Assembly (NCBI GenBank): GCA_902597175.1
Contig: CACJWN010000011.1
Coordinates: 1-35,020, forward strand
Length of the DNA stretch: 35,020 nucleotides
Reading direction: 5' to 3'
DNA from: an uncultured Pelagibacteraceae bacterium
GTDB taxonomy: Bacteria > Pseudomonadota > Alphaproteobacteria > Pelagibacterales > Pelagibacteraceae
This document shows positions 1 through 35,020 of this stretch, in pieces (position 1 is the first letter of the stretch; each line of letters begins with the position of its first letter). The notes under the pieces are model-generated. The model saw nothing but the letters and a program-made list of their open reading frames with translations, did not search any database and was not told the DNA's origin. The position numbers were made by a program, and so were the translations under genes.

Positions 1-1
1 T

Positions 2-1138
2 AGGGGTTTTAAAATTAACAGTAAAATTTGGTTAAAAAATTATTTGGATGCAACAAAAAATAAAAATGTTGATTTAATTGTTGAACTTATTGGTGGAGCA
101 GAAGGTCCAGCTAAAAAGCTAGTTTTCAATGCTTTAAAAAACAAAAAACATGTTGTGACAGCAAATAAAGCTTTGATTGCCAAATATGGAAATGAATTGG
201 CTAAAATTGCAGAAAAAAATAATGTAAATTTAGAATTTGAAGCTTCAGTTTGCGGAGGGGTTCCTATTATTAGATCTTTAAAAGAGGGATTAATAGCAAA
301 TAAAATTCATAAAGTTTATGGAATTTTTAACGGGACATCGAATTACATTCTTTCTTCTATGGATAAAGAAAACAAATCTTTTAGTGATGTATTACTTAAA
401 GCAAAAAAATTAGGATACGCAGAGTCAAATCCTTTATCTGACCTAAATGGTGACGATGTTTCAGCTAAATTAAAGATTTTGTCATCTCTATGTTTTAATT
501 CATTTTTAAACAATAATATTCACGTTGAAGGAATTAAAGACGTAGATAAAGATGACATAAGTTACGCAAAAAAGCTTGGCTATAAAATTAAGTTATTAGG
601 TTATGCGGAATTAATAGGTAAACATATTTTTCAGAGAGTTCATCCAACATTAATTAGAAAGAGTTCTTATGTTGCAAGCATAGATGGTGTTTTAAACGCA
701 GTAATTATAGATGGAATTCCAGTAGGTCAAAGCATAATACAAGGTGAGGGCGCTGGACCAGCTGCTACAACTTCTGCATTAATCTCTGATATCTCATCTA
801 TTCTAAGAGGTAACATTAAATTTCCTTTTTCGATTTCGAATAAGGAAAGAAAAAATTTAAACTTCAGACAAATTTCAGAGCGTTATTTTTCGGCATACTT
901 CAGATTTAATGTTGCCGATAAACCTGGAGTATTATCTAATATTACTCAAATTTTTTCGAAAAATAATGTCTCTATAAAAAGATTAGTTCAAGATCCAAAT
1001 AAAAATAAAGGCTCTTCATCAATTGTAATAATAACTCATCCTTCAAAAGATAAATCCTTAAACAAAATAATAAAGATAATTAATAGAAGATCTTATGTTA
1101 AAAAAAGATCAAAATTGATAAGAATTGATGAAGAATAA
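2..1138 (+). CDS. hom: homoserine dehydrogenase, 5'-truncated by window edge
   Basis: Reduces aspartate semialdehyde to homoserine with NAD(P)H, the branch point to threonine and methionine. The frame is open from base 2, so the gene starts outside the window; roughly the first 50-60 residues (the start of the Rossmann fold) are missing. Visible are the end of the NAD-binding domain (VELIGG, VTANKALIAKYG), the substrate-binding/catalytic part (FNGTSNYI, then DLNGDDVSAKLK with the conserved Asp and Lys), and a C-terminal ACT domain starting about YFRFNVADKPGVLS, which in this family senses threonine. The TTG at 44 is not the start: the upstream codons are in frame and protein-like. The stop TAA touches the glpX ATG, so both are probably in one operon. 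Confidence 0.95.
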   Translation, partial: RGFKINSKIWLKNYLDATKNKNVDLIVELIGGAEGPAKKLVFNALKNKKHVVTANKALIAKYGNELAKIAEKNNVNLEFEASVCGGVPIIRSLKEGLIANKIHKVYGIFNGTSNYILSSMDKENKSFSDVLLKAKKLGYAESNPLSDLNGDDVSAKLKILSSLCFNSFLNNNIHVEGIKDVDKDDISYAKKLGYKIKLLGYAELIGKHIFQRVHPTLIRKSSYVASIDGVLNAVIIDGIPVGQSIIQGEGAGPAATTSALISDISSILRGNIKFPFSISNKERKNLNFRQISERYFSAYFRFNVADKPGVLSNITQIFSKNNVSIKRLVQDPNKNKGSSSIVIITHPSKDKSLNKIIKIINRRSYVKKRSKLIRIDEE

Positions 1139-2080
1139 ATGTCAATTGATCAAAAATTTTTAAATTTATTTATTAAAGCAACCGAAAAAGCAGCTATAGG
1201 CGCGTCTAAATTTATTGGAAAAAAAGATAAAATCGGAGCAGATAAAGGCGCAGTAGATCCGATGAGAAGAGAGCTTAATAAAATCAATATGGATGGAACT
1301 ATAGTTATAGGCGAAGGAGAAATGGATGATGCACCTATGCTTTATATCGGAGAAAAACTTGGAACTTTAAATGGACCTAAATTTGATATTGCGGTTGATC
1401 CTTTAGAGGGTACAAAATTTACTGCTAACAATCAGCCTAATGCGTTTTCAGTAATTGCAGTTGCCAAAAAGGGTGATTTGCTATCAGCGCCAGATACTTA
1501 CATGGAAAAAATAGCAATTGGAGGAAATCTTCCTAAAAATTTATTAGATATTGATAATGGAGTTGAGAAAAATATTAAATTACTTGCAAAAGCAAAAAAT
1601 AAAAAAATTTCAGAACTAAATGCTTGTGTGCTTAAAAGATCAAGACACGATCATATTGTACAAACTCTAAGTAAAATGAAAGTAAATATAAATTTTATTT
1701 CAGATGGAGATATAGCAGGCGTATTGAGTGTTATAGGTACTAACCCTAAAAATGATATTTATTATAGCACTGGCGGTGGTCCAGAAGGTGTTTTAGCCGC
1801 TTCTGCGTTATCCTGTTTCGGTGGGCAAATACAAGGAAAACTTGTTTTAAATGAGGAAGAAAAAATTAGAGCAAAAAAATTAGGAATAAAAGATTTTAAA
1901 AAAAAATATAATATCGAAGATATGATAAAAGGAGATGTAATTTTTTGCGCTACAGGTGTAACAGATGGAGATCTAACTAAAGGTGTCAAAGACTTAGGTA
2001 ATGAATACGAGGTCACGACATTTGCTTTACATAAAAGTAGAAAAATTAACAAAATTATAACTAATATTTACAATAAATGA
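1139..2080 (+). CDS. glpX: class II fructose-1,6-bisphosphatase
   Basis: Hydrolyses fructose-1,6-bisphosphate to fructose-6-phosphate in gluconeogenesis; some members also act on sedoheptulose-1,7-bisphosphate. The 313-residue protein is a normal GlpX length. It carries the lithium-sensitive phosphatase metal site (GEGEMDDAPMLY near residues 58-69), the DPLEGT motif near residue 88, and STGGGPEGVLAAS further on. No class I FBPase motifs are seen. The ATG follows the hom stop with no gap, and its own TGA overlaps the recJ ATG (ATGA), so hom-glpX-recJ look translationally coupled. The function is secure; which bisphosphate is preferred cannot be read from sequence. Confidence 0.95.
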   Translation: MSIDQKFLNLFIKATEKAAIGASKFIGKKDKIGADKGAVDPMRRELNKINMDGTIVIGEGEMDDAPMLYIGEKLGTLNGPKFDIAVDPLEGTKFTANNQPNAFSVIAVAKKGDLLSAPDTYMEKIAIGGNLPKNLLDIDNGVEKNIKLLAKAKNKKISELNACVLKRSRHDHIVQTLSKMKVNINFISDGDIAGVLSVIGTNPKNDIYYSTGGGPEGVLAASALSCFGGQIQGKLVLNEEEKIRAKKLGIKDFKKKYNIEDMIKGDVIFCATGVTDGDLTKGVKDLGNEYEVTTFALHKSRKINKIITNIYNK

Positions 2081-3864
2081 TTTTAAACTCAGTAAGTAAT
2101 AGAAGCTGGATTTTTAAAGAATATAATGATCAAGATGTTTTGTTTTATAAAGAAAATTATTCACTTGATGAAATAACTTCGAAATTATTATCTATAAGAA
2201 AAATTAAAAAAGAAGACGTCCAGGCTTTTTTAAGCCCATCCATCAAAAACTTTTTACCTAATCCTGAGATTATTAATGATATGGAAAAATCTGCAAAAAG
2301 AACCATGCATGCAATTAAAAATAAACATAAAGTTGGAATTTTAGGAGATTATGATGTTGATGGAGCATCTGCTACTGCCTTACTTGCAAATTTTTTTAGT
2401 AAAATAAATATCCCTCATGAAATTTATATACCGGATAGAAAAACTGAAGGGTACGGTCCGTCTATAGAGTCTATCAAAAAGTTAATTGAAAATGGGGTAA
2501 AGCTTATATTTACGGTTGATTGTGGTACACTTTCTTTCGATGCGATTGAATTTGCGTTTAGAAATAAAATAGATGTTATAATACTTGATCATCATCAATC
2601 AGAAGTAAAATTACCTAAAGCGTATTCGATAGTAAATCCAAATAGACTAGATGATAACTCAAACTTAAAATATTTATGTGCAGCTGGAGTTACATTTATG
2701 TTTTTAGTATCTTTGAATAAAGAGTTAAGATCAATTAAATGGTTTATTGAAAATCAAATTTCTGAACCAAATTTAATCGATTTTTTAGATTTAGTTGCAT
2801 TAGGAACTGTGTGTGATGTAGTCCCCCTTGTTGGATTAAATAGAGCAATTGTTTCTCAAGGATTAAAAATTTTAAAATCTAAAAAAAATTTGGGCCTAAA
2901 AACGTTACTTGATATTTGTGGTGTGCAAAGCAAACCCAATGTATATCACATTGGGTACTTATTAGGACCAAGAATTAATGCTGGAGGCAGAGTTGGAAAG
3001 TCGACTCATGGAGCTAACTTACTTATTAACAAAAATCCAAGAGATGTTTTTAAATTGGCCTCAGAATTAGATATTTTTAATAAAGAGAGACAGCTTTTAG
3101 AAAAAGAGGTGCTCGATAAAATTTTATTTAAGATAGGAAATAAAATACATGACCCTGTAATAATTATTGATGGCAAGGGTTGGCATGAGGGAGTAATTGG
3201 AATAGTCGCATCTAGAATTAAAGACAAATTTAATAAACCAGTGATTATAATAACAATTAGTGATGAAGGTGTTGGAAAAGCATCTGCAAGATCTGTAGTT
3301 GGTTTTGATATTGGTTCAGCAATTATTTCAGCTACTCATGAAAAAATTCTCATTAAGGGCGGTGGTCATAAAATGGCTGGAGGATTTTCAGTAACAGTTG
3401 AAAATATTGAAAGATTTAAAAAATTTATTTTTAAAAGATATGAGAAAGAAAACATTAAATCATCAAAGATTAAATCTTTGTATTTAGATTGCGTTATAGC
3501 GCCAACTGCTTTAAATCTAGAGTTTTACAATAAAGTTAATTCACTGGCGCCTTTTGGTTCAGGTAATCCAGAGCCAAAGTTCGTTTTAGAGAATATGAAA
3601 TCAGTCAATAATAAAGTTATAAAAGACAAACATATAAAATCAGTATTAGTTGGAATGGACGGATCAACTGTTAAATCTATAGCATTTAACTGCGTCGAAA
3701 ATGAAATCGGAGCATATTTGCTTAAAAAAGATAAAAGATTATTTAATATTGCAGGTAAATTATCCCTAAACGAGTGGCAAGGGCAATCAAATGTGGAGTT
3801 TATTATCGATGATATTTCTGTTAATAAGACACTCAAAAATACGGTCCCATCGTCTATCGGTTAG
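2077..3864 (+). CDS. recJ: single-stranded-DNA-specific exonuclease RecJ
   Basis: 5'->3' ssDNA exonuclease for recombinational and mismatch repair. The DHH-family core is complete: DYDVDGASATALL (motif I), FTVDCGT, LDHHQ (motif III), then the DHHA1 domain with GGGHKMAGG near residues 428-436, followed by the RecJ OB-type C-terminal domain. Length 595 residues is typical. It starts on an ATGA overlap with glpX. The 3' end is odd: the TAG stop at 3862-3864 lies inside the tRNA-Glu gene, so the last seven residues (TVPSSIG) are encoded by the tRNA acceptor and D arm. No earlier stop exists, so the overlap is real unless there is a sequencing error. Confidence 0.95.
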   Translation: MILNSVSNRSWIFKEYNDQDVLFYKENYSLDEITSKLLSIRKIKKEDVQAFLSPSIKNFLPNPEIINDMEKSAKRTMHAIKNKHKVGILGDYDVDGASATALLANFFSKINIPHEIYIPDRKTEGYGPSIESIKKLIENGVKLIFTVDCGTLSFDAIEFAFRNKIDVIILDHHQSEVKLPKAYSIVNPNRLDDNSNLKYLCAAGVTFMFLVSLNKELRSIKWFIENQISEPNLIDFLDLVALGTVCDVVPLVGLNRAIVSQGLKILKSKKNLGLKTLLDICGVQSKPNVYHIGYLLGPRINAGGRVGKSTHGANLLINKNPRDVFKLASELDIFNKERQLLEKEVLDKILFKIGNKIHDPVIIIDGKGWHEGVIGIVASRIKDKFNKPVIIITISDEGVGKASARSVVGFDIGSAIISATHEKILIKGGGHKMAGGFSVTVENIERFKKFIFKRYEKENIKSSKIKSLYLDCVIAPTALNLEFYNKVNSLAPFGSGNPEPKFVLENMKSVNNKVIKDKHIKSVLVGMDGSTVKSIAFNCVENEIGAYLLKKDKRLFNIAGKLSLNEWQGQSNVEFIIDDISVNKTLKNTVPSSIG

Positions 3865-3917
3865 GACAGTTGGTTTTCATCCAACAAAGAGGGGTTCGAT
3901 TCCCCTTGGGACCGCCA
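3843..3917 (+). tRNA. tRNA-Glu(TTC) with encoded CCA
   Basis: A complete cloverleaf can be folded. The 7-bp acceptor pairs GGTCCCA with TGGGACC. The anticodon stem GTTGG/CCAAC encloses loop TTTTCAT, giving anticodon TTC. The T arm is GGGG-TTCGATT-CCCC. The discriminator is G and CCA is encoded at 3915-3917. Its first 22 nt overlap the 3' end of recJ, and the next gene starts 7 nt after CCA, so it is probably processed out of a recJ-tRNA-dehydrogenase transcript. I see no convincing private promoter. Confidence 0.97.
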
Positions 3918-3923
3918 AAGAAA

Positions 3924-4880
3924 ATGCATAAAGTAGCAATTATAGAAAAGATTCACCAAGACGGAATAAATTTATTAAAAAATAATCCAGCGTTCGAATT
4001 TGAAATAATCGAAGATGCTTCCGAAGAAAATTTAATAAAAGTACTACCTAATTTTGATGCTTGTACACTAAGAGTTTCAAAATTAAATGAAAAAATTCTA
4101 TCTAAATGTAAAAATTTAAAGGTTATATCTAGACATGGTGTTGGATATGATAATGTCGATTTAAATTATATTAAAAAAAACAAAATAACTTTATTAATAA
4201 CTGCTACAGCGAATGCAGTGGCTGTAGCAGAACATGTAATTTACATGATGCTATCTATATCTAAAAGTATTAATCAATACGACCAGGAAGTTAGAATTGG
4301 AAATTTTAAAAAAAATGCATCTATTATTACTACTTTAGAACTTTTTAAAAAAGAGATTCTAATAGTCGGATTTGGAAGGATAGGTCAAAGTTTAATCAAA
4401 AGATGCAAAGGTTTCGAGATGAAAGTAAAAGTATTTGATCCTTTTGTTGATAAAGAGACTATTGAAAGATTTGGAGGACAAAAAATTGAAAATCTTGATG
4501 ATGGATTAAAAATTTGTGACTATGTTTCTTTACATGTTCCGTTAAATGAAAAAACTAAAAATTTGATTGATTATTCTAAACTTAAGAATATGAAAAGAGA
4601 AGTAATTATAATCAATACTGCAAGAGGCGGAATTATCAACGAAAAAGATTTAGATAAGGCATTGAGAGAGAATATAATTTTTGGAGCAGGATTAGATGTT
4701 TTTGAAAATGAGCCTATAGATAAAACTAATCCTCTGCTATCAAATAAAAAAGTTTTATTAAGTCCACATTCAGCAACATTTACGAATGAATGTAAATCTA
4801 GAATGTCTTTAGAAACAACTAAAAATATTATTGATTTTTTTGAAAATAAGATTGATAAATCTATGATTGTAAAATTATGA
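3924..4880 (+). CDS. D-isomer-specific 2-hydroxyacid dehydrogenase (SerA-like)
   Basis: NAD-dependent dehydrogenase of the D-3-phosphoglycerate dehydrogenase/hydroxypyruvate reductase superfamily. The start is the ATG at 3924 (MHKVAIIEK); the frame stays open upstream only because it reads through the tRNA. Visible: substrate-domain segment SRHGVGYDNVD, dinucleotide motif VGFGRIGQ, and the catalytic triad Arg in INTARGG, Glu in DVFENEP and His in SPHSA. At 318 residues it lacks the C-terminal ACT or ASB regulatory domains of long SerA forms, so it could be a SerA of the short type, a glyoxylate/hydroxypyruvate reductase or a related enzyme. The stop overlaps the next start (ATGA). Confidence 0.88.
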   Translation: MHKVAIIEKIHQDGINLLKNNPAFEFEIIEDASEENLIKVLPNFDACTLRVSKLNEKILSKCKNLKVISRHGVGYDNVDLNYIKKNKITLLITATANAVAVAEHVIYMMLSISKSINQYDQEVRIGNFKKNASIITTLELFKKEILIVGFGRIGQSLIKRCKGFEMKVKVFDPFVDKETIERFGGQKIENLDDGLKICDYVSLHVPLNEKTKNLIDYSKLKNMKREVIIINTARGGIINEKDLDKALRENIIFGAGLDVFENEPIDKTNPLLSNKKVLLSPHSATFTNECKSRMSLETTKNIIDFFENKIDKSMIVKL

Positions 4881-5386
4881 TAGATATAAATAGGAAATTA
4901 AAAAATTTTGGTCCATTAGAAGTTTTAGTATTAAGTTCTATTACATATGTGGTTGTAATGTTATTATGGACAGCTTCAACAAGATCAGAAGTTTTACAAA
5001 AAGCAAACGATATAAAATCAAATCATAAGTCTGTGGTTGATTTCATTAATGACGAGGTAAATAGTTGCAGCTCAAATGAAGAGGGTTCAACGTCTTGGGG
5101 TGAGAAATGCAATTCTGTTTGGAGTTCAGATAAAATTGTAAATTATGTGTTAAATAATATTGATCTAAAAAACCCATATTCAATTAAAAAACCTTTAATT
5201 CAAACCTCTCAAGATCCCAGAATTCAGGCCGAAGGTAAAGCGGGTCAATCTACAGATAAAGGTATAATTTTTGTTTCTTCAAATAACTTTGAGTCAGAGG
5301 CAGGGTCAGAATGGGTAGTTGGTACTTGTATAAAGTCACCTTGCGTAGCTGCGGGTAATAATGAATTAGTCTCTGTATACCGTTAA
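4877..5386 (+). CDS. small membrane-anchored protein, pilin-like layout, function unknown
   Basis: 169 residues, not recognised as a known family. A short basic N-terminus (about 12 residues) is followed by one strongly hydrophobic helix (about 13-33), a polar helix, then a compact domain with four cysteines: Cys at SCSS, EKCN, GTCI and SPCV, likely two disulfides in the periplasm. This layout resembles type IV pilin-like proteins. A Gly-Pro-Leu-Glu sits at the start of the helix, but the Glu is at +3 rather than the canonical +5 after Gly, so prepilin processing is uncertain. It overlaps the upstream dehydrogenase by ATGA. Its stop shares a TTAA with the convergent iolE stop. Confidence 0.75.
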   Translation: MIDINRKLKNFGPLEVLVLSSITYVVVMLLWTASTRSEVLQKANDIKSNHKSVVDFINDEVNSCSSNEEGSTSWGEKCNSVWSSDKIVNYVLNNIDLKNPYSIKKPLIQTSQDPRIQAEGKAGQSTDKGIIFVSSNNFESEAGSEWVVGTCIKSPCVAAGNNELVSVYR

Positions 5387-6282
5387 TTTATAATTTCAAA
5401 ACCACATTGTTTTGCAGTTTTACTTAAATAATTGAAACCAATTTTTGCATATTCAAATGGATTTGCTTTAGCAGGGTCTTGTTCTGCTTCTACCACAAGC
5501 CATCCTGAATAATTTTTTTTCTTCAAAGTATTTAAGAAAGGAATGTAGTCAATACATCCATCACCTGGCACAGTAAATGCCCCATCTAAAAATGCTTGTC
5601 TAAATGTTGCATCATTTCTCAGTGATTTTTCTAAAATATCTTTTCTAATGTCTTTGCAATGAACGTGGATTATTCGTTCGTAAAAATTTTCAACTATTTT
5701 AATAGAGTCACCTTGGGCAAACAACATATGGCCAGTATCTACTAATAATTTAACTGTATCCTTTGTATTTTCTATAAGTCTAGAAGTATCTTCCTCAGTT
5801 TCTATTATAGTTCCCATGTGATGATGATAAGCTAATGGCATATTTTCATCTATCATCATTTTACTAATTTCATTTATTGAATAAATAAATCTATTCCAAT
5901 CATCTTTATCTAATTTAGGCCTTTTTGATAACGGTGTTATGGGATCTCCTTGGACGGAGTCTGTAACCTCAGCAAAAACCATGCAAGGGGCTTTACAATC
6001 TTTGAATAATTTAAGTTGTTTTTGCATAAGTTTAAATTCTTCTTTTGGTGATCTTTTTAATAATTGAGCTCCATACCAACCTGAACATAATTTAAGGTTT
6101 TCTTTTTGAAGTTTAGGAATAAGTTCACTTGAATTCATTGGAAATTTTCCGCCAGATTCAATTCCAGTAAAACCTGCCATACTCGCTTCTTTTAAACACT
6201 GTTCCAATGGAGTTTTTCCACCTAATTCAGGCATATCATCGTTACTCCATGCTATGGGTGCTATTCCTAATCTTATCGACAT
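5383..6282 (-). CDS. iolE: myo-inosose-2 dehydratase (IolE)
   Basis: Dehydrates 2-keto-myo-inositol (scyllo-inosose) to the 1,2-dione in inositol catabolism. The ATG at 6282 (MSIRLGIAPIAW) is chosen because the IolE family begins there; 37 further in-frame residues upstream are low-complexity intergenic sequence. Family signatures are WSNDDMPELGG at the N-terminus, then GFTGIESGGKFP, YHHHMGT, LLVDTGH, VHCKDI and PGDGCIDY, which line a xylose-isomerase-like TIM barrel with metal ligands. Length 299 matches IolE. It is transcribed divergently from iolG across a 57-nt gap and ends convergently on the small membrane protein gene. Confidence 0.9.
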   Translation of the reverse strand: MSIRLGIAPIAWSNDDMPELGGKTPLEQCLKEASMAGFTGIESGGKFPMNSSELIPKLQKENLKLCSGWYGAQLLKRSPKEEFKLMQKQLKLFKDCKAPCMVFAEVTDSVQGDPITPLSKRPKLDKDDWNRFIYSINEISKMMIDENMPLAYHHHMGTIIETEEDTSRLIENTKDTVKLLVDTGHMLFAQGDSIKIVENFYERIIHVHCKDIRKDILEKSLRNDATFRQAFLDGAFTVPGDGCIDYIPFLNTLKKKNYSGWLVVEAEQDPAKANPFEYAKIGFNYLSKTAKQCGFEIIN

Positions 6283-6339
6283 AGTTTTAAGAAAGTAATA
6301 ATATTTTATATTATAAATAATTAACTTACAAAAGAATTT

Positions 6340-7335
6340 ATGATCAATGTAGCACTTTTGGGTTTTGGTAGAATTGGGCAAATGCATGCTCAAAATATAT
6401 ATCTAAATAAAACGCTTAATTTGTTATATGTATACGAAAAGATTGATAAACTTAGGAAAAAAGCTAAAAAACTTTACAATTGTAAAATTGAAAAAGATCA
6501 TAAAAAAATATTTTCAGACGAAAAAGTAGATATTATTTTTATTTCTAGCTCTACAAATACGCATATCAGATTTATCGAAGAGGGCATCAAATACAATAAA
6601 ACTATTTTTTGTGAAAAACCTTTAGACTTAAATATAAATAAAATTGTTAAAACTTTCAAAAAAGTTAAGAAAAATAAATCGAAGATACAGATGGGGTTTA
6701 ATCGAAGATTTGATCCTAGCCACCACTCAATTAAAAAAGATTTAGAAAAAGGTAAAATAGGGAGATTGGAAAAAATAATAATCACAAGTAGAGATCCAGC
6801 ACCTCCTTCAAAGACTTATCTTAGATCTTCTGGAGGTATTTTCAGAGACATGATGATTCATGATTTTGATTTATGTAGATATTATTTAAATAATGATGAA
6901 ATTTCCGAAATAAGTTCATCTGTAAGCTCTTTTGAAAATTTTTACAAAAAAATCAAAGATCATGAATTAGCTGCTGTTACTATGAAATCAAAGAAAGGTG
7001 TTATATGTGTAATCACAAATTCTAGACATTGTTCTTTTGGATACGATCAAAGGGTTGAGTTATTTGGAAAAAAAGGAATGCTTTTATCAGGCAATCAAAA
7101 GAGAACGGCAACAGAGATATTTAATTCAAATCAATCCCATTCACAAAAACCCTTTTTAAATTTTTTTATTGAACGATATAAAGAATCTTATAATTTGCAA
7201 TTGAATGAACTAATTTCTCTTCATAAAAATAGAATAAAACCTAGATCAACTTTCAAAGATGGTTATTTAGCTTTAAAAATTGCTAATGCTGCATATCAAT
7301 CTCTTAAGCAAAAAAAGGTAGTGAAATTAAAGTAA
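6340..7335 (+). CDS. iolG: inositol 2-dehydrogenase (Gfo/Idh/MocA family)
   Basis: NAD-dependent oxidation of myo-inositol to scyllo-inosose, the first catabolic step. The Rossmann motif GFGRIGQMHA is at residues 8-17, CEKPLDL carries Lys93, and the catalytic Asp170/His174 pair lies in FRDMMIHDFD, exactly the spacing of active IolG enzymes. GFNRRFDPSH is another family block. Length 331 is typical. It is divergent from iolE and followed about 100 nt later by the transporter genes. Substrate could be another inositol isomer, but adjacency to iolE and the presence of iolD favour inositol. Confidence 0.87.
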   Translation: MINVALLGFGRIGQMHAQNIYLNKTLNLLYVYEKIDKLRKKAKKLYNCKIEKDHKKIFSDEKVDIIFISSSTNTHIRFIEEGIKYNKTIFCEKPLDLNINKIVKTFKKVKKNKSKIQMGFNRRFDPSHHSIKKDLEKGKIGRLEKIIITSRDPAPPSKTYLRSSGGIFRDMMIHDFDLCRYYLNNDEISEISSSVSSFENFYKKIKDHELAAVTMKSKKGVICVITNSRHCSFGYDQRVELFGKKGMLLSGNQKRTATEIFNSNQSHSQKPFLNFFIERYKESYNLQLNELISLHKNRIKPRSTFKDGYLALKIANAAYQSLKQKKVVKLK

Positions 7336-7369
7336 ATTTTAACTACCTCTAGTTGTATGTGTTTTTTTT
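7316..7369 (+). terminator. possible weak terminator after iolG
   Basis: A 7-bp stem AGGTAGT (7316-7322) / ACTACCT (7342-7348) continues after a small internal loop into AAATT/AATTT around loop AAAGTA. A run of eight T at 7362-7369 follows, but 13 nt after the stem, so intrinsic termination would be inefficient. Confidence 0.35.
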
Positions 7370-7373
7370 CCTT

Positions 7374-7402
7374 TTGTATTTTAACAAATTTTTTGTTTTA
7401 AT
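7374..7402 (+). promoter_or_regulatory. candidate promoter for the ABC transporter operon
   Basis: TTGTAT (7374-7379), a 17-nt spacer and TTTAAT (7397-7402) fit a sigma-70-type promoter with start near 7409. It lies in the only sizeable gap between iolG and the binding-protein gene. It is a visual match only; this AT-rich background makes chance -10 boxes common. Confidence 0.4.
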
Positions 7403-7409
7403 TGCGCAA
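7402..7409. promoter_or_regulatory. palindrome TTGCGCAA, possible operator
   Basis: A perfect 8-bp palindrome with a central CG dinucleotide lies at the downstream edge of the candidate -10 and the expected transcription start, where repressors commonly bind. The central CpG is unusual in so AT-rich a gap. No regulator gene is in the window to pair with it. Confidence 0.3.
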
Positions 7410-7424
7410 ATTTAACAAACAAAT

Positions 7425-7430
7425 GAGGGA
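7425..7430 (+). promoter_or_regulatory. ribosome binding site deciding the binding-protein start
   Basis: GAGGGA lies 7 nt before the ATG at 7438. It supports that start, and hence the signal peptide, over upstream in-frame codons. Confidence 0.7.
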
Positions 7431-7437
7431 AATAATC

Positions 7438-8361
7438 ATGAAAAAAATATACTTAACTGTTGCTGCTCTAATGAGCTGGGCAATGATGTCAGTAGCTGCT
7501 CTAGCAGTAGATATTATTGTTGTGTCTCATGGACAAGCAAATGACCCTTTCTGGTCTGTTGCAAAAAATGGAGTTGATAAAGCTTGTAAAGATATGAAAG
7601 TATCTTGCAAATACACTGCTCCAGCAACGTTTGACATGGTAGAGATGGCAAAACTTATTGACAACGCTGTTTCTCAAAAGCCAAAAGGTATTGTAATAAC
7701 TCTTCCAGATGCTGCCGCTTTAGGTAAATCTGTTAAAGCTGCAATATCTGCAGGTATCCCAGTAATCTCTATGAATTCAGGTTCAGACGACTACATGAAA
7801 CTAGGTATTAGTGCTCACGTAGGTCAAACAGAGTTTGAAGCTGGCGTAGGTGGCGGACAAAAAATGAAAGCTGCTGGTGGTAAAAAAGCACTATGTGTTA
7901 ACCACGAAGTAGGTAACGTCGCTTTAGATAGAAGATGTGCTGGTTTCAAAAAAGGCTTTGGTGGATCTGTAGACATATTAGGTACATCAAATGACCCGAC
8001 TGAAATTCAAAAAGCTGTAGCTGCTAAATTAGGTGGTGGATATGACACTATTCTTACTTTAGGAGCTGGTCTAGCGGGAGAAGCTGCTCTAAAAGCTTTA
8101 GAGTCTGCTGGTAAAGTTGGAAGCGTAAAACTTGGTACATTCGATATGTCTCCAGGTATGCTTAAAGCTGCTGCTGCTGGAAAAGTTGAGTTCTTAATCG
8201 ACCAACAACAGTATCTACAAGGTTATTTACCTATAGCTATCTTTTCTCAATATATGAGATATGGAACAATGCCAGCTGGTGTTGTTATGACTGGACCTGG
8301 TTTTGTTACTCCTAATAATGCGAAGGACGTAATAAAATGGGCTGCTCAAGGTTATAGATAA
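7438..8361 (+). CDS. periplasmic sugar/cyclitol-binding protein of ABC importer
   Basis: Periplasmic_binding_protein_4-type (ribose/inositol/fructose-binding) solute receptor. Starting at 7438 gives a signal peptide (MKK..., hydrophobic core, cleavage after ALA at residue 23). The mature protein begins VDIIVVSHGQANDPFW, the classic first strand with the substrate-contacting Asp-Pro-Phe-Trp. Later blocks include GIVITLPDA, VNHEVGN, RCAGFKKGF and FDMSPGML. The gene has clearly higher GC than its neighbours, as expected for a strongly expressed protein. It is followed by a strong hairpin before the permease gene. Context suggests myo-inositol; gene order resembles FrcB (fructose/mannose/ribose). 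The exact ligand is not readable. Confidence 0.88.
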   Translation: MKKIYLTVAALMSWAMMSVAALAVDIIVVSHGQANDPFWSVAKNGVDKACKDMKVSCKYTAPATFDMVEMAKLIDNAVSQKPKGIVITLPDAAALGKSVKAAISAGIPVISMNSGSDDYMKLGISAHVGQTEFEAGVGGGQKMKAAGGKKALCVNHEVGNVALDRRCAGFKKGFGGSVDILGTSNDPTEIQKAVAAKLGGGYDTILTLGAGLAGEAALKALESAGKVGSVKLGTFDMSPGMLKAAAAGKVEFLIDQQQYLQGYLPIAIFSQYMRYGTMPAGVVMTGPGFVTPNNAKDVIKWAAQGYR

Positions 8362-8377
8362 AAAAATATTAAAAAGT

Positions 8378-8410
8378 GGCCTAGTGATTATTCACTAGGC
8401 CTTTTTTTTT
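8378..8410 (+). terminator. strong intrinsic terminator/attenuator between binding protein and permease
   Basis: A perfect 10-bp stem, GGCCTAGTGA (8378-8387) and TCACTAGGCC (8392-8401), with a TTAT loop is followed by nine T (8402-8410). It sits in the 60-nt gap of an otherwise contiguous operon. Partial read-through would give much more binding protein than membrane components; the hairpin would also protect the upstream mRNA. Confidence 0.93.
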
Positions 8411-8421
8411 AAGTTTTTTAT

Positions 8422-9549
8422 ATGTCTACAAAGTCTAAAAGTATTGAAACAAAAACTGATTTCAATCAGGATGAAAGACTAAAAAAAGTTTCTAAATTAA
8501 AATTATTGTTAAATAGGCCCGAGCTTGGTGCTCTTGGTGGAGCAATACTTGTCTTTATTTTTTTTGGTATTGTTGCTGGTGATACAGGAATGTTTAGTGC
8601 TTATGGAGTATTAAATTTTCTAGACGTTTCTGCTAATCTCGGAATTATAGCAATTGCTGCTGCTATGTTAATGATAGGAGGAGAATTCGATCTATCTATT
8701 GGATCAATGATTGGATTCGCAGGCATATGTATAGCTATTCCGGCAATTTATTGGGGGTGGCCACTATGGATGAGTATTATTTTTGCATTCTCAATGGCAG
8801 TGCTAGTAGGATATTTTAATGGAATATTAGTGGTAAGAACAGGCTTGCCATCTTTTATCGTTACTCTTGCAATGCTTTTTATTTTAAGAGGAGCAACTTT
8901 AGCTATAACAAGATTGATTACTGGTCGAACTCAAGTTCCAGGCCTAAGAGTTTTAATCGAAGATGATCCTTTAGCATGGATATTTGCAACTGATACATTT
9001 AAATGGGTTTTTTCTTGGTTAGGTTCAATGAATCTGATTGCATTGAGAACAGATGGAACTCCACTCGCCACAGGAATTCCACCGTCTGTAATATGGTTCA
9101 TAGCTTTAGCAATCATTACAACATGGATTCTAATGAAAACAAGATACGGGAATTGGATATTTGCATCTGGAGGAGATAAAAATGGCGCTAACAATGTTGG
9201 AGTACCAGTTGGTAGAGTAAAAATAAGTTTATTTATAGGCACTGCAGTTGCAGCAACCATTTTTGCTACTATTCAAGTTTTAGACGCTGGTTCAGCTGAT
9301 ACAATGCGTGGAACTTTAAAGGAGTTAGAAGCTATTGCAGCTGCAGTTGTTGGAGGCTGTTTACTAACTGGCGGTTATGGTTCAGCAATAGGTGCAGCAT
9401 TTGGGGCTTTGATTTTTGGAACAGTATCAATGGGTATATTTTACACCGATGTGGATACAGACTGGTTTAAAGTCTTTTTAGGAGCAATGATGTTAATTGC
9501 GGTGATCTTTAATAATTATATAAGAAGAAAGGTAACGGAAAGTAAATAA
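8422..9549 (+). CDS. sugar ABC transporter permease (BPD_transp_2 / FrcC-like)
   Basis: Inner-membrane permease of the ribose/fructose/inositol ABC class. About 50 cytosolic residues precede a series of hydrophobic helices. Hallmarks are [16 protein letters not shown] (the family's conserved early loop), [17 protein letters not shown], and the ATPase-coupling motif [18 protein letters not shown], followed by AFGALIFG. Length 375 is slightly longer than RbsC and similar to FrcC-type permeases. The start ATG lies 11 nt after the terminator T-run. The stop overlaps the ATPase start by one base (TAATG). It would pair as a homodimer with the binding protein and ATPase on either side. Confidence 0.92.
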
Positions 9550-10343
9550 TGTCAGATTATTTAGTTCAATTTAACAACATAAGTAAATTTTTTGGAAAAG
9601 TAATAGCTCTTAAAGATGTAACTATGAAATTAAAAAAAGGTGAAATTATGTGTCTTCTTGGTGACAACGGTGCTGGTAAATCAACTTTAATCAAAACATT
9701 AGCTGGAGTACATAGGCCTGACGAAGGTGAAATTATTGTTGAGGGAAAAAAAACGATATTTGATAGTCCAAAAGATGCATTGGATATGGGCATAGCTACC
9801 GTGTATCAGGATCTAGCTTTAGTATCTTTAATGAGTGTAACAAGAAATTTTTTTATGGGAAGAGAACCAATGAAAGGTCCACCATTTTTTAAAACGTTTG
9901 ATATAGAAAAAGCAAATAAAATAGCTGCCGAGAGAATGGGCCAGATAGGTATTGATGTTAGAGATCCATCTCAGGCAGTTGGGACAATGTCGGGTGGTGA
10001 AAGACAATGTTTAGCAATAAGTAGAGCTATATACTTTGGAGCAAAAGTTCTTGTTTTAGATGAGCCTACTTCTGCTCTCGGAGTGCATCAAGCTTCAGTT
10101 GTTTTAAAATATATAGTTAAAGCTGCTTCACAGGGATTGGCAGTAATTCTAATAACACATAACGTTCATCATGCCTATCCAGTTGGAAATAGTTTTACAG
10201 TATTAAATAGGGGAAAAAGTTTAGGCACATATGAAAAAAAAGATATTTCTAGAGAAAAACTTTTAAGTATGATGGCAGGTGGTGAAGAGTTAAATAAATT
10301 AGAGGTAGAGCTTCAAGAAATGAACAGGTCTTCAACTAATTAA
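9549..10343 (+). CDS. sugar ABC transporter ATP-binding protein (single NBD, FrcA-like)
   Basis: ATPase powering the importer. One complete nucleotide-binding domain: Walker [10 protein letters not shown] (residues 38-46), Q-loop in VYQDLAL, signature MSGGERQ, Walker [12 protein letters not shown] and switch His in LITHNVHHA. At 264 residues it has only one NBD, unlike RbsA, MglA or the inositol ATPase IatA, which are about 500 residues with two NBDs. Single-NBD sugar ATPases of this class are known from FrcA-type systems. It is coupled on both sides by TAATG one-base overlaps. Confidence 0.92.
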
Positions 10344-11242
10344 TGCAAATAGGAATCGATTTAGGAGCAACCAAAATAGAGTACGTTCTTCTAGATAATG
10401 ATAATATAGAATTAAAAAGGGACAGAGTTCAAACGCCTAAAGACTACGAAAAGACAATAATTACAATAACCGAAATCGTTAAAAAATTAGAAAAAAATTC
10501 TGGAAAATTTAATGTGGGTATATGTCATCCTGGAGCAGTAGATAAAACGACGGGATTAATTAAAAATGCACATAATTCTCAGTGGTTAAATAAAAGAAAT
10601 TTAATAAAAGATTTAAAATTAAAAATGGATAATAATTTTTTTTCAGAGAATGATGCTAATTGTTTTTGTTTATCCGAGGCTTTTGATGGATCAGCTAGTC
10701 ATTATGAAACGGTGTTTGGAATTATATTAGGATCAGGTTGTGGTGGTGGATTAGTAATAAATAAAAAGATAATATCTGGAGCAAATGGATTAGGAGGAGA
10801 ATGGAGCTTAAATCAAATGCCACTTACAAATACACCAAACTTAAAATCTGATGAAATCTTAAGTTTTTCAAACAGAATAGAAGGTTATCTTTCTGGTAAA
10901 TCAATAGAGAATAGATTTAATAAACAATTTAATGAAAAAATTTCAGCAAAAGAAGTTTTTAGAAGATATAGAAAAAAGGATTCTAGTGCCATTTTATTCA
11001 TAAATGAGTATAAGGTTATTTTAGCAAGATGTTTGGTAATAATAATAACAACTCTTGATCCAGATGCTATTGTTTTTGGCGGTGGAATTTCTAATGAAAT
11101 AGATTTTTTAGATCAAATTAAAAAAAAAACATCATCATTTATAAATGAACCTAATCTTAAAACAGTATTTTTAAAACCAAAATACGGAGACGCAAGTGGA
11201 GTAAGGGGTGCTGCTATTTTAAGTAGACAAAGTTTTATTTAA
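10343..11242 (+). CDS. ROK-family sugar kinase (FrcK-like)
   Basis: Probable sugar kinase of the ROK family: N-terminal phosphate-binding block GIDLGATKIE, GICHPGAVD, the catalytic Asp in SENDANCF, and ILGSGCGGGLV. No N-terminal helix-turn-helix is present, so it is not a NagC-type repressor. It lacks the usual ROK zinc site: the expected GExGH is GGEWSLNQ and no CxCGxxGCxE is found, only SNRIEGYLSG at that place. It is the last gene of the importer operon, as in Frc operons, so it probably phosphorylates the imported compound or a metabolite. It ends in an 8-nt overlap with the convergent dehydrogenase gene. Confidence 0.85.
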   Translation: MQIGIDLGATKIEYVLLDNDNIELKRDRVQTPKDYEKTIITITEIVKKLEKNSGKFNVGICHPGAVDKTTGLIKNAHNSQWLNKRNLIKDLKLKMDNNFFSENDANCFCLSEAFDGSASHYETVFGIILGSGCGGGLVINKKIISGANGLGGEWSLNQMPLTNTPNLKSDEILSFSNRIEGYLSGKSIENRFNKQFNEKISAKEVFRRYRKKDSSAILFINEYKVILARCLVIIITTLDPDAIVFGGGISNEIDFLDQIKKKTSSFINEPNLKTVFLKPKYGDASGVRGAAILSRQSFI

Positions 11243-12392
11243 GTATTGAATTAATCTCTTTATTTGAAAATAGTTTTGGTTTTTCACATTTAATAGAAAT
11301 TCTTTGTTTTTTATTATTTCTTGCAGATAAATGAATTGCCTCTATAATATTTAGCACGTGAAGAGATAAATTTCCGTTACATCTATGTGTTTTCTTATTT
11401 TGGATTGAATATATCATCTCCGATAATCCAACACCTCTATAATTTGCGTTAGTAGGAGATTCATTTGCTCTAGAACTTTGGCTTCTTATATTAATTTTTC
11501 CTAATAACATTTTGTTTGTTTGATGATCCTTCCATGTACTACCTAATTTTTTACTGATTAAAACCGATCCACCAAACATATTTGGATCTGGAACTATCAT
11601 AGAACCATTTTCTCCGTAAAGCTCTATGTGGTTCCTAAGATGAGAAATAACATCAAAAGATAAAGTTAACCTAATTATTGTGCCATTATGAAATTTTATA
11701 GTAGAAAAGTAAGTTGTGGGACACTCCACTTTAAATTTTTTACCCTTTTTTGGTCCTATACCGATAGTTCGTTTGTTTACCCCTTTTGAGCTTATACTTG
11801 TTACTTCTTTAGCTGGACCTAATAAATTTACTAAAGCAGTTAAATAATACGGACCCATATCTATAACTGGTCCTCCTCCTTTTTTAGCAAACCAAGGCTC
11901 TGGGTTAGGATGATAGGATTGTATTCCTGGATAGGCAAATATTCCTGTACCAAACTTCACTTTACCTATTACTTTTTTGTCTAAAAGTTCTCTTGCTTTT
12001 TGATTGCCTCCACCTAAAAAAGTATCAGGAGCATTTCCTATGAAAAGTTTTTTTCTTTTTGCTATTTTTATAAGTTCCTTCCCATCTTTGAATGAAACCG
12101 CCAATGGCTTTTCAGAATAAACGTGTTTTCCATTAAGTAATGATTTTTTAGCTATTAAATAATGTGCATTAGGTATTGTTAAGTTTAGAATAACTTGAAT
12201 TTCTTTATCTTTAAGTAATTCATTAACCGATGCTGAACTTATCTTATAAGTTTTCGCACACTTTTGAGCTGCAAATTTATTAATATCAGCACATTTAATT
12301 ATCTTAAAATTATTGAAATATTTATGCGCCCTAAAATATGTTTCAGCTATATGACCGCAGCCAATTAGACCGACTTTATAAACTTTTCCCAT
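11235..12392 (-). CDS. Gfo/Idh/MocA family oxidoreductase
   Basis: NAD(P)-dependent sugar or cyclitol dehydrogenase. Rossmann motif GLIGCGHIAETYF is at residues 8-20, and SEKPLAVS carries the conserved Lys95. In the second domain GGGPVIDMGPYYLTAL has Asp178, but Tyr182 stands where IolG has the catalytic His. This DMGPYY version belongs to a different subfamily from IolG. At 385 residues it is longer than iolG. It lies 8 nt downstream of iolD on the same strand, so the two are probably cotranscribed. It may act on another inositol stereoisomer or a pathway intermediate; the substrate is unknown. Confidence 0.85.
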   Translation of the reverse strand: MGKVYKVGLIGCGHIAETYFRAHKYFNNFKIIKCADINKFAAQKCAKTYKISSASVNELLKDKEIQVILNLTIPNAHYLIAKKSLLNGKHVYSEKPLAVSFKDGKELIKIAKRKKLFIGNAPDTFLGGGNQKARELLDKKVIGKVKFGTGIFAYPGIQSYHPNPEPWFAKKGGGPVIDMGPYYLTALVNLLGPAKEVTSISSKGVNKRTIGIGPKKGKKFKVECPTTYFSTIKFHNGTIIRLTLSFDVISHLRNHIELYGENGSMIVPDPNMFGGSVLISKKLGSTWKDHQTNKMLLGKINIRSQSSRANESPTNANYRGVGLSEMIYSIQNKKTHRCNGNLSLHVLNIIEAIHLSARNNKKQRISIKCEKPKLFSNKEINSILK

Positions 12393-12400
12393 TAAAAAGT

Positions 12401-14245
12401 TTATACACCTTTTCTCTGTTTTTTCTTCCCTTCTAGGTGTTCTTTTAGGGCTCTTTCATTTTCCTTAGTCGTTGGTATTGAAAGAGTTGGGCTTTCCCAG
12501 TATGCAGAACCTTCAAGCCATTGATATCCATCGGTATGAATACTTATAACATACGTTTTCTTTGATTTTTTTGCTCTTTTAAAAGCCTCTTCTAGTTCAG
12601 ATATTGAGTTCACTTGTTCTCCCTCTGCGCCCATGCTTTTCGCATGCGACGCAAAATCAACTGGAACAAGATTAGGAGTTTTAGAACTTTTTAACAAACA
12701 GTTAAATTCTTTACCTCCTTTATACAATTGAAGCCTATTAATTACTGCATGACCACCGTTATCGCAAACTATTATAATCAATTTATTATTAGTAATTACC
12801 GAACTGTAAATATCCGAATTGTAAAGCAAATACGATCCATCTCCAACAAATGCTATAACTTCTTTATTTGGGTTTGCCATTTTTATACCCAAAGCCCCTG
12901 AAATTTCATAACTCATACAACTAAAACCCCACTCGGTTTCATGAGTATTTAATTCTCTAGGTCGCCAAACTTGTACAACTTCTCCTACTAAACCGCCTGC
13001 CGCAGTAACTGCTATATCTGATGGATCAGAATTTCTATAAATTGCACCAACTGCATGAGCATAACTAGGTAATTTTTGATTAGTAGGACCACTTTCTTTG
13101 TCTACATATTCATTCCAACTTTTTAATTCTGATTGCGCTTTTTTATTCCAGCTATCCTCTGCTTTCCAAGTTCCAAGGACTAAAGATAATTCAGACAATG
13201 AAACCTTAGCATCACCAACTACAGCTTGTCCCGAATGTTTATTTGCATCAAATCTGGCTGCATTTATAGATACTAGTTTGAAATTTGGATTTTCAAAATT
13301 TGCCCAAGAACCTGTAGTAAAATCTGCAAGCTTAGTGCCTACTGCTATAGCTAAATCTGTTTTTTTTGCCATATTATTTGCAGCTTTGCCGCCAAGACCA
13401 CCTATTGGTCCTAAAAAATGAGAGTGATCTCTTTTCATAGTAGAGTAACCCATGACGGTTTGTGTTACTGGTATATTATGTTTTTTTGCAAAATCAGATA
13501 ATTCATCCATTGCATCAGAGTAAAATACTCCTCCTCCTGAAATTATTATTGGATTTTTTGAGGATTTAATTACCTCCGCTGCTTTTTTTATTTGATAATC
13601 ATCTGGACGTGGACGTCTTATAGAATGAACTCTTTCTTTAAAAAATTCTTCAGGATACTCGAATACCTCGCCTTGGACATCTTGACTTAATGAGATGCAT
13701 GCAGGGCCACAATCAGCAGGATCAAGCATTACTTCGATCGCTTGAGGTAAGGTAGAAATTATTTGTTCCGGACGCGTAATTCTATCGAAATATCTTACAA
13801 CAGGTTTAAAACCATCATTTTGTGTGATTCCAGGATTGTTGAAATGTTCAACTTGTTGCAATACAGGATCTGGCATTCTATTTGCGAATGTATCACCAGG
13901 CAAAAATAATATTGGAAGTCTATTACTCATTGCTACTGCCGCAGCTGTAATCATATTTGTGGAACCAGGGCCAACAGAACTAGTTGCAATAAATATTTGT
14001 TTTCTTCTTTTTGCTCTGGAGTAAGCTATTCCTGTGAGAGCCATATTTTGTTCATGGTGACCTCTCCATGTAGGAAGTTCTTTTTGGTTTTCTTGAAGTG
14101 CTTGTCCTAAACAAGCTACATTACCATGTCCAAAAATTCCAAATGCGCCAGGAAATAATGGTTCTTTCTTTCCTTCAATTAGAATTTTTTGTTTTGTAAG
14201 GAATTTAACTAGCGCGTGAGCACAAGTAAGTTGAATGTTTTTCAT
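12401..14245 (-). CDS. iolD: 3D-(3,5/4)-trihydroxycyclohexane-1,2-dione hydrolase (IolD)
   Basis: Thiamine-diphosphate enzyme that hydrolytically opens the inositol-derived ring dione to 5-deoxyglucuronate. The N-terminal ThDP (PYR) domain has LTCAHALVKFLTKQ and the cofactor-activating Glu in WRGHHEQNMAL. A central domain follows (IISGGGVFYS). The C-terminal PP domain has the metal/ThDP motif from GDGSYL to NGGHAVINRLQ. Length 614 fits IolD, and the IolD-specific N-terminal extension distinguishes it from acetolactate synthase. It is transcribed divergently from the aldehyde dehydrogenase gene. With iolE and iolG it is the strongest evidence for an inositol pathway. Confidence 0.93.
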   Translation of the reverse strand: MKNIQLTCAHALVKFLTKQKILIEGKKEPLFPGAFGIFGHGNVACLGQALQENQKELPTWRGHHEQNMALTGIAYSRAKRRKQIFIATSSVGPGSTNMITAAAVAMSNRLPILFLPGDTFANRMPDPVLQQVEHFNNPGITQNDGFKPVVRYFDRITRPEQIISTLPQAIEVMLDPADCGPACISLSQDVQGEVFEYPEEFFKERVHSIRRPRPDDYQIKKAAEVIKSSKNPIIISGGGVFYSDAMDELSDFAKKHNIPVTQTVMGYSTMKRDHSHFLGPIGGLGGKAANNMAKKTDLAIAVGTKLADFTTGSWANFENPNFKLVSINAARFDANKHSGQAVVGDAKVSLSELSLVLGTWKAEDSWNKKAQSELKSWNEYVDKESGPTNQKLPSYAHAVGAIYRNSDPSDIAVTAAGGLVGEVVQVWRPRELNTHETEWGFSCMSYEISGALGIKMANPNKEVIAFVGDGSYLLYNSDIYSSVITNNKLIIIVCDNGGHAVINRLQLYKGGKEFNCLLKSSKTPNLVPVDFASHAKSMGAEGEQVNSISELEEAFKRAKKSKKTYVISIHTDGYQWLEGSAYWESPTLSIPTTKENERALKEHLEGKKKQRKGV

Positions 14246-14261
14246 AAATTCTTTATAAGAT

Positions 14262-14273
14262 AGTTAATTAACT
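14262..14273. promoter_or_regulatory. AGTTAATTAACT palindrome in iolD/ALDH divergent gap
   Basis: A perfect 12-bp palindrome in the 56-nt gap between divergent starts. The overlapping 11-mer TAATTAACTTA (14265-14275) also occurs at 6318-6328 in the iolE/iolG divergent gap, so it may be a shared operator. It is AT-only in an AT-rich genome, so chance is possible. Confidence 0.28.
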
Positions 14274-14301
14274 TAATATATTCAATAATTATATATAATT
14301 T

Positions 14302-15747
14302 ATGTACGAGAAATTTGGTCAGTTTATTGACGGTAAATGGCAACAATCATCTAGTGGTGAAACTTACGAAGTAATTAATCCAGCTACTGAAGAAATTATT
14401 GGTAAGGCTTCAAAAGCAAACAGTAAAGATATACAAAGAGCTCTTAAATCAGCAGAAAAAGGATTAGAAATCTGGAAAAATACATCACCTTGGGAAAGAT
14501 CTAAAGTAATTAGAAAAATTTCAGACTTGATGAGAAAAAAAGTAGATATTTTATCAAAGTGGTTAACTTTAGAAGTAGGGAAACCTCTTACCGAAGGTCC
14601 GGGTGAAGTAGGCGGTGCAGCTGACATATTTGAATGGAACTCAGAGGAAACAAAAAGAATTTTTGGTGAAATAAATCAAAGTCGTTTTCCAAACACAAAA
14701 ATACATGTGGTTTACCAGCCTGTAGGTGTGGTTGCTGCATTAGTTCCATGGAATTTTCCAGTTATTTTAGCATCAAGAAAGATTTCAACTGCTTTAGCTG
14801 CTGGATGTTCAGTAATAGTAAAACCTGATGTGATTACTCCAGGTAGTGTAATGGAAATAGTTGATATATGTAAAGAGGCTGGTGTTCCACCTGGTGTTGT
14901 CAATTTATTATCAGGAGATCCAGCAGCGATTTCATCAGAATTAATTCAATCAGATATAATAAAAAAAATATCTATTACTGGATCAACCAGAGTTGGAAAG
15001 CTTATTCTAAAGCAAGCTGCAGATAAAGTGCAAAGAGTAACTATGGAATTAAGTGGCCACTCTCCATTTATAGTTTTTGACGACGTTGACTTAAATAAAG
15101 TAACAGATATGGCTATAACTGCCAAATTTAGAAATAATGGCCAAGTTTGTATATCTCCAAACAGATTTTACATTCATGAGAAGAAAAAAGATGAATTTGC
15201 TGACTTGATGGTTCAAAAAACTAAAAAATTAAAAATAGGTAATGGAATGGATAAGGATACTTTACTCGGACCCTTATGTACAAAAGAGAGATTAGAGGGC
15301 GTTGAAAAATTAGTAGAAACGACTAAGAAAGAAGGCGGTAAAGTTCTCTTAGGCGGTAAAAGAGCTGCTAACTTTAACAAAGGTTATTATTACGAACCAA
15401 CTATTTTTGATAATATTAAAGATAATTTTACAGTCATGAAAGAGGAACCTTTCGGTCCTATAGTTCCTATCTTATCTTTTAAAAGTTTTGATGAAGTTAT
15501 GAAAAGAGCTAATGATAATGAATTAGGTCTAGCAAGTTACGTTTATACAACAGATTTAAAAAGAGCAAATCAAGCGTCAGAAAAATTAGAAACAGGTTGT
15601 GTTGCTGTAAATACACCAGTTGTAGCAGTTGCAGAGGCACCATTTGGAGGAATTAAACAAACTGGTTACGGTAGAGAAGGTGGGTCTATGGCAATTAAAG
15701 ATTATTTAAATATTAAATACACTCACTTTGGCATTTCATACGAATGA
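14302..15747 (+). CDS. NAD(P)-dependent aldehyde dehydrogenase (semialdehyde dehydrogenase-like)
   Basis: Oxidises an aldehyde or semialdehyde to the acid. Complete ALDH fold: VPWNFPVILASRK (residues 148-160), cofactor Lys in VIVKPD, GSTRVGK, general-base Glu249 in MELSGHSP and nucleophile Cys283 in NNGQVCISP, at the usual 34-residue spacing. The C-terminal block has EEPFGPI and GYGREGG. It looks like succinate-semialdehyde-type (GabD) enzymes, not the CoA-acylating IolA/MmsA, whose signature near the active site differs. The stop overlaps the aldolase start (ATGA), so the two act together: the aldolase releases an aldehyde that this enzyme may oxidise. Confidence 0.88.
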   Translation: MYEKFGQFIDGKWQQSSSGETYEVINPATEEIIGKASKANSKDIQRALKSAEKGLEIWKNTSPWERSKVIRKISDLMRKKVDILSKWLTLEVGKPLTEGPGEVGGAADIFEWNSEETKRIFGEINQSRFPNTKIHVVYQPVGVVAALVPWNFPVILASRKISTALAAGCSVIVKPDVITPGSVMEIVDICKEAGVPPGVVNLLSGDPAAISSELIQSDIIKKISITGSTRVGKLILKQAADKVQRVTMELSGHSPFIVFDDVDLNKVTDMAITAKFRNNGQVCISPNRFYIHEKKKDEFADLMVQKTKKLKIGNGMDKDTLLGPLCTKERLEGVEKLVETTKKEGGKVLLGGKRAANFNKGYYYEPTIFDNIKDNFTVMKEEPFGPIVPILSFKSFDEVMKRANDNELGLASYVYTTDLKRANQASEKLETGCVAVNTPVVAVAEAPFGGIKQTGYGREGGSMAIKDYLNIKYTHFGISYE

Positions 15748-16535
15748 GAAAGAATAGATTAAAAGAGATTTTTAAATCTGGTAAATCTGCTGTTAATGGA
15801 TGGCTTCAAATACCGAATTCATTTACTGCAGAACTAATGGCAAATCAAAATTGGGACTCTTTGACTTTGGATATGCAACATGGTGTTATTGATTATCCTA
15901 ATGCAGTAGGCATGCTTCAAGCGATATCAACAAGTAAAGTTGTTCCTATGGCTAGAGTAAATTGGAATGAACCAGGACAAATTATGAAAATCCTCGATGC
16001 AGGTGCTTATGGTATTATTTGTCCAATGGTAAGTAATAAAAAGGAAGCAGAAAACTTTGTAAAAGCTTGTATGTACCCACCTAATGGATATAGAAGTTAT
16101 GGACCCATAAGAGGCTTAGTATATGGTGGGCCCGACTACGCTGATGAAGCTAATAATGAAATTTTAAAATTTGCTATGATCGAAACAAAAGAGTCATTAG
16201 AAAATTTAGATGAAATAATGAGAACTCCTGGTTTAGATGGAATTTATATTGGTCCTGCTGACTTAAGTTTAGCTATTGGACAAAAGCCAAGTTTTGATAA
16301 ACCTGAAGGAGATCCTGTTTATGATGTTATAATGAAAATTTTGGAGCATGCCAAAAAAAACAAAATAATTGCCGGCATACAAAATGGGCAACCTGAATAT
16401 GCGGAGAAAATGATCAAAAAAGGTTTCCAATTTGTTACAATAGGATCTGATCAAAGATACATGACAGCTGCTTCTAAGTCAGCCTTGAGTAAGTTAAAGA
16501 AAGATCAAAAAAAAGACACTGGTAAAGGTTATTAA
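15744..16535 (+). CDS. HpcH/HpaI family class II aldolase
   Basis: Metal-dependent aldolase of the 2-keto-3-deoxyacid type (HpaI, GarL, RhmA relatives) that normally splits a 2-oxo-acid into pyruvate and an aldehyde. Visible: NGWLQIPNSFTAELMA at the N-terminus, LTLDMQHGVIDY with the catalytic His, MARVNW with the pyruvate-binding Arg, metal-binding Glu in MIETKESLEN and Asp in GIYIGPADLSLA. Length 263 is normal. It overlaps the aldehyde dehydrogenase gene by ATGA. Its place beside the iol genes suggests a role in breaking down the ring-opened product or another sugar acid; the real substrate is unknown. Confidence 0.88.
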   Translation: MRKNRLKEIFKSGKSAVNGWLQIPNSFTAELMANQNWDSLTLDMQHGVIDYPNAVGMLQAISTSKVVPMARVNWNEPGQIMKILDAGAYGIICPMVSNKKEAENFVKACMYPPNGYRSYGPIRGLVYGGPDYADEANNEILKFAMIETKESLENLDEIMRTPGLDGIYIGPADLSLAIGQKPSFDKPEGDPVYDVIMKILEHAKKNKIIAGIQNGQPEYAEKMIKKGFQFVTIGSDQRYMTAASKSALSKLKKDQKKDTGKGY

Positions 16536-16540
16536 GTAAA

Positions 16541-16804
16541 ATGAAATATCATGTGTACATGCTCATTTCCCTGAGCAGAAAACCGGTAACTTACGTAGGT
16601 TATACCAATAATTTAAAGAGAAGAATCACACTTCATAATATGAGTAAAGGTGCAAAATTTACGAGAGGTAGAAAATGGAAATTAATTTATAAAGAAAAAT
16701 ATGGCTCAAAAAAAGAGGCAATTTCTAGAGAATATTATATAAAGAATAATAGAACATTAAGAAATAAGATAAAAAATGAAAATCTCAATACTGCTGCCTT
16801 ATAA
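16541..16804 (+). CDS. GIY-YIG domain protein (UPF0213/YhbQ-like)
   Basis: 87-residue stand-alone GIY-YIG nuclease-fold protein. It has VYML (GIY position), TYVGYTNNLKRR (YIG block plus conserved Arg), HNMSKGAKFTRGRKWKLIY and the metal-binding Glu in AISREYYIK. Members of this small family have debated DNA nuclease activity. It starts 5 nt after the aldolase stop. Its last 29 nt overlap the glycosyltransferase start in another frame. Confidence 0.85.
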   Translation: MKYHVYMLISLSRKPVTYVGYTNNLKRRITLHNMSKGAKFTRGRKWKLIYKEKYGSKKEAISREYYIKNNRTLRNKIKNENLNTAAL

Positions 16805-18908
16805 AGAAAATTTTTCTCCTGAGTATCCTGGTGCTGTATCTTTATTTGTTTACGAGACTACCAAAATTAGTAAATTTAGAAAAGATATAACAGTTTTTGG
16901 AAATACTAATTATAAAAAAATTTTCAATTTAAAATATATCAATATAGATTTAAGAAAAAATCTTTTTAGCAGTCAAACTAAAAATTATGTAAAAAAATTT
17001 ATTCAACTAGAAAAAAAAAATGACTCAACTATTATAGAAATTCATAATAGACCAAGTTATATTCAAATTTTATCAAAAGAAATTAAAAAGAAAATATTAG
17101 TTTTATATTTTCATAACGATCCCTTATCAATGGATGGTTCTCAAACTATACAAGAAAGAAAAAATTTACTTAAAACCTGTTATAAAATTATATTTAATAG
17201 TTCCTGGTCAAAAAAAAGATTCTTGGAAGGTTTAGAAAATAAATTTGTAAATAGTGATAAATTATTAATTTTTCACCAATCGGCTGCGAAAGGATCAATT
17301 GATCTTATAAATAAAAAAGAAAAATGGATCACATTTGTAGGCAAACTCAACAAAGCAAAAGGTTATGATGTTTTTGCGTCCTCTATAAAAAAAGTTCTTA
17401 ATCAAAATCCAAACTGGATGGCAAAAATAATTGGTGATGAAAAAAGAGAAAAGATCGCTCTTAACCATAATAGAGCTCATATTCTTGGATTTAAAAAACA
17501 TAATGAAGTTCTATCAATTTTTAAAAAGACAAGCATAGCTGTTGCATGTTCTCGTTGGGAAGAACCATTTGGTAGAACTAGCTTAGAGGCTTCAGCAAAT
17601 GGTTGCGCTGTAATAATAACAAATAAAGGAGGTCTACCTGAAACTGTAACTGACGCTAAAATTCTTAAAAATTTAAGTGTTAAAGAATTGACTAAAACAA
17701 TTAATTTTCTTATTAAAAATGATAAAACACGAAAAAAACTTCAAAATTTATCAATTAGAAATTTTTATTTGACCCATAATTATGTTGCTACATCAATAGA
17801 TAATTATAGGTCTGAAAAAATAAGTTACTTAAAAAAGATACATACAAAAAAATCTATTAAAAACTTAAGAATTTTACATATTACTAATTTTAATGAAAGG
17901 CTAGATGGCAGACTTTTTTTTAATACCGGTAGAAGAATAAACAATGGATTCATAAGACTAGGCCACAGTGTTTTAGGTTTTAGTGATAGAGATATACAAA
18001 AATATTATAAAAATATTAAAGACTTCAAAGGAGCTAAGACATTAAATGAAAAGCTTAGAAAAACTTGTTATAATTATAAACCAGATATGATTATGCTTGG
18101 ACATGCCGACTTAATATCTGCTGAACAAATAGCTGAGCTAAGAAATGATTATCCTAATGTAAAGTTTGGACAATGGTTTTTAGATCCTTTGAACAAAAAG
18201 GGTCCTGATTATCATAGAAATAAAAGTCGAATTCTTGATAAAATTGAACATTTAGATGCTTCTTTTGTAACGACAAGTCCTTCCGTATTAAATTTCTTAC
18301 CAAAAAATAATAATAATTTCTATATACCAAATCCAAGCGATGACTCCTTTGAAACTTTAAATAATTTTTTAAAGCCCTGTAATGTTGATGTTTTTTTTGC
18401 ACTTAGCCACGGAGTGCATAGAGGTGTTCTTAAATCAGGTAAAATTGATGATAGAGTAACTTTCCTAAAAAATTTATCTGAAAAAACACCAGATGTTAAA
18501 TTCGATATTTATGGGATAGATAAAATTCAACCTATTTGGGCAGATCATTATTTTAAAACGATAGCAAACGCAAAGATGGGTTTAAATTTAAGTAGAGGTG
18601 ATGCAATTAAATATTATAGTAGTGACAGAATAACACAAATTGTTGGAAATGGTTTAGTTTGTTTAATTGATGAAAAAACTCAATACAGAGATTTTTTTGA
18701 TAATTCAGAAATGGTTTTTTACAAAAACATAAGTGACTTATCTGAAAAAATTTTAAAAATTTCTAGAGATGAGAAATTAAGAAAATCTATTGGGAAAAAA
18801 GGTAAGAAAAAGTACATGAAATATTTTAATTCAACTTTAGTTGCTGATTTTATAATCAACAAAACCTTAGGCAGACCGGATAAAAAGAAATATTATTGGC
18901 ATGATTAA
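16776..18908 (+). CDS. two-domain glycosyltransferase (GT4 + CgeB-like GT-B)
   Basis: 710-residue protein, about twice a normal glycosyltransferase. The first half (about 1-360) is a GT4-like GT-B enzyme: MKISILLPYK start, WITFVGKLNKAKGYD nucleotide-side loop and an EX7E motif (Glu263 and Glu271) in WEEPFGRTSLEAS, then NKGGLPETV. The second half (from about 365, RILHITNFN) is a second GT-B unit of the type found in CgeB-like transferases, ending with GLNLSRGD and YYSSDRITQIVGNGLV. Likely cytosolic and adding two sugars to a surface polysaccharide or LPS. GC is visibly lower than in the iol block. The start is supported by the typical GT N-terminus despite its 29-nt overlap with the GIY-YIG gene. 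Confidence 0.85.
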   Translation: MKISILLPYKENFSPEYPGAVSLFVYETTKISKFRKDITVFGNTNYKKIFNLKYINIDLRKNLFSSQTKNYVKKFIQLEKKNDSTIIEIHNRPSYIQILSKEIKKKILVLYFHNDPLSMDGSQTIQERKNLLKTCYKIIFNSSWSKKRFLEGLENKFVNSDKLLIFHQSAAKGSIDLINKKEKWITFVGKLNKAKGYDVFASSIKKVLNQNPNWMAKIIGDEKREKIALNHNRAHILGFKKHNEVLSIFKKTSIAVACSRWEEPFGRTSLEASANGCAVIITNKGGLPETVTDAKILKNLSVKELTKTINFLIKNDKTRKKLQNLSIRNFYLTHNYVATSIDNYRSEKISYLKKIHTKKSIKNLRILHITNFNERLDGRLFFNTGRRINNGFIRLGHSVLGFSDRDIQKYYKNIKDFKGAKTLNEKLRKTCYNYKPDMIMLGHADLISAEQIAELRNDYPNVKFGQWFLDPLNKKGPDYHRNKSRILDKIEHLDASFVTTSPSVLNFLPKNNNNFYIPNPSDDSFETLNNFLKPCNVDVFFALSHGVHRGVLKSGKIDDRVTFLKNLSEKTPDVKFDIYGIDKIQPIWADHYFKTIANAKMGLNLSRGDAIKYYSSDRITQIVGNGLVCLIDEKTQYRDFFDNSEMVFYKNISDLSEKILKISRDEKLRKSIGKKGKKKYMKYFNSTLVADFIINKTLGRPDKKKYYWHD

Positions 18909-19909
18909 TGAAAAAATTTCTTATTTTCAGAACAGATAGAGTAGGGGATTTTATACTTAGCTGTATTTTAATTAAATCAATAAAAAGAAATAAACCAAAC
19001 TCTGAAATTACTGTCGTATGTTCAGATCAAAATTACGAATATGTAAAGAATTATAGCTTAGTTGATAATGCTAAATTGTATCCTAAAAAATTTGTAAAAA
19101 AAATTTCTTTCTATCATTCAATGATTAAAAGCAATTATGATTGTATTCTTTCGTTGGATGGAAAAAAAAGGTCTATTTTTGCATGCGTTGTTACCAAAGC
19201 TCAGTTAAAGATCATCACAGTAACCAAAAAAATATATAAAAAAATATTTTTTAATTTAAAAGATAATATTCTTTTAATTAGTGATTTTAAATCAAGGATA
19301 GAAGAATTTAAATTTATATTAAGAAAGATAGATATAGATTATTCTGATAAAGATTTAGATATTTTTGATAATGAAAAAATAAAGTCAAATTTTGATATAA
19401 TAAACAAAATACCTGAAAAATCATTTAATCAATTACATTTAGATGAGAAATGGATTACAGAAGCGTATAGGGGAAGGCGAAAATTAAGAAATTTTGAGCC
19501 TATTAATGCGTCAATAACTCAAATGTGTCGTTTTATAGAGAAGTTTGTAACAAAATCTAAAAAAGATATAGTTATATCTGCTGGAGCTGAAACAAACAGT
19601 TTAATTAATGGTGTTAAAGAAAAATTTAATAAAAATGGTGTTTTTGCTATAAATGGTAAAAAGATAATAATTTTAGATAATATATCTTTTACAGATTTAA
19701 AAATAATTATAAAAAAAGCAGAATTAATTATTGCATGTCATGGTTCTCCAGCACACATTGCTTCTTCATTTAATACTAAAATAATAGATATTTTTGATCA
19801 AAAAAATGAAGAATTTTATAAATTCTATACTAATCACCTAAGAAATTATAAATATTTATATAGAAAAGATTTTAATATTTTAGCAAAAAATATCTTACAG
19901 TTAATTTAA
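18908..19909 (+). CDS. glycosyltransferase family 9 (heptosyltransferase-like)
   Basis: 333 residues beginning FLIFRTDRVGDFILSC, the N-terminal signature of ADP-heptose:LPS heptosyltransferases and other GT9 enzymes. The C-terminal half has IVISAGAETNS and ELIIACHGSPAHIASSFNTKIIDIF, the nucleotide-sugar-binding block where GT9 enzymes place a Gly-Pro/Ser and His. The middle is divergent and very Lys/Ile-rich. It is coupled to the preceding glycosyltransferase by a one-base TAATG overlap and ends convergently on the FkbM gene with a shared TTAA. Likely role: LPS core or surface-glycan assembly at the cytosolic face. Confidence 0.8.
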   Translation: MKKFLIFRTDRVGDFILSCILIKSIKRNKPNSEITVVCSDQNYEYVKNYSLVDNAKLYPKKFVKKISFYHSMIKSNYDCILSLDGKKRSIFACVVTKAQLKIITVTKKIYKKIFFNLKDNILLISDFKSRIEEFKFILRKIDIDYSDKDLDIFDNEKIKSNFDIINKIPEKSFNQLHLDEKWITEAYRGRRKLRNFEPINASITQMCRFIEKFVTKSKKDIVISAGAETNSLINGVKEKFNKNGVFAINGKKIIILDNISFTDLKIIIKKAELIIACHGSPAHIASSFNTKIIDIFDQKNEEFYKFYTNHLRNYKYLYRKDFNILAKNILQLI

Positions 19910-20601
19910 ATTTTAAATTTTTTATTAACAAAAACAAGATCAGAGTTAACCCAATTTATTAATTTATAATTATTTTTTTTCAAAAGTTTAAAAACACTAC
20001 TTTTGAGTATAAAATTTAAATTTTGATTTTGTGTTTCAATTTCTCGATTTGAAGTATTTAAGATTTCGATTACTATACAATCAATATTATATTTCTTAAA
20101 CTTAAAGTTTTTTAAAGCTTCATATTCATGATTTTCTATATCTATGCTTAATAAATTAAATTTTGATTTTTTGTAAGGAGAATTCTCTATTATATCATTT
20201 AAAGTTGTTGTTTCTCTTACAATAATTTTTTTAGGTTTTGCCTTTCTTTTTTTAACTAACTTTGCATCAACTGTATTAAGAGCTGATCGTTCATGATAAA
20301 AATAATATCTAATTTTATTTTTTTTACTACTTACTAAAGCACTTATATTATAATCATTTTTTCTTAAATTATTAAATTCTTTAATAGATTTTTTATCTGC
20401 ATCTATATTTATTCCTTCCCAGCCTCTTTTATGAAGTAAGTATGTATTATTATGTTTAATTGGATGGTTGCATCCTAAATCTATATAAATTCCTTTTTTC
20501 ATTTTAGAAAACATTCTATCAATAATCAAATCGACGCCACTGATAGAATAAGAGATTTTGGTATACTTATTATAATAAATTTTTTTAAATATATTTTTCA
20601 T
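19906..20601 (-). CDS. FkbM family methyltransferase
   Basis: SAM-dependent methyltransferase of the FkbM type, often modifying sugars in surface polysaccharides. Visible: SAM-binding IYIDLGCNHP, YLLHKRGWEGINIDADKK, and the FkbM motif LLSIDIENHEYEALKN followed by IVIEI. Length 231 is normal. Its ATG overlaps the TGA of the upstream recombinase gene (ATGA), which is unusual company and suggests one transcript from the recombinase promoter. It faces the glycosyltransferases convergently and probably belongs to the same glycan module. Confidence 0.85.
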   Translation of the reverse strand: MKNIFKKIYYNKYTKISYSISGVDLIIDRMFSKMKKGIYIDLGCNHPIKHNNTYLLHKRGWEGINIDADKKSIKEFNNLRKNDYNISALVSSKKNKIRYYFYHERSALNTVDAKLVKKRKAKPKKIIVRETTTLNDIIENSPYKKSKFNLLSIDIENHEYEALKNFKFKKYNIDCIVIEILNTSNREIETQNQNLNFILKSSVFKLLKKNNYKLINWVNSDLVFVNKKFKI

Positions 20602-21512
20602 TTATTTGAAATTTTATTTAATGCATTATTTTTAAACAAGTCTGCTTCTTTGATATATCTTCGCACCATGTCAACAGATTTATGACCAGTCATAGCCATG
20701 ATGTTTCTTTCATTAGCTCCATATTCAGCTGTTGTTGTAGCAAAACCAGATCTAAGACTGTGACCAGCATATTTTTTTTCATCTAAACCTGCACTCAAAG
20801 CATGTTTCTTTATTATTAAAGCTACATTTTTATCTGATATGGGAAAAACTAAATCATTTTTGTTCTCAATCATCCAGTTTTTAAGATGATCAACTGGGCA
20901 ATATTCTAAATATTTAAAAGAGGGGATTGCTTTAGTCATTCCCTCTCCAGATTGATCAGATTTTGATTTTTTTACAAATATTTTTACTCCTTCGTTGACA
21001 AATTCAACATCATCTCTTGTAATAGCCACAAGCTCTGATCTTCTAAACCCCCCTGAGAAACCAACTAAAATTAAAGATTTATCCCTTAATTTTTTAAATT
21101 CACTTACTTTGGACTCATTTATTACTTTAATGATTTGTTTTAAATCATTGAATAATAATGGTTTTTTTGCTTTTTGATGAACTCCTATTTGTCTTTTAAT
21201 ACCTAGTAAATTTTCAACTATGATTGGATGTTTCGTATCTAAATAATGACCTTTGTATCTATGCATAACATTTATAGACGCTAAACGTCTTTTTAAAGTA
21301 CTGTATTTAGATTGTTTCGATAAGTATGTCATATACAGAGAGACTATCTTTGGGTCTGTAGGCATGCTTTTCATCCCATGTTTTGAACAAAATAATGCAA
21401 AGTCGTTAAAATCAGATTTATAGGCTCGAATGGTATTTTTAGCTTTCGATAGCTTCAAATTGTCTAAAGTCTCAATTTCAAGTTTTTTAATTTCAGTTGT
21501 TAAATCTTTCAT
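20598..21512 (-). CDS. tyrosine recombinase / site-specific integrase
   Basis: 304-residue site-specific recombinase. The N-terminal SAM-like core-binding domain is about 20-110 (NTIRAYKSDFNDFALFC). The catalytic domain is intact: Arg157 in GGFRRSEL, Lys in KKSKSD (about 182-184), His251 and Arg254 in GHSLRSGF, His277 in TGHKS and nucleophile Tyr286 in RRYIKEADLF. The length is like XerC/XerD, but the sequence looks like the stand-alone proteobacterial integrase family found on plasmids and islands. The gene has a near-consensus promoter and an 11-7-11 palindrome in its leader, and is followed by an overlapping methyltransferase. It may be a dimer resolvase acting at its own site, or an island integrase. 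Confidence 0.9.
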   Translation of the reverse strand: MKDLTTEIKKLEIETLDNLKLSKAKNTIRAYKSDFNDFALFCSKHGMKSMPTDPKIVSLYMTYLSKQSKYSTLKRRLASINVMHRYKGHYLDTKHPIIVENLLGIKRQIGVHQKAKKPLLFNDLKQIIKVINESKVSEFKKLRDKSLILVGFSGGFRRSELVAITRDDVEFVNEGVKIFVKKSKSDQSGEGMTKAIPSFKYLEYCPVDHLKNWMIENKNDLVFPISDKNVALIIKKHALSAGLDEKKYAGHSLRSGFATTTAEYGANERNIMAMTGHKSVDMVRRYIKEADLFKNNALNKISNK

Positions 21513-21513
21513 A

Positions 21514-21542
21514 ATTTCCGATAACCATTAATTATCGGAAAT
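21514..21542. repeat. 11-7-11 inverted repeat, candidate recombinase core site/operator
   Basis: Perfect 11-bp arms ATTTCCGATAA (21514-21524) and TTATCGGAAAT (21532-21542) around a 7-nt spacer CCATTAA. Tyrosine recombinase crossover sites have two 11-13 bp inverted arms and a 6-8 bp spacer. The inner ends ATAA/TTAT match those of bacterial dif sites. It lies one base before the recombinase start codon and overlaps the -10 box and expected start of its promoter, so binding could also autorepress. Confidence 0.6.
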
Positions 21543-21569
21543 AATATATTAAGTGATTTTATATGTCAA
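21541..21569 (-). promoter_or_regulatory. strong sigma-70-type promoter of the recombinase gene
   Basis: On the minus strand, a perfect TTGACA (21569-21564), a 17-nt spacer and TATTAT (21546-21541) precede the recombinase. Transcription would start near 21534, inside the right arm of the inverted repeat. It is the best promoter match I saw in the window. Confidence 0.65.
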
Positions 21570-21754
21570 TAAGTATAATTTTAAAGATCATGATTAAATT
21601 TATTCTTCCAATAGCAGTATTTATTGCAGCCGTTTATGGGATTTCGTATTTCTGGACTAACTCAAGTTCAAAAGGCAAAAAAATGATAGCTTTAGGCTTA
21701 ATAATAGCCCTTATAATAGGCATATCTTTAACAATTTACTTAATTTTTGACTAA
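21563..21754 (+). CDS. small two-helix membrane protein, function unknown
   Basis: 63 residues with two predicted membrane helices (about 10-30, IKFILPIAVFIAAVYGI, and about 43-61, ALGLIIALIIGISLTIYLI) joined by a short polar, basic loop (WTNSSSKGKK). I do not recognise a family. Its last base is the first base of the next ATG (TAATG), which supports a real gene coupled to the alkyltransferase. The start may instead be the Met at 21590, since the ATG at 21563 lies on top of the -35 box of the divergent recombinase promoter. Confidence 0.65.
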   Translation: MSISIILKIMIKFILPIAVFIAAVYGISYFWTNSSSKGKKMIALGLIIALIIGISLTIYLIFD

Positions 21755-22029
21755 TGAAACTAAAAGGAACAAAATTTCAGCTAAAAGTATGGGCTTATTT
21801 GAGGAAAATACCTCGTGGATGCGTTAAAAGCTACTCTCAAGTGGCAAAAGGCATAGGAAAACCGCTTGCTGTACGTGCTGTAGCCAATGCTATAGGAAAA
21901 AACCCCCATGCACCCAAAATTCCTTGCCATAGAGTGATTAGATCCGATGGATCGCTTGGTGGCTATTCAGGCAAAGGAGGAGTTAAAACTAAGAGATTTT
22001 TGCTTCAAAAGGAGGGTATAACCCTCTAG
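21754..22029 (+). CDS. ogt: minimal methylated-DNA--protein-cysteine methyltransferase (Ogt/MGMT domain)
   Basis: Removes alkyl groups from O6-alkylguanine by suicidal transfer to a cysteine. The 91-residue protein is only the C-terminal DNA-binding/active domain: start FQLKVWAYLRKIPRG, Tyr-Ser-Gln (SYSQVA), the Arg41 finger in AVRAVANAIGKN, the active site PCHRV with Cys58, then GSLGGYSGKGG. The N-terminal Ada/Ogt domain is absent. The catalytic Cys is present, so it is not an alkyltransferase-like (ATL) protein with Trp. It is coupled by TAATG to the small membrane protein. A GAGGGT/ACCCTC hairpin overlaps its stop codon. The symbol is for the family only. Confidence 0.9.
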   Translation: MKLKGTKFQLKVWAYLRKIPRGCVKSYSQVAKGIGKPLAVRAVANAIGKNPHAPKIPCHRVIRSDGSLGGYSGKGGVKTKRFLLQKEGITL

Positions 22030-22438
22030 AATTGTTATTTAGCGGGCGATCGGGTCTATTGCCCCCTATTACATTGAATTTTTTATCCACACACCAGTCG
22101 GTTGTACTTTGAAATCATTAATTGCAAAAAAGAAGCCCTCTATGGCCATTTAAACGGTATATTCCTAATATGCAAAGCTTCTGGAAATATTAAATTTGAC
22201 TGCTTCTAGACTGCTCTAAAACACACTATTTTAAATGATTTATTGGTATATTCATTTCAAGTTTAATTAATTTTATATGTAAAATACAATTTTAAAACAT
22301 TTTTAAAGATATTTTTGTTTTTTCTTCTTAAATAAGGTAAATTTTTCACTATATTACTCAAAATTTCTTTATATATATAAATAATATTTACCTATTTATT
22401 AATATTATACTTTAATTAATTTACGTAAACTACTGTAT
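22030..22438. other. 409-nt gene-free region with short inverted repeats
   Basis: No plausible coding frame was found on either strand. The first 60 nt are GC-richer than typical spacers, with GGGCGA/TTGCCC at about 22044-22066. AGAAGC (22131-22136) can pair with GCTTCT (22177-22182), and GGTATATTC occurs at 22156 and 22245. Further right the DNA is nearly pure A/T, with AGGTAAAT (22335-22342) facing ATTTACCT (22386-22393) and the palindrome TTTACGTAAA (22420-22429). No known RNA family is recognised. It could hold a small RNA, a terminator region or remnants of an insertion. Confidence 0.5.
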
Positions 22439-23338
22439 TTATTGAAAATATTTAAGACTTAAATAAACCACAATAGGAATTGTTACGAATGACATTAACG
22501 TGGAAGTAACTATAACGCTAGCAATACTATCGACTACCCTTTTCTCTGAATACATCGATCCAACCAAGTACGTTAGAATAGCACTAGGCATTGCAGATTG
22601 AATCAAAAGCACTCCAGCAGCCAATCCAGAAAGGTTTAAATATTTAATTAAAGAAAATCCAATTACAGGACCAATTACAATTCTAATAACACTTAAAACA
22701 GATGCATTTAACCATGAAACAACTTTTAGCTTTGTTAATGCTATGCCTAAGGACATAAGAACTAGAAATATTGTAGCGTAAGTTAATAAAAACGTAGTAT
22801 TTACTACAAAACCAGGAACCTCCCAATCAAAATATAAAACTAATACAGCCCCTATTATCCCGTAAATAGGCATATTAGTAATTAATATTTTCAATGAAAA
22901 ACTTTTTTTTGCTAAAAGAACCCCCAAAGTGAAGTGAAGCAAGATAATTACTGATGCAATTGCTGAAGCAATACCTAAACCTTCTGTACCATATGCAAAT
23001 AAACAAATAGGAATACCCATATTACCGGTATTTGGTAATATTAATGGAGGAAGTTCACTTACTACGTCCTTTTTCATTAAGGCAAGAACAATTACGCCTA
23101 TTACAGCAAAACCTCCGATTATGATTAAAGCATAAATAAAATATTCTATGAAAATTTCCAAAGTTACACCAGTAGAAGTAATGGTGTAAAAAATCATTGC
23201 AGGTGTACCGACATTACCAGCTAATGTAGTTATAAAATCAGTATTAAAATTAGGATCTTTTTTTCCAAGGTAATAGCCAATACCAATAACAAAAAATACC
23301 GGAAGTATGACGTCTATTAGCTTGATATAGAGTTCCAT
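22439..23338 (-). CDS. AEC (auxin efflux carrier) family transporter
   Basis: 299-residue integral membrane protein with about ten helices, starting ILPVFFVIGIGYYLGK, the typical N-terminus of bacterial AEC/MdcF-like carriers. The conserved LPNTGNMGIPICLFAYG block lies near residue 100, and a second-half pseudo-repeat has QSAMPSAILTYLVGSMY. Bacterial members move organic acids such as malonate or malate; the substrate here is unknown. Its ATG shares one base with the stop of the upstream SbmA-like gene (TAATG on the minus strand), so both are cotranscribed. Confidence 0.9.
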   Translation of the reverse strand: MELYIKLIDVILPVFFVIGIGYYLGKKDPNFNTDFITTLAGNVGTPAMIFYTITSTGVTLEIFIEYFIYALIIIGGFAVIGVIVLALMKKDVVSELPPLILPNTGNMGIPICLFAYGTEGLGIASAIASVIILLHFTLGVLLAKKSFSLKILITNMPIYGIIGAVLVLYFDWEVPGFVVNTTFLLTYATIFLVLMSLGIALTKLKVVSWLNASVLSVIRIVIGPVIGFSLIKYLNLSGLAAGVLLIQSAMPSAILTYLVGSMYSEKRVVDSIASVIVTSTLMSFVTIPIVVYLSLKYFQ

Positions 23339-24345
23339 TAAACTCTTACATCAGATTTCTGAGGTTTTCTCAACTTATTAGTATTATAATTTATAGCGGT
23401 TTCAAACTCCATTAAACGCTTATGTATAGATCTTAATTCAGTAATTCTTGTCCAATTATATAAAAATACAGAAAACGCATCTTTAACCTCTCCAAATGCG
23501 TTTACTACTTGCATCATCACACCCAAAGTGAACGCTGCTGTAAACAATCCTGGAGCCATTATTAAGAAAGGAACTATTACAAACAATTGTCTATACCAAA
23601 TGGCCCAAAGATCGAAATAACCATAGTGTAAAAATAATTTATGATAATTAAATTTAATACCAGTAAATAACTGTAAAATAGTTGGAGCTTGAACATAATT
23701 CTTTCTATCATCTTCACCATAAACCAATTCTTTTCTGAATGCTGCTTCAACTTTTTGATTATTATATTCAAGACCGGGTAATTTAATACCAACTAACCAA
23801 CTTATTATTATTCCTCCTAAACTAAGAGTAAGAGCAACCCACACTAAAGATCCAGATACATTGTCTAAAAAAGGTACTGTAACATTAGATGAGAGAACCC
23901 ACAAAATTGGAATGAAGGCAATTAATGTCATTATTGCTTTAACAACCTGTAACCCAATAGACTCAACTATTTTAGCAAAGTTCATACAATCTTCTTGAAT
24001 TCTTTGAGAAGATCCCTCTACCTTCGCTTCAGTTGCTCTCCAATAAGGCATATAAGAAAATGTCATGGCCTCTCGCCATCTAAATGCCCATAATCTTGTG
24101 AACCAATTAGTAAAAGCAAATAGAGTGACGTAGGGTAAAGCTATATATAAAAATCTTTTTATTGAGTCCCAAAATTCAGATATCTCACGTTTCTCCGCTG
24201 TTTGAAGAATATCATAAAAATCCTTGTACCAGCTATTAAATAAAACATCCAAATAGGTTTGTAAAACAAGCAAAGTAATAATAAAAAATCCTCCACCGTA
24301 AGACCAATAGAACCACTTCTTATCTTTAAAAAAACTTCTCCACAT
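23338..24345 (-). CDS. SbmA/BacA-like peptide transporter
   Basis: 335-residue membrane protein of the SbmA/BacA family, proton-driven inner-membrane importers of peptides and peptide antibiotics. Features: N-terminal helix after WFYWSYGGG, LDVLFNSWYKDFYDILQ (the conserved region of ABC-type peptide transporter membrane domains), FRWREAMTFSYMPYWR, SQRIQEDCMNFA, and a C-terminal NAFGEVKDAFSVFLYNW. It has only the membrane domain and no ATPase domain, so it is SbmA-like rather than an ABCD-type exporter. It is shorter than E. coli SbmA (about 400). It sits 2 nt after the NDUFS4-like gene and overlaps the AEC gene. Confidence 0.88.
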   Translation of the reverse strand: MWRSFFKDKKWFYWSYGGGFFIITLLVLQTYLDVLFNSWYKDFYDILQTAEKREISEFWDSIKRFLYIALPYVTLFAFTNWFTRLWAFRWREAMTFSYMPYWRATEAKVEGSSQRIQEDCMNFAKIVESIGLQVVKAIMTLIAFIPILWVLSSNVTVPFLDNVSGSLVWVALTLSLGGIIISWLVGIKLPGLEYNNQKVEAAFRKELVYGEDDRKNYVQAPTILQLFTGIKFNYHKLFLHYGYFDLWAIWYRQLFVIVPFLIMAPGLFTAAFTLGVMMQVVNAFGEVKDAFSVFLYNWTRITELRSIHKRLMEFETAINYNTNKLRKPQKSDVRV

Positions 24346-24347
24346 AT

Positions 24348-24632
24348 TTAATCTTTAAGAAAATTATCTGCGTATGATTTTATCACAAATTTTTTTTTAT
24401 TTGGTTCAATAATATTGTAAGATATATTATTTTTTTCAGCATACTCTACTGCTTTTTCTTTTGAGGGAAATTTTAAGATAACTTCCTCAAGAGTGTCCGA
24501 AGAGGTTTCCCATCCCATAAGAGGGTTAATTGAGGGATCTTTTGTTATGAATTCTAATACCCAATGTTTAAGTTTCCCCCTACCCGATTGCATTGCGGTT
24601 TTTGCAGGAATATATATTTTTGCTTTTTTCAT
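24348..24632 (-). CDS. NDUFS4-like NADH dehydrogenase (complex I) accessory subunit
   Basis: Small protein of the ETC complex I conserved-region family (NDUFS4, 18-kDa accessory subunit), found in alphaproteobacteria and mitochondria. [20 protein letters not shown] is followed by [32 protein letters not shown] and a basic C-terminus, all typical. The start at 24632 (MKKAKIY) matches the family; an ATG three codons upstream at 24641 is possible. It lies about 10 nt after the tRNA-Pro 3' end on the same strand, so the tRNA and this mRNA probably share a promoter. Confidence 0.88.
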
Positions 24633-24641
24633 ATAATTCAA

Positions 24642-24718
<77 letters not shown>

Positions 24719-24727
24719 AACGTCTGT

Positions 24728-24756
24728 TTTATAGGTTAATTAAGTGATTTTGGCAA
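24728..24756 (-). promoter_or_regulatory. promoter of tRNA-Pro
   Basis: Minus-strand TTGCCA (24756-24751), 17-nt spacer and TATAAA (24733-24728) lie 10 nt before the tRNA 5' end, giving a start near 24721. Position and spacing are as expected for a tRNA promoter. Confidence 0.6.
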
Positions 24757-24791
24757 TTGAAAGATAGCCTCGATAGAAGTAAATAATATCA

Positions 24792-25970
24792 ATGATCCAG
24801 TACATTACAAAACCCTTTAAATATTTTTTTAAGCTAGAAGCTGCTTCAGGATTAGTTCTTTTATTTGCTGCGATACTAGCCCTTATTATCAGTAACGGTA
24901 ATTTAAGTGAGTATTATTTTTCTACTCTGGAAAAATACATTATTCTTGGTACTAAAGAATTCGGACTTAAGCTAAGTGTTCTTCATTGGATAAATGATGT
25001 CTTAATGGCTATATTTTTCTTTTTTGTTTCCCTTGAAATTAAAAGAGAATTTATTCAAGGCGAATTATCAAATCCGAAGCAAGCTATGTTACCAATTATA
25101 GGAGCTGTTGGTGGAATGGCTGTGCCTGCATTATTTTATATCGTTATAAATTATTCTGATAGCACTACTTTAAATGGCTGGGCTATTCCTTCTGCTACGG
25201 ATATTGCGTTTTCATTAGGAGTTTTATCTTTATTAGGAAAAAGAGTGCCTATATCTTTAAAAGTTTTTTTAACTGCTTTAGCCATAATTGATGATTTAGG
25301 TGCAATAGTCATAATAGCTTTTTTTTACTCTGGTAACATTGAAATTAAATATTTAATTTTAATGCTATTTTCATTAATTGTTTTAATATGTCTTAATAAA
25401 TTTCGAATAAGAAGTTTTATCCCATTTCTAATAATTGGAATTTTTTTATGGGACTTTACTCATCAGTCAGGAATACATGCTACTATTGCTGGAGTTTTAT
25501 TAGCACTAACAATTCCTCATAATACAAAAAATAGTAAACAATCTATGTTGCTTAAATTAGAGCATGCACTATCACCATATGTTGCTTTTGGCATAATGCC
25601 AATTTTTGCATTTGCCAACGCAGGTGTTTCTCTTGAGGGTTTAACTTTTGCAACACTATTAAATCCAGTCCCACTAGGGATTGTTTTAGGTTTATTTTTT
25701 GGAAAACAAATCGGCGTATTCGCTCTCTCATATATTTCTGTTAAACTTAAATTAGCAGATAAACCCACAGGTTCAACTTGGACAGCTTTTTATGCTGTAT
25801 CGATTTTAACAGGTATTGGTTTTACAATGAGTTTATTTGTTGGAAACTTAGCTTTTGCAAATAATTTAGAATATATGGATGGAGTAAAAATTGGCGTTTT
25901 AACTGGTTCACTACTTTCAACATTATTTGGATATTTCTTATTGCTTTTTGCATCAAAGAAAAATGATTAA
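24792..25970 (+). CDS. nhaA: Na+/H+ antiporter NhaA
   Basis: Electrogenic inner-membrane antiporter that expels sodium in exchange for protons. At 392 residues with about twelve helices it matches NhaA. Key features are EAASGLVLLFAAILALIISN near the N-terminus, NDVLMAIFFFFVSLEIKREF, SATDIAFSLGVLSLLG with Asp137, the ion-binding pair Asp167-Asp168 in LAIIDDLGAI, and GFTMSLFVGNLAF near the end. A sodium antiporter fits a marine organism. It is divergent from tRNA-Pro and overlaps the next gene by 8 nt. Confidence 0.96.
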   Translation: MIQYITKPFKYFFKLEAASGLVLLFAAILALIISNGNLSEYYFSTLEKYIILGTKEFGLKLSVLHWINDVLMAIFFFFVSLEIKREFIQGELSNPKQAMLPIIGAVGGMAVPALFYIVINYSDSTTLNGWAIPSATDIAFSLGVLSLLGKRVPISLKVFLTALAIIDDLGAIVIIAFFYSGNIEIKYLILMLFSLIVLICLNKFRIRSFIPFLIIGIFLWDFTHQSGIHATIAGVLLALTIPHNTKNSKQSMLLKLEHALSPYVAFGIMPIFAFANAGVSLEGLTFATLLNPVPLGIVLGLFFGKQIGVFALSYISVKLKLADKPTGSTWTAFYAVSILTGIGFTMSLFVGNLAFANNLEYMDGVKIGVLTGSLLSTLFGYFLLLFASKKND

Positions 25971-26364
25971 CGAAGATGTTTTTAAATTAGCCTCTAACAC
26001 TGCCAATGTTGGTCTAAAAAATAGGTACTCTCATAAGTCATCTCTTAAAAATACGAGCTGTGGTGACAAAATAACTGTTGAAATAATCGCAGATGAGAAA
26101 AAGATTCATTCAATGAAATATGAAACTGAGTCTTGCTTGTATTGTGAAGCTTCAGCAAGTCTACTATCTCAAAGAATAAAGAATATGAATCTAAAAGATT
26201 TTAAGAAAGATTTAATTATATTAAAAAAGATATCTAATCAAAAAAATATTACGTTCCCTAAAAAATTCTCTGATTTTAAAAAATTGCTTAATAGCGACAA
26301 TTTAAATAGATTTAAATGTATATTTTTGCCAATCGATGCAGTATTAAAAGCATTAAAATTATGA
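25963..26364 (+). CDS. IscU/SufU-like iron-sulfur cluster scaffold protein
   Basis: 133-residue NifU_N-type protein that would hold a nascent Fe-S cluster. The start at 25963 (MINEDVFK) is chosen because upstream in-frame codons lie inside nhaA in another frame. Ligand candidates: Cys33 with Asp35 in NTSCGDKITVE, Cys58 and Cys61 in TESCLYCEASASLL, and Cys119 in RFKCIFLPIDAVLKAL; the first, second and last match the three scaffold cysteines of IscU/SufU. The extra CxxC cysteine is slightly unusual. It is not next to a suf or isc operon. It overlaps nhaA by 8 nt and the peroxidase gene by ATGA. Confidence 0.85.
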   Translation: MINEDVFKLASNTANVGLKNRYSHKSSLKNTSCGDKITVEIIADEKKIHSMKYETESCLYCEASASLLSQRIKNMNLKDFKKDLIILKKISNQKNITFPKKFSDFKKLLNSDNLNRFKCIFLPIDAVLKALKL

Positions 26365-26897
26365 AAAAAATATTAATTATTTTATTTATGTTTAGTTTTT
26401 TTTCAAAAGTTATAGCTGGGAATAATGGTACTGCTTATGATTATGAGTTTAATAGCATAGATGGAGACTTAATCAAACTAAGCCAGTATAGAGGAAAAGT
26501 AATTGTAGTAGTGAATGTTGCGAGCAGATGTGGTTACACACCTCAATATGAAGATCTTCAAAAATTGTGGTCTGAATATAAAAGTAAAGATTTAGTTATT
26601 TTAGGAATTCCTACTAATAACTTTAGACAAGAACCTGGTAATAATAAAGAAATTAAAAACTTTTGTGAAACAAATTTTGGAATTACTTTTCCAATGACAG
26701 AAAAGATTAATGTAATAGGAAATAATGCACATCCATTTTATAAATGGGCAAAAAAAAACTATGGTATTGGAGCGATACCGAAGTGGAATTTCCATAAAAT
26801 TATTATTGGAAAAGATGGAAAAGTCGCAGAAACATTCTCCTCTATAACAAATCCATCATCTAAAAAATTCATCAAAGTAATCGAAAACTTGATTTAA
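26361..26897 (+). CDS. glutathione peroxidase family protein, probably exported
   Basis: Thiol peroxidase of the GPx family (BtuE/GpxA-like). The start at 26361 gives a signal peptide (MKKILIILFMF..., cleavage after VIA at residue 19), so a periplasmic location is likely. The active-site Cys57 lies in NVASRCGYTPQYEDLQ, and Trp142-Asn143 in PKWNF. The usual Gln of the tetrad (in NQF) is Asn here, in PTNNFRQEPG. Length 178 is normal for a GPx plus signal. The start overlaps the scaffold gene stop (ATGA); the stop shares TTAA with the convergent hydrolase gene. Confidence 0.9.
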   Translation: MKKILIILFMFSFFSKVIAGNNGTAYDYEFNSIDGDLIKLSQYRGKVIVVVNVASRCGYTPQYEDLQKLWSEYKSKDLVILGIPTNNFRQEPGNNKEIKNFCETNFGITFPMTEKINVIGNNAHPFYKWAKKNYGIGAIPKWNFHKIIIGKDGKVAETFSSITNPSSKKFIKVIENLI

Positions 26898-27661
26898 CTG
26901 GTAAAACTTAATCCATCATACGCAGGAATTATATTTTTTGGTAACTTTTTTTTTAATTTAAAGTAATCTAAATCTGTATGTAAATTAGTTAGTATAGCTT
27001 TTTTAGGTTTGGTTATATTTATTAAATTTAAAGCTTCATCCAGATTAAAGTGAGATGGATGCTTATCAATTTTAAGACAATCTAATACTAAATAATTAAG
27101 ATTTTTGAGATGCTTTATATTTTTCAAAGATACGTTATTACAATCACTTATATACGCAATTTTATCTATCACATAACCAGTTGATTTTATTAATCCATGA
27201 GTAACTTGAAAAGGTTTAATGACTAATTTTGCATTATTTTTTTGTATAGAAAAACTTTTATCTATTATATTTGCTTTCATAATCGGCTTATACCCTTGTT
27301 CCTCAAAGAAACAAAATCTGTAAGTTTTTTTTAAAGCTTTGATCGTTCTTCGACTGCCATATATAGGTATCTTTGATTTATTTTTCCAATAAAATGGTCT
27401 CATTTCAAATATACCAGCTGTTTGATCTGCGTGTTCATGAGTGTAAATAATTGCGTCAAGATTTTTAATTTTATTTTTTAAAAATTGATATTTTACATCT
27501 GGTGAAGTATCTATACACACAGATAAATTTCCTTTTTTAATATGAGCACAACATCTAGTCCTTAAATTTTTTGGGCTTTGTTTAAGATTTCCACTGTAAT
27601 TAGTTATCCATGGAGATCCAAGTGAACTTCCACAGCCTAAAATTGTAAATTTACTTTTCAA
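26894..27661 (-). CDS. MBL-fold hydrolase (PhnP-like)
   Basis: 255-residue metallo-beta-lactamase-fold hydrolase. The N-terminus FTILGCGSSLGSPW and TRCCAH are typical of the PhnP/phosphoribosyl cyclic phosphodiesterase-like subgroup. The metal site is THEHADQ (the usual final His is Gln, a variant known in this subgroup), with further ligands in VTHG, ISDCNN and NLHTDLDY. It is the last gene of the eight-gene minus-strand cluster, overlapping tatD by 4 nt. A tatD-MBL pair after metG is a common arrangement in alphaproteobacteria; the physiological substrate is unknown. Confidence 0.85.
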   Translation of the reverse strand: MKSKFTILGCGSSLGSPWITNYSGNLKQSPKNLRTRCCAHIKKGNLSVCIDTSPDVKYQFLKNKIKNLDAIIYTHEHADQTAGIFEMRPFYWKNKSKIPIYGSRRTIKALKKTYRFCFFEEQGYKPIMKANIIDKSFSIQKNNAKLVIKPFQVTHGLIKSTGYVIDKIAYISDCNNVSLKNIKHLKNLNYLVLDCLKIDKHPSHFNLDEALNLINITKPKKAILTNLHTDLDYFKLKKKLPKNIIPAYDGLSFTS

Positions 27662-28440
27662 TTTAATTTACCAAATAAATTGAAAAAATTATTAGATGTA
27701 ATTTTTGAAAATTGATCGAATGATATATTTTTGATTTTAGATAAAAATTTTACTGTATGTATTATATAACTTGGATCATTTGGTTTACCTCTTAAAGGAA
27801 CGGGAGCAAGATATGGAGCGTCAGTTTCAACTAATATTTTTTCGTTTGGTATATCTCTGAAAGTATTGGCCAAATCTTGGGATTTATTGAATGTAACAAC
27901 TCCGCTAGCAGAAATATAAGCTCCTAGATCTAATAATTTAAAAGCGAATTCCCTTGTTCCGGTAAAACAATGTATAAGGATTTTATTCTCTTTTTTTTGG
28001 GAATATTTTTTCAATATTTGTAAAGTTTCTTTTTCTGCTGATCTTGTGTGAACTATAAGCGGAAGATTTTTTTCTTGTGCAGCTGATATGTGTTCCTCAA
28101 AAGAATTAATTTGATATTTCTTTTCAGAATGATTGTAATAAAAATCTAATCCTGTTTCACCAACACCAATAATTTTTTTGTTACGATTGACTTTATTAAT
28201 TATGTCAGCACTTTTAATATGTTGATGTGACTTAGCTTCATGAGGGTGAATTCCATAAGTACCGTAAACACTTTTATAATTATCTACTATCTTAAGTATT
28301 TGCTCGAAACTTTTATCTTCTGTCGATATAGTAAGCATGTATTTAATACCACCTTTATTTGCCCTATTAATTGTTTCGTTTAAATTATTAGACATAGGTT
28401 CGTAGGTCAGATGGCAATGTGAATCAATTATCATTTTCAA
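27658..28440 (-). CDS. TatD family metal-dependent hydrolase/DNase
   Basis: TIM-barrel metallohydrolase of the TatD/YcfH family, with DNase activity in characterised members. Metal ligands are visible: His8 and His10 in IDSHCHLTY, Glu in GVGETGLDFYY, His in LIVHTRSA, His in LIHCFTG and Asp in LVETDAPYL. Length 260 is typical. The start may be Met1 at 28440 or Met3 at 28434; either overlaps the 3' end of metG. Between metG and the MBL gene, as in many bacteria where ycfH follows metG/holB. Confidence 0.93.
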   Translation of the reverse strand: MKMIIDSHCHLTYEPMSNNLNETINRANKGGIKYMLTISTEDKSFEQILKIVDNYKSVYGTYGIHPHEAKSHQHIKSADIINKVNRNKKIIGVGETGLDFYYNHSEKKYQINSFEEHISAAQEKNLPLIVHTRSAEKETLQILKKYSQKKENKILIHCFTGTREFAFKLLDLGAYISASGVVTFNKSQDLANTFRDIPNEKILVETDAPYLAPVPLRGKPNDPSYIIHTVKFLSKIKNISFDQFSKITSNNFFNLFGKLN

Positions 28441-29965
28441 TCTTTTTAAACAAAATATCTAAATTTTTTAATTCTAAATTATAGTCAACAATGTCATTTT
28501 TTTTAATATTTTCAATTGAGATATCCTTATCAGATAAATTAATTGTATCTAAAACTTTTTTAGTAGAAACCGGTATAATTGGGTTTAAAAGAATAGAAAT
28601 ATTTTTTATTTGTTCAGAAATTGTATAAAGTATTGCATTCATCCTTTCGGGATTTTTCGTTTTTAAAGCCCAGGGTTCAGAGTCATTAAAATACTTGTTT
28701 GCTTCAAACGAAAAATTTACTACCATTTTAATATATTCATTTAGATTTTGATTATTTATATAATCAATAAGTTTAGGAAGATTATTCTTAATATTTTGGA
28801 TTAATTTAATATCACTTTCGCTTAATTTGCTCTTTTTTGGTATTTTGTTATTACAATTTTTTTTTATGAAAGAAAAAACTCTTTGACATAAATTGCCATA
28901 ATTATTTGCTAAATCATTGTTTATACAATTTTTAAGATTTTCCATTGAAATACTTCCGTCATTTCCTAAAGAAACTTCTTTTATTAAGTAATATCTTAGC
29001 TGATCAATTCCATAATCTTTAATTACTTTAATTGGATCTAAAATATTTCCAAGAGATTTAGACATTTTTTTATCATCAGAAAGAATCCATCCGTGTCCAA
29101 AGACTCGTTTTGGTAATGGTAGTTTTGCTGCAAGCAAAAAAGCTGGCCAGTATACCGCATGAAATCTCAAAATATCTTTACCAATTATGTGAACATCAGC
29201 AGGCCAAAAAGATTTATATTTATCATCAGCAATATTCGGAAAATCAAGTGCACTCAAATAATTAGTTAGTGCATCCAACCAAACATAAATGATATGATTT
29301 TTATTTCCAGGAACTGGTATTCCCCATGAAAAAGATGTTCGGCTTATTGATAGATCCTTTAATCCTTTCTCGACAAACTTCACTACTTCATTTTTTCTTG
29401 ATTTTGGTAAAATAAAATCTTCATTTTTTTTATAATGTTCTAATAATCTACTTTGAAATGCAGATAATTTAAAAAAGTAAGACTCTTCTTCTACCCATTC
29501 AACTGGTGATCCAGAACTTTTAGATATTTTTTTTCCATTTTTTTCCTCAATCTCATCTTTATCATAATAAGCTTCATCAGAGACTGAATACCATCCACTG
29601 TATTTATCTAGATAAATATCACCTGACTTAGTTAATCTATTCCATATTTCATTTACTGACTTAAAATGTCTAGGTTCGGTAGTTCTTATAAAATCATTAT
29701 TTGATAAATTTAGTATTTTTGTTAATGATCGAAAAGTTTCAGAAATTTCATCACAAAAGTTTTTTGGGTCTTTTTTATTTTTATCTGCTTCTTTCTGAAT
29801 TTTCTGACCATGTTCATCGGTTCCGGTTAAAAATAAAACCTTATAACCCTCCAATCTTTTAAATCTTGCAAATATATCTGCTACTATACTGGAATATGCG
29901 TGACCCATATGAGGTTTTCCAGACGGATAATATATAGGTGTTGTGATATAATAATTTTTATTCAT
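28424..29965 (-). CDS. metG: methionyl-tRNA synthetase
   Basis: Charges tRNA-Met. Class I synthetase with the HIGH-type motif in KPHMGH (His19-His22), LTGTDEHGQKIQ, WLDALTNYLSAL, HIIGKDILRFH and KMSKS in DDKKMSKSLGN. At 513 residues it is a short form: anticodon-binding domain present, but no C-terminal tRNA-binding (EMAP-like) domain. No zinc-knuckle Cys cluster is seen. It overlaps holB by 8 nt and tatD by up to 17 nt. Confidence 0.97.
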   Translation of the reverse strand: MNKNYYITTPIYYPSGKPHMGHAYSSIVADIFARFKRLEGYKVLFLTGTDEHGQKIQKEADKNKKDPKNFCDEISETFRSLTKILNLSNNDFIRTTEPRHFKSVNEIWNRLTKSGDIYLDKYSGWYSVSDEAYYDKDEIEEKNGKKISKSSGSPVEWVEEESYFFKLSAFQSRLLEHYKKNEDFILPKSRKNEVVKFVEKGLKDLSISRTSFSWGIPVPGNKNHIIYVWLDALTNYLSALDFPNIADDKYKSFWPADVHIIGKDILRFHAVYWPAFLLAAKLPLPKRVFGHGWILSDDKKMSKSLGNILDPIKVIKDYGIDQLRYYLIKEVSLGNDGSISMENLKNCINNDLANNYGNLCQRVFSFIKKNCNNKIPKKSKLSESDIKLIQNIKNNLPKLIDYINNQNLNEYIKMVVNFSFEANKYFNDSEPWALKTKNPERMNAILYTISEQIKNISILLNPIIPVSTKKVLDTINLSDKDISIENIKKNDIVDYNLELKNLDILFKKIENDN

Positions 29966-30890
29966 TAAAAAATCTATTTTCTATAGATCTAAGCAATGTA
30001 CCCTGACTCAAGTTGAATACAAAAAAATCATTAATATTATTTAGTAAAAATTTTCTATCCTCAATAAATTTCATTTTAGTCATATTTTGATTTTCTTTTT
30101 TTATTTTTAAGTAATATTCTGAACAAAATAATAATAAGTCCTTAAAAAACAAATTTTTACTTTTTTTATAAAGATCTAAAATAGTTTTAAAAGTTTTTAA
30201 AATATTTTCTTTTATATTTATGCTATTTTCGTTTAAAATAATGTTAAATTTTAAAAAATTACCCGGGCTAATCATAATTTTATCTTGGTCAATAATAATA
30301 TCTTGATTATGTGTTTGCATTAAATAGTTTGTAATCTTATTTATTTGATTAAAATTTAAAGTAATTTTAAATTCTAAACATCGTGATTTGAGAGTATCAA
30401 TCAAAGGCATTGTTCTATTATTAATCAATAGGAAATAATCATTTTCATTTGGTTCCTCAATAATCTTAAGCAAAGCATTAATTGAATTTGTATTAAAGGT
30501 TTCTACTTCGTCTAATATAATGAAGCGTTTGTCGTTTAAAAGTGGCTTTTTTTGTAATTTGTTTTTAAGAATACGTATTGATTCAATATTTACATTTTTA
30601 AAATCATTACTTTCTAAGTAAATTACATTTGAAATTAGATTTTTAGATAAATTATCAAAAAACATATTTTTATTAACAATTTTTTTTTCTAATAAATTAT
30701 AATTTTCTTTATCAAAATAGCTTATAACTAAATGATTTATCAAAGTGAATTTACCAATACCTTTTTTTCCAGAAAGCAATATTACTTTTGGCAACTTTTG
30801 ATTTGAAAGTAATTTTGAAAGTCTATCAAATTCTAAATCTAAACCATAAAGCTGAGTCGAATGTCTTGGATTTATATTTTCGAATAACAT
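29958..30890 (-). CDS. holB: DNA polymerase III delta' subunit
   Basis: Clamp-loader subunit. AAA+ fold with Walker A-like LLSGKKGIGKFTL (residues about 38-50), ILDEVETFNTNSINALLKIIEEP (Walker B and arginine-containing region) and FLLINN. Length 310 is usual. No four-Cys zinc module, unlike E. coli delta', is visible. The C-terminal collar domain is highly divergent. Its neighbours tmk (upstream, one-base overlap) and metG match the conserved tmk-holB order, which makes the call secure despite weak conservation. Confidence 0.92.
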   Translation of the reverse strand: MLFENINPRHSTQLYGLDLEFDRLSKLLSNQKLPKVILLSGKKGIGKFTLINHLVISYFDKENYNLLEKKIVNKNMFFDNLSKNLISNVIYLESNDFKNVNIESIRILKNKLQKKPLLNDKRFIILDEVETFNTNSINALLKIIEEPNENDYFLLINNRTMPLIDTLKSRCLEFKITLNFNQINKITNYLMQTHNQDIIIDQDKIMISPGNFLKFNIILNENSINIKENILKTFKTILDLYKKSKNLFFKDLLLFCSEYYLKIKKENQNMTKMKFIEDRKFLLNNINDFFVFNLSQGTLLRSIENRFFNE

Positions 30891-31540
30891 TATTTTATTT
30901 TAAGGTATTTAGAAGTTATATTAAATATCTTGTTTTCTAGTGAATTATCATTTTTTGATGAGTCTAAAATAAAATAATGTTTTTTGCCTTTTGCAATTTT
31001 AATAAAAGATTTCTGTACCTTAGAATAAAATGATTGTGAAAAGTTATCATATCTATTTCTGGTTTTTCTTTTTACCAATCTTTTTTTTGAAGATTTAGAA
31101 GATACTTTTAGGATAAATGTAATATTAGGTTTTAAACCATTTAATATGCTTTTATGAATATTATTTACGAAATTTAAACTTATTTTTTTTCCGTAAACTT
31201 GGTAGGCTAAAGTTGAATCAACAAATCTGTCACAAATTACTACTTTTTTTTTTTGTAATGCAGGAAATATCTTGTTTTTAACATGCTCATTTCGCGCAGC
31301 TAGATAAAGCAACGTGTCTGTATACTTATCAAATTTATCTTTTGAAGATTTATTAAAGTAATCTTTAAGAATAAGATTTCTAATCATCTCAGCACTTTTA
31401 GTGCCTCCTGGTTCTCTAGTTAATATTGAAGGTATCTTTTTTTTTTTTAAAAATCTAAATAATTTTTTACTCTGATAAGACTTCCCGCACCCCTCGACAC
31501 CCTCAAATACAATCAAAAAAGGTTTCTTTTTATACATCAC
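30890..31540 (-). CDS. tmk: thymidylate kinase
   Basis: Phosphorylates dTMP to dTDP. P-loop EGVEGCGKSYQ at residues about 12-22, LTREPGGTKSAEMIR (substrate-binding block), YLAARNEHV and the DR motif in CDRFVDSTLAYQ. Length 216 is typical. The start could be Met1 or Met2. It overlaps the D,D-carboxypeptidase gene by 11 nt and holB by one base. Confidence 0.96.
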   Translation of the reverse strand: MMYKKKPFLIVFEGVEGCGKSYQSKKLFRFLKKKKIPSILTREPGGTKSAEMIRNLILKDYFNKSSKDKFDKYTDTLLYLAARNEHVKNKIFPALQKKKVVICDRFVDSTLAYQVYGKKISLNFVNNIHKSILNGLKPNITFILKVSSKSSKKRLVKRKTRNRYDNFSQSFYSKVQKSFIKIAKGKKHYFILDSSKNDNSLENKIFNITSKYLKIK

Positions 31541-32678
31541 CCCAAATCAAATAATTAATAGAGGCAAGAAGACTTTTAAAAAAATTCACCTTTTTTAAAT
31601 TTTCAGCAGCATATAGTGGCAGGCTCTTAATAAGTTTATCTTTAATCAATATTTCAAGCTGTGCAATTTGATCTCCTTTCTGAATAGGTGCAACAATCGG
31701 ACCATCATATCTTAAAGCTATTTTTAAATTTCGAATATCTTTTTTGTTTATTGTAATATAGTAATCCTCTTTCGTAGTAGCCTGAACTTTTTCTTTTTTA
31801 CCTAACCAAGTATTTAACTCGAAAAGAGATTTATCCTTCTCTGACACTTTATAAGTATTAGAATTTCTAAATCCCCAGTTCAAAAGTTTTAAAGATTCAG
31901 AACTTCTCAATTTTTTAGTAGGAAAACCTGAAACAACTGCGATCAGCCTTCTATCATTCTTCTTCATTGAACTAGCTAAAGAATATTTTTCCACACCTAA
32001 ATATCCAGTTTTTACACCATCAACACCAACATTTTTATAAAGTAATGGATTTCTATTTCCCTGTTTTATAGGATCACCACCTGTTCTATCCCATGTAAAA
32101 GTTTTTTCTTTAAATAATTCATAATAAATTGGATAATTTTCAATTAAATATTTTGACATTATTGCTATATCTCTGACAGTCGAAACATTGTCTGGATCAT
32201 TAATACCAGACGAATTAGTAAAATTAGATGACGTCATACCAATTTCGATGGCTTTCTCATTCATCATTTCAGCAAATTGTTCCTCTGATCCTGCAATACC
32301 TTCAGCTAGAGCTACACAAGCATCATTGCCAGAGGCAATTATGATACCTTTTAATAAATCTTCAACAGAAACTTGATCGTTTACCATAATAAACATCGAG
32401 GAGTAACCGCTTTGAGATAGTCTCCAAGCTTTTTCAGATACTACAAACATGTCATCTAAAGATAATTTGTTTTTTTTCAAAAGATCGAATGCAATTATAG
32501 AAGTCATTATCTTTGTCATCGAAGCTGGGTAAATTTGAGTATCAGGGTCAAACTCATATAAAATTTCATCTGAGTGAAAATCAATTAATATTGCTGTTCT
32601 AGCGTCAACGCTAGGATTAGAATATACCGAGACAGTTAATTTTAAGTAGAAAATTAAAAATAATAAATATTTTTTCAT
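31530..32678 (-). CDS. D-alanyl-D-alanine carboxypeptidase (PBP5/6-type)
   Basis: Periplasmic low-molecular-weight penicillin-binding protein that trims peptidoglycan stem peptides. N-terminal signal peptide (LLFLIFYLKLTVSVYS); serine peptidase S11 motifs SMTK (Ser53-Lys56), SGN (116-118) and KTG (223-225) all present; a C-terminal PBP5-type beta domain follows. No clear amphipathic anchor is recognised at the C-terminus. Sits between an RlpA-like lipoprotein gene (ATGA overlap) and tmk. Symbols dacA, dacC and dacF are all used for such genes, so none is given. Confidence 0.95.
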   Translation of the reverse strand: MKKYLLFLIFYLKLTVSVYSNPSVDARTAILIDFHSDEILYEFDPDTQIYPASMTKIMTSIIAFDLLKKNKLSLDDMFVVSEKAWRLSQSGYSSMFIMVNDQVSVEDLLKGIIIASGNDACVALAEGIAGSEEQFAEMMNEKAIEIGMTSSNFTNSSGINDPDNVSTVRDIAIMSKYLIENYPIYYELFKEKTFTWDRTGGDPIKQGNRNPLLYKNVGVDGVKTGYLGVEKYSLASSMKKNDRRLIAVVSGFPTKKLRSSESLKLLNWGFRNSNTYKVSEKDKSLFELNTWLGKKEKVQATTKEDYYITINKKDIRNLKIALRYDGPIVAPIQKGDQIAQLEILIKDKLIKSLPLYAAENLKKVNFFKSLLASINYLIWGDV

Positions 32679-33415
32679 TTTTTGTTTATTGTTATATCTA
32701 AATCTTCAAACCCAAAATTCATTAATTTAGTGTAATCATTTTTAACTAAGTTTATACTATTATAAGGACCTGATAATAAATTTATTTTTTTATTACTTTT
32801 TTGTACTATTTTCAATTTATTTTTATCATAATTGGGTATTTCTGATAAAATTCTTTCCTTCGAATAAATCGCTGCGTCTTTTGAATAAAATGAAGCAATT
32901 TGTATATAAATTTTACTTTCAGTTTTTTTCTTTATTATATTCTTGTTTTTTGAAATATTAGATATTTTTACAGAAGTAACTGGTGCATTAGTTGAAATTT
33001 TTTTCTCTTCATTAAAAATTTTTGCCTTTTTAGCCACAAATGATTTATTTTTTTTTATTTCAGTGATTTCAATTAAGGGTAATTTTTTATCTAAATTAAT
33101 CTCATTAGCTACGGAATTAGATATTGAGACTTTATAAAAATCTGGATATTTGCCACTAATTGAATTTTTTAAAATTAAATAATCTTTTGTTTCTGAATTA
33201 ATAATTTTCATCAATGTATTTGGTCTTAAATACTTATTAAATGCTCTTTGTTTTGAGTTATCATTTACTGACTTAGAAGATTTTTCTTTGGTTTTTTCCT
33301 CTTCCGTAATGTAGGCAAAGCCTTTTGAATAATAAGGCTCTCTCTTGTCAAGTTTTGTATAATTTGAACTACAAGAAAAAAGTAAAAGAGATAGAATGAT
33401 TATTTTAAATTTCAT
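32675..33415 (-). CDS. lipoprotein with degenerate RlpA-like barrel and SPOR domain
   Basis: 246 residues. Signal II peptide with lipobox LLFSC (Cys15), a Lys-rich linker, a central segment (about 60-135) aligning by eye with the double-psi barrel of RlpA (LRPNTLMKIINSET, PLIEITEI), and a C-terminal SPOR domain (about 168-243, YIQIASFYSKDAAIYSK, VNLLSGPYNS-like) that would bind denuded septal glycan. The conserved NDRGPF-type catalytic patch of RlpA is replaced by KNSISGKY, so lytic activity is doubtful. It lies between mltB and the carboxypeptidase, an RlpA-Dac order common in alphaproteobacteria. Confidence 0.75.
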   Translation of the reverse strand: MKFKIIILSLLLFSCSSNYTKLDKREPYYSKGFAYITEEEKTKEKSSKSVNDNSKQRAFNKYLRPNTLMKIINSETKDYLILKNSISGKYPDFYKVSISNSVANEINLDKKLPLIEITEIKKNKSFVAKKAKIFNEEKKISTNAPVTSVKISNISKNKNIIKKKTESKIYIQIASFYSKDAAIYSKERILSEIPNYDKNKLKIVQKSNKKINLLSGPYNSINLVKNDYTKLMNFGFEDLDITINKK

Positions 33416-34403
33416 TTTTTAAATTTTCTTTCAAAGTACAAACTGCAAGTGCAAATCTAAGAGATCTATTCCACGTTAAAATCTTCTCATAATTATCAAA
33501 TATAATATACGCAGGTGCATACGTTTCTGCACCTGGGATAATATCTTTATCAGGAATTATGATTGCAGAGAGTAAATCGTTTTTAAGATTTAATTCGTCA
33601 AAATTATCTATATATTTTTTAAAAAAATTTACTTTTTTTTTGTTAACTATATTTCTTGCTGAAGAATTAAGATACTTTTTTGGAATATTATCCTTTAAAT
33701 CTATTTTAAAAAAACACGGTTGATTTTTTTTCCAACCAATTCTCTTTAAATAATTCGCTGCAGATGCAAATGAATCCTCAGTTTTTTTTAATTCGATCGT
33801 GCTGTTTTTGTTATAATCAATTGCAAAATCCATTATTGTTCTAGGCATAAATTGAAAATTACCAAATGCTCCAGCCCAAGAACCATAAAGAATTTCTTTT
33901 TTAACAATGCCTTTATCTACAAGGTTAAGTAAAATAATTAATTCTTTTGTAAAAAATTCACTTCTTCTTTTATCAAAACTTAATGTGGCCAATGATGAGA
34001 CAATATCCATTTTTCCTAAATATTTTCCAAAGTTCGTTTCTATTCCCATTAAGGCAAGCAATAACTCTTTTTCAATATCAAATTCATTTTCAATTTTATC
34101 TATTATTTTTTTTTCTTTTTTATATAACCTACTACCCTCTAAAATCTTTTTCCTTGATGATCTTTTTTTTATGTAAGTAAAAGTATCCTCATAAAATTCT
34201 GGTTGATATCTATCGTATTCTATGACTTTAGGTAGAAATATTGCATTATCCATTACATCATCTACCACCTTTTTTGATATTCCGTCTGAAACAGCTCTCG
34301 CTTTAAAATCTATTAACCAAGTATTAAACTCATTTTTGACAGCATTAGCATTAAAAATTAAAAAAAAATTAAATGATAAAATAAATATAATTATTTTTGG
34401 CAT
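33405..34403 (-). CDS. lytic murein transglycosylase (MltB family)
   Basis: Cleaves peptidoglycan glycan strands. The start at 34403 (MPKIIIFIL) gives a signal peptide ending NANA (residue 21); a Met five codons upstream at 34418 is possible. SLT_2/MltB motifs: FNTWLIDFKARAVSDGIS at the mature N-terminus, catalytic Glu122 in GIETNFGKYLG, and GSWAGAFGNFQFMPRT. No peptidoglycan-binding domain follows. It is a soluble or peripheral periplasmic enzyme without a lipobox. First gene of the eight-gene overlapping cluster. Confidence 0.92.
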   Translation of the reverse strand: MPKIIIFILSFNFFLIFNANAVKNEFNTWLIDFKARAVSDGISKKVVDDVMDNAIFLPKVIEYDRYQPEFYEDTFTYIKKRSSRKKILEGSRLYKKEKKIIDKIENEFDIEKELLLALMGIETNFGKYLGKMDIVSSLATLSFDKRRSEFFTKELIILLNLVDKGIVKKEILYGSWAGAFGNFQFMPRTIMDFAIDYNKNSTIELKKTEDSFASAANYLKRIGWKKNQPCFFKIDLKDNIPKKYLNSSARNIVNKKKVNFFKKYIDNFDELNLKNDLLSAIIIPDKDIIPGAETYAPAYIIFDNYEKILTWNRSLRFALAVCTLKENLKNEI

Positions 34404-34462
34404 TTTACTGATTATCATAATTGTTATTTTTAAACTAGTATAGGAAACTTATTACATAATCA

Positions 34463-34491
34463 TTGTTATTTAGTGGCTTTGATAGTAATAA
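34463..34491 (+). promoter_or_regulatory. candidate promoter of tRNA-Ser
   Basis: TTGTTA (34463-34468), 17-nt spacer and TAATAA (34486-34491) would start transcription near 34498, about 12 nt before the tRNA. A second pair, TTGATA with TACGAT, lies too close to the tRNA. Confidence 0.35.
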
Positions 34492-34509
34492 GTATTGTAT
34501 TTACGATCA

Positions 34510-34599
34510 GGAGAGGTGGCTGAGCGGTTGAAAGCACTGGTCTTGAAAACCAGCAACGGGGCAACTCGTTCGTGGGTTCGAATCCCACCCTCTCCGCCA
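34510..34599 (+). tRNA. tRNA-Ser(TGA) with encoded CCA
   Basis: Class II tRNA of 90 nt. The acceptor GGAGAGG pairs with CCTCTCC, discriminator G and encoded CCA at 34597-34599. The anticodon stem CTGGT/ACCAG encloses loop CTTGAAA, anticodon TGA. The long variable arm (CAACGGGGCAACTCGTTCG region) is typical for serine. The T arm has GGTTCGAATCC. Confidence 0.97.
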
Positions 34600-34857
34600 T
34601 TATATTTTAAAATTTTTAAAAATTTCAGAAATTTTATTTTTATCTATCTGTTTTTTAACCTTATCGAAGTTATAAAAATTATAGATAATTTCATCTTCGA
34701 ACTCCAAGAATTTTTCTAATTGCCTCAGTTGTTCATCGTTAAAGGAATTAAGATATTTTTTGACAAATTTTGTTAATAAAATATCCATTTCTTTTGTTCC
34801 CCTATAAGAAGCTCTGTATAAAAGTTTTTTTTTAAAAATTTCTAATTCTTCAGACAT
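34600..34857 (-). CDS. sdhE: FAD assembly factor SdhE
   Basis: 85-residue protein of the SdhE/SDHAF2 family that helps covalent flavinylation of succinate dehydrogenase SdhA. The signature RGxxE is at residues 19-23 (SYRGTKEMDILL), followed by FVKKYLNSFNDEQLRQLEKFLEFED, the usual helical bundle. The stop lies directly after the convergent tRNA-Ser CCA end. The start codon is only 23 nt from the divergent recG start, a pairing often seen in alphaproteobacteria. Confidence 0.92.
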   Translation of the reverse strand: MSEELEIFKKKLLYRASYRGTKEMDILLTKFVKKYLNSFNDEQLRQLEKFLEFEDEIIYNFYNFDKVKKQIDKNKISEIFKNFKI

Positions 34858-34863
34858 TAAAAT

Positions 34864-34877
34864 ATAATATATATTAT
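34864..34877. promoter_or_regulatory. AT palindrome in the sdhE/recG divergent gap
   Basis: ATAATATATATTAT is a perfect 14-bp palindrome filling most of the 23-nt gap. It overlaps a perfect TATAAT (34863-34868) oriented toward recG, which would give a leader of only about 4-6 nt. Confidence 0.4.
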
Positions 34878-34880
34878 TTA

Positions 34881-35020
34881 ATGAGATTTCTCAAAAAAGA
34901 AACAATTTTCCAAGATATTACAAAATTAAAAGGTGTAGGTTCTGTTTTATCAAAATATCTAAAGAAAAAAAGAATTGAAAAAATAAAAGATATAATTTTT
35001 AACTTGCCTTATTCTGAGAC
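34881..35020 (+). CDS. recG: ATP-dependent DNA helicase RecG, 3'-truncated by window edge
   Basis: Only the first 46 codons are in the window. They read MRFLKKETIFQDITKLKGVG, then SVLSKYLKKKRIEKIKDIIF and NLPYSE. This is the RecG N-terminal wedge start: a helix-hairpin-helix-like KGVG followed by the conserved DLLfhLPy motif. RecG remodels stalled replication forks. Neighbouring sdhE supports the call. Helicase motifs lie outside the window. Confidence 0.85.
   Translation, partial: MRFLKKETIFQDITKLKGVGSVLSKYLKKKRIEKIKDIIFNLPYSE

Follow-up and report, generated by a model that had tools for sequence, protein, structure and literature searches.

A probable chromosome dimer-resolution system in Pelagibacteraceae, formed by a Cre-clade recombinase and a palindromic site in its promoter

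Background

In the genome of an uncultured Pelagibacteraceae bacterium, a tyrosine recombinase gene is preceded by a palindrome with 11-7-11 geometry that lies within its promoter. The question is what this site serves for in SAR11, a lineage from which, according to a 2009 survey, the dif/Xer system is missing. A preliminary description of the window (the whole stretch of DNA analysed, 35,020 nucleotides) had proposed either dimer resolution or the attachment site of an island. On the whole, our analysis supports the former, by a conserved single-copy site, no XerC/XerD in complete chromosomes, and a position at the terminus. We read the module as a dif/Xer system with a single recombinase, found in a lineage reported to have none, and very probably it serves Pelagibacteraceae as their dif/Xer-type system for chromosome dimer resolution.

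Results

The recombinase gene and its site

Table 1. Features at the recombinase locus, in positions of the window
Feature	Position	Strand	Basis or remark
FkbM-type methyltransferase	19906..20601	-	4-nt overlap with recombinase stop
Tyrosine recombinase gene, 304 aa	20598..21512	-	Pfam, motif, fold search, tree
Proposed dif-like site, 11-7-11, 29 bp	21514..21542	-	gene-sense ATTTCCGATAA TTAATGG TTATCGGAAAT
Site right arm (gene sense)	21514..21524	-	sequence
Site spacer, 7 nt, asymmetric, gene-sense TTAATGG	21525..21531	-	sequence, relatives
Site left arm (gene sense)	21532..21542	-	sequence
-10 hexamer TATTAT	21541..21546	-	sequence; spacing kept in relatives
-35 hexamer TTGACA	21564..21569	-	sequence; kept in relatives
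ogt, O6-methylguanine-DNA methyltransferase-like	21754..22029	+	common neighbour

The recombinase frame is full-length, with PF00589 (Pfam) and an N-terminal SAM-like domain, and the active site is placed by motif at R157, K184, H251, R254, H277 and Y286, matching the R-K-H-R-H-Y residues of the preliminary description. None of the six residues is substituted in 13 orthologues, and when four viral relatives are added five of them are still invariant and H277 nearly so. The gene SAR11_1019 of HTCC1062, which an excerpt of PMC5069961 lists as xerD, is probably its orthologue.

The perfect 11-7-11 repeat and the TTGACA-17-TATTAT promoter described earlier are both found with the coordinates and geometry given there: a single base (21513) separates the palindrome from the recombinase ATG, which ends at 21512, and the hexamers at 21569-21564 and 21546-21541 are 17 bp apart, the -10 having two bases in common with the palindrome. 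Since the site covers the expected start point of this promoter, the bound recombinase would probably repress its own gene. In 79 of the 80 named loci (one with less than 80 nt upstream being left out), TTGACA is matched at 5 or 6 of 6 positions in every case and the spacing from site to promoter is fixed in 72, and this constancy makes autoregulation of the gene through the site more likely. When up to 3 mismatches are permitted, the window contains a single copy of the palindrome ATTTCCGATAA-N7-TTATCGGAAAT, while 100 shuffles gave none, and within its own 988-kb assembly (86% complete) the 11-base arm is confined to the arm pair at 21514-21542.

Conservation and copy number in Pelagibacteraceae

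We then consider the relatives, whose loci are often closely related, with some genomes in several sets, so that the counts below are not independent. The site with its spacer lies 5' of the gene in all 27 orthologues at 65-100% identity, and in 3 of 3 at 60-62% identity the site is present with altered arms. For the 80 named loci, which were picked by protein, the conservation beside orthologous recombinase genes on which the preliminary description made its reading depend is seen at every one, the core lying at most 120 nt upstream, and the spacer reads TTAATNG in 79; the count is restricted to these because the other 12 of the 92 loci in the spacer set were selected by the core itself. Across loci the core is almost invariant and the flanking sequence variable. 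Because of this conservation across relatives, we regard the palindrome as far beyond chance.

Of the 397 genomes in a family-wide search, 286 have the exact core, and it is represented in 13 of 14 genera; among the 140 family genomes at least 90% complete, 117 have it and 23 do not. The recombinase gene is found in all 11 single-contig Pelagibacteraceae genomes. Gene and site are both missing in 2 of 14 well-covered genus genomes, and genome G238 (99% complete) has neither; assembly gaps are the likely cause of such cases. Whether the site occurs once, as a dif-like site does, was checked with exact 9-base arms and any spacer, and each of the 43 genus genomes bearing them has one copy.

As for the neighbours, 111 loci were compared, with some genomes represented twice; 99 of them have an ogt homologue at one place or another, and just 13 an FkbM homologue, which places the latter in a variable flank outside the conserved module. 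The window has three tRNAs, none of them at the site.

Family and descent of the recombinase

The recombinase falls far below the curated cut-offs for XerD (77.4 vs 329.6) and XerC (73.1 vs 335.15), and below the NCBIfam cut-offs for XerS (43 vs 267 bits) and archaeal XerA (79.5 vs 220 bits). In the fold search, in which families missing from the match list are not counted as excluded, Cre has Z 24.5 over 277 residues at 3.4 A, followed by XerA (19.7), XerH (18.9) and full-length XerD (12.7). Among sequence matches in the PDB, XerD is top by E-value (1.7e-12) with its catalytic part only, and Cre is just behind (6.8e-12) over almost the full length. Two trees were built, the second combining 25 rows of the first with 19 new rows (L449 omitted from the first, L314 represented in each by its final 330 residues). 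The second tree places the recombinase with Cre and plasmid recombinases, split from XerCD at 100/100, with 17 of 41 forks open, a very long Cre branch and the exact sister not settled. Judged from these comparisons, the recombinase is by descent neither XerC nor XerD and belongs to the Cre/plasmid-recombinase clade; we propose it as the SAR11 Xer-type recombinase of that clade.

Its relatives are present on mobile replicons. In 4 of 12 plasmid relatives (picked from the best 25 of 1109), an 11-6/7-11 palindrome precedes the annotated start at a distance of at most 271 nt; the shuffle control covered only the match to the SAR11 arms, not this count.

Of 8 complete chromosomes, 6 encode no tyrosine recombinase other than this one, and canonical xerC and xerD, which the preliminary description had suggested looking for, are found in none of the complete chromosomes examined, whereas the sister family has both. 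There, 7 of 7 have two tyrosine recombinases, one being XerD in every case and the other, in the 5 cases with a readable second frame, XerC (L453, L065, L446 and L448 gave no frame in the comparison, and L449 a short one). The 11-7-11 site is absent from all 12 well-covered sister-family genomes.

Position at the replication terminus

On a 472-kb contig the cumulative GC-skew maximum is 1.1 kb away from the site, and on a 215-kb contig the distance is 0.75 kb. On a coarse 40-kb grid, the maximum agrees with the site position in two complete chromosomes and is about 70 kb off in one (the chromosome-wide skew does not include G263, which was covered only in its first part). Moreover, GC skew is higher upstream than downstream of the site in all 54 loci, and in 12 of 12 of a second set. 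On long contigs and complete chromosomes, the site is thus at the GC-skew switch, that is, the replication terminus. The FtsK gamma domain is found in 35 of 41 genus genomes, including all 4 that are well covered. Among 6-8-mers with strand bias toward the site on two contigs, no convincing KOPS appears; the best words, such as AAGAGG (302 vs 107), may reflect general purine skew, and as the bias is mainly of that kind we claim no KOPS motif.

Discussion

Proposed mechanism and competing explanations

We propose that one recombinase would bind both 11-bp arms of the lone terminus site. When homologous recombination joins sister chromosomes, the dimer would carry two copies of the site, and their recombination, presumably dependent on FtsK, would free the monomers before division. 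The bound protein would in addition restrain its own promoter. The system may have originated as a plasmid multimer-resolution module that came to reside at the terminus of the chromosome in place of XerCD/dif: such a move is suggested by the place of the protein in the Cre/plasmid clade, a few members of which have a palindrome before the start. Here the direction from plasmid to chromosome is inferred from the second tree, with its open forks and long Cre branch, and it is on account of their location that the plasmid relatives are assumed to resolve multimers.

Among the other explanations, the one that survives best, though improbable, takes the palindrome as an autorepression operator only, with the recombinase acting elsewhere or turned into a pure regulator. 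The site does overlap the -10 and the expected start at constant spacing to TTGACA, a bare operator would likewise be conserved beside its gene, and YopR, MrpR and SroF among the fold matches show that tyrosine-recombinase folds can regulate. However, all 13 orthologues retain the six assigned catalytic residues unchanged, and the asymmetric spacer, which an operator does not need, is kept in 79 of the 80 loci. An operator also leaves the terminus position and the loss of XerCD without explanation, and it does not account for arms that are found nowhere else in the own assembly but do occur on phage-like contigs, mostly without a recombinase match.

Another terminus function, for example the unlinking of catenated sisters, or a site kept mainly for phage-related reasons, would fit the retained FtsK and the same arms on phage-like contigs; we consider it very improbable, as in other lineages the combination of a single-copy terminus site and one recombinase is what dimer resolution normally looks like (excerpts of PMC2731167 and PMC9765430). 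Least probable of all is an island or prophage integrase with the palindrome as att core, the alternative of the preliminary description, for while the recombinase has relatives on mobile replicons and one flank is variable (glycosyltransferase/FkbM), the second copy expected around an element was found neither in the own assembly nor in the 43 genus genomes, the gene is in all 11 single-contig family genomes with an ogt homologue at most loci, and no tRNA of the window is at the site.

Dimer resolution thus remains our preferred reading, and the results indicate that Pelagibacteraceae kept this function and exchanged the machinery for a Cre-clade enzyme, possibly when a plasmid module replaced XerCD/dif in the family's ancestor.

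The same arms on viral contigs

The 17-bp core was considered as a tag for viral contigs and rejected, being too short for specificity alone; the viral search used the full arms with a reversed control instead. The same arms are found on at least 120 viral contigs, and in 64 of 123 examined they lie 266-553 bp from a pelagiphage-like terL. Arm-bearing phage-like contigs mostly have no recombinase match, and the two common ocean phages checked showed no recombinase of their own. Of a set of 17 loci, 16 were looked at more closely, L548 with its weak recombinase match being left out. Viral integrases L311-L317, found by protein similarity, show no SAR11-like palindrome before their starts.

The commonest host spacer, TTAATGG, is on none of the 123 contigs. 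Rarer host spacers occur on 12 (TTAATTG on 9, TTAATGA on 2, TTAATAG on 1), and three B-type viral contigs bear TTAATTG, the sole spacer searched for B-type sites; these cases speak against full privacy of the viral spacers.

It is conceivable, although we hold it somewhat doubtful, that SAR11 chromosomes carry a natural Cre/lox-type system whose recombinase is parasitised, through the arms by terL, by pelagiphages of the HTVC010P/HTVC106P kind. With mostly private spacers, the host enzyme might act between phage copies, in multimer resolution or packaging control, and exchange with most host chromosomes would be avoided. We lower our confidence in such parasitism because of the host spacers shared by the 12 contigs and the three of B-type.

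These observations matter in that SAR11 are the most abundant bacteria of the ocean and rank with the most numerous cells of the planet, and a function would have been retained in them with its enzyme swapped. Several questions are opened to test: how a self-sufficient recombinase is restrained on a chromosome, whether FtsK gamma is still of importance once XerD is gone, and how evolution exchanges one Xer system for another. In practice, the site is a marker of the replication terminus in SAR11 assemblies, the arms are a sequence tag that may tie viral contigs to SAR11 hosts, and the recombinase is a candidate for a host factor of phages that are very common in the ocean.

Comparison with known systems

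With XerCD/dif of most Proteobacteria, the SAR11 system shares the terminus site and the FtsK gamma domain, and the inner arm ends ATAA/TTAT are common to both sites, as noticed in the preliminary description. It differs in having one recombinase and symmetric arms, and E. coli XerC and XerD, at 21-31% identity to the SAR11 protein, form a separate clade. In Legionellales, a group once said to be without Xer, a single recombinase, XerL, acts with a terminus dif, and dif has also been found there on a mobile element. The likeness is one of description (excerpts of PMC9765430). There, dif and xerL are more than 400 kb apart, while the SAR11 site and gene abut.

The preliminary description had drawn a parallel with XerS/difSL of streptococci and lactococci and XerH/difH of Helicobacter and Campylobacter. 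It stands for the arrangement: these too have a single recombinase and no XerCD, with one site beside the gene near the terminus (excerpts of PMC2731167 and PMC5357621), although the SAR11 site overlaps the promoter itself. The SAR11 protein itself is Cre/plasmid-recombinase-like by fold and tree and has 304 aa against about 355. XerH is a weaker match than Cre in fold and in sequence (PDB profile E 3.1e-6 vs 6.8e-12), the trees containing no XerH row.

The nearest solved fold, over almost the whole length, is Cre of the phage-plasmid P1, which also lies on the same side of the tree, and both systems have symmetric arms around an asymmetric spacer. The geometry of loxP is 13-8-13, compared with 11-7-11 in SAR11, and in P1 some 0.4 kb and a further gene separate lox from cre. 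Leslie and Sherratt in 1995 reportedly found that Cre/loxP can stand in functionally for dif in E. coli. While Cre and the plasmid recombinases of its clade are plasmid-borne, the SAR11 system is chromosomal, family-wide and located at the terminus.

Gene, site and promoter

Our analysis shows a conserved module of recombinase gene, site and promoter, in single copy and at the terminus, a Cre-like fold of the protein, and no XerCD in the complete chromosomes examined. On re-reading the sequence of the window, the preliminary description of the recombinase, the promoter and the palindrome was found to be accurate (see Table). The palindrome is perfect, has two bases in common with TATTAT and occurs once in the window, and no further copy of its arm is found anywhere else in the 988-kb assembly (86% complete) containing the window contig. 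On one flank of the site are genes for a glycosyltransferase and FkbM, a variable-flank methyltransferase, and the other flank with ogt, an O6-methylguanine-DNA methyltransferase-like gene, is conserved, so that the variable region ends at the proposed dif.

Table. Locations of the recombinase gene, its site and related features
Feature	Location	Strand	Description
Tyrosine recombinase, 304 aa	20598-21512	minus	PF00589 and N-terminal SAM-like domain
Order upstream of recombinase, in gene sense		minus	TTGACA, 17 bases, TATTAT, ATTTCCGATAA TTAATGG TTATCGGAAAT, one base, ATG (sequence)
Glycosyltransferase and FkbM genes	14302-20601
Alicyclobacillus dauci, plasmid relative	50 nt upstream		ACTTCCGATAA tttaacg TTATCAGAAGT; differs from the 9-base SAR11 arms at one position; equalled by 0 of 100 shuffles
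Protochlamydia, plasmid relative	108 nt upstream of annotated start		11-7-11
Sporosarcina, plasmid relative	271 nt upstream of annotated start		11-6-11
Rickettsiales Ac37b, plasmid relative	72 nt upstream of annotated start		11-6-11
Second tyrosine recombinases in SAR11	G243:C1:676679-677146; G235:C1:1204798-1205241; L064-L066; L069		Frames of 348-464 aa
Sites near terL on viral contigs	L161:2011-2035; L186:2270-2294
Site in phage HTVC106P	L320:1510-1536		One base missing
Tandem sites in phage HTVC100P	L327:229-295		Spacers of 7 and 6 nt

Distribution of the gene

The best relatives in a named collection (the best 80 of at least 254) are from Pelagibacteraceae or Pelagibacterales, i.e. SAR11. 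Within the order, the gene is detected in 204 of 297 genomes (E up to 1e-20), every listed match belonging to the window's family, and all 11 single-contig genomes of the family have it. Genomes of the window's genus typically give one match of high identity, and the sister family of the same order gives mostly two weak matches of about 21-27%. A PF00589 protein is present in 120 of 169 genus genomes, exactly one in 110 of those 120, with orthology checked for only part of them; in one genome (G188) it sits in a 458-aa frame. Gene and site are both missing from 2 of 14 well-covered genus genomes, and the 99%-complete genome G238 has neither. Second tyrosine recombinases, unlike the conserved one, occur occasionally in SAR11 genomes.

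Conservation and copy number of the site

The palindrome, proposed as the recombinase's own site, is conserved next to orthologous genes. Among the 30 best orthologue loci, it lies with its 7-nt spacer directly 5' of the gene in all 27 at 65-100% identity, and the other three (60-62%) have altered ACTAA-type arms around the unchanged core GATAA-N7-TTATC. This core is found within 120 nt upstream of the gene in 80 of 80 named loci picked by protein, 79 of them with the spacer TTAATNG. When 12 loci selected for having the core are added to these 80, the 92 spacers comprise TTAATGG (68), TTAATTG (20), TTAATAG (3) and TTTATGG (1), and the arms pair at 8 to 11 of 11 positions. The core is near-invariant, and the adjacent positions are variable. 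The named and unnamed locus sets overlap, some genomes being in both. TTGACA is matched at 5 or 6 of 6 positions in all 79 loci (exactly in 65) and stands 32-34 nt before GATAA in 72 of the 79, while 49 of 200 shuffled upstream stretches have 5 of 6 somewhere. Arm type follows the protein, with all eight rows that have B-type arms in one tree group, itself of low support (84/44).

As to whether the site occurs once, like dif, or flanks an island twice, like att, the genomes point to the former: exact window-type (A-type) arms with any spacer match in 43 of 169 genus genomes, exactly once in each, and the control has 0 matches. Of 397 family genomes, 286 contain the exact core, including 117 of 140 well-covered ones and 13 of 14 genera, never more than once per genome. 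It is found in 10 of the 11 single-contig genomes and is absent from G247, where the recombinase gene is present and the site has probably diverged. Among 40 sister-family genomes, two match the core with one mismatch, compared with three for the control, and the 12 well-covered genomes give no match.

Position at the terminus

The site lies close to the peak of cumulative GC skew on two long contigs, at 264,651 with the peak at 265,738 (G021, 472 kb) and at 151,237 with the peak at 151,992 (G054, 215 kb). For two complete chromosomes, with half coverage sampled on a 40-kb grid, the peak and the site are at about 650 and 618 kb (G295) and at about 850 and 920 kb (G259), respectively. Skew is higher upstream than downstream of the site in all 54 loci that have more than 5 kb on either side, with both signs as expected in 40, and also in 12 of 12 additional loci, these loci being related to each other and the counts therefore not independent. 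The window itself switches skew near 20 kb.

Absence of XerC and XerD

Canonical xerC and xerD, whose presence elsewhere was to be checked, are absent from the complete family chromosomes examined, and the sister family keeps the pair. Exactly one PF00589 protein is found in six of eight complete family chromosomes and two in the others, where the extra ones are 355- and 450-aa frames; in all eight, one such protein adjoins the site. In the sister family, 7 of 7 genomes have two, one being XerD-like in every case (35-44% identity to E. coli XerD) and the other best matching XerC (about 36-40%) in the five readable genomes, the remaining two giving no frame. The SAR11 recombinase is only 21-31% identical to XerC or XerD and far below the XerC, XerD, XerS and XerA family cut-offs. 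FtsK gamma is kept in 35 of 41 genomes. From these comparisons, XerCD appears to have been replaced in Pelagibacteraceae.

Relatives and origin of the recombinase

The predicted fold is best matched by Cre. With the AlphaFold model (pLDDT 83.5, pTM 0.66), Cre or its variant Tre takes the first 32 rows in Foldseek, and VIA alignment to Cre gives Z 24.5 over 277 residues at 3.4 A, against 19.7 for XerA (rmsd 15.0) and 18.9 for XerH, with XerD lower still (13.0 for its C-terminal domain, 12.7 at full length). These scores depend on conformation, the Cre and XerH entries being structures with DNA bound. When PDB sequences are searched with a profile, the lowest E-value belongs to XerD (1.7e-12, covering just residues 140-289), followed by Cre (6.8e-12, residues 21-292) and XerH (3.1e-6). 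A tree of 44 rows unites the SAR11 proteins in one clade (100/100), which falls on the same side as Cre and recombinases from plasmids and viral contigs, a 100/100 split setting this side apart from XerCD. With 17 of the 41 inner branches open and a very long branch to Cre, the tree does not pinpoint the exact donor. Relatives (E up to 1e-20) are found on 1109 of 72,556 plasmid records, with up to about 40% identity among the 25 matches listed, and only 1 of 50,697 phage records has one at 1e-15.

Of the 25 listed plasmid relatives, twelve were selected and examined for palindromes: at least 10 of 11 positions pair upstream of the annotated start in four, only 9 of 11 in three, and five have no palindrome. 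A recombinase match is present on 17 viral or plasmid-like contigs with the SAR11 9-base arms; 16 of these were examined, and in 10 the arms are 2-41 nt before a possible recombinase start, for example at 8 nt in L498 (38% identity) and at 2-3 nt in L483, L520 and L521 (35%). Part of this recombinase group therefore seems to have had a palindrome next to the start from earlier on, an argument for SAR11 having gained gene and site together. Four contigs with GC about 0.6 (L481, L488, L499, L514) encode a recombinase 25-26% identical to the window's, with matching 9-base arms 35 nt before the start.

Sites on phages

At least 120 IMG/VR contigs have the SAR11 arms with any spacer between them, compared with 2 for the reversed control. 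A homologue of the large terminase of pelagiphage type is encoded by 69 of the 123 contigs analysed, 64 of which have the site 266-553 bp from its gene, terL; in two such contigs, the terminase shares 98.6% identity with its counterpart in the isolate HTVC106P and 61% with the HTVC010P protein. HTVC106P, a phage of HTCC7211, has the site too, with one base missing, and 12 isolate phage loci together have six copies of GATAA-N7-TTATC where 0.18 would be expected, five being upstream of terL. No tyrosine recombinase is found in HTVC106P or HTVC010P among frames of 80 aa or more. In HTVC100P, one of the tandem GATAA..TTATC sites has an A-type left arm and the other B-type arms.

On the canonical strand, the phage spacers are CGTTTAA (23), CGATTAA (16), CATTTAA (15), CAATTAA (9) and others. 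The commonest host spacer, CCATTAA, occurs in 0 of 123 phage contigs versus 40 of 43 host genomes, and rarer host spacers occur in 12 of the 123 (CAATTAA 9, TCATTAA 2, CTATTAA 1); three B-type contigs have TTAATTG, the sole spacer searched for that type. Such mostly private spacers are consistent with the host enzyme acting between phage copies, a lead for further work, and for phages with shared spacers integration at the host site is possible.

Proposed mechanism and comparison with known systems

Following what is established for tyrosine recombinases, four protomers would synapse two sites, strand exchange across the spacer would turn dimers into monomers, and the terminus location would bring the reaction to the septum, where FtsK acts. 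Judging from the anatomy of the module, the site-bound protein probably blocks its own promoter. One survey gives P. ubique as without a dif/Xer system (PMC2731167), and we found no description of a SAR11 Xer/dif system among the literature matches listed. SAR11_1019 of HTCC1062 is given as xerD in a study reporting raised mRNA in two of its conditions (8.50 and 7.63; PMC5069961). Systems with a single recombinase are described as XerS, XerH and XerA (PMC5357621) and as XerL (PMC9765430).
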